This document shows positions 1 to 64,000 of a DNA stretch of 64,000 nucleotides, piece after piece. Each line of letters starts with the position of its first letter. The first letter of the stretch is position 1. The stretch is from Chitinophagaceae bacterium (lineage in GTDB: Bacteria > Bacteroidota > Bacteroidia > Chitinophagales > Chitinophagaceae), in NCBI GenBank assembly GCA_014879565.1, contig JACSRW010000024.1, forward strand, positions 1-64,000, read 5' to 3'. The position numbers were made by a program, and so were the translations under genes. A model generated the notes under the pieces. The model was not told the DNA's origin. It made no database searches and saw nothing but the letters and a program-made list of their open reading frames with translations.

Positions 1-3
1 AAC

Positions 4-32
4 AAAAAAAGGCTTCAAATTTCTTTGAAGCC
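4..32 (-). terminator. Rho-independent terminator of tRNA-Val(UAC)
   Basis: A 9-bp stem (GGCTTCAAA / TTTGAAGCC, 11-32) is followed on the minus strand by a run of seven T (4-10). It lies just downstream of the tRNA gene at 37-111. Confidence 0.85.
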
Positions 33-36
33 TCTG

Positions 37-111
37 TGGGAGTTGACGGGATCGAACCGCCGACCCTCTGCTTGTAAGGCAGATGCTCTGAACCAGCTGA
101 GCTAAACTCCC
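37..111 (-). tRNA. tRNA-Val, anticodon UAC
   Basis: The minus strand gives a 75-nt cloverleaf. The acceptor stem is GGGAGTT/AACTCCC with discriminator A. The anticodon stem TCTGC/GCAGA encloses loop CTTACAA, giving anticodon TAC (valine). The T-loop is TTCGATC. CCA is not encoded. A terminator hairpin follows. Confidence 0.93.
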
Positions 112-203
112 TTTTAAAGGACTGCAAAGATAAGGGGTTCAGTGTTTTCGGACAAAATATTTTGCGGGAATTTCTTACAGGAACGGACAAAGAAATGACG
201 GGT

Positions 204-494
204 TCAGTTCAGGGTAACTTCCGGAAGCCGGTAATGTTGTCCGTCCAGTACAAACAGTTCATCTATTTCCCATTGCCAGAAACCGCTCAGCGGCGACTTC
301 AACAGGATTTTCTCCACTTCTTTTTTATTTTTTGCATTCAGGGTGATCCAGGAGCGGTGTGTTTCCATACTGACAGCATAGTGTTCAATAATACCTTTGT
401 TGATCAGGTAATTGATATAGGTGCGGTGCGCCGGAACCAGTTGCATGAATTCCTCGGAAAAATCAAATTTTATGGTGACCAGGTATTTGGACAT
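204..494 (-). CDS. Small ferredoxin-fold protein, muconolactone-isomerase/YciI-like
   Basis: A 96-aa protein beginning MSKYLVTIKFDF. The strand-rich N-terminus and alternating helix/strand pattern suggest a dimeric alpha-beta (ferredoxin-like) fold of the muconolactone delta-isomerase/YciI type. I see no signal peptide and no catalytic signature, so no reaction can be assigned. It stands alone between two tRNA-Val genes on the same strand. The fold call is inferred from length and sequence texture only. Confidence 0.6.
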   Translation of the reverse strand: MSKYLVTIKFDFSEEFMQLVPAHRTYINYLINKGIIEHYAVSMETHRSWITLNAKNKKEVEKILLKSPLSGFWQWEIDELFVLDGQHYRLPEVTLN

Positions 495-540
495 CTGTAC
501 TAATAAGACAAAATAAAGGGAAGAAAGTTGCTTTGCCCGC

Positions 541-577
541 TAAAAGAAATACCCGCCCTCACAATAGTGCTGGCGGG
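541..577 (-). terminator. Rho-independent terminator of tRNA-Val(GAC)
   Basis: Inverted repeat CCCGCC (552-557) / GGCGGG (572-577). An A-rich plus strand at 541-551 gives a T-rich tract on the minus strand. It directly follows the tRNA at 582-656. Confidence 0.65.
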
Positions 578-581
578 CTGG

Positions 582-656
582 TGGAACGTACTGGACTCGA
601 ACCAGTGACCCCTACTCTGTCAAAGTAATGCTCTGAACCAACTGAGCTAACGTTCC
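582..656 (-). tRNA. tRNA-Val, anticodon GAC
   Basis: A 75-nt cloverleaf on the minus strand with 5' GGAACGT paired to ACGTTCC and discriminator A. The anticodon arm TTACT-TTGACAG-AGTAG gives anticodon GAC (valine). The T-loop is TTCGAGT. It is a second valine isoacceptor half a kilobase from tRNA-Val(UAC), with a different acceptor sequence, so it is not a recent duplicate. Confidence 0.92.
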
Positions 657-692
657 TTACGGGTTTCCGGGCTGTAAAAATACAGGCTTTCT

Positions 693-1985
693 TTATAATT
701 TCCACGCTACGATCTGATTCACCCATTCCGCCTTCCAGGGAGTGGTAACCCGGATATAATTATCTGTATAACCCTCCATTATTCCGGCCTTATCCTGGTG
801 CTCAAATAAAACAGGACGGATTTGTCCTTCATGCCTCCTCGTGAAGTATTGCTGCTTCATATATGACAGGTTCCGGAGGGTTTTATTCCGTTCATTACGC
901 ACAGGCACCGGTACCACCGGTTTTAGTTCCAGCGCATGCGTATTGTCGCGCTCGGAATAAGTGAAAACATGCAGATAGGAAACATCGAGGTCATGCAAAA
1001 AGTCAAAGGTCTCTCTGAATTCAGCCTCACTTTCTCCCGGGAAACCAACAATCACATCCACCCCCACTGAACAATGGGGGATTTGTTCCCGGATAAAGGC
1101 CACCCGCTCCGCATACAGTTCCCGCTTATACCGGCGCCGCATGGCACCCAGTATTTTATTACTCCCGCTCTGCAGGGGGATATGAAAATGCGGCATGAAT
1201 TTTTTACTTTCCGCCACAAAACGGATTATATCATTGGTCAGCAGGTTCGGTTCAATGGAGGAAATCCGGTAACGGCTGATGCCTTCCACCTCATCCAGGG
1301 CCTGTACCAGTTCATAAAAATTTTCCGCTCGTCCGTTGATCCCAGTGATTATACCGGCTCCGTCAGGCCCCTTACCAAAATCACCCAGGTTCACCCCTGT
1401 GAGCACAATTTCTTTCACCCCGGAAGCGGCCAGTTGTCCGGCATTCCGCACTACATTTTCAATCCGGTCACTCCGGCTTTTACCCCGGGCCATCGGAATC
1501 GTACAGAAAGAACAGGTGTAATCGCATCCGTCCTGCACTTTAAGAAAAGTACGGGTGCGGTCGCTAACCGACCAGGAAGTATGAAACCCGGATACTTCCT
1601 CAATATCACAACTGCAGATTTTGGCTGAATCTCCCCGTGCGAGTTCCCGGATATGCCGGGCCATATTGAATTTTTCGGCGGCGCCCAGCACCAGGCTGAC
1701 ACCGGGTATGGAAGCAATTTCCTTAGGCTTGAGCTGGGCATAACAACCGGTAATGACCACCAGGCTTTCCGGGGCTTTTCGTTGTATCCGCCGTACCAGT
1801 TGACGGCATTCCTTGTCGGCATTATCTGTAACAGAACAGGTATTAATCACATATACGTCCGCCTGCTCCTCAAACTCTTTTTTCTCAAACCCCTCCTGTT
1901 CCAGCATCCGGGACAGGGAAGAGGTTTCCGAAAAATTGAGCTTGCAGCCCAGGGTATGAAAAGCGACGGTTCTAGATTCTGCCAT
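693..1985 (-). CDS. mtaB: tRNA (ms2t6A37) methylthiotransferase MtaB
   Basis: A radical-SAM methylthiotransferase that converts t6A37 to ms2t6A37 in tRNAs reading ANN codons. The N-terminal UPF0004 domain has three cluster-binding cysteines (C14, C50, C81 from the chosen start). The radical SAM triad is C154-x3-C158-x2-C161 in the context DGCDYTCSFC. A C-terminal TRAM-like stretch follows, and the total length of 430 aa is typical. I chose ATG 1985 because the protein then begins MAESRTVAFHTLGCK; the reading frame extends 12 codons further upstream to 2021 with no family-like sequence. The MtaB subfamily, rather than MiaB or RimO, is inferred from the HTLGCKLN motif. Confidence 0.9.
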   Translation of the reverse strand: MAESRTVAFHTLGCKLNFSETSSLSRMLEQEGFEKKEFEEQADVYVINTCSVTDNADKECRQLVRRIQRKAPESLVVITGCYAQLKPKEIASIPGVSLVLGAAEKFNMARHIRELARGDSAKICSCDIEEVSGFHTSWSVSDRTRTFLKVQDGCDYTCSFCTIPMARGKSRSDRIENVVRNAGQLAASGVKEIVLTGVNLGDFGKGPDGAGIITGINGRAENFYELVQALDEVEGISRYRISSIEPNLLTNDIIRFVAESKKFMPHFHIPLQSGSNKILGAMRRRYKRELYAERVAFIREQIPHCSVGVDVIVGFPGESEAEFRETFDFLHDLDVSYLHVFTYSERDNTHALELKPVVPVPVRNERNKTLRNLSYMKQQYFTRRHEGQIRPVLFEHQDKAGIMEGYTDNYIRVTTPWKAEWVNQIVAWKL

Positions 1986-2108
1986 AGCCGGTACACAATT
2001 TTTTCCGCACAGAGCCGGCAAAGATACTGTGAATATCGGAGCCAGGGAAATTGTAACAGGCCTCTTCCGGGACTACCATTTTCCTTAATTTTAGCCAAAT
2101 GTTTGACA

Positions 2109-2585
2109 GTGAATAAGAAGTGGATGCCCCTTGTATTAATCGGGATCCTGTTCCTGGTTTTATTGCTGCTCCGGCAAATGCAAAAAGCGCCGGAACCAGC
2201 CCCCAAACCCCGGATTACGGATAATAACCGGCCAAAGGATCCGGCTTCCAACCCGACCAACAGGGACCGGGGTTTTGACCGCCGGGTCAGTTATCTTGAT
2301 TACAGTGAGCATGCCCGTTGCCGGATGAGCTGCCGCAAGATCTCAAAAGCGGAAGTGGAAGAGATTATGCAGCAGGGAAAAATAAATTACAATAAGAGTG
2401 ATCTGCAAAATGCCCGCTGTCCCCGCTATGCCCTGGAAGGCATAACCCGCGATGACCAGCGGGTTCGGATTATCTTCGCTCAATGCAATGAAAAAACAGT
2501 GGTGGTGACGGTGATTGACCTGGAAACAGATTATGCCTGCGACTGCCCGGGAGATGAGGATAAATATAAAAACCGGAAAGGATGA
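2109..2585 (+). CDS. Membrane-anchored DUF4258 protein
   Basis: A protein of about 158 aa with one N-terminal transmembrane anchor (LVLIGILFLVLLLL), a proline-rich linker and a C-terminal domain. The SEHARCRM...R motif, the helix with KAEVEEIM and the final strands (RVRIIFAQCNEKTVVVTVIDL) match DUF4258. The start is GTG 2109; ATG 2124 is an in-frame alternative. The open frame continues far upstream to 1653, but that part is antisense to mtaB. It overlaps the next gene by 4 bp (ATGA), so they are probably translationally coupled. Function is unknown. Confidence 0.7.
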   Translation: MNKKWMPLVLIGILFLVLLLLRQMQKAPEPAPKPRITDNNRPKDPASNPTNRDRGFDRRVSYLDYSEHARCRMSCRKISKAEVEEIMQQGKINYNKSDLQNARCPRYALEGITRDDQRVRIIFAQCNEKTVVVTVIDLETDYACDCPGDEDKYKNRKG

Positions 2586-3313
2586 AAGGGCTGAAAGCGG
2601 TTTATTCCGTGTATGCAGGAGTTGTATTTGTACTGATCATGCTGATCTTATTTCCCTTCAGTATTATCGCCAGTTTCTTTGGCCGTATCAGAGGAGGGAA
2701 CCTGATTATGGGTCTTTGCAGAATTTGGGCGGATAGCTGGTTTTTCCTGGTTGGTATCCGGGTTAAAAAAATCTATGAAACCCCGCATAATAAAAAAACA
2801 GCCTGCATCTTTGTCAGCAATCATAAATCCTATCTGGATGCAGCGATCATTCCCAAAGCCTTCCGGCAGCCAATACGGCCGCTGGGGAAAGTGGAAATGA
2901 GCCGGATTCCGGTTTTTGGTTTTATGTACCGCAACGCGATTGTTACAGTTGACCGGAGCAGTCCGGCACACCGGGCTAAAAGTGTACTGATATTAAAATC
3001 GCTGATAAAAAAAGGAATTTCTGTGCTGGTTTTTCCCGAGGGTACCTTTAATATGACAGAAAAACCATTAAAAGAGTTTTACGAGGGCGCTTTCCGGGTG
3101 GCTATTGAAACACAAACCCCCATAAAGCCGGTCATTTTCCTGGATTCCTACCGGCGAATGCCTTATGAAAACCTTTTCCGGATGACGCCCGGCCGCTGCC
3201 GGATTCTCTACCTGGAGGAAATACAGGTGGAAGGACTTACAACGGCAGATGTTACGGCGTTGAAGGAAAAAGTGTATGGGATAATGGAGAAGGCGTTGAA
3301 AGAGCGGGAATAA
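2582..3313 (+). CDS. plsC: 1-acyl-sn-glycerol-3-phosphate acyltransferase (PlsC family)
   Basis: A membrane-bound acyltransferase that makes phosphatidic acid from lysophosphatidic acid in phospholipid synthesis. The catalytic H-x4-D motif is NHKSYLD near residues 80-86, and the glycerolphosphate-binding motif FPEGTF lies near residue 150. A hydrophobic N-terminal segment (about residues 10-35) anchors it to the inner membrane. The length of 243 aa is typical. It overlaps the DUF4258 gene by 4 bp. Bacteroidota often carry several PlsC paralogues, so the exact substrate is not certain. Confidence 0.88.
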   Translation: MKGLKAVYSVYAGVVFVLIMLILFPFSIIASFFGRIRGGNLIMGLCRIWADSWFFLVGIRVKKIYETPHNKKTACIFVSNHKSYLDAAIIPKAFRQPIRPLGKVEMSRIPVFGFMYRNAIVTVDRSSPAHRAKSVLILKSLIKKGISVLVFPEGTFNMTEKPLKEFYEGAFRVAIETQTPIKPVIFLDSYRRMPYENLFRMTPGRCRILYLEEIQVEGLTTADVTALKEKVYGIMEKALKERE

Positions 3314-3419
3314 GCAATAGTAAGTGGAGAGCGGGGAGCGGGGCAATTAACTTTCAGATAGGTATGTTACCGGATATACTAATCTGCTAATCATCAAATC
3401 TGCTAATCGGAAATTTGTT

Positions 3420-5861
3420 TTGTACGCTGAAATTATCATACCTGCCGCATTGCCGAAAAGCTACACCTGGTCGGTGCCGGAAGACATGCGGGAAAGCCTG
3501 CAGCCGGGATGCCGGGTGGAAGTGAACCTGGGTAAATCCAAAAAGTATGCAGGTCTGGTAAAAAGACTGCATGATGAAAAACCCGAGTTTTATGAAACCA
3601 AAGAAATCATCAGTCAGCTTGACAAAGAGCCGGTGGTATTCCCGGAGCAGCTCCGTTTATGGGAATGGCTCGCCGGTTATTATATGTGCAGTGAAGGGGA
3701 AGTAATGGCCGCGGCCCTGCCGGCGCATTTTAAATTATCCAGCGAAACCATCCTGGTCTTTAATGAAGAATACGGAGATGAATTCAGCGCGCTGGATCAT
3801 GACGAATATATCGTGGCGGAAGCCCTGTTGCTGAAAAAAGAACTGGGTTTATCAGAAGTACAGCAACTGCTGGACTCCTCCCATGTATACCCGGTGATCA
3901 ACCGGCTGATCCAGAAAAGGATCTGTTATGTCTGGGAAGCGCTCAAACAAACCTATGCACCGAAAAAAGAGGCTTATGTGCTGCTGAATCCGGTGTATAC
4001 TGAAGAGGAAAAACTGGCGGAACTGCTGAATACCTGGAACCGGGCTCCCAAACAAATGGAACTGCTTCTGAGTTACCTTCACCTCCTGAAAACAGAAGGA
4101 GAAGTAACGAAAGCCGCCCTGCTCAAAAAATCAGGCGCTTCGGATGCACAGTTAAAAGGGCTGACGGAAAAACAAATACTCCGGCTGGAGAAGAGAGAGG
4201 TAGACCGGATTAAATATCTTCCAAAAAATGTAAGCATAGATTTTTCATTGACGGAACTGCAGGAGAAAAAGCTGGATGAATGCCGGGTTAGACTGGCGGA
4301 AAAACCGGTCTGCCTGCTGCACGGAGTGACCTCCAGCGGAAAGACCAATATCTATATCCGCCTGATCGAGGAGTATATCCGGCAGGGCAAACAGGTGCTG
4401 TACCTGCTGCCGGAAATCGCGCTTACCTCCCAGGTGATACGCCGTTTGCAAAAACATTTTGGTGGTTATATTGGTATTTATCACTCCCGCTTTTCGCAGA
4501 ACGAGCGGGTTGAAATATGGAATAAAGTAAAAACAGGGGAACTGCGGGTCATCCTGGGTGCCCGTTCATCTGTTTTTCTTCCCTTTCACCAACTCGGTCT
4601 CGTGATCTGCGACGAAGAACATGACCCCTCCTTTAAACAACAGGAACCGGCCCCCCGGTACAATGGCCGCGATGCGGCCATTTACCTGGCTGCTTTGTTT
4701 GGCGCCAAAACCCTTCTCGGCAGCGGAACGCCCTCGCTGGAAAGTTATTTTAACGCGGTAACCGGTAAATACGGCCTGGTCGAATTACTCCAGCGTTTCG
4801 GTGACCTGCAGTTGCCTCCCATCCGTTTTGTGGATACCCGCAGCCTGGTACAGAAGGATAAAACAAGAATTATTCTTTCTCCCGCGCTGATATCTTCTGT
4901 GGAAGAGATCCTGGAACGGGGCAAACAGGTCATTCTTTTCCAGAACAGACGGGGATATGCGCCTTACCAGGTTTGCGCGGTCTGCGGCTGGATACCCCAG
5001 TGTAAGTACTGCGATGTGTCGCTGACCTATCATAAACTGAACAATAAACAGGTTTGTCATTATTGCGGAACTACTTATCCGCCGGTACATAGCTGTGCCG
5101 CCTGTGGCAGTGATAAATTCCTGCAGCGGAATTTTGGTACAGAAAAAATTGAAGAGCAGTTACAGGAAACCTTTCCCCGGGCCCGGGTGGCCCGGATGGA
5201 TATTGATACGGTCAAAGGGAAAAACGCCCACGACACCCTTATCAGGCAGTTTGAAGAAGGCCGGATTGATATCCTCGTAGGGACACAAATGGTGGTGAAA
5301 GGACTTGATTTTGATCATGTGGACCTCGTCGGTATCCTGGATGCCGACGGCCTCCTGCATTTTGCCGATTTCCGGGTCAATGAACGGGCCTTCCAGCTGA
5401 TGGAACAGGTAAGCGGCCGGGCTGGACGAAAGGAAGCCACCGGCACCGTTCTGGTTCAGACATCCCAGCCCGGGCACCCATTATTGCAGATTGTACAGCA
5501 ACACGATTACCGCGCTATGTATACGGAAGAAGTGATAAAAAGGAAAGAGTTTCACTATCCGCCGTTCACCCGGATTATCCAGCTGACATTCAAACATAAG
5601 TTTAAGGAGATTGTGGACAGGGCTTCGGTGCAGTTTGCGAACAGGCTGAAACCAGCATTTGGGACCTATCTCGTGGGACCCGCAGAGCCGGTAATTGGCC
5701 GGATCCGTAACCAGTACCTGATGGAACTGCTCATCAAACTACCCCGGGATGGCGCCCTGATCAACCGTTGTAAACGAGAAATCCTGGAGGAAACCGCTAT
5801 GCTTCATCAGGATAAATCCTTCCGGAGTGTGACGGTGGTGGCAGATGTGGATCCGGTGTAA
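3420..5861 (+). CDS. priA: Primosomal protein N' (PriA helicase)
   Basis: The replication-restart helicase that reloads DnaB at stalled forks. Visible parts in order: an N-terminal fork-binding domain (MYAEIIIPAALPKSY), a Walker A motif (GVTSSGKT, about 302-309), the DEEH box (about 397-400), a zinc-binding region with eight cysteines arranged as CxxC pairs (about 518-565), then helicase motifs ending in QVSGRAGR. The length of 813 aa is normal. The start appears to be TTG at 3420: the first in-frame ATG lies about 20 codons downstream and would remove the conserved MYAE start. Confidence 0.93.
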   Translation: MYAEIIIPAALPKSYTWSVPEDMRESLQPGCRVEVNLGKSKKYAGLVKRLHDEKPEFYETKEIISQLDKEPVVFPEQLRLWEWLAGYYMCSEGEVMAAALPAHFKLSSETILVFNEEYGDEFSALDHDEYIVAEALLLKKELGLSEVQQLLDSSHVYPVINRLIQKRICYVWEALKQTYAPKKEAYVLLNPVYTEEEKLAELLNTWNRAPKQMELLLSYLHLLKTEGEVTKAALLKKSGASDAQLKGLTEKQILRLEKREVDRIKYLPKNVSIDFSLTELQEKKLDECRVRLAEKPVCLLHGVTSSGKTNIYIRLIEEYIRQGKQVLYLLPEIALTSQVIRRLQKHFGGYIGIYHSRFSQNERVEIWNKVKTGELRVILGARSSVFLPFHQLGLVICDEEHDPSFKQQEPAPRYNGRDAAIYLAALFGAKTLLGSGTPSLESYFNAVTGKYGLVELLQRFGDLQLPPIRFVDTRSLVQKDKTRIILSPALISSVEEILERGKQVILFQNRRGYAPYQVCAVCGWIPQCKYCDVSLTYHKLNNKQVCHYCGTTYPPVHSCAACGSDKFLQRNFGTEKIEEQLQETFPRARVARMDIDTVKGKNAHDTLIRQFEEGRIDILVGTQMVVKGLDFDHVDLVGILDADGLLHFADFRVNERAFQLMEQVSGRAGRKEATGTVLVQTSQPGHPLLQIVQQHDYRAMYTEEVIKRKEFHYPPFTRIIQLTFKHKFKEIVDRASVQFANRLKPAFGTYLVGPAEPVIGRIRNQYLMELLIKLPRDGALINRCKREILEETAMLHQDKSFRSVTVVADVDPV

Positions 5862-5902
5862 CTTGCTAGGCAATGGGCAATAAGCAATAGGCAACAGGTA
5901 TA

Positions 5903-6445
5903 TCAGAAACGGAGGCCAATGCCAAAACGGAGGTGGTTTTTTTGGCCTTCATTGATATCCAGAAAGGAGTCGTAATACTGTTTGCTGATACCAAATGTAT
6001 ACCGGCCTTCGGCAAAAAAGCGACCAAAAATGTTGTACTGTATTCCCGTGTCAAGCGATAATCCCCAGGTTTTATGTTCGCAGTATTTATCCGGATTTCC
6101 TTTGTCTAAGGCGTAATCCAGTTTAGGACCCAGAAATGCACTGAAATGGCCATTGAGTTCCTGCCTTACCTGCAGGGTAGCTTCAAGAAAATGCCATTCA
6201 TCAACCCAGGAGAAAAAAAGTTCTGATTTTAACCAGGAGGATCCTGCCAGTCTTTGTTCGCCGAAGAAACCGCCATAGAGGGTGGTACCCACAAAACCTG
6301 TTTTATTTCCTGAAGGATCTTCTCCATTGACATTGGCAAAATCAATCCCTCCCTTCATACCAAAACGGAACGACTCAGATTTCTGTGCATGTAATATTGA
6401 ACATGCCAGCAGGGACGCTGCGAGGAGAAGCGGAAATGATCTCAT
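5903..6445 (-). CDS. Outer-membrane beta-barrel protein, porin family
   Basis: A 180-aa protein with an N-terminal signal peptide (MRSFPLLLAASLLACSILHAQ) followed by alternating amphipathic strands. It ends in LRFGIGLRF, an aromatic C-terminus typical of beta-barrels, and KGGIDFANVNG is typical of the Bacteroidota PorT/OmpW-like barrel families. The product should sit in the outer membrane. Its substrate is unknown. Confidence 0.72.
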   Translation of the reverse strand: MRSFPLLLAASLLACSILHAQKSESFRFGMKGGIDFANVNGEDPSGNKTGFVGTTLYGGFFGEQRLAGSSWLKSELFFSWVDEWHFLEATLQVRQELNGHFSAFLGPKLDYALDKGNPDKYCEHKTWGLSLDTGIQYNIFGRFFAEGRYTFGISKQYYDSFLDINEGQKNHLRFGIGLRF

Positions 6446-6522
6446 ACGAAAGGGTTAAGGCTTGTGAAAATGGCGCAGGAATATGCCCTTCAAACGCTAC
6501 AAACCAATCAATATTGCAATAG

Positions 6523-7128
6523 TCAGTTCTCTTTTTGTTTAGCGGCCTGTATCATTTGCTTTGCCACGTCCAGTGCTTTTACGGGCCGGTATTTTGCCGG
6601 TAATATAAAGGATACGGGGCGCATCAGCCAGCCGGCCAGTTTTTCTCCGAAACGAAATTCTTTTCTGTTTCCCAATAAGAGGGAAGGCCGGAGTATATAC
6701 ACTTCCGGTATCCCCGATGCCTGAACAGCTTCTTCCGTTTCTCCTTTCAGCCGGAGGTAAAAATTCCGGCTTTTACTGTTGGCTCCAACCGCCGACACCA
6801 GGATGAATTTTTCACAACCCGTTTCTTTGCCAAACCGGGCAGCCTGAACGGCTATGGCATAGTCCACCTGCCGGTAGGCTTCCGGGTCTCCCTTCACTTT
6901 TTTCTGTGTGGTACCGATGGTGCAGAAAATTGCCTCACTGTCTTCCAGTGCGAGACGAAAACTTTCCGGGTCGCTGAAGTCAACCAGTTTTTTTTCCAGT
7001 TTCGGATGAGCAAGGTCCAGGGGTCTGCGGATTAAAATCCGGACCTGCTCAAAATAGTCGTCCTGCAGCAAAAGTTCCAGCAGATGACCGCCAATAAGCC
7101 CGGTGGCGCCGATCAGGGAGGCTCTCAT
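6523..7128 (-). CDS. NAD(P)-binding atypical SDR, TIP30/HTATIP2-like
   Basis: A 201-aa single-domain Rossmann protein. The dinucleotide-binding motif is at the extreme N-terminus (GATGLIGGHLL). It carries YLRLKGETEEAV, a YxxxK-like segment, and LRPSLLLG, both characteristic of the short atypical SDRs related to HTATIP2 and YbjT. The substrate cannot be read from sequence. It lies 9 bp downstream of the GH13 gene on the same strand and is probably co-transcribed. Confidence 0.78.
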   Translation of the reverse strand: MRASLIGATGLIGGHLLELLLQDDYFEQVRILIRRPLDLAHPKLEKKLVDFSDPESFRLALEDSEAIFCTIGTTQKKVKGDPEAYRQVDYAIAVQAARFGKETGCEKFILVSAVGANSKSRNFYLRLKGETEEAVQASGIPEVYILRPSLLLGNRKEFRFGEKLAGWLMRPVSFILPAKYRPVKALDVAKQMIQAAKQKEN

Positions 7129-7137
7129 TGGTTGTGA

Positions 7138-8496
7138 TTAATAGGTATAAACAGCATAGCCCCAGGGCTGAATTTTCCAGGCTTTTTCCCCGGGGTTTTC
7201 CCTGGTGCCGGAGAAAACATTTAGCGCTTCCTGTTTCCATTCGGCATCATTTAGCTGAATAGCCTGTTCTTTTTTACTCAGATTCAGAATAACCAGGATT
7301 TTTTTACCGGCTTTTTCCCTCGCAAAAGCGTAAACAGCCTTATCATCACCGGCATTCACTTTTTTGAAAGAGGCATCAGCCGCAAGAGCCGGGTTGTTTT
7401 TTCTCAGTTCCTGTAATTTTTTATAGAAACCGGCTCTTTCCAGTTTACTGAATACAATACTGTCTTTTTCAAAAAAGGGCAGGGGGCGCAACACCGGTTC
7501 TTCCTGGCCGCTGTACAGCAGCGGAACGGTATTTGACATGGTTTGGGTGAAAACGGCGAAGGGAGCATGCACGGTTCCCGGGAAAGTTCCGTAATCGGAT
7601 TTATTCCAGCTGTTTTCATCATGATTGCTGGTAAAATACATAGGGATAGCCTTTTTCGGATACACCGTATCATATTTGGCCTTGATACTGTCAAGGGCGA
7701 AGGCCGGTCTTTCACCGGCAGCCACTTTCACCATCATATGAAACATCTCCCAGGGGTAATAGGCATTAAAGCCGCTTGTCATCAGATAGGGCTTGTCGCC
7801 TTCAGCCAGCATGAATAGATCCTGTTTTACGGCTTTCAGTTCAGGGATGCATTTTTTCCAGAAGTCGCCCGGTACATTCCAGGCCACATCCACCCGAAAT
7901 CCGTCAATGCCGGTTTCCGTCAGCCAGAATTTCATCGCGGCGATCATACTATCCTGCATTTCCCGGTTGCTGAAATCCAGTACACGGGTATCCGTCCAGT
8001 CAAACATAGTAGCCGGTTTGCCGGTACTGTCTTTTATAAAAAAATCCGGGTGTTTATCCAGCCAGGGATGATCCGCGCCGGTATGATTGGGAACCCAGTC
8101 AATAATTACTTTCATGCCCTGTTCGTGAATCTGAGCGACCAGCTTTTTCCAGTCTTCCATATTTCCGTATTCCGGGTTGATGGCTGTATAATCCGCAATG
8201 GCATAATAGCTGCCCAGGCTGCCCTTCCGGTCTTTTTTACTGATCGGATTAATCGGCATAAACCAGAGGGTCTGCACACCCATGTCCTTCAGCCGGTTCA
8301 GATGGGTGGCAAAGTCTGCAAACTTTCCGGACGCCGTGTATTGCCGGGTATTCACTTCATAAATATTTCCCTGCAGAATCCAGTCCGGGTGATCGGCGAT
8401 CAGGGTATCCGGCAGGGGGGCGGGGCTTGTATTTTTTTTGGAGTTACAGGAAAAAAGAATTCCGGTAAGTGCGATAAAGATCAGTTGTTTTTTCAT
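7138..8496 (-). CDS. Alpha-amylase family (GH13) lipoprotein
   Basis: An exported glycoside hydrolase family 13 enzyme. The signal peptide ends in a lipobox (LFSC, Cys17), so it should be a lipoprotein. The (beta/alpha)8 barrel shows the four GH13 regions: DWVPNH (about 133-138), GFRVDVAW with nucleophile D203, MLAEG with acid/base E232, and TSNHDENSW with D293. A C-terminal beta domain ends the protein. At 452 aa it is compact. It is likely to cleave alpha-glucans at the cell surface or in the periplasm. Confidence 0.88.
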   Translation of the reverse strand: MKKQLIFIALTGILFSCNSKKNTSPAPLPDTLIADHPDWILQGNIYEVNTRQYTASGKFADFATHLNRLKDMGVQTLWFMPINPISKKDRKGSLGSYYAIADYTAINPEYGNMEDWKKLVAQIHEQGMKVIIDWVPNHTGADHPWLDKHPDFFIKDSTGKPATMFDWTDTRVLDFSNREMQDSMIAAMKFWLTETGIDGFRVDVAWNVPGDFWKKCIPELKAVKQDLFMLAEGDKPYLMTSGFNAYYPWEMFHMMVKVAAGERPAFALDSIKAKYDTVYPKKAIPMYFTSNHDENSWNKSDYGTFPGTVHAPFAVFTQTMSNTVPLLYSGQEEPVLRPLPFFEKDSIVFSKLERAGFYKKLQELRKNNPALAADASFKKVNAGDDKAVYAFAREKAGKKILVILNLSKKEQAIQLNDAEWKQEALNVFSGTRENPGEKAWKIQPWGYAVYTY

Positions 8497-8568
8497 ACCT
8501 GAGATTTTATCTTTCAGGGCCTGAAATTAGTCCATTCAGCTTTCTCAGGAAAAAAGGACTTTTGCACC

Positions 8569-9627
8569 ATGAATCTGCAGGAGAATGTTTCCTTAAAGCC
8601 TTTCAACAGTTTTGGTATCTCGGCCAATGCCCGTTTTTTTGCCCGTTTTGCCAGCCAGGAAGAACTGGCGGAAATCCTGGAAAACCGGCAGCAATTTCTT
8701 TCCGGGAAAGCGGGAGCGAATAATATGCTTGTGCTGGGCGGGGGGAGTAATATTCTGTTGACCGGAGATATGCATGGCCTGGTGCTGAAGAATGAGATAA
8801 AAGGAATCCGGGAATTGCATGAGGATAATGAATATGTGTATGTACAGGCAGGCGCCGGTGAAAACTGGCATGCATTTGTCCAATATTGTATTAGCCGGAA
8901 CTGGGCCGGTCTTGAAAACCTGTCCCTGATTCCGGGAAATGTCGGGGCTTCGCCCATGCAGAATATCGGGGCTTACGGGGTGGAACTGGAAGACTTGTTC
9001 TGGGACCTGGAAGCCTGGCATATCGGTGATAAAGCATTGGTCACTTTTACCCATCAGGACTGCGCCTTTGGTTATCGCGAAAGTGTTTTTAAACGGAAAT
9101 ACAGGGGGCAGTTTGTTATTCTGCGAGTTACGTTCCGGCTGCGTAAACATCCCCGCTTCAATACCGGTTATGGCGCTATTCAGGCAGAGTTGGAGAAAGC
9201 AGGCGTTAAAGAAGTGACCATCAGGGCTGTATCGGATGCTGTAATACGGATACGGCAGTCCAAATTACCTGACCCTTCACAACTGGGTAATGCGGGCAGT
9301 TTTTTCAAAAATCCCTCTGTGTCCGTATCACAATACGAAGCCCTTGCTCAAATCCATCCGGGACTAACCGCCTATGCCAATGCGGATGGAACCATGAAAC
9401 TGGCGGCCGGCTGGCTGATTGAACATTGCGGTCCGGTACCCGGTATAAGCTGGAAGGGATTTCGCAGGGGTGATGCGGGCTGTCATGAAAAACAAGCCCT
9501 GGTGCTGGTTAATTATGGCTCAGCAAGCGGAAGCGATATATATTCTCTTAGCGAAGACATCCTCCAATCGGTTAAGGAAAAGTTTGGGGTGGAGCTGGAA
9601 CGGGAAGTGAATATAGTCGGAAGTTAG
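8569..9627 (+). CDS. murB: UDP-N-acetylenolpyruvoylglucosamine reductase
   Basis: The FAD-dependent, NADPH-using enzyme that completes UDP-N-acetylmuramic acid synthesis in the cytoplasm. The FAD-binding region has GGGSNILL and, near the middle, NVGASPMQNIGAYG, both diagnostic of MurB. SFFKNP carries the catalytic serine region, and the C-terminal part matches the E. coli-type (type I) enzyme. The length of 352 aa is normal. A promoter-like GACTTTTG lies just upstream at 8557-8564. Confidence 0.95.
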   Translation: MNLQENVSLKPFNSFGISANARFFARFASQEELAEILENRQQFLSGKAGANNMLVLGGGSNILLTGDMHGLVLKNEIKGIRELHEDNEYVYVQAGAGENWHAFVQYCISRNWAGLENLSLIPGNVGASPMQNIGAYGVELEDLFWDLEAWHIGDKALVTFTHQDCAFGYRESVFKRKYRGQFVILRVTFRLRKHPRFNTGYGAIQAELEKAGVKEVTIRAVSDAVIRIRQSKLPDPSQLGNAGSFFKNPSVSVSQYEALAQIHPGLTAYANADGTMKLAAGWLIEHCGPVPGISWKGFRRGDAGCHEKQALVLVNYGSASGSDIYSLSEDILQSVKEKFGVELEREVNIVGS

Positions 9628-9676
9628 CAGTTTGTAGTCAGGAGTCTGTTCCTGACCATACAATACAATTCTTACT

Positions 9677-9785
9677 TCAGCACATTTTCACATCTTCACA
9701 TTTGCACATTTTCACATCTCCACATTTGCACATTTTCACATCTCCACATTTGCACATTTTCACATTTTCACATCTCCACATTTGC
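9677..9785. repeat. Short tandem repeat array (CACATTT-based)
   Basis: Degenerate tandem copies of units such as CACATTTTCACATCTCC and ACATTTGC fill the space between the convergent murB and AAA+ genes. The unit is about 12 bp with alternating forms. It contains no gene and runs up to the stop codon of the AAA+ gene. Confidence 0.8.
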
Positions 9786-11302
9786 TAATCTTCCTCAAAA
9801 TCCTGCTCATCAAAGTTCATCATACTGCCCACCAGGTCCTTAAACTGAACTTCTGTTTCGAACATTTTTTTACTGATCAGAGAGAAAGAAGATAGTCCGT
9901 GCAGCACAAATTCCATTAACAAGGCGGACTGGCTTTCATTTGCCCCCGGATAAAACCTTTTTACCAGTGCATGCAGGCCATCTACTTGGTAAAGCTGCAT
10001 GATCTTTTCTTTGTCCGGACTGTCAAAGCCGATATTCAACTGGTTGCCTTTGTCAAACCAGGCGATGACCGGGCGGAAGGGATTCTCCTCTTTATCGCTG
10101 CTTTTTTCTTTTTGTTCGCTTTGTCTTCTTTTTTTCAATTGCTCCGGATTGGGAAAGAACTGAACAAACTGGCTGCGGATCGCTTTATCCAGCAGGTTCA
10201 TGGCCACCTGGTAAGGTCCTTCCTGTTCTCCTTCATAGACCAGTTCAATTTTTCCGGTGATGGAAGGGATAATACCGGTCAGGTCACTGATCCATATCTG
10301 GGTGTTTTTCTCCCGGTTCAGTAAGGCTCTTCTTTCAGCAGTACTGACCGCGTTTTCATACGCGGAGATTGTGAGCCGGGCGCTTACTCCGCTTTTTTTG
10401 TCCACCAGTTCACTGTTCCTTGCTTCAAAAGCCACCTGTTCAATCAGCCGTTTTATCAGGTCGCTGCTGTCCACTTTATCCGCCTGCGTCTGACTGATTG
10501 CCGCTTCCTGTCCGGTAATCTCAAGGGCATGTTCCAGTTTACGCGGATAGTGGGTGAGGATCTGGCTTTCAACCCTGTCTTTCAGCGGCGTTACAATGGA
10601 CCCCCTGTTGGTATAATCCTCCGGGTTGGCCGTAAAAACAAAGAGAATATCCAGCGGAAGACGGAGTTTAAAACCCCGGATCTGGATATCGCCTTCTTCT
10701 AAAATATTAAACAAGGCAACCTGTATTCTGGCTTGCAAATCAGGCAGTTCGTTGATTACAAAAATTCCCCGATTGCTGCGGGGGATAATGCCATAATGGA
10801 TCACCCGGTCATCTGCAAAACTGAGTTTCAGGTTAGCGGCCTTGATCGGGTCAATATCCCCGATCAGGTCGGCCACACTTACATCGGGGGTGGCGAGTTT
10901 TTCGCCGTACCGCTCACTCCGGTGAATCCAGTGGATGGCGGTTTCGTCGCCATGGGTGGCGATTTCTTCCTGGGCATAGCGGGAAACCGGGGCCAGCGGA
11001 TCATCGTTGATATCACTACCGGCAACAGAAGGGATATATTCATCCAGTAGTTCAGTCATCTGACGGGCCATCCGGGTTTTGGCCTGTCCCCTCAGACCGA
11101 GAAAAAGTATATTATGCTTGCTGAGCAGGGCTCTTTCCACATCGGGGATTACGGTGTCTTCATAGCCTACAATACCGGTAAAACAGGAATCTCTCTGCTC
11201 TAATCTGCTGACGAGGTTTTGCCGGATTTCCTCCTTGATAGACCTGGGCTGATAACCTGATTTTTTGAGGTCGCCGAGGGTTTTTATATTGCTGATATTC
11301 AT
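9785..11302 (-). CDS. AAA+ ATPase, magnesium-chelatase/MoxR-like
   Basis: A 505-aa cytoplasmic ATPase. Walker A is GLRGQAKT (about 69-76), and a Walker B-like segment is GIFVINELPDL in the first half. A linker rich in K, E and Q follows, and the C-terminal part is helical. The architecture fits the ChlI/MoxR AAA+ group, which usually partners with VWA proteins. The gene directly downstream of a VWA gene (12-bp gap, same strand) supports a two-component chaperone or metal-insertion machine. The client is unknown. Confidence 0.78.
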   Translation of the reverse strand: MNISNIKTLGDLKKSGYQPRSIKEEIRQNLVSRLEQRDSCFTGIVGYEDTVIPDVERALLSKHNILFLGLRGQAKTRMARQMTELLDEYIPSVAGSDINDDPLAPVSRYAQEEIATHGDETAIHWIHRSERYGEKLATPDVSVADLIGDIDPIKAANLKLSFADDRVIHYGIIPRSNRGIFVINELPDLQARIQVALFNILEEGDIQIRGFKLRLPLDILFVFTANPEDYTNRGSIVTPLKDRVESQILTHYPRKLEHALEITGQEAAISQTQADKVDSSDLIKRLIEQVAFEARNSELVDKKSGVSARLTISAYENAVSTAERRALLNREKNTQIWISDLTGIIPSITGKIELVYEGEQEGPYQVAMNLLDKAIRSQFVQFFPNPEQLKKRRQSEQKEKSSDKEENPFRPVIAWFDKGNQLNIGFDSPDKEKIMQLYQVDGLHALVKRFYPGANESQSALLMEFVLHGLSSFSLISKKMFETEVQFKDLVGSMMNFDEQDFEED

Positions 11303-11314
11303 TTTTTCTTTTTT

Positions 11315-12412
11315 TTAGAATACGGTTTTTGATTTCCCGCTTTCAAAATCTTTAAAAATAAAGGCGCCGAGTTTATCCAGTGAGGCGAAATACGCTTTCC
11401 CCTGGTTCATTTCGGTAAATTCCTGTACAAACCGTTGCAGATAAGGATCTGTGGCGATCATAAATGTCGTGATGGGAATTCTCAGTTTTTTACATTGTGC
11501 GGCCAGGTTCAGGCAGCGGTTCACCACTTTCCGGTCAAGCCCGAAACTGTTTTTATAATACCTTTTACCGATTTTCAGACAGGTGGGCTTACCGTCTGTA
11601 ATCATAAACACCTGTTTATTGGGATTTTTGCGGCGGCGGAGTATATCCATCGCCAGTTCCAGTCCCGCAACCGTATTGGTGTGATAGGGGCCAACCTGTA
11701 AATAGGGAAGATCTTTCACCTCAATGGGCCAGGCATCATTGCCGAAAACCACAATGTCAAGTGTGTCTTTCGGATACCGGGTTTTGATCAGTTCACTCAG
11801 GGCCATGGCCACTTTTTTGGCCGGGGTGATCCGGTCTTCCCCGTAGAGGATCATGGAATGGGAAATATCAATCATGAGTACCGTGGAAGTCTGTGCTTTA
11901 TAATCGGTCTCCCGGATACTGAGATCATCTTCCCGGATATGGAAACTGTCAATGCCATGATTGATCTGTGCGGTTCGGATACTTTCTGTAAAGTCTATTT
12001 GTTCCAGCATGTCGCCGAAACGGAAAGGACGGGTTTCGGGATTGGTTTCATCACCCTGCCCGGGTTTAAAACTGTGGTGATCGCCCTGTTTTGTTTTTTT
12101 CAGTTTGCCAAAAATTTCCTCCAGGCTTCTTTTCCGGATACCCTGTTCGGTTTTGGGGGTGATTTTTAGCTGTCCCGCCTGGTCCGGATCACTGATATAG
12201 CCTTTTTCCCGGAGGTCTTCAATAAAATCGCCCATTCCGTAATTCTCGTCAGTCAGCTGGTATTTTTTATCCAGTTCATTCATCCATTGCAGCGCTTCCT
12301 GTACGTCTCCGCTGGTATAGGTAAGCAATTGCAGGAAGATATCCAGCAATTGCTCAAAGCGGGGTTTGCCATCCCTTTCGGGATCAAATCGGCTGAACTG
12401 AAAACCTCTCAT
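11315..12412 (-). CDS. VWA-domain protein, partner of the AAA+ ATPase
   Basis: A 365-aa protein whose C-terminal half is a von Willebrand factor A domain. The metal-ion-dependent adhesion site is DISHS (D182, S184, S186), with a further MITDGKPT segment. The N-terminal half is helical and charged, without membrane segments or signal peptide, so it should be cytosolic. It is immediately upstream of the AAA+ ATPase gene. Family knowledge suggests that the VWA subunit binds a client and the ATPase drives remodelling. Confidence 0.8.
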   Translation of the reverse strand: MRGFQFSRFDPERDGKPRFEQLLDIFLQLLTYTSGDVQEALQWMNELDKKYQLTDENYGMGDFIEDLREKGYISDPDQAGQLKITPKTEQGIRKRSLEEIFGKLKKTKQGDHHSFKPGQGDETNPETRPFRFGDMLEQIDFTESIRTAQINHGIDSFHIREDDLSIRETDYKAQTSTVLMIDISHSMILYGEDRITPAKKVAMALSELIKTRYPKDTLDIVVFGNDAWPIEVKDLPYLQVGPYHTNTVAGLELAMDILRRRKNPNKQVFMITDGKPTCLKIGKRYYKNSFGLDRKVVNRCLNLAAQCKKLRIPITTFMIATDPYLQRFVQEFTEMNQGKAYFASLDKLGAFIFKDFESGKSKTVF

Positions 12413-12480
12413 GGGGAATAAATTTACGGTAATCCGTCGGGGTCAGCTATTAATAACAAGTTAAGGGCGGGGGAGTTCGG

Positions 12481-12526
12481 AAAAATAAAAAACCCCTGGT
12501 TTCCCATTTGTCCGGGAAACCAGGGG
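12481..12526 (-). terminator. Rho-independent terminator of the DUF2723 gene
   Basis: A perfect 13-bp stem (CCCCTGGTTTCCC at 12493-12505, GGGAAACCAGGGG at 12514-12526) is followed on the minus strand by a T-rich tract from the A-rich plus strand 12481-12492. It is 17 bp past the stop codon of the gene at 12544-16065. Confidence 0.9.
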
Positions 12527-12543
12527 TATGAACAGGTTATCTT

Positions 12544-15500
12544 TTATTGTTTCGGTGCGGCCTGATTCGTGTCGGGTAAAGTACTGTTCTGTATACTGGT
12601 TGGTCCCTCAGTACCCGGTTTAACCGTATTGCTGCCGGCATACCGGGCCTCAATATCTGCCAGTACCAGGAGCAATCTTTCGTTGATCGGCGCTTCGGAT
12701 CTTTCATAACCGCCGTAGAACTCCGGTTTTTCCTCGCGGATATATTTATAATAGGCAGCCTGCTGTTCCAGGTCTTTGCGCACTTCAGTCCTGATTTTTT
12801 CAGCCAGGTCTTTCAGTCCCGCTTTATAACAGGCTTCCAGGTAAATCAGGGCAGTCTGGTTATGGCTGTTATAACGACTGGTCATGGCATAGGGCAGGTT
12901 GCTGGTCAGGATGCCGGCTTCCGCTTTAGCGATCAGTTTTTTGGCTTCTTCCAGTTTGCCTGCATCGGCCAGTGTGCCGGCAGCTTCACCGAAAATACTC
13001 CGGAGGTTCAGGATATGCCGGCGGTTTTCTTCGTCAAAATAAACACCCTTAATATTGGCTCCGCCGAATTCATATTTATCAAGCAGGGTTTTATAGGCAG
13101 CCTCCGTGTTCATATCCCGGATAGCAGTGCCACCCAGTCCTTTGCTGCGGAGTGACTGATCCACCACCCAGTTCATCTGGCTGTATTTGGGGGCAACCGG
13201 TACCAGGCGGTAAGCAATCCCTTCTTTCCGGAGGTACTGGCCGAAGCCGAGTTCACCCATCGGGGACGTGAAATAAATCGGCCGGTTCCATTTATTGGCT
13301 GCAATAATATTCAGGATGATCAGGTCATTTTTCATCAGGGCTCTTTTGGCCAGTTCAAACCTGAATTCGGGCAGGATGCTGTCTGTAGGCAGAACGGTAC
13401 CGTTTTTAATCACCAGGTCACGGTCAACAGGCACAGAAACTTTAGTAGCCGGGAAGGTATTCAGGGGCTCTCCCCGGGAATTGTCCATTTTACCCGGATC
13501 ATCGCTTCCTACATAATCCTTCATCAGGGAATACAGGTTATAATAAACATTCTGCGGGATGTTGGGCTTGGGATCATAGACTACATAATTACGGTTATTG
13601 CCCATGATCTTGTCTTCACTCCAGATAATGTCCACTGCGTCTGACTCATTGATCTTATACCGTAACTGATTGATGTACCAGTCAATACCCAGCAGGCTGT
13701 TATTGATCACGCGTACATCCGGCCGGATACCTTCCACTTCCTGGGCATACCAGAGCGGGTAGGTGTCATTATCCCCAAAGGTGAAGATGATGGCATTCGG
13801 CGCGCAGCTTTCCAGGTAAGCTTTCGCAATGGCCGGAGCCGTGGTTTTATTACTGCGGTCATGGTCGTCCCATATCTGCTGGGCCATCAGGAAAGTAACG
13901 GCCAGTCCGATTACACTCATTACGATATTGCTCATCTTTTCATTGCTGCCATTGGCAGATACCGCGCGTAAAAGGAAGTGGATTCCGGCGGTAACCGCTG
14001 CATACAGCACGGCGGCGAATACGGCATTGATCAGGGCGCCGCTGCCACTGCCGGGGAAACAGCTCATAAAAGTTATCAGGAAACTGATACTGCTTCCGTA
14101 GATGAGCAGGTTCTGGAAGTTCAGCAGGTTCATTTTTTCCCGGGCCGACTTCACCAGGGCTGCAACAGCCAGTCCGATCCAGATGGCAAAAGCGTAGAAG
14201 GAACCCACATAGGCGTAATCCCGTTCACGGGGCTGGTTACCGGGCTGATTAAGGTACAGCACTACGGCAATACCGGTAAAGAAGAAAAGCAGGAAGGTGA
14301 CAATCCAGTCTTTCCGGTTATTCAGGTACTGGTAAACCAGGCCAATAATGCCGAGCACAAAAGGCAGGAGATAAAGGGAATTATTGGCTTTATTGTTTTT
14401 AATGCTGTCGGGGAGTTTCGACTGATCTCCCAGCCGGGCATTATCCACAAAAGAAACCCCGGTGATCCAGTTGCCGTCGCGTTTATTGCCAAAGCCCTGG
14501 ATATCGTTTTGTTTACCGGAGAAATTCCACATGAAATAGCGCCAGTACATATGGCTCATCTGGTAACTGAAGAACCATTCCAGGTTATCTCCGTAATCAG
14601 GGGCTTCATACTTACCGGTCTGCGGGTCCTGACCCAGACCCAGCCATTCCGCATAGGTTTGCGCATGATACTGGTCATCGCTGGAGTCCCAGACACGGGG
14701 GAATAACATCTTTACATCACTCTTGAAATTATACTCACGGGTTCTGCCAATCGGAATGTATTTGTCGGTGCCTTTGGCATATTTCATTTCGCTTTCCGTC
14801 AGGGGCTCTTCTTCATTCAGGTCATCGGGTGCGGAAGCGGCAAAATGGGGGCCGTAAAGCAGGGGGGCGCTACCGTATTGTTCACGGCTCAGGTAGTAAA
14901 CCAGGCTGATGGGATTGTCCACATTATTCATGTCAATGCTCGGGTTGGCATTGGAACGGATGATTGCGGTGAAATACATAAAGTATCCCAGCATCATAAA
15001 GACATAACACCAGAGTGAAAGTTTTACAATACGAAGGGCCGTGGGTTTAATGAAATAACCAATCCCCACAGCCGCGCCTGTGAGCAGCAGGAAACGGAAG
15101 ATTTTCAGTCCGTCGCCGGGCACAATAACAAAGGGCAGGGCCGACAGGAAAAGAAAGAGGACAAACCAGATAATGAGTTTGGTATGCGTGACGGTTTTTT
15201 CATTGAAACGAAGCGCCCAGAGAATCAGTCCCGCCAGCAGCAGGAAGTAAATCGCGAAACCGGAGAAAAAGGGCAGTCCCATGCTGTTTACAAAAAACAC
15301 ATCAAACTGTCCGGCCGCTTTCATGGAGTACTGGATAACCCCCACCTGTACCAGGCCGGTAATCAAGCAGCCGATGATAAAGGCATAGATCGCGCCTTTG
15401 GTGCTGGACTGGTAACGGCGGTAATAGTAGATCATCACGATGGCCGGGATGGTCAGCAGGTTAAGAAGGTGTACACCGATGGAAAGACCCATCATAAAGA

Positions 15501-16065
15501 AAAGGAAAACAATCCAGCGGTCGCTTTTCAGCCGGGCGTCCGGATCAGAGCCGGCATGCTCATCGGCATGTTCCCATTTGAGCATAGCCCAGAATACCAG
15601 GGCGGTAAAGAAAGAAGAAAGCGCGTACACTTCCCCTTCCACGGCACTGTACCAGAAGGAATCGCTGAAGGTATAGGCCAGGGCGCCGACAACACCGGCC
15701 GCCATGGTGGTAAAAAGTTGTTGACCGCTCAGCACTTCGCCGGCACTGACAAACATTTTACGGGCAAAATGGGTGATACTCCAGAAAAGGAAAAGGATGG
15801 TACCGGCGCTCGCCAGGGCACTCATAAAGTTCACGGCACTGGCGGCTGTTTGCCCGTTATCCCCGAACAGGATAATAAAGAACCGGCCCAGCAGCACAAA
15901 CAGCGGCGCGCCGGGGGGGTGCGGTAACTGCATTTTATTGGCACTGGACACAAATTCTCCGCAGTCCCATAAACTGCCCCGGGCTTCGCGGGTCAGAAAA
16001 TAGGTTCCCAACGCAGCTAAAAAGACAAGCCATCCGGTGATATTGTTGACTTTTCTGAAGTTCAT
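12544..16065 (-). CDS. DUF2723 multi-pass membrane protein (GT-C-like)
   Basis: A 1173-aa inner-membrane protein. The N-terminal DUF2723 region (about residues 10-260) has the ARGSLWDCGEF segment and many transmembrane helices, as in GT-C glycosyltransferases that use lipid-linked sugars. A central soluble part, further helices, then a large C-terminal soluble domain with GDNDTYPLWYAQ and late helical repeats follow. The DUF2723 family is widespread in Bacteroidota and has been linked to protein O-glycosylation; the acceptor is not evident here. It is monocistronic, with its own strong terminator. Confidence 0.85.
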   Translation of the reverse strand: MNFRKVNNITGWLVFLAALGTYFLTREARGSLWDCGEFVSSANKMQLPHPPGAPLFVLLGRFFIILFGDNGQTAASAVNFMSALASAGTILFLFWSITHFARKMFVSAGEVLSGQQLFTTMAAGVVGALAYTFSDSFWYSAVEGEVYALSSFFTALVFWAMLKWEHADEHAGSDPDARLKSDRWIVFLFFMMGLSIGVHLLNLLTIPAIVMIYYYRRYQSSTKGAIYAFIIGCLITGLVQVGVIQYSMKAAGQFDVFFVNSMGLPFFSGFAIYFLLLAGLILWALRFNEKTVTHTKLIIWFVLFLFLSALPFVIVPGDGLKIFRFLLLTGAAVGIGYFIKPTALRIVKLSLWCYVFMMLGYFMYFTAIIRSNANPSIDMNNVDNPISLVYYLSREQYGSAPLLYGPHFAASAPDDLNEEEPLTESEMKYAKGTDKYIPIGRTREYNFKSDVKMLFPRVWDSSDDQYHAQTYAEWLGLGQDPQTGKYEAPDYGDNLEWFFSYQMSHMYWRYFMWNFSGKQNDIQGFGNKRDGNWITGVSFVDNARLGDQSKLPDSIKNNKANNSLYLLPFVLGIIGLVYQYLNNRKDWIVTFLLFFFTGIAVVLYLNQPGNQPRERDYAYVGSFYAFAIWIGLAVAALVKSAREKMNLLNFQNLLIYGSSISFLITFMSCFPGSGSGALINAVFAAVLYAAVTAGIHFLLRAVSANGSNEKMSNIVMSVIGLAVTFLMAQQIWDDHDRSNKTTAPAIAKAYLESCAPNAIIFTFGDNDTYPLWYAQEVEGIRPDVRVINNSLLGIDWYINQLRYKINESDAVDIIWSEDKIMGNNRNYVVYDPKPNIPQNVYYNLYSLMKDYVGSDDPGKMDNSRGEPLNTFPATKVSVPVDRDLVIKNGTVLPTDSILPEFRFELAKRALMKNDLIILNIIAANKWNRPIYFTSPMGELGFGQYLRKEGIAYRLVPVAPKYSQMNWVVDQSLRSKGLGGTAIRDMNTEAAYKTLLDKYEFGGANIKGVYFDEENRRHILNLRSIFGEAAGTLADAGKLEEAKKLIAKAEAGILTSNLPYAMTSRYNSHNQTALIYLEACYKAGLKDLAEKIRTEVRKDLEQQAAYYKYIREEKPEFYGGYERSEAPINERLLLVLADIEARYAGSNTVKPGTEGPTSIQNSTLPDTNQAAPKQ

Positions 16066-16216
16066 AAAAACCTGAATTTGATGGTTTATAACGCCCTGGA
16101 AACGTCCGCAGGGGCGATGGCAAAAATAGGGGTTCAGGGACAGATTTCCCTTTCAGGGCAGGTAAATTAGCAAATTATGAAGACTTTCGTACTTATGCGG
16201 CAGTTCTGCATGTGTT

Positions 16217-17026
16217 TTACCCGAAATAAACCCGGATGGTCTGGTAGGATAATTGCGATTGAAGAATTTTTTCCGAGTAGCCTTTCAGTCCGAAGAGACC
16301 GGCCGCATTGCCTTTGTTGATGGCGATTTCCAGGTAACCGGCACTGTTGAAAAGCGCGAGTTTTTCCCCCTCCGGCACATCGGCATAACTTTGGCTGATC
16401 CGGTCAATCATTTCATCCCTTTTAAATGCGATGCTGAAGGGCCGGCCCTGCCTTTGTTCTTCAAACTGTTCGCGGGTGATATTCACGATCACGTTTTCAA
16501 AGCTGTCAATAAAAATAATCTGGCCTTCAATCATGTTGGCATCCTGCATAGGCCGCAGGTGTCTTTTTTCCAGGTAGGGCACATCGGGGTTGCCGATCCG
16601 CTGGATAGATTCTCCCTGTACCAGTTTGTTTACGGCTTCTCCCATCACCCGGCTAAGGTAAACGGTGGTAAGCGGTTGTGTGGAGTCCAGCGGCAGTCCT
16701 ATGACCACTTCCGGATTTTCTTCCAGGATCATTGTCAGTAATCCGTTATCGGCGCATAAATAATACTGGTTATGGTGATAGGCCAGCAGGAGCTGTTCCG
16801 GTTTACGGTCGAACAGGTTTACCAGGATAAGGTGGTAACACTGTTCCGGGAAGTGTTTTAAAGCGCTCCGGCATACATAGGCGGCCTGGGGAAAATTAAA
16901 GGGGGCGATGGAATGCGAGATATCCACCAGCCGGAAATCGGGGTTGATCCGCAGCAGTTGTGCCTTGATGGCTCCCACGAGGTAATCGGGACTTCCAATA
17001 TCCGATGTAAGGGTGAGTAGGGCCAA
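16217..17026 (-). CDS. SAM hydroxide adenosyltransferase (DUF62 family)
   Basis: A 269-aa cytosolic enzyme of the fluorinase-like fold that hydrolyses S-adenosylmethionine to adenosine and methionine. The start MALLTLTSDIGSPDYLVGAIKA includes the conserved DxGxxDxxVGxxK pattern of the family. The second beta-barrel domain, with FNSAGYLEIAINKGNAA, is intact. It lies 23 bp downstream of the SDR gene on the same strand. Fluorinase or chlorinase activity is unlikely because those are restricted to rare actinobacterial members. Confidence 0.87.
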   Translation of the reverse strand: MALLTLTSDIGSPDYLVGAIKAQLLRINPDFRLVDISHSIAPFNFPQAAYVCRSALKHFPEQCYHLILVNLFDRKPEQLLLAYHHNQYYLCADNGLLTMILEENPEVVIGLPLDSTQPLTTVYLSRVMGEAVNKLVQGESIQRIGNPDVPYLEKRHLRPMQDANMIEGQIIFIDSFENVIVNITREQFEEQRQGRPFSIAFKRDEMIDRISQSYADVPEGEKLALFNSAGYLEIAINKGNAAGLFGLKGYSEKILQSQLSYQTIRVYFG

Positions 17027-17049
17027 GGGAAACAGGGTTTGGTTCCGGG

Positions 17050-17859
17050 TTATTTCACAAGTTTACCGTCTTTGAAAAAGAAATTGTAGACCAGTTTATC
17101 TGCCAGCCCCGGGATGAATTTTTGCATAAACACGGTACGTTTGCCGGTAAAGGTGAGTACCAGGGTTCTTTTCTTTTTCCGGATAGCTTTCAGGATATGA
17201 TCCGCGCAGACATCCGCCGGCATCATTTTATTTTCATCCATCGGCGTTTCCCCGTGTGAATCCGCGTTTTTGTTAAGAGCAGCGTTCCGGATATTGGAAC
17301 TGGTGAAACCGGGGCAAACCCACATCACGTGCACCCCGTCATGCAGCAGTTCGGTTCGGATAGCTTCCAGCCAGCCCTGAAGCGCGAATTTACTGGCGGA
17401 GTAGCCGCTTCTGCCCGGCAGGCCCCGGTAACCGGCAATGGAGGAAACGCCGACGATCGTGCCTTTTCGTTCGATAATGGAGTCCAGCGCGTAGCGGGTG
17501 CAGTAAAGCGCGCCGAAATAATTTATGTCCATTACTTTCCGGAAAACATCGGTGCCGGCTTCGCGGAGCAGGGCCCGCATGGAGATGCCGGCATTATTGA
17601 CCAGCACGTCAATTCCGCCAAAAACTTTAATGGTCATTTCCATAAATCGGCGGCAATCATTTTCATTACTCACATCGGCCACCATGGTATGCAGAGCGGC
17701 CGAGGGGTGCTGGGCCTGTAACTGGTACAATTTATCATGGTTCCGGCCGCAGGTTGCCACTTTGGCGCCCATATCCAGCAATTTTTCCACCAGGGCTTTG
17801 CCGATACCGTCGGTGCCGCCGGTAATTACTACCACCTTATCTTTAAAATAAGCAGACAT
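17050..17859 (-). CDS. Classical short-chain dehydrogenase/reductase
   Basis: A 269-aa SDR. The cofactor motif is GGTDGIGKA near residue 14, NNAG follows strand 4, catalytic Ser is in GVSSIAGY, and YSASK carries catalytic Tyr and Lys. The hydrophobic C-terminus resembles members that act on lipids (DHRS7-like), but the substrate cannot be told. It begins the operon with the SAM hydroxide adenosyltransferase. Confidence 0.85.
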   Translation of the reverse strand: MSAYFKDKVVVITGGTDGIGKALVEKLLDMGAKVATCGRNHDKLYQLQAQHPSAALHTMVADVSNENDCRRFMEMTIKVFGGIDVLVNNAGISMRALLREAGTDVFRKVMDINYFGALYCTRYALDSIIERKGTIVGVSSIAGYRGLPGRSGYSASKFALQGWLEAIRTELLHDGVHVMWVCPGFTSSNIRNAALNKNADSHGETPMDENKMMPADVCADHILKAIRKKKRTLVLTFTGKRTVFMQKFIPGLADKLVYNFFFKDGKLVK

Positions 17860-17966
17860 GTGAAAGGGATTATTTTACAAACCTACTTGAAAATTAGGCA
17901 AATCAGAAGCAGGAACAGGGAATTCTGTAAAATGGGGGGGAATTGGGATGGGGCACCCGGGTGAAA

Positions 17967-18247
17967 GCATCAAAAACCAAATAACAAGAACCAAATAACA
18001 AGAACCAAGCACCCCTTTTGATAAGAGTCGTACGCCTGATAATTGGTACTTTGGATCTTGGTTCTTGGATCTTGGAGAAAGCATCAAGAACCAAATAACA
18101 AGAACCAAGCACCCCTTTTGATAAGAGTCGTACGCCTGATAATTGGTTCTTTGGATCTTGGATCTTGGAGAAAAGCATCAAGAACCACATAGGAAGAACC
18201 AACGCCTCCTTTTCGAAAGGGCCGGAAGCTTGATAATTGGGTCTATG
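17967..18247. repeat. Dispersed imperfect palindromic repeat, three tandem units
   Basis: Three units of about 75-110 bp fill the 390-bp space between the SDR and DGC genes. Each has arms built on AAGAACCAA ... TTGGTTCTT around a core like CACCCCTTTTGATAAGAGTCG. Unit boundaries fall near 17967, 18078 and 18176. The same family recurs at 23601-23787 and, as a fragment, near 33030. Such palindromic intergenic repeats can form cruciform DNA or RNA hairpins. No gene is present. Confidence 0.75.
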
Positions 18248-18250
18248 GTG

Positions 18251-18613
18251 TTACAGTTTCCCGGTCCTGATTTTTTCCGAAATTGTTTCATATACCGTTT
18301 CCGCTTCCTCTGTATCATACTCTTCCTGCAGCTTTTTTTTGACACCCAGTGCCGACAACTCAAAATGAATATCCGGGGTGATGGAATGATTACCCAGGCA
18401 GGCTTTGGCGCAGGCGAGCGGGCAGCCGTCTATCGCAATAATGGGGCGGCCCGACCGGGCTGTTTTTACAATATTTTTTATATTACCTCCGACGCCGGCG
18501 ATACAACTCATTTCCGCGATCCCTTCCCTGTTTAACCGCACGGCAAGGTAATTGGTCATCTGGGCTGCACTGCTGCAACCGGAGCAGGAATAAACGATGG
18601 GCTTATCTTTCAT
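18251..18613 (-). CDS. Putative zinc-binding DGC-domain protein
   Basis: A 120-aa cytosolic protein with a DGC-type cysteine pattern: YSCSGCSSAAQ near the N-terminus, then CIAGVGG, and DGCPLACAKACL in the middle. The cysteines probably bind zinc or an iron-sulfur cluster. ATG 18613 was chosen because MKDKPIVYSCSG is the family-like start; the frame continues 19 codons upstream. It is downstream of norZ on the same strand, and DGC proteins often occur near respiratory or nitrosative-stress genes. Function is unknown. Confidence 0.7.
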   Translation of the reverse strand: MKDKPIVYSCSGCSSAAQMTNYLAVRLNREGIAEMSCIAGVGGNIKNIVKTARSGRPIIAIDGCPLACAKACLGNHSITPDIHFELSALGVKKKLQEEYDTEEAETVYETISEKIRTGKL

Positions 18614-18730
18614 GTTTGTCGTTTTGCAAATGCTGGCTGCAGGAAAAGAAATTAGCCAGGCATAAGCCAATGAATTCTGCCCTCCAAAGGGTATGAATTT
18701 TCAGGAGCAGTCCGAGATCGCTGATATATT

Positions 18731-21046
18731 TCATTTGTTGATCTTTTCCATTTGTGTACGTGAGGAATCCGGTTTCAGGCTGGTTATCCGGGAAGCGATA
18801 AACCAGACAAGCGGCAGCACTCCTCCCAGTGTGAATAAGGCGCCCCCGATGATGCGTAACCAGGTAAGTGTCTGGAATCCGTTGCTTTCGATGAATTCAT
18901 GGCTTCTGGCATACCATAAACCCTTTTCTGTAACCGTGTGAAGTTGCCATATCCCTGCTGGAAATAAATCAAGAAGCACCATCAGCAGCAAACCGGCGTT
19001 GACAGCCCAGAAGGCTGTTCTGATAAGCCGGGGCTTCCATTTATCCGCCCTGATCAGTAACTGGCTGCAGAAGAGGGCAGCAGCCAGAGCCAGGTTGCCA
19101 TACACACCCATAAGAGCCGCATGACCGTGGTTAACGGTCAGATAGGTTCCGTGTTCATAATAATTCGCAATGGGCAGATTAATAATAAATCCCATAACAC
19201 CGGCGCCGAAGAAATTCCAGAAATTGACTGCCACCAGAAAAAGGAAGACTTCAGAAAAACCAAAGCTGTTCTTCTGTGTTGAGTGGCCGGCTTCATTTTC
19301 CAGTATCCCCGGGAGACGGGAAAAGCGCCAGGCTTCCAGGGTTAATAATACAAGAGGAACTACCTGCAGCGTGGAGAATACCGAACCCAGGGCCATGGTA
19401 AATACTGGTTTGGCATTCCAGTAAAAATTATGTGAGATACCCAGTAAGCCTGATCCCAGGAATAATAAAGTAGCAAGGTAAATTACTCGGATAGCGGCTT
19501 GTTTGCTGACTAATCCCATTACAACCATAAAATAGCCGATCAAAACAGTGGTAAAAACCTCAAAGAATGCTTCTGCCCACATATGCACGACCATCCATCG
19601 CCAGAAATCTGCAATAACAAAATTGGTTACAGGAGTGGCGATAAATCCGGATACAAGCAGGATGATAATACTGAAAGTGGAATATATCAGCCAGTTGGGC
19701 AAAGCCCATGGCTGTTTTATTCTGAGCACAGGCCGGATACCCCTGTAAATAGTGTAAGCCCAGCATATAAATACAATGCCCAGCAGTATTTGCCAGATTT
19801 TTCCTGGTTCTACATATTCCCAGCCCTGATGTCCCAGCCAGTACCAGTATTTGCCGAGCAGTCCTTTCGGCCCGAGCAGGATACCGGCTAATGATCCGGC
19901 AACCAGCAAAACGGTTAACCAGTAAATTGTATTGATCCGCCGTACCTGCACCCTGGGCTGTTCCGGTGATACCAGGGACATCATAAAAAAGGAACCTCCG
20001 ATCCAGCAGGCAGATATCCAGAGAATAGACAACTGCACATGCCAGCTGCGGGTTACTGTGATGGGGAGGGACTCAGAGATGTTTAATCCGAAGAAATGAA
20101 CAAATCCCACAAAATCATGAATCGTTAAGATACCGGCCAGTACCTGGACGGCGAAAAGAAGTATGGCTGTAAAAAAGAACTTATAAGTGGCTTTCTGCAC
20201 CGCATCAGGCCGGAATTCCTGAATAGCGGCTTTGGTCATGTACGGCTGCGCCTTATTTGTATAGGCCGCATCATCCAGTTTTTCCAGTCTGCCGTGGTAG
20301 TATAATACAATCCCCAGTCCGAAAACCAGCCCGAGTGAACCCAGGATACTCCACAAGATGATTGCGGCACTGGGCGTATTACCCGCCTCCGGATCAAAGG
20401 GCCAGTTATGCGTATAGCTGTATGTTTCACCCGGTCTTTGTACACCACATACCCATGCTCCCCAGAAAAAGAAAGCGGTAAGTGATTTGATTTCCTCCCG
20501 GTTCTGTATATAACCAGCCGGTTTAAAAGCCCCGGCTGATGAATCTCCCCTGAATTTTTTCTCATAGTAACGGACCAGTTCCCCGACGGCATATTCCTGG
20601 GAAGGGGAGAGTACAACCAGGTTGCTGACTTTGTTATAATTATTTTTCTTTATTTCCGCCTTTACTTTTTCGGCAATTCCGGGAAGTATAATGCCGGTGT
20701 CGGTGGCAGGCAGAGAGACTGCTTGGTAATACCGGCGCATATACCGGGTAGTCAGTTGTAGTGCTTCCGCTGTGTAATCCGGACCACGATTGGCGCCGTC
20801 GCCAAACATACTTCCGTATTCCATCAGGCCGTATTTCAGAAATACCTGCTGGCCTTTCAGAATTTCATCCTGCGTGAAGATCTGCTCCATTGAGGAGGAG
20901 GTAAACGAAGGAATAGGAGGAGCCTCCGTGTATGTATGCACCCCAATAAAGGTTACGCCAGTAATACTCACGGTAAAAATTACCCCTAAGGGCAGCCACC
21001 AGTTTTTGGGATTTAACAGGAAACTAATCAGGTTTTTTCCCGGCAT
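18731..21046 (-). CDS. norZ: Quinol-dependent nitric oxide reductase (qNor)
   Basis: A 771-aa inner-membrane enzyme that reduces two NO to N2O using quinol. The N-terminal part has one helix and a soluble domain replacing NorC (GAWVCGVQRPGETYSYTHNWP). The C-terminal part is the 12-helix NorB-like core of the haem-copper superfamily, with metal-ligand histidines in SWHVQLS, WMVVHMWAEAF, GISHNFYW and VNHGHAALMG. Fusion length is normal for qNor. It is divergent from an Rrf2 regulator with an operator-like palindrome in its promoter, pointing to NO detoxification rather than full denitrification. Confidence 0.93.
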   Translation of the reverse strand: MPGKNLISFLLNPKNWWLPLGVIFTVSITGVTFIGVHTYTEAPPIPSFTSSSMEQIFTQDEILKGQQVFLKYGLMEYGSMFGDGANRGPDYTAEALQLTTRYMRRYYQAVSLPATDTGIILPGIAEKVKAEIKKNNYNKVSNLVVLSPSQEYAVGELVRYYEKKFRGDSSAGAFKPAGYIQNREEIKSLTAFFFWGAWVCGVQRPGETYSYTHNWPFDPEAGNTPSAAIILWSILGSLGLVFGLGIVLYYHGRLEKLDDAAYTNKAQPYMTKAAIQEFRPDAVQKATYKFFFTAILLFAVQVLAGILTIHDFVGFVHFFGLNISESLPITVTRSWHVQLSILWISACWIGGSFFMMSLVSPEQPRVQVRRINTIYWLTVLLVAGSLAGILLGPKGLLGKYWYWLGHQGWEYVEPGKIWQILLGIVFICWAYTIYRGIRPVLRIKQPWALPNWLIYSTFSIIILLVSGFIATPVTNFVIADFWRWMVVHMWAEAFFEVFTTVLIGYFMVVMGLVSKQAAIRVIYLATLLFLGSGLLGISHNFYWNAKPVFTMALGSVFSTLQVVPLVLLTLEAWRFSRLPGILENEAGHSTQKNSFGFSEVFLFLVAVNFWNFFGAGVMGFIINLPIANYYEHGTYLTVNHGHAALMGVYGNLALAAALFCSQLLIRADKWKPRLIRTAFWAVNAGLLLMVLLDLFPAGIWQLHTVTEKGLWYARSHEFIESNGFQTLTWLRIIGGALFTLGGVLPLVWFIASRITSLKPDSSRTQMEKINK

Positions 21047-21065
21047 AAAGGGTATAGTTAAAAAT

Positions 21066-21098
21066 CAAAAATACTAAATAAGGACAAAAATGTCTTTA
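21066..21098 (-). promoter_or_regulatory. norZ promoter box with operator-like palindrome
   Basis: On the minus strand TATTTTTG (21066-21073) matches the Bacteroidota -7 box TAnnTTTG and lies 20 bp before the norZ start. Immediately upstream, an inverted repeat TAAGGACA-AAAA-TGTCTTTA (21079-21098, seven of eight pairs) covers the spacer toward the -33 region. A regulator bound there would block or modulate RNA polymerase. The divergent Rrf2 protein is the natural candidate. Confidence 0.6.
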
Positions 21099-21122
21099 AT
21101 TTAATTCTTTTTTATGCCTTGA

Positions 21123-21137
21123 TTATCAATTTGATAA
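21123..21137. promoter_or_regulatory. Perfect inverted repeat TTATCA-ATT-TGATAA
   Basis: A 6-bp perfect palindrome with a 3-bp spacer in the norZ/rrf2 intergenic space, nearer the rrf2 side (about 100 bp from its start). It could be a second operator, for example for autoregulation of rrf2 or for a CRP/FNR-type regulator. AT-rich palindromes can also arise by chance. Confidence 0.35.
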
Positions 21138-21234
21138 ATTTTTAGGTTAGCAAAAAATTTAATGGAGTTAGAAAAATGAAGCGTCGGGTCTGGTTGAGCG
21201 GGATTCAGCTATATTGCATAAAAATCGGGTTTAC

Positions 21235-21639
21235 ATGTTTTCCAAGAGTACAGAATATGCTTTACGGGCCACCGTTTTTATTGCTAAAGGGAGCACCCGT
21301 GAAAAGAAACTCCGGCTGGAAGAAATTACCGCCGCGATTGATTCACCTCCCTCGTTTACCGCAAAAATTTTACAGAAACTCACCCGGGAAAAAATTATCA
21401 GTTCAGTACCCGGACCCAACGGGGGGTTTTATCTGTCAGACAAAGCAAAACAGCTTCCCGTGCTGGCGGTACTGAAAGCGATGCAGGAAGAAGAAACCCT
21501 GAATAAATGTATTCTGGGGCTTAAACAGTGTTCGGAAGAAAGCCCTTGTCCCATGCATGAGCAATACAAATCTGTAAAACAGAAATTGAAATCACTCTTC
21601 GAAACCAAAACTATCCTGGAACTGGCTGAAGAGCTATGA
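21235..21639 (+). CDS. Rrf2-family regulator, NsrR-like
   Basis: A 134-aa winged-helix regulator. The N-terminus MFSKSTEYALRATVFIA and the following DNA-binding helices are typical of Rrf2. Three cysteines (C92, C99, C105, in KCILGLKQCSEESPCP) match the cluster-binding pattern of NO- or redox-sensing members such as NsrR and IscR. ATG 21235 was chosen because MFSKSTEYAL is the family start; 7 extra codons are open upstream. The divergent norZ makes NO sensing likely. Its last six bases overlap the convergent gene. Confidence 0.85.
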   Translation: MFSKSTEYALRATVFIAKGSTREKKLRLEEITAAIDSPPSFTAKILQKLTREKIISSVPGPNGGFYLSDKAKQLPVLAVLKAMQEEETLNKCILGLKQCSEESPCPMHEQYKSVKQKLKSLFETKTILELAEEL

Positions 21640-23451
21640 GCCGTATACCCCGGTAAGTTTATACCGGGTATTTAATTTATCCAGTTCTGTTTCCGCCTGT
21701 TGTAATGCTTGAAAAAAACGGTCCCTGTTGACGGTGGTTATGTCCGGTAACTGACGATAGTAACGGATCCCCTCCCGCAGGTTATGATAAAAATTCCCGC
21801 AGGACTTTTTCTTTTGGCCATTCTGGTCAGACTGAATATCTGCTGCCAGTTGTTCAGCCAGGTGGTTGATATACAACCGGAGTTCCGTGATAAACATATG
21901 GGGTCGGGCCGGATCTGTTATAATATCAGTCCGGCCATAAATATGATCGGTCATGGTTTGTAAGGGAACAATCGTTGAGAAGTGGGCAATATTGGGTCCC
22001 GGGCACATGGTGACCGCCTGCCGGGAAGGAATAAAAGCTTGTTTATACACAAGGGAGGCTGCGTTACTCAGTCCGGCGCAAAGGCATTCTTTTCCGGTCA
22101 CCTCCGCGAGTTTCTGCTGGTATTCATTTTCCGGCAGGTTGAGTGACTGCAACTGGCGGATTTTTAAATCCTGATATTTACGGGACGCCGTACAGATCGG
22201 CTCCCTGGTGAATTCAGTGTTAAAGGCCAGGTGTTTCTCCGTGCAGGGGCTGCCGGGTTTTCCGTTGTTTATTCGCCCTTGTCTTTCTTTTTCACCACTG
22301 GTACCCCTGAGGTAATGAAATCGAACGCCCAGCGGAGAGCTGTGGCTCAGCAGCAGGTCCTCTTTTTTAGCCCTGCTTAATAATTCCAGCGTCTCCGGGT
22401 CAACCGTAGTGGCTTCTGGTACCAGTAAGAAAGGGGAGCCCCAGCCGGTACTGTCCATAGCATACTGCCGGCGAAGGAACTGTTCTTCTTCGGCTGTGCC
22501 GATACCACCCTGGACCGAAAAAATGATTTTTCCAGGTATGCGGGTGACCTCTTTGCCACTGTCTTCAAGGGCCTTTGTATAGAGGCCTGCGAGTGTATCT
22601 CTGAGTTCCTCTCTTTTTGATTTAAACTCTTCCAGGATAGGACCCAGTAAATAACCTTCGGTGGCAAAAGCATGTCCGCCGCAATTTAATCCGGATTCAA
22701 TTCTGAACTCGCTGACCCAGATTCCTTTTTTGGCAAGATACTTTCCCTGGATAAATGCTGACCGGTAATCGCTGACCTTTACAATCACTCTTTTGGCAAA
22801 TTCTCCGTTTTCATCTGCCTGAAACTGGGGGCAATTCCCCAGGTAGTTATAGAGCCGCGGATTCATACCGGCGGAGAGCACCAGGGCAGAATTGGTTAAC
22901 CGGCTATTGGCATACCCCCTGAGGGCTGTAACGGCATCTGAGCTGTCAGGGATATATGCTCCGTTCCGGGTATAGGTTTCCCGGTCCACTTTTGTCATTA
23001 TATTCACATCAATACTGCCGGGTCTTATCTGGTTCCGCAATTGCATTTCCAGCCTGGTTTTTTCGGCCGGATTTTCCATATTCAGCATCTGCCTGTACAG
23101 CTGTTTCAGGGTGCTGTCGTCAGGCAGCATCTCAAAATATTTGACTATTTCGGATCCTTTTTCAAAAGCAGCTTTTTTTATTTTCTCTATCTGGGATTGA
23201 ACAATGGCATTGACCAGGTCAAGATAATCGGTAATTCTTTTAGCCCGGTAATCCGGTTCAGTTGCCGGGATTGGCTGGTAGCTGCGGTTGGTGCCGGGAT
23301 AATATTGCCGTCTCATCATTTCGATCAGTTTATCCTCCACAATAGACATAACGGAGGCAATACCAAAGCGGGCTACTTTAAGTGGGCTGTCAATGGTATA
23401 AGCCAGACCCATTACCGGAATATGAAAATTGTGCAGCGGAGAATAGTACAT
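21634..23451 (-). CDS. Nitronate monooxygenase-like (FMN TIM-barrel) protein
   Basis: A 605-aa protein I recognise only partly. The central part has TIM-barrel features seen in 2-nitropropane dioxygenase/nitronate monooxygenases: VKVSDYR, LNCGGHAFATEGYL and VQGGIGTAEEEQFLRR with a following GSPFLL. The N-terminus MYYSPLHNFHIPVMGLAYTIDSPLKVARFGI resembles the barrel entry of that family. It is much longer than NMO (usually about 350 aa) and has a cysteine-bearing C-terminal extension (KECLCAGLSNA, MCPGPNIAH). It is convergent with the Rrf2 gene, with stops overlapping by 6 bp. A role in nitrosative stress is inferred from position. Confidence 0.55.
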   Translation of the reverse strand: MYYSPLHNFHIPVMGLAYTIDSPLKVARFGIASVMSIVEDKLIEMMRRQYYPGTNRSYQPIPATEPDYRAKRITDYLDLVNAIVQSQIEKIKKAAFEKGSEIVKYFEMLPDDSTLKQLYRQMLNMENPAEKTRLEMQLRNQIRPGSIDVNIMTKVDRETYTRNGAYIPDSSDAVTALRGYANSRLTNSALVLSAGMNPRLYNYLGNCPQFQADENGEFAKRVIVKVSDYRSAFIQGKYLAKKGIWVSEFRIESGLNCGGHAFATEGYLLGPILEEFKSKREELRDTLAGLYTKALEDSGKEVTRIPGKIIFSVQGGIGTAEEEQFLRRQYAMDSTGWGSPFLLVPEATTVDPETLELLSRAKKEDLLLSHSSPLGVRFHYLRGTSGEKERQGRINNGKPGSPCTEKHLAFNTEFTREPICTASRKYQDLKIRQLQSLNLPENEYQQKLAEVTGKECLCAGLSNAASLVYKQAFIPSRQAVTMCPGPNIAHFSTIVPLQTMTDHIYGRTDIITDPARPHMFITELRLYINHLAEQLAADIQSDQNGQKKKSCGNFYHNLREGIRYYRQLPDITTVNRDRFFQALQQAETELDKLNTRYKLTGVYGS

Positions 23452-23600
23452 TTTGGGGGGTATTAATAATCAAATCAAGAAGAGTCACGACACAAAAGCA
23501 GCACCAACTGTAGTAGACGCCCGGCTGTTACTATTCTTCGGTGTAAAGGTAGGATAATTAAGGATATAATTGTCCGTATTTTGACTGTGGAGAATAAGCT

Positions 23601-23787
23601 ACAAGATCCAGATAACAAGAACCAAGGCCTCCCTTTGATAAGATTTGTTCGCCTGATAATTGGTTCTTTGGATCTTGGTTCTTGGCTCTTGGTAATTGGG
23701 CAACAAGAACCAAGATCCAAATTACAAGAACCAATACCTCCTTTCAAAAGGGTCGTAAGCCTGACAATTGGTTCTTCGGGTCTTGTC
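23601..23787. repeat. Dispersed imperfect palindromic repeat, two units
   Basis: Two further units of the family at 17967-18247, with arms AAGAACCAA / TTGGTTCTT around cores such as CCTCCCTTTGATAAGATT and CCTCCTTTCAAAAGGGTCG. The 536-bp gene-free stretch 23452-23987 consists of this repeat, the terminator and tRNA fragment that follow, and an AT-rich leader of the next gene. I see nothing else between 23452 and 23600. Confidence 0.7.
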
Positions 23788-23791
23788 TTTT

Positions 23792-23828
23792 ACCAAAAAA
23801 ACCTGGCTAAAAGCCAGGTTTTTTTGGT
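23792..23828. terminator. Bidirectional terminator hairpin (left copy)
   Basis: A perfect 17-bp stem: ACCAAAAAAACCTGGCT (23792-23808) and its complement (23812-23828) around a 3-nt loop, with A- and T-runs inside the stem that serve as U-tracts in both directions. A near copy is at 33072-33106. Confidence 0.88.
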
Positions 23829-23851
23829 TGTGATCCCGCTGGGACTCGAAT
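23829..23851 (-). other. tRNA 3'-end fragment, att-like site (left)
   Basis: Read on the minus strand this is TTCGAGTCCCAGCGGGATCA: T-loop TTCGAGT, the 3' half of the T-stem and the 3' strand of an acceptor stem. The rest of the tRNA is absent. It abuts the terminator that would normally follow such a tRNA. Duplicated tRNA 3' ends are classic footprints of tyrosine-integrase elements, so this is read as one end of an integrated island. A diverged partner stands at 33107-33137. Confidence 0.6.
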
Positions 23852-23987
23852 TATTTTTTCAAAAACCCCCGAGTATGAGGGAGTTAACATAATATATGAA
23901 TTATTAAGGTATCGATTTTGTATTATTTTTACAAGATTAATTCTACTGGCTTTGTATTGCTGTAAATCGTTATTAAAATGACAGCCT

Positions 23988-24566
23988 ATGTCGAATTCTG
24001 AAAATAACTTATTACCAACTCCTCCGGAAATTGATTTTTCCAAACTAAGAATAGAGGGCAGGGTGAGGAGAAGAAATGAGCGGCTAAGAATATTTAGGAA
24101 TTATTGTCTTTCTGCTTTGTTTATTCTATGCCTTATTCCTGCGATAAGAGACCTGCAAAATTATTCTGAAAGCTTTTTATTTCACCATTATTATTCAATT
24201 TATCTAACAAATGCTAAGTATTTATTTCTGGTAATAAATGTAATATTAGTCTTAACGATTTGTTTTTGGGTTATAAGACTTAATGTGTTTGAGGATACTG
24301 CAAAAAGTGAATCTGGTTTCTATATAGTTTGCATTTATTATAGTGGTGAAACTGAGAATGCATATACTTTTAATAAGGGATTTCGAACAAGTAAGCAGGC
24401 TAAACGCTTTTTAAACAAAATGGCAGAATTGCAATTTTCTACTTTCAATTGGATAAATAATGAAGAAGTTATTGGTGTAATATCAAAGAGTAATTCAATG
24501 CCGGTAGGGAAAGTAAGATACTTTATACACTTTTTTAATAAGGCAAAAAGTGTTGATTTGTTTTGA
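23988..24566 (+). CDS. Two-helix membrane protein of unknown function
   Basis: A 192-aa protein with two transmembrane helices (about residues 40-60 and 78-100). The N-terminus is cytosolic and basic, and a C-terminal soluble domain of about 85 residues follows. I recognise no family. The gene is conspicuously AT-rich compared with its neighbours and is the first gene inside the left att-like site, so recent acquisition is likely. It is convergent with hsdR. As cargo of a defence island it could be an effector, but nothing in the sequence proves that. Confidence 0.65.
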   Translation: MSNSENNLLPTPPEIDFSKLRIEGRVRRRNERLRIFRNYCLSALFILCLIPAIRDLQNYSESFLFHHYYSIYLTNAKYLFLVINVILVLTICFWVIRLNVFEDTAKSESGFYIVCIYYSGETENAYTFNKGFRTSKQAKRFLNKMAELQFSTFNWINNEEVIGVISKSNSMPVGKVRYFIHFFNKAKSVDLF

Positions 24567-24578
24567 TTTTAATAGATT

Positions 24579-27500
24579 TTAAAATGCACTAGCTTTTCTA
24601 TTCATTTCTGAAATTAATTCTATCACTTCCGTAGCTTCCTTTTGGCTAAACACCCCCAATATCCCCTGATTCGACAACTCCGTAAACGGCGGCTCAAACA
24701 AATTATCCGCCTCTATCACCCCATTGGTGGTTAAGTATTGAATGATCATATTCACAAACCGGATCTGCGCGGCATTCAGGGAAGGGTTGTTGATAAACTT
24801 ACTGAATGCGGTATTGGCGGCCTCCAGCTCCATACCCACAATAGACCGGATAAAGACGCCGAGGGGTTGTTCCCCATAAGCTTTTACAAATTGCTCATGT
24901 GATCCAAGCTCTCCCTGTTCAAAGAGCATCCGTTCCAGGTCCAGGAACTCTTTCCGGGTAATGGGCTGATTGGTACGGAGTTTATGAATCGTGATATGGG
25001 TGCGGTTTTGCTGAATATATTCGGTGACCCGCTTGCGATAAGCCTCCAGGTTATTATTGGCCAGTACAGGTTTGGGGTCTGTTACTCCTGATAAAATCAT
25101 ATCATCAAAATCGGAGAAATATAACAGCCCGGATGTTTTCTCAATAAACCTGACCAGGCTCCTGAGTTCTTTACGCAGGAATTCGAATTTCTCCACGGAC
25201 TGCTCCTGCCACCAGGCCGCTGTCTGGATGAGTTTTATCAGCTCCATCTTTGCCGCTACCAGCGGAATGGCCCCCCGTTTGCTGAGTGCCCCGGCTAATA
25301 CAATGGTCTCATTCATCCATTGGTTGGAGGCAGCCGCTTTTTGCAAATAATCCAGCTGCAGGTTGTAACAAAGCTGATCAAAGCGTTTGGCGGCTTCATC
25401 GTCCCCGGCCTCAAATACCAACGGGGCCAGATGATCCAGAATCTCTTTTATTTCCAGTTCACTGAGGGCATTCCACCGGTGGATATCCCGGTACTTCTCC
25501 ACGATGCGCCAGTGCTGTCGTACGAGGAAACTATCCTCATTCAGCCGGCTGACCTGTTCGTGCAGATAGCCTTTCAGGTCTTCGGCATACGTCAGATATG
25601 GGATACCTGCTTTTTTTTGCAGCAGGTGGATAAGCTTGAGTCGCTGTTCAAAAAGACGTTCCGTAAGTGAACGGCCTTTTTTAGTCTCCAGCCCCTTGGG
25701 TTTATTGCCAAAGAATTCAAAGTTTTCGCAGAAGTCAAAGATGATGAAGTTCTCTTTATCCTTACCCGGACCAAACAATTCTTTACAAAGTCGCGTGCCC
25801 CGTCCGATCATCTGCCAGAACTTGGCACTGGACCGTACCGGTTTATAGAAAACCAGGTTGACACATTCCGGTACATCAATTCCTGTATCCAGCATGTCTA
25901 CCGAAACTGCAATATGCGGGGCCTTGTCTTTTTCGGAAAACTCTTTTAAAATATCATGGGCGTACTCCTCATAATTGTCAATCACTTTACAAAAATGACC
26001 GCCTAATTGCGGGTATTGCTTGTCAAAACGTTCTTTGATAAATAAGGCATGTTTATGGCTCCGGGCAAAGACAATAGTTTTACCCAGCCTGTCACCACCG
26101 GCAACCTTGATCCCATTTTCCATCAGGTAGGCCAGTACCTGGTCTACGGTGTTTTCATTAAACAACCAGGTATTCAGCGCGGAACTGTCAATTTCATCCG
26201 GGAACTCACCGGTGACCGGATCGGCAAACATTTCCTCATAGCGGATACGTTCCGCGGGACTCAGTTCATGGTATTTGATTCCTTCCCGGTGAAACTTAAC
26301 CGGTACGGATACACTGTACGGGGGAACGAGATATTGATCTTCCACCGCTTTATCCAGTTCATAGGCGAAAGTGGGAATATTAGGTTCCATCCCAAACAGG
26401 TGGTAGGTATCACGGTCTCCCTCAGCTTTTGGAGTAGCCGTTAATCCAACGCGGTAGCCATCAAAATACTGGAAGATGGCTTTGTACTTATTGTAAACAG
26501 AACGGTGTATCTCGTCAAAAATGGTCAGGTCAAAATGCCCGACACTGAAATGACGCTGGCTGTCGTCATATTCATTGTCAATCAGGTTGATCATGGTCTG
26601 GTAAGTACTGAAGACCACCCGGGCATGGAGACTATCCTTTTCTTTGGTGAGGTCAATGGCTGGTAAGTTGGGCAGCAGTTTGGTAAAAGCATTCTTTGCC
26701 TGGTAAACGAGTGCATTTCTGTCTGCTAAAAACAGTATCCGTTTGGCCCAGTTCTGTTTGCTCAGTACATCCACCAGGGCGGCAGCGGTTCTTGTTTTAC
26801 CGGTACCCGTGGCCATCACCAGCAAGGCATCCCGTCCGCGGTTTTCCAGTACCCGGCCCACACTGCGGATGGCTTCAATCTGGTAGTACCGGTCAGCAAT
26901 AGTTGGATCTACCGTAGCTTGAATCAATGAACCCCGGGTTGACCGGCGCTGAATCAGCAGTTCCAGTTCGTCTTTTTTGTAGAACCCATAAATTTCCCGG
27001 GCGGCATACCAGGTATCGTCCCAGATATAGGTTTCAAATCCGTTGGTATAGAAGATCACCGGGCGTTGTCCATGCATCCGTTCCAGGCAATCGGCATAGA
27101 GTTTAGCCTGATTAGCGCCTACACGGGCATCACGACTGGTGCGTTTGGCTTCCACCACTGCCAGTGGTTTGCCATTATCGCCCCAGAGTACATAGTCAGC
27201 AAAGCCGGGACCATCATTCTTTCCGTTGCCCGTGGGCATGCCGGTTACAGGGTACTCAGCTACGTTAGGCCCCTTGGGATCCCAGCCCGCTTCTTGTAAA
27301 AGCAGGTTGATATAAATTTCCCGGGTAATAGCTTCATTGGGATCCGGTGGGGGAGGAACTTTTGTATGTTGTTCCTTGATCTGCTGTATCCGTTGCAGTT
27401 CTTCCTCTTTCTGTTTCAGCAATTCTTTGGCCTGCTGAAACTGTTCTTCCAGTTCTGTAATCCGGTCTTTGTATCTGGCGACCGGTGCTTCCCGGGGGAT

Positions 27501-27914
27501 CAGGCCGGCATCAAAAGCCGGGATAACCGGTTTGGTATCGCTGTACACCTTCATTACCCAGCCGGTAAACCCATGCATAATCTGCAGGGCATGTAAAGCT
27601 TCCTCCGGATGTATCCGGGTGGAAGCATGTACGGCATCATTGCCCAGTTTACGTACCAGGTTCACCTGCTTGAATAAAGAAGGGGCCAGCAGGTCTCTTA
27701 AATCCTGATTATGTAAAAGGGAGTTGAGTGAAGTATCATAGGGCATTTCTAAATCCGCGTCATTCTCATAAAGCCAGCGGATCCATTCTTCCAGACTTTT
27801 GCGGCAGAGAACGGCGGCGTAAGGGGGAGCGGTGAAGATGTTCTTCTCGGCGTCCACTAAGGTGGTTGCGAGTTTTTTGTAAGTGGATAAGGTTATATGT
27901 TCGAAGTTTGTCAT
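24579..27914 (-). CDS. hsdR: Type I restriction enzyme R subunit
   Basis: An 1111-aa motor and nuclease subunit. Order of parts: an N-terminal DUF4145-like helical domain (about 10-130), a coiled coil, and an HSDR_N PD-(D/E)xK nuclease (GFADYVLWGD...VVEAKRTS, about 235-265). SF2 helicase motifs follow: ATGTGKT near 366-372, DEIH near 466 and QMIGRGTRL in motif VI. The C-terminal helical part contacts the methylase. It translocates DNA and cuts at a distance from unmodified sites. It is last in the operon hsdM-hsdS-X-hsdR and overlaps X by 4 bp. Confidence 0.93.
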   Translation of the reverse strand: MTNFEHITLSTYKKLATTLVDAEKNIFTAPPYAAVLCRKSLEEWIRWLYENDADLEMPYDTSLNSLLHNQDLRDLLAPSLFKQVNLVRKLGNDAVHASTRIHPEEALHALQIMHGFTGWVMKVYSDTKPVIPAFDAGLIPREAPVARYKDRITELEEQFQQAKELLKQKEEELQRIQQIKEQHTKVPPPPDPNEAITREIYINLLLQEAGWDPKGPNVAEYPVTGMPTGNGKNDGPGFADYVLWGDNGKPLAVVEAKRTSRDARVGANQAKLYADCLERMHGQRPVIFYTNGFETYIWDDTWYAAREIYGFYKKDELELLIQRRSTRGSLIQATVDPTIADRYYQIEAIRSVGRVLENRGRDALLVMATGTGKTRTAAALVDVLSKQNWAKRILFLADRNALVYQAKNAFTKLLPNLPAIDLTKEKDSLHARVVFSTYQTMINLIDNEYDDSQRHFSVGHFDLTIFDEIHRSVYNKYKAIFQYFDGYRVGLTATPKAEGDRDTYHLFGMEPNIPTFAYELDKAVEDQYLVPPYSVSVPVKFHREGIKYHELSPAERIRYEEMFADPVTGEFPDEIDSSALNTWLFNENTVDQVLAYLMENGIKVAGGDRLGKTIVFARSHKHALFIKERFDKQYPQLGGHFCKVIDNYEEYAHDILKEFSEKDKAPHIAVSVDMLDTGIDVPECVNLVFYKPVRSSAKFWQMIGRGTRLCKELFGPGKDKENFIIFDFCENFEFFGNKPKGLETKKGRSLTERLFEQRLKLIHLLQKKAGIPYLTYAEDLKGYLHEQVSRLNEDSFLVRQHWRIVEKYRDIHRWNALSELEIKEILDHLAPLVFEAGDDEAAKRFDQLCYNLQLDYLQKAAASNQWMNETIVLAGALSKRGAIPLVAAKMELIKLIQTAAWWQEQSVEKFEFLRKELRSLVRFIEKTSGLLYFSDFDDMILSGVTDPKPVLANNNLEAYRKRVTEYIQQNRTHITIHKLRTNQPITRKEFLDLERMLFEQGELGSHEQFVKAYGEQPLGVFIRSIVGMELEAANTAFSKFINNPSLNAAQIRFVNMIIQYLTTNGVIEADNLFEPPFTELSNQGILGVFSQKEATEVIELISEMNRKASAF

Positions 27915-28534
27915 TCGGCTAAGGCGTTATTCCAACTTGGTCCAGCATCATTTCTCCATGGAGCCATACAAAATTTTATTTGGGACATATTTTGTATAGC
28001 ACCAATTTCTAAAAGATCTCTATTGATTTTATCTCTGATTGCTACTAATTTAGGTAAATTTTTGGCATCAGACCATTTAAGGCTATATAGGACCTTTTCA
28101 AATGTCACTCCATGGAAGGCTTCTTCAATATTGAATATCGAGACATTGCTTAAATCTTCGGATATTCTAAACTCTAATTCGCCATCCTTTTGACTAGTTA
28201 AAACCAGATCATGGTCTATAGATTTTAGCATATCAATTATAACAACACGATTCGTTATGCAGTACTGCTTCCAGCTAATTGCTCCTCCATTATTCCCGTC
28301 CATAGGATGCAAAGAGTTTCCAGTTAGTGCTAAAGGGAAATGCCTCCAGAATTTATTCTTTTCTGTTCGTCCATAAAACCATTCAGCATTATTACTCTCA
28401 ACCGGATATGATTGATTGTCCGGGTTAAAGGTTCCTATGACTAGCACACGATTGCTTAATTCAATATTTCTATTGCAAAATACTTTCTCTCTTTCAAGTC
28501 GAATCAACTCTTCTCGAAACCTATGTGTGATCAT
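27911..28534 (-). CDS. Uracil/hypoxanthine DNA-glycosylase-like protein in hsd operon
   Basis: A 207-aa protein between hsdS and hsdR, overlapping each by 4 bp, so it is a coupled operon member. Residues 29-63 read LSNRVLVIGTFNPDN followed by FYGRTEKNKFW. This is the active-site pattern of the uracil-DNA glycosylase superfamily (strand, G-x-x-P loop, aromatic, N-x-F-W), closest in style to Mug and DNA-deoxyinosine glycosylases. Near the end, APWRNDAGPSWNN could take the place of the second DNA-binding loop. The usual HPS/LPSTSPAN motif is not intact, so activity is uncertain. It might process base-modified phage DNA or sense DNA for the complex. Confidence 0.55.
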   Translation of the reverse strand: MITHRFREELIRLEREKVFCNRNIELSNRVLVIGTFNPDNQSYPVESNNAEWFYGRTEKNKFWRHFPLALTGNSLHPMDGNNGGAISWKQYCITNRVVIIDMLKSIDHDLVLTSQKDGELEFRISEDLSNVSIFNIEEAFHGVTFEKVLYSLKWSDAKNLPKLVAIRDKINRDLLEIGAIQNMSQIKFCMAPWRNDAGPSWNNALAE

Positions 28535-29703
28535 ACGAAATAATTATTAAGACATTGGTTAAAATATGCGGATGATTTCGACTGTGTTTTTTTTACAAGG
28601 GACTGCTGTTCTTTAATAAAAGTAAGCTTGTCTGCGAATAAGTCTTGAAGTTCTTTTGGAGGTAATGGGATGTCAAAATCTTGTAGTTCTTGTGCATTTA
28701 TATTTGCCATACCGATAATACTCTTACACTTATTCCTTAATACCTTTTTCATGTGTGTGCTATTCATGAAAGTGCTTACATACCATGGGTTTGCCTGATC
28801 ATTGAGTCTGACTCGGATTAAATATCCGGCAATTATCATTGGATTTTCAATATCTACTATTGTTGTTTTACCAACTAAGTCTTTACTGTTTGTTCTATTA
28901 AAAAGCAGGTCGCCATACCTTGTTCCATACTTTTCATACTCCTTTTCCGAAGCCGAAATGTACTTCAAGTCATCAAGTAGTAATTCGCCTGTATAACTAA
29001 TGTTATTCATTCTTAGGTATGGGTAGTTTCCTGAATCCGCTGCTGGACTACTTGTTCCGTATTTTACTTCTTGAGCTATTGAGCGTATTTGTACAATATT
29101 CCAGTTTTTACTATTTATTGATATATCCCCAAACATCTCATAAAACACCGCCTGTGCCAGTTCCTCATACTTGTCCAGCAACTCCTGATCTTTTCTGCGC
29201 AGGGCATCTGCTTTATCCAAGGTGTCGGCTATCTGCTGCTGGATGGGGAGGGGAGGTAGGGGTATTTCAAGTTCCTTTACAATTCCTAGGGAAATATTTT
29301 GCAAAGTTCCTCCAACTGCTCGGTAGACAAGTTTGTCTTTAATGCTATCAATCCAGTATTTTAAGTATCGTGGATTTAAAACTGAAGTATCAATTACCTT
29401 GATGCCAAGTATTGCTTGGTTTGTAGAAAGTTCTACACCTGCAAATGCAGTTTTCCCGACAGAGCCGTACATAGCCAGTAAAAGAGTACCAATCGGGAAA
29501 ATTTTATTACCAATAGACTTTAACCCTTCTTTTGTTATATTTTCTTCCGTTTTTAAAACCTCTCCTTTACATGCATTCTCAATGTCACTAATTTTTGCCC
29601 AAGGAATATCTCCATTATAATAACCGTCTACTCCTCTTCTAGGGGTACCTCCACTATTCATTTTACAAAGTTCGCCAAGTTTAAATTTAGGCCAGTTTTT
29701 CAT
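28531..29703 (-). CDS. hsdS: Type I restriction specificity subunit S
   Basis: A 390-aa DNA-recognition subunit with two target-recognition domains (about 1-170 and 195-370). Each ends in the conserved helix entry IPLPPLPIQQQIADTL or IPLPPKELQDLFADKL. TRD1 starts WPKFKLGELC with SGGTP; TRD2 carries YPYLRMNNI and LLFNRTNS. The two TRDs imply a bipartite target sequence. Both conserved helices are present, so the subunit looks intact. It overlaps the glycosylase-like gene by 4 bp. Confidence 0.92.
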   Translation of the reverse strand: MKNWPKFKLGELCKMNSGGTPRRGVDGYYNGDIPWAKISDIENACKGEVLKTEENITKEGLKSIGNKIFPIGTLLLAMYGSVGKTAFAGVELSTNQAILGIKVIDTSVLNPRYLKYWIDSIKDKLVYRAVGGTLQNISLGIVKELEIPLPPLPIQQQIADTLDKADALRRKDQELLDKYEELAQAVFYEMFGDISINSKNWNIVQIRSIAQEVKYGTSSPAADSGNYPYLRMNNISYTGELLLDDLKYISASEKEYEKYGTRYGDLLFNRTNSKDLVGKTTIVDIENPMIIAGYLIRVRLNDQANPWYVSTFMNSTHMKKVLRNKCKSIIGMANINAQELQDFDIPLPPKELQDLFADKLTFIKEQQSLVKKTQSKSSAYFNQCLNNYFV

Positions 29704-29720
29704 GATAATTATTGAGTATT

Positions 29721-31187
29721 CTAATTAGCTAGAGATCTTTTAAGTTCATTTAGAAGTAACTGACGTTCTTTGTCTATAGATTCAATCTGCTCAATAATCA
29801 GTTCCGGCTTCTCATATTCTTGCTGTGCATGTACTACTTCCTTATACCGGTTAATACTCAGGTCATAATTATTATCCCGGATATCTTTTACCGGCACCAT
29901 AAAGCTCTTGTCGGTACGGGATCTTTTGGATTCGGCTTTCAGGTTATCCCATCGTTTCAGGATATCGTCAATATCATTTTCGGCTACAGGGTTGCGTTTG
30001 TCATCCAGGCTGAACCCATCCGCTGTCATATCATAAAACCAGACCTTGTCGGTGCCTCCGCTGTCTGTTTTGGTAAAAAGCAGGATCCCCGTACTCACCC
30101 CGGCATAAGGTTTAAACACCCCGCTGGGCATGGAGATCACGGCTTCCAGTTTATGTTCGTCTATCAGTCGTTTGCGGATGACCTGGTGAGCCTTGCTGTT
30201 GCCAAAGAGTACACCATCCGGTACAATCACCGCGGCCCGTCCGCCAAGTTTGAGGCCTTTCAGAATAAGTCCAAGGAAAAGTAGTTCAGTCTTCTTACTG
30301 TCAACTATGTTCAGGAGTTTGGGGTCCACCGCTTCCCGGTCCAGACTTCCTTTAAAGGGAGGATTGGCCAGTACCACGGTCGCCTTACTTGTAAAGTCCT
30401 GGTTGCTCTCGCTGAGGGCATCCACCATTTTCAGGTTAGGTTGTTCAATCCCGTGCAGCATCAGGTTCATGGCTCCGATACGGATCATGGTGGGGTCAAA
30501 CTCCATCCCCATGATCAATGATTGTTGGAAATGCTTTTGTACCCCCGGTTTCAGCAATTCTTTGGCAAAATGGTCGCGGAGATATTCCCCGGTCATCACC
30601 AGGAATCCGGCACTACCGGCAGAAGGATCGCAGACAATATCCTCCGGCGATGGCTTCACCATCGCCACCATCATTTTAATGATATGCCGGGGCGTGCGAA
30701 ACTGGCCGTTTTGTCCGGCAGAAGCAATCTTGCTGAGCAGGTACTCATATACATCGCCCTTGGTGTCGCGGTCGTCCATATCAATCTGGGAGAGCATATC
30801 CACCACCTGGGCCAGCAGCCTGGGCGTGGGGATCATGAAGGTGGCGCCCTTCATATAGGTCGAGAAAGCGCTGTCATCCGCCCCCATATTTTTCAGGAAA
30901 TCAAAAACCCCGTTTTCTTTGGTAAAGAGCCGGAACATCACGTCCGGGTCCGCATTCTTAAAGAAGCTCCAGCGGAGTTCGTCCTGGCTTTTTGAAAAGA
31001 TGGGATGCTCTATTTTCTTCTTGAGGAAATTCGCCTTCTGTTCCCGCTGGGTATGGATATCATCCAGCCGGCGGATAAAGAGCAGGTAGGTCATCTGCTC
31101 AATTACGGTAATGGGGTTCGAAAGTCCGCCCGTCCAGAAAGCTTCCCAGACCTTGTCTATTTTGGAGCGTAAGTCGCCGGTAATCAT
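29721..31187 (-). CDS. hsdM: Type I restriction DNA methyltransferase M subunit
   Basis: A 488-aa N6-adenine methyltransferase that, with HsdS, modifies the host sites. The N-terminal HsdM_N helical domain (about 1-130) is followed by the Rossmann methylase. SAM motif I is DPSAGSAGFL (about 185-194) and catalytic motif IV is NPPF (about 273-276). A C-terminal coiled-coil helix binds HsdS. It is first in the operon, divergent from the AbiE-type module, with a 17-bp gap to hsdS. Confidence 0.94.
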   Translation of the reverse strand: MITGDLRSKIDKVWEAFWTGGLSNPITVIEQMTYLLFIRRLDDIHTQREQKANFLKKKIEHPIFSKSQDELRWSFFKNADPDVMFRLFTKENGVFDFLKNMGADDSAFSTYMKGATFMIPTPRLLAQVVDMLSQIDMDDRDTKGDVYEYLLSKIASAGQNGQFRTPRHIIKMMVAMVKPSPEDIVCDPSAGSAGFLVMTGEYLRDHFAKELLKPGVQKHFQQSLIMGMEFDPTMIRIGAMNLMLHGIEQPNLKMVDALSESNQDFTSKATVVLANPPFKGSLDREAVDPKLLNIVDSKKTELLFLGLILKGLKLGGRAAVIVPDGVLFGNSKAHQVIRKRLIDEHKLEAVISMPSGVFKPYAGVSTGILLFTKTDSGGTDKVWFYDMTADGFSLDDKRNPVAENDIDDILKRWDNLKAESKRSRTDKSFMVPVKDIRDNNYDLSINRYKEVVHAQQEYEKPELIIEQIESIDKERQLLLNELKRSLAN

Positions 31188-31291
31188 GTAGTTGTGAGAT
31201 TATTGTTCCTGGAGGTAAATATAGTCAGAAAAGCATTGACAGACAATGCCATAAATGGGGTATACGTGGTTTCTGGGAAGAGTGTTTATTA

Positions 31292-31335
31292 TTGCATGAA
31301 AAATTATTAAAAATTCATGCAAAATCGTATCTTTA
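31292..31335 (+). promoter_or_regulatory. AbiE operator (9-bp inverted repeat) and -7 box
   Basis: A perfect inverted repeat TTGCATGAA (31292-31300) / TTCATGCAA (31314-31322) is followed by TATCTTTA (31328-31335), a one-mismatch TAnnTTTG box. The antitoxin start ATG is 7 bp further on, implying a very short leader. AbiEi antitoxins are known to bind inverted repeats in their own promoter, so this is the expected autoregulatory operator. Confidence 0.65.
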
Positions 31336-31342
31336 TGCTGTT

Positions 31343-31918
31343 ATGAAACAACTGGAAACCTTAAGAAAGCAACTTAGTCCCGGTCAGGTTTATCGCCGGG
31401 CTGATCTGGAAGGAATGACCACCGCCGTGGATCGTAATCTGCATGCGTTAGTACAAGAAGGGTCGCTGGAAAAACTATCCGGGGGGCTGTACTATGTCCC
31501 GAAACAAAGCGTTTTCGGAAAACTTCCGGCCGACGAACAGCAACTGGTGGCCGCTTTCCTAAAGGATAATCGTTTTGTAGTTACTTCTTCCAGCGATTAT
31601 AATGCGCTTGGTGTGGGTACTACCCAATTATATAATGAGCGCAGGGTGTATAACCAAAAGCGGCATGGTACTTTTAAACTGGGAAACCGCAGTTTCCGAT
31701 TTGTCCGCAAAACCTATGTTCCGGAAAAACTGACCAAAGAATTCCTGCTGGTTGACCTGGTAAACAGGCTTAACAAGCTTGAAGAAGATCAAACTGCATT
31801 GTTGGAGAACGTAAAAAGGAAAGTAAAAGAAATGGACCGGACTACTCTTTCAGAACTGGTCTATAACTTTGGTACGGTGGGTACAAAAAAAACATTTGCC
31901 TCATTTTTAAAAGACTAG
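31343..31918 (+). CDS. AbiEi-type antitoxin (DUF6088-like)
   Basis: A 191-aa protein with an N-terminal winged-helix DNA-binding region (LRKQLSPGQVYRRADLEGM...VDRNLHALVQEGSLEKLSGGLYYV) and a C-terminal domain of the kind found in type IV AbiEi antitoxins. ATG 31343 follows the promoter box directly; an upstream in-frame ATG at 31292 would lie inside the operator and is rejected. The toxin gene starts one base after its stop. It should repress its own operon and counter the toxin without direct complex formation. Confidence 0.8.
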   Translation: MKQLETLRKQLSPGQVYRRADLEGMTTAVDRNLHALVQEGSLEKLSGGLYYVPKQSVFGKLPADEQQLVAAFLKDNRFVVTSSSDYNALGVGTTQLYNERRVYNQKRHGTFKLGNRSFRFVRKTYVPEKLTKEFLLVDLVNRLNKLEEDQTALLENVKRKVKEMDRTTLSELVYNFGTVGTKKTFASFLKD

Positions 31919-31919
31919 C

Positions 31920-32876
31920 TTGGCTGCTGTTTATCTGCATAATCATCCGGAATTTGGGAATTTGTTGAATATTCTCTGGGAGGAAACCGGAATTGACCAG
32001 GGGTTGATCGAGAAGGATTACTGGATTATGCATTGCCTGTATGGACTGAAAAAGCAAGGCTATTTGTTTCAATTAAAAGGTGGGACCTCTCTTTCAAAAG
32101 GCTTCGGACTTATTGACCGGTTCTCCGAGGATATTGACATGCATATCAATCCGCCGGCGGATCTTGGCATCAATGAAAATCCTAAAAATCAGCATAAGCA
32201 GAACATACAGAAGAAAAAAGAGTACTACGATCAGCTGGCGAATGAAATAAATATTGATGGCATTCAGGAAGTACGACGGGATACGGATTTTGATGACTTG
32301 AAACGCTATAACAGCGGGGGGATCAGGCTGATATACCAGCGGCAAACCAATCCGATTGAAGGTGTAAAAGAAGGTATCCTGCTGGAGGCAGGGTATGATA
32401 ATGTAGCACCGAACCATCCCCTCACGATCAGTTCCTGGGCATATGAACGGGCCAGTAAAACGCCGGGTATAGAGCTGCTTGATAACCGGGCTATTGATAT
32501 GCTGTGTTATGATCACCGGTATACTTTTGTCGAAAAACTTCAAACTATTGCCACGAAATTTCGCAAGGAAATGGAAACCGGGCTGGTTTCGACCAATTAT
32601 ATGCGGCAGTATTATGATGTATATTCTTTGTTAGCCACTGAATCCGTACAACAGTTTATCGGTAGTGAAGAATACATAGTGCATAAGAAAAAGAGGTTCC
32701 CCACTGAAGATTTTGCTGTTCCGCTCAATAAAAATGAAGCATTCTTATTGAGCAATCCTGCGATCCGTGAACGATTGCAGAAGCGATACGAAGCAACAAA
32801 AGCGTTGTATTACAAAGGCCAGCCTTCATTCGATGATATCCTGAATAGAATACGGGAGTTTGTGGATAGGCTATAG
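31920..32876 (+). CDS. AbiEii/AbiGii-family nucleotidyltransferase toxin
   Basis: A 318-aa nucleotidyltransferase of the AbiEii toxin family. The GGTSLSKG motif (about 54-61) and RFSEDIDM (acidic residues D71 and D73) form the polymerase-beta-like active site. Related toxins block growth by adding nucleotides to tRNA. The start seems to be TTG 31920, one base after the antitoxin stop; the first ATG is near codon 37 and would delete the conserved N-terminus. A weak start may keep toxin below antitoxin. Confidence 0.87.
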   Translation: MAAVYLHNHPEFGNLLNILWEETGIDQGLIEKDYWIMHCLYGLKKQGYLFQLKGGTSLSKGFGLIDRFSEDIDMHINPPADLGINENPKNQHKQNIQKKKEYYDQLANEINIDGIQEVRRDTDFDDLKRYNSGGIRLIYQRQTNPIEGVKEGILLEAGYDNVAPNHPLTISSWAYERASKTPGIELLDNRAIDMLCYDHRYTFVEKLQTIATKFRKEMETGLVSTNYMRQYYDVYSLLATESVQQFIGSEEYIVHKKKRFPTEDFAVPLNKNEAFLLSNPAIRERLQKRYEATKALYYKGQPSFDDILNRIREFVDRL

Positions 32877-32905
32877 GTTCGCAGTGATGTAGTATTATGT
32901 CTTGG

Positions 32906-32947
32906 GAGTGGTGAGTGGTGAGTGGTGAGTGGTGAGTGGTGAGTGGG
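32906..32947. repeat. Heptanucleotide tandem repeat (GAGTGGT)x6
   Basis: Six uninterrupted 7-bp units, the last ending GGG instead of GGT, 30 bp past the toxin gene. They form part of the 744-bp gene-free stretch 32877-33620, which also contains a fragment of the AAGAACCAA-type repeat, the right terminator/att-like site and the TGTTACA array. Confidence 0.9.
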
Positions 32948-33071
32948 GCCTACTTAGAAACCTGTTGTAAGAAAGACGAGGATTTTTATTATCCGGTACT
33001 TCTCAGGAGGCTTTTGGAATTTGCCTTTTGATGCTTCTTTGGATCTTGGCATCTTGTGGTTCTTGTCATTT

Positions 33072-33106
33072 ACCAAAAAAACCAGGCAACGCCTGGTTTT
33101 TTTGGT
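33072..33106. terminator. Bidirectional terminator hairpin (right copy)
   Basis: A perfect 16-bp stem, ACCAAAAAAACCAGGC (33072-33087) with its complement at 33091-33106 and a 3-nt loop. It differs from the copy at 23792-23828 by compensating changes (CCTGG/CCAGG against CCAGG/CCTGG), so the hairpin is under selection or both derive from related tRNA terminators. Confidence 0.88.
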
Positions 33107-33137
33107 TGTGATCCCCATGGGACACTTTTCGAACCAC
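33107..33137. other. att-like site (right), boundary of island and prophage
   Basis: The sequence TGTGATCCCCATGGGAC matches the left copy's TGTGATCCCGCTGGGAC except at two positions, then diverges, with a TTCGAACC at the end. It follows the duplicated terminator in the same way. It therefore marks a junction: restriction island on the left, prophage on the right. A palindromic ATCCCCATGGGA-like core is visible. No integrase is in view to confirm it. Confidence 0.5.
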
Positions 33138-33209
33138 TTCATGTTCGATCTGCGGCAGCTGGCCAGCCTTTATACACTACTCAAAGCCAGTTAATGCCCC
33201 ATTTTTCAA

Positions 33210-33574
33210 CTGTTACATCCTTAATTTTCAACGACTTCTCCCGCAGCTGTTACAGTAGGAGCAGGGGTAGTAGTAGCAATCCGGTCGAAAATTGGGGTCT
33301 GTGGGCCATTTCCAGACCTGTACAGGCATTTTTTTTATCAACCCTTTTTACTGTTACAACTGTTACAAAATACTATCCTTACAACTTAACTGTACTGATA
33401 ATCATAATACTTAACTCTGTAACAGTGTGTAACAGTAGCCCCAAAAAAAGGCCACTTTGTTACAATCTGTTACACTTCTGTTACAAACTGTTACAAACTG
33501 TTACACGCCAACTGTTACACTCTTAACTTATTGAAATTCATTTAATAGTGAAGGTTGTTGCAAAAATGTAACAG
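33210..33574. repeat. Array of 13 CTGTTACA boxes
   Basis: CTGTTACA or its complement begins at 33210, 33247, 33351, 33360, 33418 (rc), 33428 (rc), 33457 (first base T), 33467, 33478, 33488, 33498, 33512 and 33567 (rc). From 33457 to 33505 five copies are spaced 10 or 11 bp, one helical turn, so a protein would meet them on one face. The array fills the space between the att-like site and the first prophage gene. It may be an iteron-type origin, a cooperative operator, or arm sites for recombination. Confidence 0.85.
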
Positions 33575-33620
33575 TAAAAGACCCAAATCAGCAGAAATTT
33601 TTTTACTCAAAAAAATTGTC

Positions 33621-33989
33621 ATGACGACACAAAATTCAACCTCAACATCGCCTAAAAAGGAACTGATCCTCGCAAAAAACCAAAATCGGAAGATGAGTTG
33701 CCCCTTCTTCTGCCATATCCAGATTGCTGCCAAAATCGGCGGAATCCCGGAGTCAGTAGCCGATAGTACCGTCTTCCTGGTCAAAGCCGCCGATGGCTCT
33801 CATGATCCGATCGAGGCCAGGCTACTGGACTCTGTCCGCTGTCAGCTGAAGGATATATCCTCCAGCTTCACATGGATGAGCCATGCCATGAGCCGGGAGG
33901 AGTTCATTTTGGAGGTGCTGAAAAAAGTTGAGAATACCAGCCTGGAAACAATGATGGTGATCTATTTTTATAAAAATCTATCTGTCTGA
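33621..33989 (+). CDS. First prophage gene, unknown function
   Basis: A 122-aa protein (MTTQNSTSTSPKKELILAKNQNR...) with no recognised domain. A cysteine/phenylalanine cluster (MSCPFFCH) is followed by a helical second half. ATG 33621 is chosen; the open frame reaches back to a TTG at 33555. It directly follows the TGTTACA array, so it could encode the protein that binds it or be controlled by it, but no helix-turn-helix is evident. Confidence 0.6.
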   Translation: MTTQNSTSTSPKKELILAKNQNRKMSCPFFCHIQIAAKIGGIPESVADSTVFLVKAADGSHDPIEARLLDSVRCQLKDISSSFTWMSHAMSREEFILEVLKKVENTSLETMMVIYFYKNLSV

Positions 33990-34027
33990 TTTTCACCTAT
34001 TTTCTGTATTTTCGGGTACCAATATAC

Positions 34028-34486
34028 ATGGCGGATTACTACGTTCTCAAAGTACCCGTAAAAAAACACTTACAGAAGTTTATACACAGCCAGGAGGGGT
34101 TTCCGATAAATAACCGGGAGCAAAGTTTTGTCTGGCATATTATCAGGCCTTATCTACAGTATAAAGTACTTTCCGGCCACCGGTACGATGATATCAATAA
34201 ATCATTTCCTGGCTACATATCGATTAATATTCCAAAATCAAATGTCAGGGTATATGGCATATATCCTAGAATGTCTACCATCGGATTTATTAATAAAGTA
34301 CTTTCTATGCACTTCGGCCGGGAGCTGAGCTTTTATGTGACAAATTTTCTCAGCAGAGAAGGTCGGTACCGTGGATACAATTCAGCGATCGAATCTTTCT
34401 GCCAGTTGCACAACATCATTATTGAGGAGGATATCAGTCTTGATGCACTAAAAAAAATGGAATTTCGTTACCGGAAAAAAAGATAA
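34028..34486 (+). CDS. Prophage protein of unknown function
   Basis: A 152-aa basic protein starting MADYYVLKVPVKKHLQKFI, with no signal peptide and no membrane segment. The C-terminus is rich in lysine and arginine (MEFRYRKKR), and helices dominate the second half. The phrase YYVLKVPVKKHLQKF recalls small Bacteroidota phage or mobilisation proteins, but I cannot name a family. It lies 38 bp after the first prophage gene and ends before a phage-type promoter. Confidence 0.6.
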   Translation: MADYYVLKVPVKKHLQKFIHSQEGFPINNREQSFVWHIIRPYLQYKVLSGHRYDDINKSFPGYISINIPKSNVRVYGIYPRMSTIGFINKVLSMHFGRELSFYVTNFLSREGRYRGYNSAIESFCQLHNIIIEEDISLDALKKMEFRYRKKR

Positions 34487-34580
34487 TAAATCGGTTGCGG
34501 ATTTGTCCCTCTCATTTCTAATGATGCTTATCAAATAATTATATCTATCCGTTGCTAGAACGGCGGATCCTTTCATAGTG

Positions 34581-34616
34581 TGTCCTTTCCCGCCCCGCCT
34601 CTTCCTCCGATTTTTA
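34581..34616 (+). promoter_or_regulatory. Phage promoter-like element, copy A
   Basis: TGTCCTTTCCC at 34581-34591, with GATTTTTA at 34609-34616 in the -7 position (TAnnTTTG consensus, TTT kept). Bases 34576-34597 are identical to 41600-41621 (22 bp). The GTG start at 34621 is exactly 40 bp from the motif start. Confidence 0.65.
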
Positions 34617-34620
34617 CTGA

Positions 34621-35433
34621 GTGCAATACCATAATACATACCTGCCGGTAATGTCATTGGCAAAAGCCCCGGTACGTACCGGTGGGACTTGCACGCTGAA
34701 GTTCTGTAAGAAAACGGATGTGCTCACATGGCCAGAAGTCAACCCGGCCACTGGCATCATGGGGACTTCCGTGGTACTTCGTGAGGGTGGCGTTTTTTAT
34801 TACGCCGAAATGATCGATCAGGGCCGTGGTTTTGAAGAGCAGCAGAAAGAAAGTACTGCAGGAATATTCTTTGAAATATCAGTCAACGGATCTTTACGCG
34901 GTAGCAACAATGCCAATATCCTATCTGTTCAGTCCATGCTGAACCATGAGTGGGTTCTCATCGTCCCTGATCGGAATGGAGTCACCCGGCTGATCGGTAA
35001 TGAGGACACCGGTGCCAGCCTGGCTTATAAGTACGATTCCGGTACCGTTACAAATTCCCGTAAGACAGATCTCAGCTTCAAATGGCAGCATCCGCTTCCG
35101 GCACCGGTGTACGATGCAAATGCTTTCGATATCATAATCGGTGGCGTGGTAGTAACGGCTGGCCAGCTAACCATGCTGCTCCGGTTCAAAGTGGGTGCAC
35201 CAGGTGCACCAATGAACCACGGAGATACACTCTTGGTGAATGAAGGCCTGAAGAATAAGCGCCTGCTGATCCTGGCTGATGGGGTAGGGATCCCGATTGA
35301 TGATTTCTCAGGTGATGTGGACTGGACTGGAAGTATCCAGCGGCATGTGGAAAAGGCATTTAGCAGTAACACCTGCAACTTCATTGGTGCAGTTAACCTT
35401 GACGAAATAATTGAAATATATGCGTTCAGTTAA
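34621..35433 (+). CDS. Phage structural protein with C-terminal domain shared with 55365
   Basis: A 270-aa protein of unknown function. Its last 85 residues (RFKVGAPGAPMNHGDTLLV...DVDWTGSIQRHV...EIIEIYAFS) clearly match the C-terminus of the product of 55365-56210, so both carry the same module; both genes are followed directly by a fibre or tail gene. The N-terminal part is beta-rich. The start is GTG 34621, supported by the 40-bp spacing from the promoter-like motif; ATG 34651 is the alternative. A virion or adhesion role is inferred. Confidence 0.6.
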   Translation: MQYHNTYLPVMSLAKAPVRTGGTCTLKFCKKTDVLTWPEVNPATGIMGTSVVLREGGVFYYAEMIDQGRGFEEQQKESTAGIFFEISVNGSLRGSNNANILSVQSMLNHEWVLIVPDRNGVTRLIGNEDTGASLAYKYDSGTVTNSRKTDLSFKWQHPLPAPVYDANAFDIIIGGVVVTAGQLTMLLRFKVGAPGAPMNHGDTLLVNEGLKNKRLLILADGVGIPIDDFSGDVDWTGSIQRHVEKAFSSNTCNFIGAVNLDEIIEIYAFS

Positions 35434-38074
35434 ATTTTTTCTTTTCGCGATAGTAGCGATCGCTTTCAGCTTTACAGGATCTGCACAGTATGTTCAGCCA
35501 ATGCGGTACGATCATTATTCAGTAACGAAACAGATGAATATTGGATCTGGTACTGCAAGGGTAACCGATGCTTCCGCTTATCTTGAGATAGGCCCATCCA
35601 GCGGAGCCAGTAAGGGACTTCTTATACCCAGGCTGACAACAGCTGAACGGGATGCGATTCCCTCCCCGCTTACCGGTCTTATGATTTACAACAAAACCAC
35701 GAACCAGTTCAACTTTTATAACGGCTCGTCCTGGACTACATTTTCTTCTGGCGGTGGAGGTGGAGGTATATCACAGCTTGGAAATACCGGTAACCTTTGG
35801 CTTAACCGCGTAAACGATAGTACGTATGCTGTTGACACTGCGACAGCAAATAATTTTTACAGGGCTATTTTCCCGCAGCTTTCTTTGGGTTATGCAAATC
35901 CCAGTTGGATAAGTTCACTAGCCTGGTCAAAAATTACCGGGACACCTCTTTTTGTTACAAGAATTGGCCCCACTGATAGTTCCGGATCTTCAATGTATGG
36001 TGCTCAAATTGGTGGAAATACTTTGTGGTTTAACACCTTTGGATCAGAAAATTATGGGCTGGTTCCCCCTTCCACTGGAACAACAACAGATTTTCTTCGT
36101 GCTGATGGCTCCTGGGCTGCCCCTTCGGGTGGCGGGGCCGCTGGAGACACTATTCCTTACAGCTATAACCCTGCGGACTGGCTTGTCAGCTTACCTCACA
36201 AGGCCCAGCCGTATTTCTATACATCCGGCGTTGCCGGTGACCCGCCCGGCAGCTATTACGAAACAAGTAATTACACGCCGGCGCCGGTAAAGATTACAGC
36301 CGGAGTGAACAGAGGGGCGCTATTTGTTGCCACTAAGGGAGATTTCCACCGGGCCATATTTGGCTGGATAAGCCGCGACAACGGCCTGACCTGGGACACG
36401 GTCGGCCAGATAATTAAAAAGAGTGCAACCGGATGGGATAAAGCTGGTGCGTCCATGCCGCACTTGCAGTATGACAGCGCGACCAACACCATAAGAATGT
36501 GGTATATGGGCTTTACCGACAGCATATACCCGCCTAAGTTCGGTGTTGGGTATGCCACCGCTTCCGGTGATAGTTTTACGACCTGGACAAAACACGGTGA
36601 GGTTTTGTCCGGGACTTCGGTTCAATCGCAGATGGGCCTACCGCATTATACCGGTTACGTGAAGGTTTCATCTGTTGTGAAAAGCCGGGAAACGGGTAAA
36701 TACGTTTATCACGGTTGTTATTGGCCGGGTAATGCCTCAAACTGGCCAGACTCAACCATGAGATTGTGGCAAGGGGTAAGTACAAACCCCGGAGATCCGA
36801 TTGATAGTATGCAGGAGATATTGAAGCCAACAGGCACAAATACATTATTGGAAAATCCTACCGTATGGTACGGGGATGACGGTGCATACTGGATGATATT
36901 TACCAACGGGTATATGGACAATACCCCCGTTGGAGGGATTGATAGTGTTCAGTACCTGCAGGCAGCAAGAACAGTAAGCCTGAAAAATCCTGTCTGGGTT
37001 AAACAGCCAGGTGTAGTTTTTTACCCGGCAAAAGATTCAACGTGGCAAAGTAAACGTGTTTACAATGCGCAGCTGTTAAAAAATGGAAGTGAGTATTACG
37101 ACCGCCCGATTTCAATCCGTCATGATTCGGCTGGGCAGGACACCGATGGGTATGAAGAAAGCTATTGGCTGCTATTTTATTCAGGTAGCTATAAAAATAG
37201 TTATCATGACCAAAGTTCAATTCTTCGCATTCTTCCTCAGAAAAAAAGCCAATACACTACAGCGATCGGATGGAATGGTAATATGCCCAACATAATCCAG
37301 AAAAACGGTTCCACTCTAATCAATATTCCATTTGCCGATTCTTCCAGACGGATTTCCGGCGGCATTCGATGGGAAGACATCAGGGACTTATATGCAATGG
37401 TTCAACCATCCACCGGAGCAGATCGGCTCGCATACTACTCATCCACCGCAAGGAGATTAAAGCCGTTGCCCATATTTTCTTTCACAACCGGGGCATACCC
37501 AACGTTCACGTTTGGGGCTGCCGGGTACAACGCAGCAAGTGTTTATTTCAGGAACAGTGTAGGAACTACCGGTATGATAAGCGAAGATGCCGGCATGAAC
37601 TATTACGCCAGCTCCACATATAAGAGCCACATTTGGCGCGACCAAGTTTCGGGCGGTATAGTTCTCGGACGAATGTGGAGTTCGGCGAGTGCGCCTTATG
37701 CATATTTCCCCGGAAAAACAGCATTCGGATCAAATGGCACAGCTACAAGCCATTTGCAGACGGATAAAACATTTGCAGCGCCGCTTCCTGCGGCCAAAAC
37801 AGCTAACTATACGCTGGCTGATGATTATCACATAGCTTTTGATGCGACCAGCGGAGCATTAAGCGGATTCTTACCACAAGCTAACGGATGTCCGGGGCGT
37901 ATTTACATAATTAAAAAGATAGACGCTTCTGGTAATGCGGTTACGTTAGACGGATCAGGTACAGAACCGATTGACGGGTCTTTGACTTACAGCCTTACGA
38001 CCCAATGGAAATATGTTATTGTTCAATCAACTGGATCAGCAACAACTGGATGGTACATTATTGGAGGAAACTAA
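35420..38074 (+). CDS. Secreted fibre-like protein with glycosidase-type beta-propeller
   Basis: An 884-aa protein. A clear Sec signal peptide (MRSVKFFLFAIVAIAFSFTGSAQ) comes first. An N-terminal fibre motif (KGLLIPRLTTAERDAI, LMIYNKTTNQFNFYNGSSW) is common in Bacteroidota fibre proteins, then a glycine-rich linker. The middle (about 270-640) has repeated WISRDNGLTWD/MWYMGF segments like five-bladed GH43/GH32/DUF377 propellers. The end (GRIYIIKKIDASGNAVTL ... GWYIIGGN) is typical of tail-fibre tips. ATG 35420 is used, overlapping the previous gene by 14 bp. A depolymerase or surface-binding role is likely. Confidence 0.65.
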   Translation: MRSVKFFLFAIVAIAFSFTGSAQYVQPMRYDHYSVTKQMNIGSGTARVTDASAYLEIGPSSGASKGLLIPRLTTAERDAIPSPLTGLMIYNKTTNQFNFYNGSSWTTFSSGGGGGGISQLGNTGNLWLNRVNDSTYAVDTATANNFYRAIFPQLSLGYANPSWISSLAWSKITGTPLFVTRIGPTDSSGSSMYGAQIGGNTLWFNTFGSENYGLVPPSTGTTTDFLRADGSWAAPSGGGAAGDTIPYSYNPADWLVSLPHKAQPYFYTSGVAGDPPGSYYETSNYTPAPVKITAGVNRGALFVATKGDFHRAIFGWISRDNGLTWDTVGQIIKKSATGWDKAGASMPHLQYDSATNTIRMWYMGFTDSIYPPKFGVGYATASGDSFTTWTKHGEVLSGTSVQSQMGLPHYTGYVKVSSVVKSRETGKYVYHGCYWPGNASNWPDSTMRLWQGVSTNPGDPIDSMQEILKPTGTNTLLENPTVWYGDDGAYWMIFTNGYMDNTPVGGIDSVQYLQAARTVSLKNPVWVKQPGVVFYPAKDSTWQSKRVYNAQLLKNGSEYYDRPISIRHDSAGQDTDGYEESYWLLFYSGSYKNSYHDQSSILRILPQKKSQYTTAIGWNGNMPNIIQKNGSTLINIPFADSSRRISGGIRWEDIRDLYAMVQPSTGADRLAYYSSTARRLKPLPIFSFTTGAYPTFTFGAAGYNAASVYFRNSVGTTGMISEDAGMNYYASSTYKSHIWRDQVSGGIVLGRMWSSASAPYAYFPGKTAFGSNGTATSHLQTDKTFAAPLPAAKTANYTLADDYHIAFDATSGALSGFLPQANGCPGRIYIIKKIDASGNAVTLDGSGTEPIDGSLTYSLTTQWKYVIVQSTGSATTGWYIIGGN

Positions 38075-38084
38075 AATTTAAAAC

Positions 38085-38447
38085 ATGAAAAAACTTGTCC
38101 TCGGTATCATTATTATCTCAATATCTCTGATCGGTTTTACCCAATATCAGGAAAGCACTGATCACCTGGCGACTGAATACTATTACCCGCTTCGTATTCA
38201 GGTCCGGGATACCATAGGGATTGAAGTCGCTTATATCGACTTTAACAATGGAAAGGTGATCATCCGGGGCAATCTGGAAACAGGCCTGCGGAAACTAAGT
38301 GAGTTGATCAAGGCGACTTTCCAGGCCGAGGCCTATGCTCAGCAGATACGGGCCCAGCTGTACACATCTGGCCGGGTAAAGAACCAGCTGCAGCTGGTAA
38401 AAGCAATCCGTGAATATGACAGTATCCGGGCTCTATATGGAAAATAA
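38085..38447 (+). CDS. Small exported prophage protein
   Basis: A 120-aa protein with a signal peptide or membrane anchor (KLVLGIIIISISLIGF) and a periplasmic part with a beta-rich segment followed by a long helix (about 65-118). No family is recognised. It lies 10 bp after the fibre gene and overlaps the LuxR-type gene by 11 bp. Confidence 0.6.
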   Translation: MKKLVLGIIIISISLIGFTQYQESTDHLATEYYYPLRIQVRDTIGIEVAYIDFNNGKVIIRGNLETGLRKLSELIKATFQAEAYAQQIRAQLYTSGRVKNQLQLVKAIREYDSIRALYGK

Positions 38448-38676
38448 AAAAAAATATGTGCTTTTGGGTGATGATTCTTTTCCATATGATGATCTGGACA
38501 AAAGAATACTGGAATGTTTGAGAGATGGGAAAAGTTCAAAGGAAATAGGGCGGATGGTGTTTAGGAGCCATCGAAATGTGGAAGGCCGAATCGGGAAGAT
38601 GTTTGAATATTCCAATACCAATAAGACCATTTCGCTTGTCATTTTCGCATTGAGGAATAAAGTGATTGACCTATAA
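38437..38676 (+). CDS. LuxR/GerE-type helix-turn-helix protein
   Basis: A 79-aa protein that is essentially a lone GerE DNA-binding domain: FPYDDLDKRILECLRDGKSSKEIGRMVFRSHRNVEGRIGKMFEY has the tetrahelical LuxR HTH pattern with the scaffold and recognition helices. There is no receiver or ligand-binding domain. It sits between exported and membrane proteins of the lysis region, overlapping the upstream gene by 11 bp. It is a candidate activator of the phage promoter family, though that is only inference. Confidence 0.7.
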   Translation: MENKKKYVLLGDDSFPYDDLDKRILECLRDGKSSKEIGRMVFRSHRNVEGRIGKMFEYSNTNKTISLVIFALRNKVIDL

Positions 38677-38727
38677 AAAACCATTAATCCGTACCCTATT
38701 TATAAAACAAATCAATTGAGAATTGAA

Positions 38728-38919
38728 ATGGACAATAACAACAGCTTGGAATTCGGGCACGCAAGCCTGATGATCTCTATTTTGACCGGTATCGTATCAT
38801 GGATCGGAACTATTGATGTGGGGGAATTTATTAAAAACGCAGCTGGTATTGTTTCTTTTGCGGCTGGGCTTATGGCCATACGGTATTATTATTTCGCAAC
38901 CATTAAAGCAAAAAAATGA
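38728..38919 (+). CDS. Holin-like small membrane protein
   Basis: A 63-aa protein with two hydrophobic segments (ASLMISILTGIVSWIGTI and AAGIVSFAAGLMAIRYYYFA) and a lysine-rich tail (IKAKK), like small class II holins. It sits at the head of a run of membrane and lysis genes, each overlapping the next. ATG 38728 is used. The holin role is inferred from size, topology and place. Confidence 0.55.
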   Translation: MDNNNSLEFGHASLMISILTGIVSWIGTIDVGEFIKNAAGIVSFAAGLMAIRYYYFATIKAKK

Positions 38920-39335
38920 TAAAGTACATCTCCCTACTCATCGTAGCGGTATTCCTTGCACAAGCTTTCATTGCCGCCCTGGCCGTATACCGGGTACAAC
39001 TGAGCAATGAGAAGATCAATTACCAGCAGGCCCTGCAGCTGTACTTTAAGGCAAATATGGCCCGGTACGTGCTGGTGGCCGTATGCGTGCTGATCCTGAG
39101 CTTCATATTGTCTGACTACATGGATCTGTCCCTGACCCGTGAAGATCTGCGGGCGAAAGGAATTGAGGCGCTGAACCGGGTCGAGCGGATCCAGCTGTAC
39201 TTTAAGTCCTATGCGATCGGTGTGGGTGCCTTTATTGAAGTGCTGGCTGTGGTTCTTTACAAAGCCGGCTTTAAATCCATAATCGATTTTGGTAAGTCCA
39301 AAGGCCTTACCGACCAGGAAGCTAAAACCATATGA
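38916..39335 (+). CDS. Membrane protein of the lysis cassette
   Basis: A 139-aa protein with three predicted transmembrane helices (about 3-25, 50-68, 100-118) separated by charged loops. The ATG overlaps the upstream stop (ATGA). Its position between the holin-like gene and the spanin-like gene suggests a holin or antiholin role. No conserved motif is visible. Confidence 0.55.
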   Translation: MIKYISLLIVAVFLAQAFIAALAVYRVQLSNEKINYQQALQLYFKANMARYVLVAVCVLILSFILSDYMDLSLTREDLRAKGIEALNRVERIQLYFKSYAIGVGAFIEVLAVVLYKAGFKSIIDFGKSKGLTDQEAKTI

Positions 39336-39336
39336 T

Positions 39337-39984
39337 ATGAAAATACTTTGCCTCCCCATCTTTATTGTATTTGGCATATTACTGGCCACCAGCTGCCATG
39401 TCCAAAAAGGCAATACAAAGTCCTACCTTAATAAAGACAGCGTAACCATCGCCAACCTGGAGCGCCACATCGAGGATTTGGAAACAGAAAATACCCATAT
39501 CCGCAAACGACTCCAGGACATGGAGTATCTGGGGGTTGAAATGCAGCCATGCCCACAGATCAACATTGATAGTCTCCGGGCAGCAATGATCGCGGCCAAC
39601 TGCTCTCCGGAGCAAATAACGGCTCTTCTGGATAAACTGGCAGCTGCTGAGACGACCATCCGGAAGCAGGCGGATGGCACCCTGGAGATCAAAGGAAAGG
39701 TACAGCGGCTGACTCAGACAAAAAGCAAACTGGAGGAAACGGTCCTCTCCCAAAAATCGGAGATCAGCCGGCTTACGAGTGAACTGCAACAGCAAAAAAT
39801 CCAGACAAAAAGCCAAGTCAAAACCGTTGAAAAAACAGTAGACCGGCGTTACATCCCCTCGTGGATATGGCTTATTCTCGCAGCTGCAGTAATTGGTACC
39901 TGGTACTTCAAGGGCTGGACAATTACCCGGAGCGAAAGCCTGGCAGACGCCCGGGGAATCAATATTCGCAAACCACAAAAATGA
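39337..39984 (+). CDS. Spanin-like lipoprotein with C-terminal TM (u-spanin candidate)
   Basis: A 215-aa protein with an N-terminal signal peptide and lipobox-like LLATSC (Cys20). A long coiled coil (about 30-175, with repeated KxxLEETVLSQKSEISRL patterns) follows, then a C-terminal transmembrane helix (WIWLILAAAVIGTWYF). A lipid anchor at one end and a membrane helix at the other is the architecture of unimolecular spanins, which fuse inner and outer membranes in the last step of lysis. ATG 39337 is used. Confidence 0.6.
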   Translation: MKILCLPIFIVFGILLATSCHVQKGNTKSYLNKDSVTIANLERHIEDLETENTHIRKRLQDMEYLGVEMQPCPQINIDSLRAAMIAANCSPEQITALLDKLAAAETTIRKQADGTLEIKGKVQRLTQTKSKLEETVLSQKSEISRLTSELQQQKIQTKSQVKTVEKTVDRRYIPSWIWLILAAAVIGTWYFKGWTITRSESLADARGINIRKPQK

Positions 39985-40394
39985 CATATATGAAAAAAAA
40001 CACTGACAAAACAATTATCGCGCTGATCATTTTCGTATCAGCTGTATTGATTATCGGAATATCTGTTTTCCTTTTCCAAAAGGATTGCCCGGAATGCTAT
40101 ACCGGCTGGCAGATACTGGGAATGCAAGGAATCAACTTCTGGTGGTCTGCCATCTTCTTTACTGGCCTCGCTGCTGGATTTACCTATTTCGTTGTAAAAA
40201 CAGTGCTCGATGCCGGAGGAGTAGGTGTGTCACTGAAATGGGTAATCCCCATCGTGGTTTTTATCAGTATAGCTTTTGGCAAAGCATGTACTGATAAAGC
40301 AAATAATGGCGTAACCAGTGAGAAATTCAAACCCACCGGTCCAGTGGATGACGGCCGCGAGTCTGCAGAAGATCAGCTCAAAAAAGCAAAATGA
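39981..40394 (+). CDS. Three-helix membrane protein of the lysis cassette
   Basis: A 137-aa protein with three transmembrane helices (about 10-32, 50-72, 85-103) and a soluble, charged C-terminus. The ATG at 39981 overlaps the previous stop (ATGA); ATG 39990 is the alternative. It is another holin/antiholin candidate. A CPEC pair between helices 1 and 2 could form a disulfide or bind metal. Confidence 0.55.
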   Translation: MTYMKKNTDKTIIALIIFVSAVLIIGISVFLFQKDCPECYTGWQILGMQGINFWWSAIFFTGLAAGFTYFVVKTVLDAGGVGVSLKWVIPIVVFISIAFGKACTDKANNGVTSEKFKPTGPVDDGRESAEDQLKKAK

Positions 40395-40894
40395 TCTTCC
40401 ATTTTAAAAAAGCAAAATACCGGGCCAGGCCTTTATACTGGCTGCACTGGTTCCCCATTTTGATCAACCCCAGGGAGATCCGGCGGTCCGTTATTTTCAA
40501 TTACAGCACCAAGTATGACCTGGGCAACGATGATCAGTATGATGTGCTAAAGCTGTTCGGGTTGAGATTTGGCAGGCGCCGGTGTGATAGTGCCCGGTTT
40601 GGCTGGCGCTTCGAGCCGAAGGTCAATAAGTTTTTCCTGTACGCATACACATATGTGAATGGCATCCGTGATTTTGAACTCATATGCGAATGTTTGGCCA
40701 ATCACAAATATGTATGTGAAATAATCATCCGGGAGTCCGATTACCTTTTTTTGGTTCATAACGAAAAGGGATCCACTATTGGTAAAACACTTGTCTTACA
40801 TGATCACAAAAAGAAAATAGCCTGGCTTCTGGGCCCATATTTTGGAGGTACAACAGCAGCGCCTCATGACATGACCTTAACACTCAAAAAATGA
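40391..40894 (+). CDS. Prophage protein of unknown function
   Basis: A 167-aa protein, basic and aromatic-rich at the N-terminus (MIFHFKKAKYRARPLYWLHWFP) with a beta-rich remainder. Overlaps are ATGA at both ends, so it belongs to the lysis operon. It has no signal peptide or known motif. A phrase such as NHKYVCEIIIRESDYLFLV indicates buried strands. Confidence 0.5.
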   Translation: MIFHFKKAKYRARPLYWLHWFPILINPREIRRSVIFNYSTKYDLGNDDQYDVLKLFGLRFGRRRCDSARFGWRFEPKVNKFFLYAYTYVNGIRDFELICECLANHKYVCEIIIRESDYLFLVHNEKGSTIGKTLVLHDHKKKIAWLLGPYFGGTTAAPHDMTLTLKK

Positions 40895-41529
40895 ACAGAC
40901 CTAATATTACGAAGGCTGAGGCCGATCAGTATATAATCAATGCAACCGTATCTATCACCCGCTCAATTAACCAGCTGGTGATGATGGGTCGCATTGGCCA
41001 GGAAGAGGCGCAGCAGTACCTAAAAAAAGCCACTGCGCTTCCTGGATCAGCTACGGTGATGGTACTGGCAATCCGCGGGTATTACCTTAACAGCCAGGGC
41101 GTAGCCGGAGAAAATGACCGCGGTATCTATGATGACGCCATGATTCTGATAGGGCCAAACTACTATAAAACATTCAACGCCAATACGGATCCCCGGAAGC
41201 ACGAGAAAGGGATTGCGATGCTGCTGCCTGGCTGGCACAGTTTCAAGCAAGGCTGGCACGGTTACGGTAAAGCCAGTGGCCATAAAGCCTTCCGAACGGC
41301 CAATCCGGATGAAGTGTCACCGGTTCTCCGGGATGGCCAGAACGGGATCCAGAAAGGATTTACAATCAACCTCCACTCCGGAGGATTCAATAATACCAAC
41401 AGTGCAGGGTGCCAGACGGTATATAAAGTCCAATGGCTCGAATTCCAGCAGGCAGCTTATAAGTTAATGAATGCTGAAGGGCAGAAGTTCCTGCCTTACC
41501 TTCTCCTGGAAGAAAAGTTTAAGCAGTAG
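40891..41529 (+). CDS. L,D-transpeptidase-like endolysin candidate
   Basis: A 212-aa protein ending the lysis operon. Near the C-terminus INLHSGGFNNTNSAGCQTV (about 159-177) shows the His...Ser-x-Gly-Cys pattern of L,D-transpeptidase folds (H162, S171, C174), a motif reused by some phage peptidoglycan hydrolases. The rest is helical at the N-terminus (ITKAEADQYIINATVSITRSINQLV). No signal peptide, so release would need a holin. It overlaps the previous gene by 4 bp and is followed by a terminator. Confidence 0.6.
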   Translation: MNRPNITKAEADQYIINATVSITRSINQLVMMGRIGQEEAQQYLKKATALPGSATVMVLAIRGYYLNSQGVAGENDRGIYDDAMILIGPNYYKTFNANTDPRKHEKGIAMLLPGWHSFKQGWHGYGKASGHKAFRTANPDEVSPVLRDGQNGIQKGFTINLHSGGFNNTNSAGCQTVYKVQWLEFQQAAYKLMNAEGQKFLPYLLLEEKFKQ

Positions 41530-41551
41530 TTTTTTTCATATGGCAATCGTT

Positions 41552-41587
41552 AATCGTCTCCGTTTCTACGGGGGCGATTTGTTTTTA
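41552..41587 (+). terminator. Terminator of the lysis operon
   Basis: A 12-bp stem (41552-41563 with 41568-41579, two G-T pairs, loop TTCT) followed by TGTTTTT. It separates the lysis operon from the promoter-like element B at 41605. Confidence 0.85.
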
Positions 41588-41604
41588 GTAGGGTAATGCT
41601 AGTG

Positions 41605-41640
41605 TGTCCTTTCCCGCCCCGTAGGGTCAAATTATGTTTG
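41605..41640 (+). promoter_or_regulatory. Phage promoter-like element, copy B
   Basis: TGTCCTTTCCC at 41605-41615 and a perfect TAnnTTTG box, TATGTTTG, at 41633-41640. The TTTC inside the motif lies 19 bp before the -7 box, the standard Bacteroidota spacing. It follows the lysis terminator and precedes the head operon; the next start codon is 84 bp from the motif start. Confidence 0.75.
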
Positions 41641-41688
41641 TCTTGAAATAATGGATCAAAGGAATCCGTAACAAAAAAATACCCAGCA

Positions 41689-42168
41689 ATGAAAAAATTC
41701 ATTTTACTCGTTTTGTTAACCTTCACCGTGTCGGCCATTCTGCCCACCTTGTTTAAAGTAAATGAGGCCAAAGCCCAGTTGGTAACCACCCTGAAACCGG
41801 AAGCGGCCAATGATACCCTGACCAATGCGGATACCGCCATTGTGTACCTGAACGCCACGGCCAGAAGCACCGGTGATACGCTCAGTTCCTCTGTCCTGGA
41901 TAATATTGCCAGGAGTGTTACCATCTACGGTAAAACGGTTTCCGGTAATCCATCCAACTCCCGCGCCTATCTGCAGGGATCGGTCGATGGAACCAATTAC
42001 ACCACGCTGGATTCTCTTGTATTTACCAATACCACTTATAACTATAAGACTTACGCACTAAGAGCCTCCAATGGTGATCTGCTTTATAAGACCTACCGGG
42101 TAGCCTTTTATAATGCGCCCACGAGTGTGGTGGTTCCAAAGCTTTATTATCTGAGACGAAGTAATTAA
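41689..42168 (+). CDS. Exported phage protein, beta-rich, unknown function
   Basis: A 159-aa protein with a Sec signal peptide (MKKFILLVLLTFTVSAILPTLF...AKAQ) and a small beta-sandwich-like domain (SVTIYGKTVSGNPSNSRAYLQGSVDGTNYTTL). A signal peptide at the start of a head operon is unusual. A surface or superinfection-exclusion role is possible, but no family is recognised. Confidence 0.6.
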   Translation: MKKFILLVLLTFTVSAILPTLFKVNEAKAQLVTTLKPEAANDTLTNADTAIVYLNATARSTGDTLSSSVLDNIARSVTIYGKTVSGNPSNSRAYLQGSVDGTNYTTLDSLVFTNTTYNYKTYALRASNGDLLYKTYRVAFYNAPTSVVVPKLYYLRRSN

Positions 42169-42204
42169 CCGGTAATCCGGTAAGTTTTTTGAAAACCCGA
42201 TCTG

Positions 42205-43104
42205 ATGGTATTGCACAAAGTTGCGCTCAGTGTTTACAACAGGCCCTGGCTGATTGAACCACAATCTGCCATGAACCTGATGGCTATGTGGGAAAGGATC
42301 ATGAGCAATGAAACAACTTTCCGTGCGGAGATGGAAAACGAAGATGGTACCTACCAGAAGATCCAACAGCTCTTTGCAAATTCTGAAATCGCTTTTGCGC
42401 CTGACAATTATTTTGACGCGAAGAATTTCTCCGGTTTCGAAGGTGCCAGTGTCGCAGTGATCCCGGTGATGGGGCCACTGATGAAAAATGATTTCTGCGG
42501 ATGGTTCGGAACGGCCACACTTCAGAACATGGTTCGCCTGGCTGAGAATACCCCTTCGGTAAAAGTAATTGCGACCTGGGTGGATAGCCCTGGCGGTACA
42601 GTGGATGGCACTGAGTCTTTTGCCAATACGATCCGGAGCACTAAAAAACATACCATGACCATTGCTGATGGTTATATGTGCAGTGCGGCTTACTGGATAG
42701 GCTCCTCTTCCAAAGAGGTTGTATCGGCAAATAAGACGGATATCATAGGCAGCATCGGTACCATGATGAGCTGGCGCGACTGGACGGAAGCGGACAAACA
42801 GCGGGGAGTTGTTCATCGTGAATATTACGCTACCGATTCTACAGACAAAAACCGCATGTTCCGCGAAGCCAATGCCGGAGACGGCCGGGCGCTTGTCCAG
42901 GAAATGCTTGATCCGATGAATGATGTCTTTACCGGATCCGTAAAAGCGAACCGAAAAGGGAAAATTGACCTGGCTAAAGAAAACGTGCTTACCGGTAAAA
43001 CTTACCTGGCAGGCGCTGCAAAAGAAGCCGGTCTTGTCGATCAAATAATGCCACTGGACAAAGCCCTGAATAAAGCGCTCTCCATGGCTAAAACAATAAA
43101 GTAG
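42205..43104 (+). CDS. S49-type (SppA/ClpP fold) head maturation protease
   Basis: A 299-aa protein of the phage S49 peptidase group. VDSPGG (about 127-131) forms the oxyanion region, and GYMCSAAYWIGS holds the catalytic serine S160. KTDIIGSIGTMM (from K177) is the conserved segment after it. Phage members cleave scaffold and capsid during head assembly. It precedes a coiled-coil scaffold-like gene and the capsid gene with a 1-bp gap, the usual order. Confidence 0.85.
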   Translation: MVLHKVALSVYNRPWLIEPQSAMNLMAMWERIMSNETTFRAEMENEDGTYQKIQQLFANSEIAFAPDNYFDAKNFSGFEGASVAVIPVMGPLMKNDFCGWFGTATLQNMVRLAENTPSVKVIATWVDSPGGTVDGTESFANTIRSTKKHTMTIADGYMCSAAYWIGSSSKEVVSANKTDIIGSIGTMMSWRDWTEADKQRGVVHREYYATDSTDKNRMFREANAGDGRALVQEMLDPMNDVFTGSVKANRKGKIDLAKENVLTGKTYLAGAAKEAGLVDQIMPLDKALNKALSMAKTIK

Positions 43105-43105
43105 T

Positions 43106-43558
43106 ATGACTACCGAACAGAAAAATAAACTTATTGCGATCTCCGGTCAATCGGAGTTCGCATTCATTACCGAAGGCGTTGAAAGCACCGCCACCGGTTA
43201 TATCGTTTCCGAAGATGCGCTGACCAGGATGGCCGCCGCCCTGGAAGCAGCCGAGGCCTCTACGGCCCGCATCACCGAACTGGAAGCACAGCTGCAGCAG
43301 TCCGCTGATCAGCTGGCCACCGCCCAGCAACAAGCCCAGCAGCTGCAGGGCCAGTTGACCACTGCCCAGGAAGAAAACGGCACCCTGACCGCCCGGGTGG
43401 AAGAGCTGGAAGCAGATGCAACTATCACCCAAACCACTAAAAAAGACGATAAGCTTTTGATTAAAACCGGTAGTGGAGAAGCTCATCTTAACCCGAACAG
43501 TTCGATGAATCGTCTTGCAGATTCCCTTTTTGGAAAACCTCTTCAAAAATCTGAGTAA
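43106..43558 (+). CDS. Head scaffolding-like coiled-coil protein
   Basis: A 150-aa protein whose middle (about 40-110) is a long alanine/glutamine-rich coiled coil (ARITELEAQLQQSADQLATAQQ and onward). A short basic C-terminal tail ends LADSLFGKPLQKSE. Size, composition and place between protease and major capsid fit a scaffolding protein. It would be removed by the S49 protease. Confidence 0.6.
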   Translation: MTTEQKNKLIAISGQSEFAFITEGVESTATGYIVSEDALTRMAAALEAAEASTARITELEAQLQQSADQLATAQQQAQQLQGQLTTAQEENGTLTARVEELEADATITQTTKKDDKLLIKTGSGEAHLNPNSSMNRLADSLFGKPLQKSE

Positions 43559-43598
43559 TCCCCGTCCCTAATAAATATTAAAATCAAAATTTTCCCTA

Positions 43599-44561
43599 AT
43601 GGCTACAGTAATAACACCCACAGAAGTAATTGCCGAATTCGGATCGTATTATATCGATCAGGGACAAAACATGTCCAATCTTTTGCAGCGCCCTTATCAG
43701 GCCTTTGGTACCCGTGAAGCATTTACTAACGTACCGACTGAGGACACGCAACTCCGCTATTCTGATGTGCAGGTAGGTGAAATCCTGCAGCCTTATCAGG
43801 ACACTTTCACTGCAAAGGGTTCTGTAGTGTTCAAGCCTGTAAAGATTGACCTGGTACAGGTTAAAATTGACCAGGCTTTCAACCCCAATAATTTAACCAA
43901 CAGCTGGCTCGGTTTTCTGAGTAGCAATAACACTGACAGAACTACATGGCCGTATACCCGTTGGTTTATCGAAGTGTATCTGATGAAAGCCGCCTTTGAT
44001 GACATGGAGAAAAAAGTAATCTTCAAAGGTGAGCGTGTAGAGCCTGGTGTTGGTGTTGCCGGCGCTGCTATCGAGGCAATGGATGGTGTCAAAAAACTCC
44101 TTAAATCTGGCGTAACTGCTGGTAGCATTACACCGATCGCTTTAGGCGCTCTCCCCAATGATCCGGTTGATCTGGTGACTTATGTGGAAGAGTTCTGCGA
44201 AAATATCCCGGAAGACTACCAGGATGAGGCGATCGAGCTGAACCTCAGCCAGGCAAACTGGAGAAAGTATCGTAAAGGCCGCAAGAAAAAATATAATCAG
44301 AACTACGCTCAGGTGAGCGACATGGATCTGGTGGAAGAGTTCGATAATATTTCTGTGAAAGGCCGTCGCTCAATGCAGGGATCTGGAAATCTGTGGGGAA
44401 CGATGAAAAACAACGCTGTTTTTGCCACAAAAGGATTCAGCAATGCCCAGGCTTTCGAACTGGAAAAAACCAAAAGGGAAGTCGTTGTTTATTCTGACTT
44501 CTGGATCGGCGCCGGATTCTTGCTGAAAGACCTGGTATTCACCAACGGCGAAGGGCTCTAA
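43599..44561 (+). CDS. Major capsid protein (HK97-fold, inferred)
   Basis: A 320-aa protein after protease and scaffold. It has an extended N-terminal arm, a long E-loop-like segment, and a P-domain-like helix (FIEVYLMKAAFDDMEKKVIF). The remaining part has the alternating strands expected of the A-domain. It lacks signal or membrane parts. The call rests on position, length and fold texture. Its own stop is followed by a partial terminator, as expected for a highly expressed gene. Confidence 0.65.
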   Translation: MATVITPTEVIAEFGSYYIDQGQNMSNLLQRPYQAFGTREAFTNVPTEDTQLRYSDVQVGEILQPYQDTFTAKGSVVFKPVKIDLVQVKIDQAFNPNNLTNSWLGFLSSNNTDRTTWPYTRWFIEVYLMKAAFDDMEKKVIFKGERVEPGVGVAGAAIEAMDGVKKLLKSGVTAGSITPIALGALPNDPVDLVTYVEEFCENIPEDYQDEAIELNLSQANWRKYRKGRKKKYNQNYAQVSDMDLVEEFDNISVKGRRSMQGSGNLWGTMKNNAVFATKGFSNAQAFELEKTKREVVVYSDFWIGAGFLLKDLVFTNGEGL

Positions 44562-44576
44562 TCATAATAAAAAACT

Positions 44577-44621
44577 GAAGGCCTGGCCAACTTGTAAAAC
44601 CGGGATAACGGCCGGGCCTTC
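44577..44621 (+). terminator. Terminator-like hairpin after the capsid gene
   Basis: A 12-bp stem GAAGGCCTGGCC (44577-44588) / GGCCGGGCCTTC (44610-44621), one G-T pair, with a 21-nt loop and only a short T stretch. It probably reduces read-through so that the capsid is made in excess over tail proteins. Confidence 0.6.
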
Positions 44622-44636
44622 CTTAAAACCAATCTC

Positions 44637-45026
44637 ATGGCTGATATTAAAGAAGTTCAGAAGCAGCTGGATGCTGCTCTCGCAGCAAACAAAGACCTGG
44701 CAGAAAAGAATGCCGCTTTACAATCCAGTAATGATCTTCTGGCGGAAGAAAAAGACGTGCTGATGAAATCGCTTGATGAAGTGACTGCAGATCGTGATGC
44801 GCTGAAATCTGAAGTGGCCCGCCTGATCACCACTCCGGACGAAAAAGAAACCGAATCCGGTGTGGGTGGCATTTTCGAAGTGGGTGGATCCAAGTACCAG
44901 GTACTGGTTCCGTCTTACAATATCCCCGGCTTTGGCATCATGACCGCCAATGATCTGCTGGCTAACACCGGCGCTCAGGCTGTATTGGTGAAGTCCGGAT
45001 CCGGACTGATCAAATCGGTGAAGTGA
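44637..45026 (+). CDS. Small coiled-coil head protein (unknown)
   Basis: A 129-aa protein with an N-terminal coiled coil (residues 3-65, KEVQKQLDAALAANKDLAEK) and a C-terminal globular part (about 80-129) starting GGIFEVGGSKYQVLVPSYNIPG. It lies between capsid and tail-tube genes, where decoration or head-tail joining proteins are expected. The coiled coil resembles that of the scaffold-like protein in composition only. Confidence 0.5.
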   Translation: MADIKEVQKQLDAALAANKDLAEKNAALQSSNDLLAEEKDVLMKSLDEVTADRDALKSEVARLITTPDEKETESGVGGIFEVGGSKYQVLVPSYNIPGFGIMTANDLLANTGAQAVLVKSGSGLIKSVK

Positions 45027-45073
45027 TCAATCACCAGGTAACAATTTGAATACCCTGTAAAAATTAACCATCA

Positions 45074-45619
45074 ATGGCTAACCTCAATTACGGTACTATC
45101 ACCAAAAGCACCAATCCCCGGAGTTATTCCGGTGGCTATAAAAATGTTTTCCTTTTCGCCCCCCGCGCTGACTTCCTGGCCATCAGCAAACCCCTGGATG
45201 TGCCGGTAGCTACCGGTGATACGGTGAATGTGCAGGGTGCCCACACGTTCACCGATCCCAAGGGATTCTTTTCCTGGGATTGCAAAACAAACAGTGTGAC
45301 GCTGAAAGGTGCCACCGTTGGGGAAGACGGTGCCCAGGAGATCGAATGGACTGCAGAGTTCATGGTGTTGGGCGATTCTGCCTCCACCCAGGAACAGATG
45401 CAGCGTGTACTGAATGATGATATCATCTGTCTGCTGAAAGAAGCTGCCTGTTTGGAAAACGACAGCTATGTGCAGTTGGGTGATGAGTGCGTGTCTCCTG
45501 TTTTCAAAGTGGAATTCGACGGCAAGACCACCAAGGAAGGAAAGAAGGAATACAAGGTCAGTGTGGCCTGCAAAGTGAAGTACTTCTATGCATTCACAGT
45601 GACCATGTCAACAGAATAA
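45074..45619 (+). CDS. Major tail tube protein (inferred)
   Basis: A 181-aa beta-rich protein (VTGDTVNVQGAHTFTDPKGFFSWD..., ending KVSVACKVKYFYAFTVTMSTE) with the length of tail tube proteins. It follows the head genes and precedes the tape-measure region. No sheath gene is seen near it, so a long non-contractile tail is more likely. The call is by context. Confidence 0.5.
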   Translation: MANLNYGTITKSTNPRSYSGGYKNVFLFAPRADFLAISKPLDVPVATGDTVNVQGAHTFTDPKGFFSWDCKTNSVTLKGATVGEDGAQEIEWTAEFMVLGDSASTQEQMQRVLNDDIICLLKEAACLENDSYVQLGDECVSPVFKVEFDGKTTKEGKKEYKVSVACKVKYFYAFTVTMSTE

Positions 45620-45643
45620 TTTTTTTCATTTAAAAAAAAACTC

Positions 45644-45892
45644 ATGGTTGAATTTAAAAATCCGGAAGTGGCTGCCAAGTACGAAGCGCTCCGGGAAAAA
45701 GACGGAGAAGTGCACATTCCTGGCGGACCTAAAGTGCCAGGTGTAGAAAGAGCCGGATTTAAAGGCCCTCTCAGTTTGATTACCCTGGCTGCAGCTGACA
45801 AAGCTTTTAAGTCTGGTAGTAATATTCTCAAACTGAAAGAGCAGACCAGCCCTGCTCCTGTTGTACGGACGCCAGTTCCTAAAGACAAGTAA
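45644..45892 (+). CDS. Small tail-region protein, unknown
   Basis: An 82-aa protein (MVEFKNPEVAAKYEALREKDG) with charged helical N-terminus and a proline-rich C-terminus (PAPVVRTPVPKDK). It stands in the slot often used by tail assembly chaperones, but no frameshift signal into a following frame is evident, and a terminator follows. Confidence 0.5.
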   Translation: MVEFKNPEVAAKYEALREKDGEVHIPGGPKVPGVERAGFKGPLSLITLAAADKAFKSGSNILKLKEQTSPAPVVRTPVPKDK

Positions 45893-45914
45893 AACTAATC
45901 CCTTATAAAAACTG

Positions 45915-45948
45915 AAAAGTCTCGCCGCCATCGGCGGGACTTTTTTTT
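45915..45948 (+). terminator. Rho-independent terminator before the tape-measure unit
   Basis: Stem GTCTCGCCG (45919-45927) / CGGCGGGAC (45932-45940), loop CCAT, followed by eight T. Flanking A's extend the pairing. The next gene starts 15 bp from the hairpin end, so tape-measure expression must depend on read-through or a promoter upstream that I do not recognise. Confidence 0.88.
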
Positions 45949-45954
45949 GAGATC

Positions 45955-46401
45955 ATGAACCTGGATAAATATAACGAAGCAATCACCCGATGGGACCAGC
46001 AGAACAACCAGGACGTGAAAAGCCGGGCCGGAGGGTATGGTATTGCTCACCGCCAGAACTCGCCAAGCCCCCGGGCATCCCTAAACAGCTTTAAGAGCCG
46101 GCTAGTAACCCAGGACGGCGCGATCGTAAAGATCAGCAAGGTTTTCCCCCGCACACTGATCTGGACGCATAAAGGGGCTGGAAAGGGCCGTGGAGGCCTT
46201 GTCGGCAGCAGCTGGATTGATAAGTACGGATCCAAAAAAAGCACAGCCGCTGCCAGTAAAGGGAAAATGGGCACCGGTGGGCGGACTGCAAAACCTTTCA
46301 TCAACGATTCCCTGGATGCTCCGGAAGGAATTGAGCGGCTGGCCACCATTGCCGCTGAAGAACTGGGTGATGCCCTGGTAGGATTCATTTCGGTAAAATA
46401 A
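45955..46401 (+). CDS. Minor head-tail or tail completion protein (unknown)
   Basis: A 148-aa basic protein rich in lysine and glycine (THKGAGKGRGGLVGSSWIDKYGSKKS). It has no signal or membrane parts. Size, basic character and place directly before the tape measure fit small tail-completion (gp10-like) proteins, but the family is not recognised. Confidence 0.5.
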   Translation: MNLDKYNEAITRWDQQNNQDVKSRAGGYGIAHRQNSPSPRASLNSFKSRLVTQDGAIVKISKVFPRTLIWTHKGAGKGRGGLVGSSWIDKYGSKKSTAAASKGKMGTGGRTAKPFINDSLDAPEGIERLATIAAEELGDALVGFISVK

Positions 46402-46410
46402 CTAAAGCAC

Positions 46411-49400
46411 ATGGCAAAAGAGATCGTCAACAGGAATGTCAGTATATACGTCGAGGCAGGCCAGGCGCAACGGGCCTATGATCAGCTGATCAAAAAAGAA
46501 AAAGAACTGAATGCCGAACTGGCCGAGACCACCAATCCGAAACGGATGGAGGCGCTCAGGAATCAAATTAATGCCCTTCAGGAGCCGATCAGCCGGGCAG
46601 CTAAGAAATTATCGGGCGAGCTGGAGCCTTCCCTGAAGGACGTACAGGCCACTGTGGCACGCCTCCGCAATGATCTGGCCCGGATGAGTGAAAGTGATGC
46701 CGGGTATGATCAGAAGGTAGCCCAGTACCGTAAGGCCACTACAGAGCTGGAAGCTCAGCGCGGCAAAGTTGGACTCCTCTCTGCTGCTTGGAAAAGCTTC
46801 TGGCAGGAAGCAAAGACTGTTGCCGTTGGTGTGATCGTTGGTAATACTCTTCAGGCTGCCCTGCAGAGTGTACTCGGGTATGTGAGTGGCATTGTTACAG
46901 GATCCGCCAAGATTGCAGATGAACTGAGTGATATCGAAAAGACAACAGGGCTAACCAATACCCAGGTAAGGGAGCTGAATAAAGAGCTGGGTAAAATAGA
47001 CACAAGGACCAGCCGTTCTGAACTCCGGAAGCTGGCTGCGGAAGGGGGTAAGCTGGGTTTTGAAAGCGCTCCGGAGATACTGAAGTTTGTGGATGCTGCA
47101 GACAAGATCCGGGTGGCCCTGAAAGAAGATCTGGGAGAAGAAGCGATCCTGGATATTGCCAAAGCCTCAAAAATCTTCGGCGTGGAAATGCTGAACATGG
47201 CCAGTGCGATCAATGAGATCGGAGCCAGCTCCTCTGCATCAGAAGCATTCTCCGTTGATTTTATCAAGCGTACCGGTGGGGTGGCCTCTACAGTAAAAAT
47301 TGCTGCAGGTGATATCCTTGGTTATTCCTCTGCCCTGGAGCAGGCCGGCCAGACCACTGAGGTATCCGCTACCGCGCTGAACACTTTCTTCCTGGACTTT
47401 ATTTCCAACTCCGATAAGTTTGGTAAAGCTGCCGGCTTTGCCAAGGGCGAACTGGCCGGGCTGATCGGATCCCAGGGAACGAATGAAGGATTCCTGCAAT
47501 GGCTACAGCGATTAAAAGAAGCCAATCCTGAGGCCGGAGCATTTATCAACCGGTTGAAAGAACTAGGCATCGATGGAGCAAGGGGTAGCAATGTAATGCT
47601 TACCCTGGCGAATAATATACAGACCGTAAGAGAGCAGCAGACTATTGCCAATAAAGCAATCAGCAGTAACTCATCCATTATGGATGAGTTCAATAAAAAG
47701 AACACCAATGCCGCTGCCAACTACGAAAAACTAAAGAAAGAAATCGCCGGTATTTTCCAGTCAGAAAGTTTCCAGAAAGCCGGAGAGGCAACGATCAATA
47801 TTTTCCGGGGATTTATTCAGGTACTAAAAGACATTCCCGAATTTATTCGGGAGAACAGGTTTGCCCTTCTTACACTGGTAGCCGGGATCCTGTTACTAAA
47901 TCAATCGTACCTGGCAGCTGGCGCCTCCGCCATTTATTTCAGGGTGCAGCAAGTACTTACAGCAGTGGCCACCCGGGCCACCACTGCAGCTGTTGGAATA
48001 CAGCAGGGCGCCATCATTGCTTACAATGTGATTTTGCTGGTGGCCACCGGTCGCATTTCTGCAGCAGCTGGAGCGCAAACACTATGGCGTGTTGCCATGG
48101 CTACCAGTGCCGGCACAATCGGCGCCATCCTGGTAGTGGTAGGGGCATTTGCTTTACTGTTAAAAGGACTTTTAGGAACCACTAAAAGTCTGACCGCAGA
48201 GCAGCGTTTGAATGCTGAGATTGAAAAAGCGGCAGCAAATATTTATGCTGATCAGATTGCCACCATCAAACAAAAAATTGAGCTGGCCAAGAATGAGAAC
48301 ATCAGTCTGGAGACCAGGAAAAAAGCATTGAATGAAGTAAAGGAAGCCAGTGGTGGGTACCTCAACGCACTGACCCTGGAGAACATTGCCACCCAGGAAG
48401 GCACCAACCTGATCAATCTTTACATTGAATCGCTGAAAAGATCTGCCAAAGCAAAAGCTGTTGCGGACCTATCTAAAGAAAAAGAAAAACGCAAAATCCA
48501 GATCGAAACCGAACTGGATGTACTCAATGCTAACTACGATATTAATGACAATACCGGTGCCGGTGCATTTATTAAAGATATTGGCGCTTCGTTGGGCATT
48601 GGTAAAGGAACTAGCGGTCAGCAGATCCGTGACCTGAGCAATGAACTTTCAGGATTGGATAAGGAGCTGACGGCTCTTTACTCCAAAATAGAAAAGGATG
48701 GCAGTTTACAGGATGCAATCATAAATGGAGGACCTGGTGGAGGGCCAGGCGGTGGCAGCACCGGTGGTGGATCCAGTGCAGCTGATAAAGCCAAGAAAGA
48801 CCTGGAAGATCTGCTGAAGGATCTGCAGAAGATTCGTGATGGATTAACCCTGTCACAGCTGTCGCCGCTCGACCAGGATTTAAAAGAACTCGATATCAAG
48901 TTTTCTGCTTTGCGTGAGCGGGCAAAAGGGAATACGAAGCTGCTTATTGTTATCGACGAATTGTATGCAAAAAGCCGGGTGGTATTAATACAGGAGTATG
49001 CCCGGAAGGAAGTGGAAGCCTGGGGAAAATCATCCGCAGAAATTCAGAAGAAAGCGGACGAGGCTTTTAAAAAGAACCTGGAGGCCCTCAAAAAAATTGA
49101 GGATCGGATCTCAGCAGAAATGGAGAAACGGTTTGACCGGTTTGACCGTAACCGTTTAGCCGGGAAAGAACTTGCTGTACTGCAGGCAAACGGTAAGAAA
49201 AGGCTCGAGGCTCAACTTGAACTTTTGAAGGAACAAGAACGGGCTGAGTTAAATGCAAAGGATCTTACTGAAAATGAAAAATTATTAATCGAAGAGAAGT
49301 ATCGGCAAAAAAGGATGGATGCTGAGATCGATTTTCAGGTTAACAGGATCCAGATCGGCGCTTATTTCCTGCAGGGTTTAGCGGACATTGATAAAATTAT

Positions 49401-50289
49401 TTCTGATAACCAGACCCGGCGCGAGAATGAAGAGCTGGAGAGTGACAAACGAATTAATGATGCTAAAAAAAGAAAACTTGATGAACGTCTGAAAGCTGGT
49501 ACCATTACGCAGATGCAGTATAACAGGGAAATCGAGAAGATGGATCGCGACAGGGAGCGAAAGGAATTGCAGTACCGTCGTCGCCAGTTTGAACGAGATA
49601 AACGAGCTCAGTTTGTGGCAGCTTTGCTGAACAATGCCGGAGCTGTTACCACTACACTGCAGAAATTCGGGCCTCCCATACCGCCAAACTTCCTGGGTAT
49701 TGCGGCTATGGGCCTTACCATCCTGACCGGGCTTACTCAGCTGGCCACCATCGCCAGCACAAAGGCACCGCAGTACGGATCCGGAGGTAAACTCGATGGC
49801 CGTTATCACAGCCAGGGAGGTAATCCAATTCTTGATGGCAGCGGCCGGGTGATTGGGAATATCGAAAAAGATGAGGGTATCATCAACCGGTTTACCATGG
49901 GTGACCGCCGTCAGTACAGTGTAACTGGTACGCCTTCTCAAATTGCGAGTACACTTAACGGGCTGCACGGTGGCCGGATATGGGACAGATCTGCCCGCCT
50001 GGTACCGATCTGGAGCACCCGGCAGCCGGCTGCCATGAATTTTGCTGCCATCAATAAATACTTTGCTGCAGGCGGGAAGTTTTCCAGTACTGGCGGATCC
50101 TCTTCCAGCGCAAGTTCTGATGAAACAATTCAGATGCTCAATATAATGCTGCAGCAGGTAGGTGCTGTACTGCAAAAAGTAGATGCAACGTTGTCCGAAG
50201 GCATTTATGCATATACACTGGTTACTGAAAATGAGAAAGCCCAGCAGCGGCTGGATGCGATCCGTGATGATGCGACGGTAAAGGGATAA
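46411..50289 (+). CDS. Tail tape measure protein
   Basis: A 1292-aa protein. The N-terminus is a helical coiled coil, followed by a TMP-core-like region (TGLTNTQVRELNKELGKI; about 180-420). Hydrophobic helices lie at about 490-600 (VVVGAFALLLKGLLG), then a glycine-rich linker (about 770-790, GGPGGGPGGGSTGGG) and a long charged coiled coil. The end repeats a soluble domain. Tape measures set tail length; by the usual 1.5 angstrom per residue this would be a tail of about 190 nm, an estimate only. Confidence 0.85.
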   Translation: MAKEIVNRNVSIYVEAGQAQRAYDQLIKKEKELNAELAETTNPKRMEALRNQINALQEPISRAAKKLSGELEPSLKDVQATVARLRNDLARMSESDAGYDQKVAQYRKATTELEAQRGKVGLLSAAWKSFWQEAKTVAVGVIVGNTLQAALQSVLGYVSGIVTGSAKIADELSDIEKTTGLTNTQVRELNKELGKIDTRTSRSELRKLAAEGGKLGFESAPEILKFVDAADKIRVALKEDLGEEAILDIAKASKIFGVEMLNMASAINEIGASSSASEAFSVDFIKRTGGVASTVKIAAGDILGYSSALEQAGQTTEVSATALNTFFLDFISNSDKFGKAAGFAKGELAGLIGSQGTNEGFLQWLQRLKEANPEAGAFINRLKELGIDGARGSNVMLTLANNIQTVREQQTIANKAISSNSSIMDEFNKKNTNAAANYEKLKKEIAGIFQSESFQKAGEATINIFRGFIQVLKDIPEFIRENRFALLTLVAGILLLNQSYLAAGASAIYFRVQQVLTAVATRATTAAVGIQQGAIIAYNVILLVATGRISAAAGAQTLWRVAMATSAGTIGAILVVVGAFALLLKGLLGTTKSLTAEQRLNAEIEKAAANIYADQIATIKQKIELAKNENISLETRKKALNEVKEASGGYLNALTLENIATQEGTNLINLYIESLKRSAKAKAVADLSKEKEKRKIQIETELDVLNANYDINDNTGAGAFIKDIGASLGIGKGTSGQQIRDLSNELSGLDKELTALYSKIEKDGSLQDAIINGGPGGGPGGGSTGGGSSAADKAKKDLEDLLKDLQKIRDGLTLSQLSPLDQDLKELDIKFSALRERAKGNTKLLIVIDELYAKSRVVLIQEYARKEVEAWGKSSAEIQKKADEAFKKNLEALKKIEDRISAEMEKRFDRFDRNRLAGKELAVLQANGKKRLEAQLELLKEQERAELNAKDLTENEKLLIEEKYRQKRMDAEIDFQVNRIQIGAYFLQGLADIDKIISDNQTRRENEELESDKRINDAKKRKLDERLKAGTITQMQYNREIEKMDRDRERKELQYRRRQFERDKRAQFVAALLNNAGAVTTTLQKFGPPIPPNFLGIAAMGLTILTGLTQLATIASTKAPQYGSGGKLDGRYHSQGGNPILDGSGRVIGNIEKDEGIINRFTMGDRRQYSVTGTPSQIASTLNGLHGGRIWDRSARLVPIWSTRQPAAMNFAAINKYFAAGGKFSSTGGSSSSASSDETIQMLNIMLQQVGAVLQKVDATLSEGIYAYTLVTENEKAQQRLDAIRDDATVKG

Positions 50290-50305
50290 TTTGTACATTT
50301 AACTC

Positions 50306-50623
50306 ATGGAAAATACAAACCTTATCAAATGCCCCAAATGTGGATCAACACAGATCACAGCCAATAAAAAGGGATTCAGCGGTAAAAAAGCCGTTGCCGG
50401 GGCGATCCTTACCGGCGGGGTAGGATTGCTGGCCGGTACCATTGGAAGTAATAAAGTAAAAATCACTTGCTTGGGCTGTGGAAATGAATTTCGTCCAGGA
50501 GAAGGATTGAAAGAAGGCGACACACCCCACAATCAAAAGCCCCCACAGGAAATGACGAAGGGTGCATGGGTGGTCCTGATAATTTTGATTTTATTAGTTG
50601 CATTTGTTATCTATTCTTTTTGA
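50306..50623 (+). CDS. Zinc-ribbon protein with one TM helix
   Basis: A 105-aa protein. Two CxxC pairs, CPKCGS (about 9-12) and CLGCGNEF (about 55-58), form a zinc ribbon split by a glycine-rich hydrophobic stretch (GAILTGGVGLLAGTIG). A C-terminal transmembrane helix (WVVLIILILLVAFVIYSF) anchors it. It follows the tape measure by 16 bp. Its role is unknown; it could be a moron or membrane-attached regulator. Confidence 0.65.
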   Translation: MENTNLIKCPKCGSTQITANKKGFSGKKAVAGAILTGGVGLLAGTIGSNKVKITCLGCGNEFRPGEGLKEGDTPHNQKPPQEMTKGAWVVLIILILLVAFVIYSF

Positions 50624-50646
50624 ACATTTGTTGCAAAAATAAATTC

Positions 50647-50686
50647 CGCAAAAACGTTGCGTATTAGTAACGATTTATTATCTTTG
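50647..50686 (+). promoter_or_regulatory. Canonical Bacteroidota promoter with CGCAA/TTGCG palindrome
   Basis: GTTG (50656-50659), 19 bp, then TATCTTTG (50679-50686) match the -33/-7 consensus almost fully. A palindrome CGCAA-N5-TTGCG (50647-50661) overlaps the -33 element and looks like an operator. Unlike the five TGTCCTTTCCC elements this should be read by the ordinary housekeeping sigma factor. It drives the small genes from 50749 on. Confidence 0.7.
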
Positions 50687-50748
50687 ATCTATCAATAACA
50701 AAACAGGGGGTGCCACCCAGCGTAAGAGCTAAAACAGGCAAAACGATC

Positions 50749-50949
50749 ATGACTACAAATAGTTTCACCCAGGTAAGCACAGGAAAATCAGTAAAAATTT
50801 ACAATGGTCTAAAAGTTGTAAGGACCTGGTCACCATCTAATTATCATGGTACTGTAAATAATGTGGTTACTTTACCGAATGGAAAAAAACTTGCATCAGC
50901 AAGCTGGGACAACCTAAAAAAGCAAATCAATAAACACCTTAACGCATAA
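50749..50949 (+). CDS. Small protein under a host-type promoter
   Basis: A 66-aa protein, MTTNSFTQVSTGKSVKIYNGLKV, beta-rich N-terminus and helical, lysine-rich C-terminus (WDNLKKQINKHLNA). ATG 50749 is used; a GTG at 50710 extends the frame. It is behind a consensus promoter in an otherwise late-gene region, so it may be expressed in the lysogen. No family is recognised. Confidence 0.5.
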   Translation: MTTNSFTQVSTGKSVKIYNGLKVVRTWSPSNYHGTVNNVVTLPNGKKLASASWDNLKKQINKHLNA

Positions 50950-50955
50950 CAATTC

Positions 50956-50978
50956 GGCCGGGAGCTATCCCGGCCTTT
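50956..50978 (+). terminator. Hairpin terminator after the 50749 gene
   Basis: A perfect 8-bp stem GGCCGGGA / TCCCGGCC (50956-50963, 50968-50975) with loop GCTA followed by TTTAAAATAAAA. The T-run is weak. It lies 7 bp after the stop and 9 bp before the next ATG. Confidence 0.65.
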
Positions 50979-50986
50979 AAAATAAA

Positions 50987-51247
50987 ATGGCAAGTCTACC
51001 CCGTTTCATGATCGCCGAAAACCCAATGGCCGAGTATGGCGTTGAGTATGTAATACATACCCAGGAGCCGCGGTTCATTGCCAGAAAGGTGGATGATAAT
51101 CCAACCAGCGATTTTGAGATTGTTCAAGAGATTGACGATTTCAATACTTTTTTCGCCGGCCGGCCGGAGCGGATGGCTGGATTAATGCGTCGCCTTGGCG
51201 ATTGGTGGGTAGCATACTTAAAATGGGAGGAAGAAAATGAACACTGA
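50987..51247 (+). CDS. Small prophage protein, unknown
   Basis: An 86-aa acidic protein (MASLPRFMIAENPMAEYGVEYVIHT) with beta-strands in the first half and a helix with aromatic residues at the end (GDWWVAYLKWEEENEH). No motif is recognised. It overlaps the next gene by 11 bp. Confidence 0.5.
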   Translation: MASLPRFMIAENPMAEYGVEYVIHTQEPRFIARKVDDNPTSDFEIVQEIDDFNTFFAGRPERMAGLMRRLGDWWVAYLKWEEENEH

Positions 51248-51542
51248 CGACATCAACAAAGCCTTTACGGATCTGCTGGCCACCCGGGGAGTGCATCACC
51301 AGCTGGGAATAACCTCATCCGCAGTAAGATCACTCCGGTTCAAGCTCTCCACCGGCGCGGGGATCAGCACGGATACCAAGATCAAGCTCCTGCAAAAATC
51401 CGGCTGGCGCCAGGATCAGTTTTCCTTTTCTCAGAAAGACCTGGTGGCTGCGGTTCGCTTCGCCCTGGGATCAGCGGCAGCAGCTAAACAACAGGGGCCG
51501 GAGTACCTGGTTGAAAAATATTTAGCTAAGAAATCAAAGTAA
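51237..51542 (+). CDS. Small HTH-like prophage protein, unknown
   Basis: A 101-aa protein. The segment GITSSAVRSLRFKLSTGAGISTDTKIKLLQKSGW reads like a helix-turn-helix followed by a long helix, as in small DNA-binding phage proteins, but the family is not identified. A lysine-rich tail (EKYLAKKSK) ends it. It overlaps the upstream gene and ends 13 bp before the tRNA-like gene. Confidence 0.5.
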   Translation: MNTDDINKAFTDLLATRGVHHQLGITSSAVRSLRFKLSTGAGISTDTKIKLLQKSGWRQDQFSFSQKDLVAAVRFALGSAAAAKQQGPEYLVEKYLAKKSK

Positions 51543-51555
51543 TGATCAATATTTT

Positions 51556-51682
51556 GTCGGGGGTGGCGGAAGTGGTATACGGCAGTAGATTGACGGAAGC
51601 GCCACGAAGTCGTCCGTAAGCAGAAATGCTGGTATAAAACCTTAGCTCTGTGGCTTGAGGGTTCGAATCCCTCCCCCCGACA
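51556..51682 (+). tRNA. Atypical 127-nt tRNA-like gene (Leu-like ends)
   Basis: The ends are canonical: an 8-bp acceptor GTCGGGGG / CCCCCGAC, discriminator A, T-arm GAGGG-TTCGAAT-CCCTC (51657-51673), and a class II D-arm start (GGTGGCGGAAGTGGTATAC). The middle is too long for a tRNA and I find no standard anticodon arm. Instead local hairpins occur (AGCA-GAAA-TGCT; ACGGA...TCCGT; GGCG...CGCC). It may be an intron-bearing tRNA-Leu, a decayed tRNA, or a tRNA mimic. It lies in the 306-bp gene-free stretch 51543-51848. Confidence 0.55.
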
Positions 51683-51693
51683 CTTTTCCTGTC

Positions 51694-51729
51694 TGTCCTT
51701 TCCCGGCTATCAACTGATAACTACTTTCG
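51694..51729 (+). promoter_or_regulatory. Phage promoter-like element, copy C
   Basis: CCTGTCTGTCCTTTCCC at 51688-51704, identical (17 bp) to copies D and E; the motif proper starts at 51694. CTACTTTC is in the -7 position, keeping only the TTT. No start codon stands 40 bp downstream; instead a hairpin follows at 51764-51794. Confidence 0.6.
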
Positions 51730-51763
51730 AATTCACGGTTTAATCTGAAATTTTGCATAACGA

Positions 51764-51794
51764 CAACCCTCACCCCCTTTCTAGGGGGTGTTGT
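51764..51794 (+). terminator. GC-rich hairpin between promoter copies C and D
   Basis: CACCCCCT (51772-51779) pairs with AGGGGGTG (51783-51790), and ACAAC/GTTGT flanks extend the stem. There is no good T-run. It could end a short transcript from promoter C, or insulate promoter D. Confidence 0.55.
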
Positions 51795-51808
51795 ATTTCG
51801 TGCCTGTC

Positions 51809-51844
51809 TGTCCTTTCCCACCCCGTCCTGCCTGAGTAATTTTC
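51809..51844 (+). promoter_or_regulatory. Phage promoter-like element, copy D
   Basis: TGTCCTTTCCC at 51809-51819 within the 17-bp identity, and TAATTTTC at 51837-51844 (one mismatch to TAnnTTTG) at the standard 19-bp distance from the internal TTTC. The ATG at 51849 is 40 bp from the motif start and 4 bp from the -7 box, so the mRNA should be leaderless or nearly so. Confidence 0.72.
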
Positions 51845-51848
51845 CTGC

Positions 51849-52184
51849 ATGGAATTAACCGGTAATGTTATCCTTCGGAGTGAAGCAATGAAGCTGGTTC
51901 TGAGTGGCCAGCCCTTCGATATGGAATTTGTAACTGCGGACCGGCGCCGGGGCACCGGTGGGGAGTTGAAATCCGTAAAAAAATGGATGAAGTTGCGGGA
52001 AGATCTTCCCAACGAAAAGATCCCCGGATCCTTTGCCCCGAAGTACCGGCGAGAGCGGGATAGTAATAACTGGGGAAATCGGACCTTCCGAATCTTCGAC
52101 CCCGCCGATCGCAGCCAGCACCCTATCACGGTACACTTCCGGCTGATCATTTCCTTTAATCAAAAAACCGTACTCAATGGGTAG
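51849..52184 (+). CDS. Small protein upstream of portal, unknown
   Basis: A 111-aa basic protein (MELTGNVILRSEAMKLVLSGQPFDMEFVTADRRRGTGG) with many K and R residues. It overlaps the portal gene by 8 bp, which suggests a structural or connector-related role. The predicted mRNA begins close to its ATG. No family is recognised. Confidence 0.55.
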   Translation: MELTGNVILRSEAMKLVLSGQPFDMEFVTADRRRGTGGELKSVKKWMKLREDLPNEKIPGSFAPKYRRERDSNNWGNRTFRIFDPADRSQHPITVHFRLIISFNQKTVLNG

Positions 52185-53583
52185 TGTAGTAATAAAATCA
52201 GGTATCGGCTATAGCGAGCGCACCGGTGCCCGCTATATCGATATGGAGGCCGTGTCCACTGTAGAAGATATGATCGAGAACCGGATCAAGGCGACCATTC
52301 CTACCGAAAAGCTTGGCGCCATGCCCTGGGCCCCCTGGGGAAGCAATAACCTGCTGCCCATGGAAATGTACAAGGATATTGAAAGCTGTGGCATTCTGAA
52401 TTCCATCATCGACATACAAAGCCGGTTCGCCATCAATAATGGCCTGGTACCGGTAAAAACAGTTTTGGATAAAAAGACTGGTCAGCGAATCATCGAATCT
52501 TACGTAGATGATCCGGAGATCAATGACTTTCTGGAAGGCAACAATGTGAACTTTCAGGCCCAAGGATGGGTGCTGGATCTGCTGGGCCTTGGTAATGGCG
52601 CCGGTCGTTACGGACTGAATCGTAAAAAGGAACCGAAGATCGTTACCATGCAGCGGGACGATATGTCTGAAGTACGCCTGGCCCGTAAAAATGAGCAGGG
52701 TATTATACGCGATGTATACCTGTGTGCTGAGTGGAATCTTGCGCGTGGTCTGGACGATAAGCGGCTCTTCTCCCGGCCCCATCTTTCATTTATTGCTCCG
52801 GATGCAGATCTGCAGAAGCAGGTAAAAGCAGGCCGCGGCCGGGAATATGCTTTCACTTTCCGCAATCCCGGATGGGGTAAGCATTACTACTCCATGCCCC
52901 TTTGGTATGCCGCCCTGAAGTGGGTGAAGATTGCCCAGGGTGTGCCGGAAATGAAAGCGGCCATCTTTCAGAACAGCATGCACGTAAAGTATGTGGTGAT
53001 CATTTATGAGAAGTACTGGGAGAAGACTTTCCCGGATTGGAAAAAATATACTGAGAAGCAGATCAAAGAGAAAAAGGATAAGGTGTTTGATGATATCGAA
53101 AAATTCCTGGTCGGCGGCGATAATGCTTATAAAAGCATCTTCACCACCGGGTACCGTGATGCTTCCGGCAATACAGTGACTGATATCGAAATTAAACCAG
53201 TTGACGATACCATGAAGGACGGCAAGCTGCTGCCTGACTCTGCAGCAGCCAACAGTGAGATTGCATTCGCCATGCATTTTAATCCGTCCATCTTTGGAGG
53301 CAACCAAAAAGCCGGACTGTACCAGCAGGAGAGCGGAGGGTCTTCCGTCAGGGAGGCCGGATTGATGCAGGTAGTGATGATGGAACTGGAGCGGCAGCAT
53401 GTTCGGCGGGCGCTGTATGTTCCGAAAAAATTCAATGGCTGGGACAAGCGGATCCCCGGCCTGGACTTTATTATTCCCGCAACTGTTTTAACCACCCTGG
53501 ACACCGGTGCCGGCAGCAAGCCGATCGTAACCGGTGATGGGGCAAAACCTGATCCCAATGCCACTGTTAACAACCCTGAATGA
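52177..53583 (+). CDS. Phage portal protein
   Basis: A 468-aa protein with portal-like features: an N-terminal MPWAPWGSNNLLPMEMYKDI segment, a central SIIDIQSRFAINNG region, and a later NPSIFGG...GLYQQESGGSSVREAG stretch typical of Bacteroidota phage portals (membrane-free, mixed alpha/beta). The portal forms the dodecameric ring through which DNA is pumped. Its place after the tape measure and away from the capsid is unusual. It overlaps the genes on both sides. Confidence 0.72.
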   Translation: MGSVVIKSGIGYSERTGARYIDMEAVSTVEDMIENRIKATIPTEKLGAMPWAPWGSNNLLPMEMYKDIESCGILNSIIDIQSRFAINNGLVPVKTVLDKKTGQRIIESYVDDPEINDFLEGNNVNFQAQGWVLDLLGLGNGAGRYGLNRKKEPKIVTMQRDDMSEVRLARKNEQGIIRDVYLCAEWNLARGLDDKRLFSRPHLSFIAPDADLQKQVKAGRGREYAFTFRNPGWGKHYYSMPLWYAALKWVKIAQGVPEMKAAIFQNSMHVKYVVIIYEKYWEKTFPDWKKYTEKQIKEKKDKVFDDIEKFLVGGDNAYKSIFTTGYRDASGNTVTDIEIKPVDDTMKDGKLLPDSAAANSEIAFAMHFNPSIFGGNQKAGLYQQESGGSSVREAGLMQVVMMELERQHVRRALYVPKKFNGWDKRIPGLDFIIPATVLTTLDTGAGSKPIVTGDGAKPDPNATVNNPE

Positions 53584-54565
53584 GTTGAAGGAAGTACTGC
53601 CGAAGCTGTACAGCACGGTAAGCAATACGGCCACGCTTCCCAACATAGACAGATCGGAAAATAAATATATCCTCCCCATCATCGGCAATACCCTTTACCA
53701 GGCATTGCTGACCGCCTACGCGGCCAACACCTTATCGGCCACCCAGCTTTCGCTGGTTAAAAAAATCCGGCTCGCAGCGGCCGCCTATGCCACGCTGGAT
53801 GAAGTAGGATTGTTTGTGCTCACCCTGCAGGATGGCGGCGCCAGGAAGATCCAGCAGGGTGGCACCGAACCGGTGCGTGCCTGGGAGATCCAGGAGCTGA
53901 AAAACACGCTGGCTAATATGGCCACGGATGGTATGGAGCAGCTGCTGAGTTATCTGTTTACTAACAAAGCGGATTTTGCTGACTGGACTGCCAGCGATAA
54001 TTATAAGAAGCTGAGTAAGCTGCTGATTAAAACCGGTGCAGAGCTGAATGATGAGTACACGATGTTTCAGCCGCAGCGCTGTTTTTTCATTATGAGAAAT
54101 ATAATGAATGACGTGCAGTTGCTGTACCTGGAAAATACGATCGGAAAAAGTTTGCTGGACTATCTGCGTGATAAGGAAGCGCCTACCGATAAAGAAAAAT
54201 ATTGCATCCAGCTGCTGAAAAAAGCCCTGGCTTATTACTCAGTGATGAAAGCAGCCAAAAACTTTTCGGTCAATTTTTCCGACAATGGATTTACCATCCT
54301 TGGAGAAAAGACGATTGCCACCGGTGACATGCGTACCCAACAGCAAGAGGATATGAAAATGCTCGAGCTGAAAATTGAACAACTGGAAGGAGAGGGGAAA
54401 TCATTCCTGGAACTGGCCCAGTATGAACTGGTCAAGTTGTATTCTGATAACGATGCAGCCGTTGAGTACAAAACTGCTTTCGATGCCGGACGCCTGGCTG
54501 ATTACATTTCGCCAGATGACAGAACCAGCGGGAACGAGAACAGAAAAATCTATGTGATGCCATGA
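53558..54565 (+). CDS. Portal-adjacent connector-like protein, unknown
   Basis: A 335-aa largely helical protein (MPLLTTLNELKEVLPKLYSTV) with a coiled-coil stretch near the C-terminus (KMLELKIEQLEGEGKSFLEL). ATG 53558 lies inside the end of the portal gene; ATG 53537 is also possible. Position directly after the portal suggests a head-tail connector or adaptor. I do not assign a family. Confidence 0.55.
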   Translation: MPLLTTLNELKEVLPKLYSTVSNTATLPNIDRSENKYILPIIGNTLYQALLTAYAANTLSATQLSLVKKIRLAAAAYATLDEVGLFVLTLQDGGARKIQQGGTEPVRAWEIQELKNTLANMATDGMEQLLSYLFTNKADFADWTASDNYKKLSKLLIKTGAELNDEYTMFQPQRCFFIMRNIMNDVQLLYLENTIGKSLLDYLRDKEAPTDKEKYCIQLLKKALAYYSVMKAAKNFSVNFSDNGFTILGEKTIATGDMRTQQQEDMKMLELKIEQLEGEGKSFLELAQYELVKLYSDNDAAVEYKTAFDAGRLADYISPDDRTSGNENRKIYVMP

Positions 54566-55368
54566 CCCTGATCGAGCTCAATAAAAAAATTTACCTGGTG
54601 CCTGCCCGCTGGAATGAACTTACCGGCCGGCAGGTGATCTCCATTATGAATTGCCTGTTTGTTAAAAAATACAGTGAGGAGCAGGCCAGGTTAAAGCTGC
54701 TGAAGATCCTCACCGGTATGGGATGGTGGCGGTTTTTCCGGAGCAAGCCAACGGAGCTGCAGGAATTTCTATACCTCTCTGATTTTCTTCTCCAGAAGGA
54801 GACATCTTTCACCCGGCAATTGATACTTGAATACGATGGACTTTATGGCCCGGAAAGCGATTTTGATAACCTCCTCATGAAAGAGCTGGTTATCTGTGAT
54901 AATCTGTTTATGCGGTGGAGTGAGAACAGGGCAGACGAAACACTTCTGAATGATTTTATATCCGTCCTGTACCGGCCGCAGCGCCCCGGTCGTTACCTGG
55001 GTCTGCTACCATATAATAAAACGGTTAATCCGGAGGGAGATGTTCGGGAGGAATTCAATTTTAATAAATCATTGTACCGCTCAAAAAAGATCATCCGCCG
55101 GTGGCCATTGGCTGTAAAGATGGCCATCGTACACTGGTACGATGCGTGCCGATGGCAGTTGGTAGAGGAAAACGATGAAGTATTTGGCGGCGACAGTTCT
55201 GGGGATGTTTCGAAATACGGCCTGATAAGCGTCATGCTCAGTGTGGCCGAGACCGGCTCGATGGGAACACTGAAGGATGTGGAGAACCAATTTGTTAAAA
55301 CCGTTATGCTGCAGCTGAATGACAGCATAGCAAAAGCCAAGGCTGAAGAAAAAAAGTATAAGCAATGA
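54562..55368 (+). CDS. Prophage structural-module protein, unknown
   Basis: A 268-aa helical protein (MTLIELNKKIYLVPARWNELTGRQVISIM), with many aromatic residues and a charged C-terminus (IAKAKAEEKKYKQ). It overlaps both neighbours by 4 bp (ATGA), so it is tightly coupled. No motif is recognised. It may belong to tail assembly. Confidence 0.5.
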   Translation: MTLIELNKKIYLVPARWNELTGRQVISIMNCLFVKKYSEEQARLKLLKILTGMGWWRFFRSKPTELQEFLYLSDFLLQKETSFTRQLILEYDGLYGPESDFDNLLMKELVICDNLFMRWSENRADETLLNDFISVLYRPQRPGRYLGLLPYNKTVNPEGDVREEFNFNKSLYRSKKIIRRWPLAVKMAIVHWYDACRWQLVEENDEVFGGDSSGDVSKYGLISVMLSVAETGSMGTLKDVENQFVKTVMLQLNDSIAKAKAEEKKYKQ

Positions 55369-56210
55369 GCGTTGAGTCAATATACATAGACGGCGTACAG
55401 GATTACCTGGAAGACGCCTGCGAGCTGAACAAACTGGTTGGTCATAATAAGCCGACAGATGTCGCGCCAGATGGGCAGCGGACATTTGCCCGCTTCGAAA
55501 GCGAAGAGCATATCCGCGCCATTGTAAACTGTGCCGGCAAAAACATAGTGGTGGTAGCTGATTGCTTTGGCCAGCGTACCGGTGAAGTGGATGATCAGAG
55601 TCTGGTGTATACCCTGCAACTGCTTTTTGCCAGTAAGAAAGAAACAGGTACCGGTAATGAAACTGCTGCCATCAATGACGCTATAAAGACTGCAGAGAAA
55701 ATAATGTTCCAGTTCTGGACCAAGATGGAAAAGGACTTCCAGGAAGGGTGTAACGCCCTGGAGGATCTGCAGCCAGAGCGGGTAACCTGGAACCCGATCC
55801 AGGATCAGCCATGGCTGGATGATTACTATGGCTGGATCCTCAGCATTCCTTTTGGTACCTATATGCCTGAGTATAATGATGCAGACTGGGATAGTGCTGA
55901 AACATCTATTGTCATTGATGATCAGGATACTGCCATCCGTACATTCAAGCTGTTTGCGCGGTTTGAAGTGGGAGCCACCGGTGCCCTGCTGAATGAGGGC
56001 GATACGCTGATCATCCATAACAAGCTGGCTGATCGGAATGTGCTATGCCTGGCTGATGGAAAGCCGCTACCGGTGGATGATATGACCGGTAATGTAGACT
56101 GGACAGGGTCCATCGACCGGCGGGTAAAGCACCTTAAAAGTTCGAACGAGCTGGAATTTATCGGCAGCGTAAAGACAGCAGAAATTATTGAAATCTATAT
56201 ATATACCTGA
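55365..56210 (+). CDS. Phage structural protein sharing C-terminal domain with 34621
   Basis: A 281-aa protein. The N-terminal two-thirds are helical (TAEKIMFQFWTKMEKDFQEG). The last 85 residues (RFEVGATGALLNEGDTLII...NVDWTGSIDRRV...EIIEIYIYT) match the C-terminus of the product of 34621-35433. The next gene, 56210, begins on its last base. Tail or baseplate location is inferred; the shared module may be an attachment or multimerisation domain. Confidence 0.6.
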   Translation: MSVESIYIDGVQDYLEDACELNKLVGHNKPTDVAPDGQRTFARFESEEHIRAIVNCAGKNIVVVADCFGQRTGEVDDQSLVYTLQLLFASKKETGTGNETAAINDAIKTAEKIMFQFWTKMEKDFQEGCNALEDLQPERVTWNPIQDQPWLDDYYGWILSIPFGTYMPEYNDADWDSAETSIVIDDQDTAIRTFKLFARFEVGATGALLNEGDTLIIHNKLADRNVLCLADGKPLPVDDMTGNVDWTGSIDRRVKHLKSSNELEFIGSVKTAEIIEIYIYT

Positions 56211-58330
56211 TGGCTATTACCGTTTTACAACGTCCATATACGCGTAACTGGTCGGGCAATCCGATCCACTACCGGCTATATTCCGCAGCGGCTGAAGCCG
56301 ATGCAACGATTTACTTCCAGATCCGGGTACTTTTTAAACGGATGGACCAGGCCGTTTTTTCCAATATCATTGAGTTCCCTTATACCCCTGTACTGGGAAC
56401 GGCTAAAATTGATATCCAGGACATTCTTGACGGTTTGCTCGAGCACGAACTACCTTACCTGGTAGACGGCATTTCTCCGTACCTGTCTTCAAAATCTACC
56501 GGTAAGTTTTACATACATTACCGGGAAATTACCACAGCCACACCAGACCCGGCATGGACCGAAACAGAAGAGGATTTTCAGTTACTGGTAGTCAAAGGAG
56601 GCATATCCTGGGAGCAGTGGAGGGGTGATAACTACTGGGTAAATTATTTCGATAATACAAAGCCATTTCTTACCTGGCAAAAATCAGGCACACTCCATTC
56701 CCCGCAGGAAAAAATCTGGCTGGCATGGCTCAACCTCACTACCATTTATCCGGGGAATATCCGCATAAAAAGAACCGTTCGGTTTACAGACGGTAGCGAA
56801 GATGTTGAGTATTACGATAACCCGGTTAATGAGAATCAGATCGGTTTTTTTCCGGCTGGCGCTACGCAGCTGAACTTGTCCGAAGTGGATCCTTCAAAAA
56901 ACATTTACTGGTGGGAAATCCAGGTGATGAATACCGGCACTAACCCTTACGAGCCAATATCTGAACTCTTCAGATTTTACATGGATAACCGGCCTGACAA
57001 AAATGCAACCACGCTTCATTATCGCAACTCCCTGGGAGGACTCGACTCTGCCCGGATCCGCGGGGTTATTGATTATACCGCGCAACGGGAGTTCTCCCAA
57101 ACTGAGCGAATAGTGCTGCATGATTACTTCAGCAATTATTTCATAAAAGGCCGGGTAGGGGCCGAAAACAGCACTGAGCTGAAAGTAATGAAGGGTAATA
57201 CCGGCCACCTGGGCAAAGAAGAGCAGGACCGGCTCCGTGATATGCACCTGAAGCGTGAAGTGTGGCAGGAACGGCAGGAGAAATGGCTACCTATCATTTT
57301 ACTTACCGGCACCCAGCATCTGCTGGTTTCAACCGATAAACTCTTCGACATGCCCCTGGAATGGGCTATCGCCAGTGGGGGGAACCTCAACTATACCCCT
57401 GATTCGGTAAACCTATCTGAAGCGGCTACAGTGGTAGGCCCGGCGTGTACAGCAGTGATCGGAGATCTGGAATGGAATTATGTGCCTGGTACAGGCTGGG
57501 TGGTCAGCTGGAATCTGGTATCCGGGGCGCCGAATAAATACCAGGTGAGCACACCTGCAGTAAGCGGTGGCGCGCCGGGTGAGACAGCCGGTACAAGCTA
57601 CACGCTTCCCTGGCTTCCCGTAGGAGATAATGTGGTGAAAGTGCAACCGGTGTGCCTGATCGGTGGAGAATACTACCTGGGCACTCCTCAATACATAACG
57701 GTAACTGTTGAGCCTGCATGCGTAAACGTTGGCATCTCAGGAGAGCCAATATATCTCCCCAATGCGGTTACAGGTATTGCTTACAATTACACCTTACCGC
57801 TTACAGGTACTGCACCTTTTTCGATTGACAACATTGTAAAACCCGCATGGATGACCGTGGCGATCTCGGGATCCGCCGTTGTCATCACCGGTACCCCTTC
57901 TGGCGGAGATGCCGGAACGGATATTGAAGTCTCATTTGATCTCGCAAACTGCAGTGGAGCCGGGACAAAATCATATAGCGACACGATTGATGTAATAGTA
58001 GCGGCTGATAATGGAGATTTTCTGGCAACAAATGAAGGGTACGGCGCATCATTGATTAAAAGAATAGAGCCCCTGCTTCCGCCGTTTTTTACTATAAGTT
58101 CTGGTTCAATCCCGGTTATTGCAGGAAGTCAGGCATCCGGGGTGTTGGCATCTGCATTAAGCACCCCTATAACCGTTACGGTTGTGCTTGATACCTACCG
58201 ACATAAGTTGCAATTACTGAAAAATGGGTCATCCGTTGAAATCTTTGATGTAGAAACTTCAGGAGCTTATTCATTTGCAGCCATACCTATTCTTGTCACT
58301 GATAATATTGAAATCAAATTGAGATTATGA
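56210..58330 (+). CDS. Distal tail protein with Ig-like/FN3-like domains
   Basis: A 706-aa protein. The N-terminal half is beta-rich (MAITVLQRPYTRNWSGNPIHYRLYS). FN3-like sequence at about 420-500 is followed by a putative-Ig (He_PIG-like) domain at about 510-590 (GIAYNYTLPLTGTAPFSIDN). Ig-like domains are common in phage tail proteins that touch carbohydrate. It overlaps its neighbours, as part of the operon 51849-60087. Confidence 0.65.
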   Translation: MAITVLQRPYTRNWSGNPIHYRLYSAAAEADATIYFQIRVLFKRMDQAVFSNIIEFPYTPVLGTAKIDIQDILDGLLEHELPYLVDGISPYLSSKSTGKFYIHYREITTATPDPAWTETEEDFQLLVVKGGISWEQWRGDNYWVNYFDNTKPFLTWQKSGTLHSPQEKIWLAWLNLTTIYPGNIRIKRTVRFTDGSEDVEYYDNPVNENQIGFFPAGATQLNLSEVDPSKNIYWWEIQVMNTGTNPYEPISELFRFYMDNRPDKNATTLHYRNSLGGLDSARIRGVIDYTAQREFSQTERIVLHDYFSNYFIKGRVGAENSTELKVMKGNTGHLGKEEQDRLRDMHLKREVWQERQEKWLPIILLTGTQHLLVSTDKLFDMPLEWAIASGGNLNYTPDSVNLSEAATVVGPACTAVIGDLEWNYVPGTGWVVSWNLVSGAPNKYQVSTPAVSGGAPGETAGTSYTLPWLPVGDNVVKVQPVCLIGGEYYLGTPQYITVTVEPACVNVGISGEPIYLPNAVTGIAYNYTLPLTGTAPFSIDNIVKPAWMTVAISGSAVVITGTPSGGDAGTDIEVSFDLANCSGAGTKSYSDTIDVIVAADNGDFLATNEGYGASLIKRIEPLLPPFFTISSGSIPVIAGSQASGVLASALSTPITVTVVLDTYRHKLQLLKNGSSVEIFDVETSGAYSFAAIPILVTDNIEIKLRL

Positions 58331-60087
58331 CGGGCATTCAAATTGGCAATGAGTTCCTGGATCTGTCTGCTGGAGCGGTAATAGAAATGGAAGATCAAAA
58401 CCCATTTCTTCAGTTTGACGAAAACCTGATAGGGGAATTTTCCTATCCGTTCAACGTTCGTTGTACCGAGAAAAATGACCGGCTCCTGGGTTATCCTGGA
58501 ATTCCTCAGGTAAGGGTAAATCCTGCCGGCGTTGATGCGTTGCTTTACGATAAAAGCCTGCAGGTTGCATCTGGAAAAGTCAAAATCGAAAAAGTCAACT
58601 CAAATATTAACCGCAGATCTGCCAGCACAGTTGACTGTTATTTTCTTACAAAAGCCAGCAGCTTCTGGCAGGATGCGAAGGGAAAAAGCCTTCGATCAAT
58701 CGAAGCCGGTGGAGATCGTACTTTTGCCTGGGAGGGATATATAACGACTGGTACCGGTTTCTGGAAGCATTTAAATGATGTATTTTTTTCTGCACCCAAT
58801 ACTTATGACTATGCATTTTTCCCTGTCAGAAATAACCAGGCGATCACAACCAGCATAGATGAATCTCGCCCCGATTATGACCGAATTATTAACAAAGTTT
58901 ATTTTGATGTAGTGAATGACAGATGGATCATGCGGGGTCAGTTTTGCCCGTTCCCGTACCTTCATTATATCATTAAAAAGGCTATGGCTTTTGTTGGCTG
59001 GACCGTTTCCGGCGACATACTCGATGATGATAATTTCCGTAAAATTACCATTCTGAACACCAGGTCAATTGACTGGGCTTATATAAGAAAAACCGGCAAT
59101 GTTATCGATCATCATCCGTATGATTCCATCACATTTAATTTGAACCAGCACCTGCCAGATATGGAAATAGGGGCCTTTCTGATTGCCATTAAAAACAAGT
59201 TTGGCCTGCATCTGGATTTTGACAGGGTCCGCCGGCACCTAACGATCTCATTGATGGACAGCATCCTGGATATGCCAGTTGTTGACATGACCAGTAAAGC
59301 CAGCCCGTTGCTTCCCAAAACTATAAAAGGCGAGAAGAGCATTTATGCCATGGTTTATGCTGATGGCCGCGGATCCATCAGCCTCGAGAATACTTTTTTC
59401 CAGGGTGAGCTGGCCTCCCGGGATGATCTTCCCGCAGCTGCTGAAGCTTTGCACGACCAGGCATATTATATTTCCATGGAAAATAAGTATGTGATTTGTA
59501 AACAAAACGAAACAGATGACAACTGGGATTGGCAGGCATTTGGAGACAACAATAACGATTATGCTCCGGCGGGAAAGAATAATGAAATCAGTACAAAAGC
59601 GCTGATTCCGGGCATGGAATTATATACTGATTTTTACAATCGGAGGCTGTTAGTTCCTTTTATTGATGACGAGATAGAGTCTATTCACAATAATTTTGAA
59701 TCGGTTGATTTCCCGCTTTACCTCTGCTATTACCACGGTCTGAGAGCGCTTGATAATCCGGACCCGGGAACCCTGAACTACCCGCTGGGTAGTTCTTCAG
59801 TGTATGACATTGAAATGAATCAGCTGGCAGACTGGGGTCTTACTTTTACCTGCTTTAAACCTGATGGCACTGATATCGGTTTATACACCACATTTTGGGA
59901 GCGTTTCCTTGCCCTGACCAATGGGGAGGAGGAGTATGAGGTCAATCTATATTTGCCGCTACATGAGTATATGGTGCTTAAATTTTCCGATCGGATCGTA
60001 ATCAATGGGATCCACCTTTTCATTCGGAACATAAAAAGCGCCATACCCTACAAAGGAGTAATACAGTGTGTTTGCATCAGACTTTGA
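58327..60087 (+). CDS. Large tail/baseplate-type protein
   Basis: A 586-aa protein (MTGIQIGNEFLDLSAGAVIEME) with mixed beta structure and no signal peptide. It begins 4 bp before the end of the Ig-domain gene and closes the tail operon. The FLDLSAGAVIEMEDQNPFLQFDE start resembles baseplate or host-contact proteins of Bacteroidota siphophages, though I cannot name a family. A canonical -7 box begins 3 bp after its stop. Confidence 0.55.
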   Translation: MTGIQIGNEFLDLSAGAVIEMEDQNPFLQFDENLIGEFSYPFNVRCTEKNDRLLGYPGIPQVRVNPAGVDALLYDKSLQVASGKVKIEKVNSNINRRSASTVDCYFLTKASSFWQDAKGKSLRSIEAGGDRTFAWEGYITTGTGFWKHLNDVFFSAPNTYDYAFFPVRNNQAITTSIDESRPDYDRIINKVYFDVVNDRWIMRGQFCPFPYLHYIIKKAMAFVGWTVSGDILDDDNFRKITILNTRSIDWAYIRKTGNVIDHHPYDSITFNLNQHLPDMEIGAFLIAIKNKFGLHLDFDRVRRHLTISLMDSILDMPVVDMTSKASPLLPKTIKGEKSIYAMVYADGRGSISLENTFFQGELASRDDLPAAAEALHDQAYYISMENKYVICKQNETDDNWDWQAFGDNNNDYAPAGKNNEISTKALIPGMELYTDFYNRRLLVPFIDDEIESIHNNFESVDFPLYLCYYHGLRALDNPDPGTLNYPLGSSSVYDIEMNQLADWGLTFTCFKPDGTDIGLYTTFWERFLALTNGEEEYEVNLYLPLHEYMVLKFSDRIVINGIHLFIRNIKSAIPYKGVIQCVCIRL

Positions 60088-60089
60088 CC

Positions 60090-60097
60090 TATATTTG
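60090..60097 (+). promoter_or_regulatory. Perfect TAnnTTTG box (TATATTTG)
   Basis: TATATTTG directly after the stop of the tail gene. A weak -33 (TGTG, 60067-60070) is at the 19-bp spacing. Transcription should begin near 60101-60104, exactly at the first strand of the long stem in the next feature. Confidence 0.6.
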
Positions 60098-60099
60098 CC

Positions 60100-60211
60100 C
60101 TGACGACACTCAGTTCTTATATTATTTTCCTCCCCCCTAGGAGTCGGGTGTTCCCGTAAGGGCCCCGGGCACGAGTGTCGTCAGCTCCTGGGGGGAGCCT
60201 AAATACCCCCC
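60100..60211 (+). ncRNA. Structured RNA element, pseudoknot/switch candidate
   Basis: A perfect 12-bp pairing joins CTGACGACACTC (60100-60111) with GAGTGTCGTCAG (60173-60184). The segment 60130-60143 inside that loop pairs with 60185-60197 outside it: 8 bp (CTCCCCCC/GGGGGGAG) plus 5 bp (AGGAG/CTCCT) around one bulge, a pseudoknot. CGGG-TGTT-CCCG (60145-60156) is an extra hairpin. G6 (60190-60195) can alternatively pair with C6 (60206-60211), just before ATG 60214. It may be a leader switch or a free RNA. Confidence 0.65.
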
Positions 60212-60213
60212 AA

Positions 60214-60510
60214 ATGACGACCGATAAGCCAGAACTGACCCCGGTACCAGATCTGCCCTGGTACGAATCATTACGATTATTTCTTGAACCATACACGCCC
60301 AGTTCCAGGCAGGAAGCCGATAAGGCGTTCACATCCACCGAGATTATCCGGGCTATCGAGGCCCACCATGGCGTTCCTCAGGGCATCGTCGGAAAAGAAA
60401 TCTACGTGTGGATGGCTCCGGAGGATTTTGTCAGAGCCATGAGGTATTTGGGATACCGGGAGGAAAATGTATCAGGCACTGAGCTGGAATGGCTTATGCG
60501 TAGAAAATAG
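60214..60510 (+). CDS. Small prophage protein after the structured RNA
   Basis: A 98-aa protein (MTTDKPELTPVPDLPWYESLRLF). The segment FTSTEIIRAIEAHHGVPQGIVGKEIYVWM suggests a small winged-helix or regulatory-type fold. ATG 60214 is 3 bases after the C6 run of the RNA element; an upstream GTG (60175) lies within the structure and is rejected. It is followed by promoter copy E. Confidence 0.55.
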   Translation: MTTDKPELTPVPDLPWYESLRLFLEPYTPSSRQEADKAFTSTEIIRAIEAHHGVPQGIVGKEIYVWMAPEDFVRAMRYLGYREENVSGTELEWLMRRK

Positions 60511-60516
60511 CCTGTC

Positions 60517-60552
60517 TGTCCTTTCCCGGATGTAAACATCCGCCGAATTTCA
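60517..60552 (+). promoter_or_regulatory. Phage promoter-like element, copy E
   Basis: CCTGTCTGTCCTTTCCC at 60511-60527, motif start 60517. GAATTTCA (60545-60552) is a weak -7 match with TTT one base early. ATG 60557 is exactly 40 bp from the motif start. It begins the packaging operon. Confidence 0.62.
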
Positions 60553-60556
60553 TCCC

Positions 60557-61285
60557 ATGGAAGCAATCCGGATTTGGCTCAATGGGAAGCAAGATTACCT
60601 TGCCGGCGTACGACTTTTCTCAATTTATGGCAAGGACCTGGCATTGAAGCGTTCATTTGCCGAACCTCTCGTAACTGACTATAAGAAAAAGCGGCTCCGG
60701 GAAGTTCTGGAGCAGCTGATCAGCACGGTAACCGCCAGCTCTGTGGATATCCCGGCAAAGCCGGTTATAAAGACCCCGGGCCATGTAACGTCTTTTTCTG
60801 CCTCAAAATCGCCGATCTCTTCAAATGAATCTATCCCTGACTTTACTCCCGAAAAGGGCTGGAGTGACAAAAGGGACCCCACTGAGCAGGCCCTACACAT
60901 CAATTGGAAACCACTATTCCTTGAGCTCATGAATCTAACCGCCCGGGTAGGTGATATCGCCCGTGCCGGAAAAATGGATCCACTTAAAAAAATTGAGGCC
61001 GGACGCATGGCCCTGCGGATCCTGGATTTGGATGATCAACTGGACCATATCTACCGGGAACGTGATATGTACAGAAAAACCGGACAGCTGCCGGATAAGC
61101 GGCCATATGGCGAACCCTGCATAGATTTTAAGCAGATGCCGGTGAAGCTGGCCAATCACCAGCGATATGTAAGGGACTACAAAGCCAAACTGGCGAAACA
61201 GCCAGGTAATACAGATCTGGCCCACCAGCTGCAGAAGCACGAGTGGTTTGTCGCTCATTACAAAAAAGAACTAAACATCGTATAA
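60557..61285 (+). CDS. Packaging-module protein, unknown
   Basis: A 242-aa protein (MEAIRIWLNGKQDYLAGVRLFSIYG). A central serine/proline-rich linker separates an N-terminal domain from a helical C-terminal domain (NLTARVGDIARAGKMDPLKKI; KLAKQPGNTDLAHQLQKHEWFV). It lacks known motifs. It is the first gene of the operon behind promoter copy E, upstream of a PLD-like protein and the terminase genes. Confidence 0.55.
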   Translation: MEAIRIWLNGKQDYLAGVRLFSIYGKDLALKRSFAEPLVTDYKKKRLREVLEQLISTVTASSVDIPAKPVIKTPGHVTSFSASKSPISSNESIPDFTPEKGWSDKRDPTEQALHINWKPLFLELMNLTARVGDIARAGKMDPLKKIEAGRMALRILDLDDQLDHIYRERDMYRKTGQLPDKRPYGEPCIDFKQMPVKLANHQRYVRDYKAKLAKQPGNTDLAHQLQKHEWFVAHYKKELNIV

Positions 61286-61842
61286 TGCTTTTTGACACAG
61301 AACAACCTGATCATGAGGAAAAGCCGTCTGCAGGGGCTGGCCAGCGGTTTGATGGTGATATCGAAATGCCGGCCAGTATGAAGCTGCTGGAAGTGATCGA
61401 CCTGGTGGCCACCGGTCGCTGCGTCTTATGGCTTACTGACGGCGACTGGAGCATGCACGATATGCTGATGGCCATTCTGGACCGTACCGGCCCGGCCAAT
61501 GTTTACCTGAGTTCTTATGCGTTCAGTGAATTTCCGGCCCGCCTTATTGCGGATATGAAGAGCAGGGGCATTATCCGGGAGCTCCATTGCCTGATTGATA
61601 AGCGCCTCGATGTAAGAAGTGCCAGTGCTTTGAATATCATCCGAAATACTGCCACCCGGCTGCGGCTGGTGCGAACACATGCCAAGGTTACCGTTATCGA
61701 GAATGATCAGCACCTGATCGCCGTTGTGGGTAGTGCGAACTATACCTCAAATAAGCGATATGAGGCCGGGGTGATCCTAGCCGATCGGGACGCGGCTCTT
61801 TTTCACAAAAAATGGATAACCGATGCTTTTGACAGAAAATGA
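61285..61842 (+). CDS. Phospholipase-D-like (HKD-type) protein
   Basis: A 185-aa protein with one PLD-type motif: HAKVTVIEND followed by GSANYTSNKRYE. The usual HxKx4D has E in place of D, so activity is not assured. Single-HKD proteins act as dimers; Nuc-like ones cut DNA. The gene starts on the last base of the previous stop and overlaps the next gene by 20 bp. It is inside the packaging module, so a DNA-processing role near terminase is possible. Confidence 0.65.
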   Translation: MLFDTEQPDHEEKPSAGAGQRFDGDIEMPASMKLLEVIDLVATGRCVLWLTDGDWSMHDMLMAILDRTGPANVYLSSYAFSEFPARLIADMKSRGIIRELHCLIDKRLDVRSASALNIIRNTATRLRLVRTHAKVTVIENDQHLIAVVGSANYTSNKRYEAGVILADRDAALFHKKWITDAFDRK

Positions 61843-62125
61843 TATCACGGAAAAACAGTTCCAGACCATTGAGGAAATGGCCGCTACCGGCTTTACGCCT
61901 GAGCAAATAGCTGAGGTGATCGAGTTTCCGGAGGATATGTTCCTCATCCTATACAAGAACCAGGCAGGCCCTGTTTATAAACGATACCGGAAGGGCTTCC
62001 TGGAAGCAGAATACAGGCTGCGCGTCCGGATCTTCAAGGATGCCGGGAACGGATCCTCGCCTGCGCAGACGCTGGCCAAGAAGATCCTGGACGAGTGTGC
62101 TTATAAAAATCCAATGAATGAGTAA
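61823..62125 (+). CDS. Small HTH-like packaging protein
   Basis: A 100-aa helical protein. The segment MAATGFTPEQIAEVIEFPEDMFLILY resembles the DNA-binding helices of small terminase subunits. It overlaps its neighbours by 20 and 8 bp. A role in recognising the packaging site is inferred from motif and position. Confidence 0.55.
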   Translation: MLLTENDITEKQFQTIEEMAATGFTPEQIAEVIEFPEDMFLILYKNQAGPVYKRYRKGFLEAEYRLRVRIFKDAGNGSSPAQTLAKKILDECAYKNPMNE

Positions 62126-62705
62126 ATCATTAACGATAAGGGAGCAGATGAAAACCGATGCGCTCAGCAGGATCCAGCGCTTTATGAGCAATTCAGAAAG
62201 CGGGGTAGTACTTACTGCAGAGGAAGAAAAGATCCTGACCAGGTTAATCTATACAAACGCCCTATTGACTGAGAGGAAGTATAGCAGTGAGCAGATCATT
62301 GAAAAAGTAAAGGAAAAGTTTGGCGTGTCTCAGTGGACGGCCAGAGCCGATATCGAGAAGACCTACACTCTATTTTCTGCAGTCACCGAGGACTATAAGC
62401 GATATACGCTGAAGCTGCACATCGAGGCCATTGAGAGGAAAATTGTACAGTGGGAGAATGATAAGAGTTTGGCTCATCTGCTGCCAAAGCTATATGCGGA
62501 AAAGACCAGGGCGATCGCAGAACTCCCTGTTCAGCTGCAGCTTCCTGATACACCGGCGCCGGTGATTATCCTGGATATTAAGGGGTCAATATCAAAGCCG
62601 GACATTACTGCTGAACAGGCCAGGGCAGAAGCAGAAGAGATTTTGAAGCACGAAGACAAGGATATTACCGATATCGATTATGAGGAGGTAAAAAAAGATG
62701 AGTGA
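62118..62705 (+). CDS. Terminase small subunit candidate
   Basis: A 195-aa helical protein (MSKSLTIREQMKTDALSRIQRF). KYSSEQIIEKVKEKFGVSQWTARADIEKTY fits a helix-turn-helix. An acidic C-terminal tail (DKDITDIDYEEVKKDE) is typical of small terminase subunits, and it directly precedes the large subunit with an 8-bp overlap. Confidence 0.65.
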   Translation: MSKSLTIREQMKTDALSRIQRFMSNSESGVVLTAEEEKILTRLIYTNALLTERKYSSEQIIEKVKEKFGVSQWTARADIEKTYTLFSAVTEDYKRYTLKLHIEAIERKIVQWENDKSLAHLLPKLYAEKTRAIAELPVQLQLPDTPAPVIILDIKGSISKPDITAEQARAEAEEILKHEDKDITDIDYEEVKKDE

Positions 62706-64000
62706 TAAACAACTATATCCAACACTCACGCCTGCGGCACATGCAGAAGCGCATCTGATCGATGCGAATGAGACTTATCTTTTTGGATCCCGCGGATCCT
62801 TGAAGACCTGGCTGGCTGGGTCGCTCTATATTTTGCGCCGGGTGTATGAAATGCCAAGATCCACCGGAGCCATAATTGGAATATCTTTTGAACACCTGAT
62901 GGATAACACATTGCCGCCGCTAAAATCATTCCTGGCATCGAGGGGCATCATTGAAGGCGAGCACTATGTGATTATGAAACGGCCACCTGATCACTGGCCA
63001 AAGCCTTACAGTGGGGTGCTGGATCCTACCTACAAACACGCCTGGACCTGGTCAAACGGTACGACCATTCAGCTGATATCACTCCGGCGCAAGGCATCGG
63101 CCAATGGGGTGTCCGCTCAGTGGGCTTATTTTGACGAATGCAAGTTTATGGACGAGAAAGAGCTGGAGGATGAGATTTTTCCCATTATCCGGCCTATAGA
63201 AATATCGGATCCCCTGTTTAAAAACTGCTCCGGCTACCAAAGTAAATTTTTCAGCACGGATAAAAATGCAGATCCTGTCTATATTAAGTGGCTTCTGAAA
63301 AAAAGGAAACTAGTTGATCGCCGGAAGGTTGAACTTGTAAAAACACTGCAGCTGGGGCTGTACGACCTTATAAATCAACTGGAAGGGTGCAAAAAATCGG
63401 AAGAGGCGAAACTTAAAAAGCAGATCTACGAAGATGAATTACTCCTCGCCCGACTGCGTTCAAAACTCGTATATGTAAGCGAGGTTAATGCTGATGATGT
63501 TCGTCCTATCCTGGGTGATAAATGGTATTACAGCAAGAAGCGGGGAGCAAAGAAAAGAGATTGGGATGTGATCTACCTCAATAAGGACCCGGACACACCC
63601 GGTGAGGCTTTCTATCCATCTTTCTCCAAAGAGAAAAATGTTTACTATCACACGGATGATGTAAATCCTCACGCCATTTTTATTATCGCGTTCGACTACC
63701 AGCATACGGTAGCACCAATGCCTATAGCTCAATTGTCCACTCTTCCTGGAGCTGATCGGGTAAGCCTTAATTATGTTGATGAGGTCTATTCTGTTTACCC
63801 GGAAGGGTTACGTGAAGCTGTTAAAAAGTTCTGCAATAAGTACAAAAATCACCTGGTTAAGGCAGTCTATTACGTGTATGACCATACCGCCAAGGGGAAG
63901 AGGTTGGATGCAGACTCTTACACCGAGATAGTAGTAAGTGAATTTGAAAAATATGGCTGGACTGTTTACCCTATATACACAGGCCAGGCTCCAGATCACT
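62698..64000 (+). CDS. Terminase large subunit (partial, runs off the window)
   Basis: At least 434 codons are present. The ATPase domain has a Walker A-like loop GSRGSLKT (residues 30-37) and Walker B with catalytic acid AYFDECKF (about 143-150). A later segment, FIIAFDYQH near residue 331, begins the RNase H-like nuclease domain with an aspartate. It packages DNA through the portal. The first residues (MSDKQLYPTLTPAAHAEA) overlap the small-subunit gene by 8 bp. The C-terminus lies beyond 64000. Confidence 0.85.
   Translation, partial: MSDKQLYPTLTPAAHAEAHLIDANETYLFGSRGSLKTWLAGSLYILRRVYEMPRSTGAIIGISFEHLMDNTLPPLKSFLASRGIIEGEHYVIMKRPPDHWPKPYSGVLDPTYKHAWTWSNGTTIQLISLRRKASANGVSAQWAYFDECKFMDEKELEDEIFPIIRPIEISDPLFKNCSGYQSKFFSTDKNADPVYIKWLLKKRKLVDRRKVELVKTLQLGLYDLINQLEGCKKSEEAKLKKQIYEDELLLARLRSKLVYVSEVNADDVRPILGDKWYYSKKRGAKKRDWDVIYLNKDPDTPGEAFYPSFSKEKNVYYHTDDVNPHAIFIIAFDYQHTVAPMPIAQLSTLPGADRVSLNYVDEVYSVYPEGLREAVKKFCNKYKNHLVKAVYYVYDHTAKGKRLDADSYTEIVVSEFEKYGWTVYPIYTGQAPDH

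Follow-up and report, generated by a model that had tools for sequence, protein, structure and literature searches.

What might a strongly folded leader do when it separates a promoter box from the first start codon of a prophage operon? The question is raised by one locus in the window, which is the whole 64,000-nucleotide stretch of Chitinophagaceae DNA that was analysed. An initial annotation described two crossing helices at this locus, and the letters bear this out. Strands A and A' are perfect complements over 12 bp, and strands B and B' pair over 13 bp with a single bulged T at 60138 (Table 1). The two helices abut at 60184/60185 with zero bases between them, and the ATG follows immediately 3' of the leader at 60214. 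The minimum free energy (MFE) of 60098-60216 is -49.2, compared to -35.7 +/- 3.85 for 200 shuffles (z -3.5), of which one was as good. In addition, the box-anchored score for crossing helices is 59.5, while the maximum among 150 dinucleotide shuffles is 43.0. As explained below, this short prophage stretch probably encodes a folded leader that would act as a phage on/off switch of the general P1 c4 kind.

Table 1. Features of the leader and of the start of the first gene, in window coordinates
Feature	Position	Strand	Basis
TATATTTG, Bacteroidota -7 promoter box, predicted start ~60102	60090-60097	+	sequence; spacing from PMC6847099
Strand A (a1-like), 5' strand of the 12-bp stem	60100-60111	+	pairing, family comparison
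AT-rich linker, A to B	60112-60129	+	sequence
Strand B, 5' closing strand of the c4-like domain	60130-60143	+	pairing, family comparison, domain fold
First hairpin (c4 P2-like), GTAA tetraloop 60156-60159	60145-60167	+	fold of domain alone
Second hairpin (c4 P3-like), overlaps 5' part of A'	60168-60179	+	fold of domain alone
Strand A' (a'-like antisense strand); 60180-60183 unpaired in domain fold	60173-60184	+	pairing, domain fold
Strand B', 3' closing strand of the c4-like domain	60185-60197	+	pairing, family comparison
C6, can pair with G6 inside the A':A2 hairpin	60206-60211	+	folding; not a family feature
A2 (a2-like) ATGACGAC: start codon and second strand-A copy; 60215-60221 pair with 60177-60183	60214-60221	+	pairing tests
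First gene, 98 aa, winged-helix-like small protein, no significant family	60214-60510	+	protein searches, structure model

A blastn search of the leader in phages returned just two short Arthrobacter matches and no useful DNA match in named phages, so relatives were sought through neighbouring genes (those for the upstream 586-aa protein, the 242-aa protein and a PLD-like protein), as well as through DNA patterns and two covariance models, R1 and R2. The PLD-like-protein neighbour search gave 14 viral loci; of these, 10 (9 distinct) carry the structure, and it was not seen in the remaining 4. Neither the RNA nor the small gene was found in the neighbouring-gene loci L026, L030, L031 and L032, where L032 has just 719 bases upstream and the box-based scan overlooks variant boxes, such as those of L022, L029 and L042. 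R1, built from four similar members, finds L006 (3e-6), L028 (4e-4) and, weakly, L043 (0.19) and L027 (0.81), all at the right places, and misses the window. R2 matches the window with 16.3 bits (E 0.94 in 238 kb, 0.009 in 2.4 kb) and reports none of L022, L029, L042 and L086. In whole-genome searches, R2 has matches in 5/396 genomes of the order at E <= 0.05 and in 7/394 of the family at E <= 0.1, with three genomes common to both; the window's own genome is missed in each. A late DNA-pattern search gave three known contigs and two false matches. The pattern matches L056 and L059 are GC-rich, lack member-like structure and were discarded as false, and a 22-base match in G188 was put down to chance, as a scan shows no such structure there. 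A scan of genome contigs gave one locus with a named host, Limnovirga soli; this is the same element as L007/L020, on a contig equal to G111, and the host belongs to the Chitinophagaceae, the same family as the window's genome.

The resulting 19 rows are the window, L002, L006, L008, L020, L021, L022, L023, L027, L028, L029, L042, L043, L053, L054, L055, L062, L063 and L086. When near-duplicates are merged (L029 with L042, L002 with the window, L055 with L008), these become 16 distinct members, window included. The members come mostly from Chitinophagaceae-type phages and have one architecture in very different sequences, placed between a TAnnTTTG-like box and a start codon. One of them, L086, is a named complete phage genome (MZ447863.1) in which the RNA is unannotated. 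Its recorded host is Microcystis, and it carries the TAnnTTTG box, the leader and the small protein (profile E 1.5e-11); the real host may be a Bacteroidota bacterium. Separately, genome G099 carries the RNA and small gene twice, on two contigs (L008/L045 and L055). The domain is nearly identical in these copies, which differ at an A/A' pair position, where strand A has C-T-A in one and C-C-A in the other, each matched in A'.

The box reads TAnnTTTG in 16/19 rows, TACTTTCG in L042/L029 and TAATATTG in L022, a count to be read with the fact that many rows came from scans or models that themselves include the box. Stem A:A' begins 2-5 bases 3' of the box in all 19. The initial annotation placed the start of transcription at the first base of the stem. 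In Flavobacterium johnsoniae the box spans -12 to -5 (accessible text of PMC6847099), and this spacing puts the start of the window two bases inside the stem instead. There is no TTG 17-23 bases 5' of the box in the window, and the same is true in 15/19 rows; the same text describes the F. johnsoniae -33 element as much less evident.

Helix A:A' is crossed by B:B' in 19/19 rows, with 0-2 bases between A' and B'. The crossing-helix score exceeds all 150 shuffles in 16/18 rows and is reached by 1/150 in L008 and 2/150 in L055. Counted from the junction in 17 rows, 120/136 positions in A:A' and 152/153 in B:B' are standard pairs, falling to 36-46% and 37-54%, respectively, when one side is slid by 1-3 bases. 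Part of this contrast is built in, as the coordinates were derived from the same sequences. The variety of pairs is not built in, and here 2-6 pair types occur per position. In a MAFFT alignment of the four similar members, seven A:A' pairs have changes in both partners, with a covariation score higher than in 500/500 shuffles, while there is no double change in B:B', which hardly varies there. Covariation, whose absence in homologous loci would have spoken against the initial annotation, is thus present among relatives. The reading as a regulatory leader or functional RNA is supported, as the architecture is kept with compensatory changes.

The initial annotation also proposed that the G6 run at 60190-60195 can switch from the crossing helix to C6 in front of the ATG. 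This pairing is possible but is not a feature of the family. The near relative L002 has GGGAG:CTCCC in its place, and B' pairs with its own start regions no better than with permuted ones (1568/20,000 permutations as good). The idea of a switch was right in spirit, but in place of G6:C6 the partner that recurs is a strand-A copy located at the start codon. In the window, G6:C6 belongs to a longer alternative, overlooked in the initial annotation, in which TGACGAC, the counterpart of a2, repeats strand A and pairs with A'. Elsewhere this copy, A2, reads ATGTCAACAGAG (L027), TGTCGAACCAAA (L053), CCTACAAAGTC (L063), GCCAACAAACAG (L043), GAACAGCCCGC (L022), GCGAATAC (L042) and TGCCAAACGCATC (L054).

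A2 was first spotted by eye and the initial test used hand-set A' lengths; the test was repeated with a fixed 12-base A' and the region from ATG-15 to +25. It covered 15 members, with the near-duplicates L029, L055 and L002 dropped and L086 not yet known. The pairing of A' with its own start region has a mean of -13.24 kcal/mol, compared to -7.63 +/- 0.77 when permuted, and 0/50,000 permutations were as good. A copy was called clear when the own pairing outscored those with all 14 other start regions and those of every other 12-mer from the same leader. By this measure A2 is individually clear in 8/15 members, window included, and not in the other seven (L006, L008, L020, L021, L023, L028, L062); none was noticed by eye in L086. 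In three of the clear cases, L043, L053 and L063, A2 lies in a different first gene, each without a score against the small-protein profile, and L054 is likewise absent from the report of that profile. Shared coding sequence therefore does not explain the copies. Elsewhere in the window, the longest match to a further A' target is 10 bases. As strand A recurs as A2, A' can pair either with A, giving the pseudoknot, or with A2, covering the AUG. This is the layout of a1, c4 a' and a2 in phage P1, whose record places a1 and b1 before c4, and a2 and b2 after it, ahead of icd.

Comparison with Rfam points in the same direction. At gathering scores, the whole window contains two tRNAs and nothing else. 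Below those scores, c4-2 (RF02944) is the one family that recurs at the leader site; the other low-score matches do not recur at the RNA in other members and were set aside. The c4-2 model matches the window (21.0 bits, E 0.034), L063 (26.8 bits, E 1e-3) and L022 (26.0 bits, E 1.7e-5 in its contig; the near copy L024 also matches), in each of the three spanning exactly B to B'. All member matches (21-27 bits) fall under the curated cut-off of 41 bits, and the other 13 of the 16 distinct members have no c4-2 match. Rfam c4 itself (RF01695), searched at E <= 10, was found neither in the window stretch nor in 11 short member loci.

As the c4-2 matches are below the cut-off and absent from 13 distinct members, B..B' was folded alone. 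In 18/18 rows the MFE structure has a closing stem of 9-16 bp and at least two hairpins, where the closing stem is a given, as the ends were chosen as B and B', and the remainder of the fold is not. Directly 5' of the 3' closing strand, 4-8 bases are unpaired in 15/18 rows (0 in L042 and L054, 1 in L043). A cloverleaf with this unpaired stretch appears in 0-3 of 200 shuffles per row, and the MFE z-scores run from -2.2 to -5.5. P1 c4 adopts this fold as well, with seven unpaired bases that perfectly complement the annotated a1 and a2. P1's own c4 has no match to the c4-2 model, and no clear counterpart of the P1 b' element was found by eye in the members. By itself, the 68-nt part 60130-60197 of the window is thus predicted to take the cloverleaf shape known from the antisense RNA c4 of P1, a feature that the initial annotation overlooked.

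Loci above the c4-2 cut-off served as a positive control. Of 198 genomes sampled from the phylum, three contain such loci (6, 4 and 3 matches), and all three belong to a single genus. Seven of the 10 fetched loci were measured, the exceptions being L078 and L084, a tandem pair with no ORF starting nearby, and the sub-threshold match L079. In these seven, the leader and start region share 8-15 bases, a length that is the largest of its row in 6/7 and a tie in L081, and a TAnnTTTG box lies upstream in 5/7 by pattern. In L076, L077, L080-L083 and L085, the c4-2 RNA is flanked by the leader on one side and, in loci with a listed ORF, by the start of a member of a 77-aa ORF family on the other. This protein has no Pfam match and no match in phages or plasmids.

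The c4 RNA of P1 is excised from a longer transcript and uses a' and b' to pair with target mRNAs (as described in part of PMC5320573; for P1 context see the portion available of PMC8201110). The reading that we favour, with fair though not strong confidence, treats the leader as an antisense RNA module of the c4 type that would control how the first gene is translated. Transcription would begin at strand A or a few bases from it. The 68-nt segment, which runs from B through two hairpins to A' and B', would form a c4-like cloverleaf presenting A'. Pairing of A' with strand A at the 5' end would give the pseudoknot and leave the AUG free, whereas pairing with A2 on the first-gene start codon would cover the AUG and presumably block translation. 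Strand A may then be an upstream competitor or a target like P1 a1, and, by analogy with P1 c4, the B..B' domain may be freed from the transcript and work in trans. In F. johnsoniae, initiation is tuned by structure around the start codon (excerpt of PMC6847099).

Predicted folds are consistent with two such states. In the pseudoknot state the three bases of the AUG are free, with probabilities of being unpaired of 0.98, 0.96 and 0.67. With A':A2 and G6:C6 formed, most of the AUG is in a stem (0.99, 0.0 and 0.0). The nested energies are -48.9 and -51.9 kcal/mol for the A:A' and A':A2 folds, respectively; A:A' with B and B' held open has -29.2 kcal/mol, and the B:B' duplex -25.1 kcal/mol, which together place the two states close to each other. 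The A':A2 fold becomes the MFE only when the sequence extends to 60240, not 60229, by a margin of 3 kcal/mol that contains no pseudoknot term.

The closeness of the pseudoknot and A':A2 states would also suit a switch or folding timer that works in cis only, where the pseudoknot forms first and the A':A2 hairpin later, with no separate antisense RNA and a convergent likeness to c4. Strand A is transcribed first and, in the nested model, growing fragments up to 60229 keep A:A', except for one ending at 60197, where B:B' wins. Such a switch would not need the c4 shape, nor the c4-2 register seen in three members, and we regard it as possible but the weaker candidate. Comparison of the sequences establishes the conserved architecture, the predicted cloverleaf and the A'-A2 complementarity in about half of the members. 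A bolder and rather doubtful extension of the antisense reading is that Chitinophagaceae phages use a family of c4-like immunity or timing RNAs, in which A, A' and A2 diversify together on a fixed fold so that each prophage's RNA recognises only its own kind. Unlike in P1, the upstream copy, acting as a pseudoknot, would then be a built-in off-switch for the repressor RNA.

The gene that follows the leader varies. The first ORF is the small protein in 13/17 rows and another in four (L043, L053, L054, L063); in L043 the small protein comes second after the RNA. The small protein has 67-111 aa and a winged-helix-like model (pLDDT 78.8, pTM 0.69). It has no significant PHROG or Pfam family, with HTH_33 at E 0.007 for L021 only, and Foldseek gave no significant match (best E 0.19). 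The constant neighbour of the RNA is the start codon. A leader at the transcript start, usually ahead of a winged-helix-like protein, could be a site for a phage or host protein at the operon 5' end, serving for example autoregulation by the first gene product or antitermination just after the promoter. This is improbable, as the leader is kept ahead of the four non-matching ORFs and such a site would give the match between A' and A2 no function; a site for antitermination was set aside. Quite improbable as well is a 5' end that does not switch and protects the mRNA by its stability, which would fit the predicted start a few bases from the stem in 19/19 rows and leaves A2 and the cloverleaf unexplained.

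The link to packaging suggested by the initial annotation is not supported. Terminase genes do lie within a few kb downstream in the window and many relatives, but in L021 the RNA and its gene are apart from, and downstream of, the terminase large-subunit gene. The identity of that ORF rests on its match to the window's terminase (32% identity, E 1e-65), as a PHROG search was empty. In addition, four members have other first ORFs, and in G050 the small gene is present, overlaps the stop of the gene upstream and is not preceded by the RNA. A packaging element, whether packaging RNA or cos/pac DNA site, was set aside as very unlikely, the crossing helices and start-codon copy being features at the level of RNA and not of a DNA site.

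Three further observations concern the neighbourhood. The sequence TGTCCTTT, often followed by a small hairpin, lies shortly 5' of the next gene (that of the 242-aa protein in the window) in 8/17 loci, at most 1200 bases after the first start codon: the window (60517), L002, L022, L023, L027, L028, L042 and L062. It is possibly a promoter, a cos/pac site or a regulatory site. In L020, the palindrome GTGATWWATCAC occurs three times right after the small gene (3858-3913) and is operator-like. Sub-threshold matches to Flavo-1 RNA (cut-off 42) are present on the strand opposite to the operon in L002 (7743-7811 minus, 32.5 bits) and L023 (8977-9040 minus, 25.9 bits).

Among known structured RNAs, H-type pseudoknot riboswitches occur near the start site, e.g. 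preQ1-II. The leader resembles these in its crossing helices, its inserted hairpin and its position just 5' of the start codon, and differs in lacking a conserved ligand-like core; a riboswitch was rejected, and none of the corresponding Rfam families gave a match to the window at E <= 10. HDV-like ribozymes have a topology with a catalytic linker between the 3' strands of two crossing helices. Here, merely 0-2 bases separate A' and B', no ribozyme model matched at E <= 10 in the window stretch, and this candidate was rejected too.

The c4-2 family, which reportedly stems from a 2017 paper, shares with the members the Bacteroidota setting, TAnnTTTG boxes, start-codon copies and the cloverleaf. 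Its hairpin with a 5'-side bulge and GNRA loop is also found in the window, L002, L022 and L027. The differences are that member matches score 21-27 bits against the cut-off of 41, that c4-2 precedes a different small gene (77 aa), and that it has multiple copies per genome (3 to 6 in three genomes).

P1/P7 c4 is the classic phage-immunity antisense RNA. Its order, a1b1 - c4 - a2b2 - icd/ant, has in common with the members a sense copy, an antisense cloverleaf and a sense copy at the next start, all on one transcript, with the unpaired a' just 5' of the 3' closing strand. The upstream target copy that corresponds to a1 is present throughout, as strand A pairs with A' in 19/19 rows. In contrast to P1/P7, the members are without a clear b' element, and their upstream copy, placed right at the predicted 5' end of the transcript, extends as far as the second hairpin strand, which gives the pseudoknot. 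They also have another downstream gene and a TAnnTTTG promoter, whereas P1 c4 is expressed from E. coli promoters and processed by RNase P (part of PMC5320573). The same source, in the part available, gives predicted c4 relatives in Proteobacteria. Among the matches listed for c4 antisense RNA, c4-2 and P1 pairing, the literature has no such RNA in Chitinophagaceae phages; it is not mentioned in the accessible sections of PMC2864571 or of the Flavobacterium psychrophilum transcriptome (PMC9723704). The comparison ties an unannotated leader family of Bacteroidota phages and Rfam c4-2 to the same sense - antisense - sense logic at the start codon. This yields predictions, base by base, of which strand silences which gene, and of which prophages should or should not silence each other.
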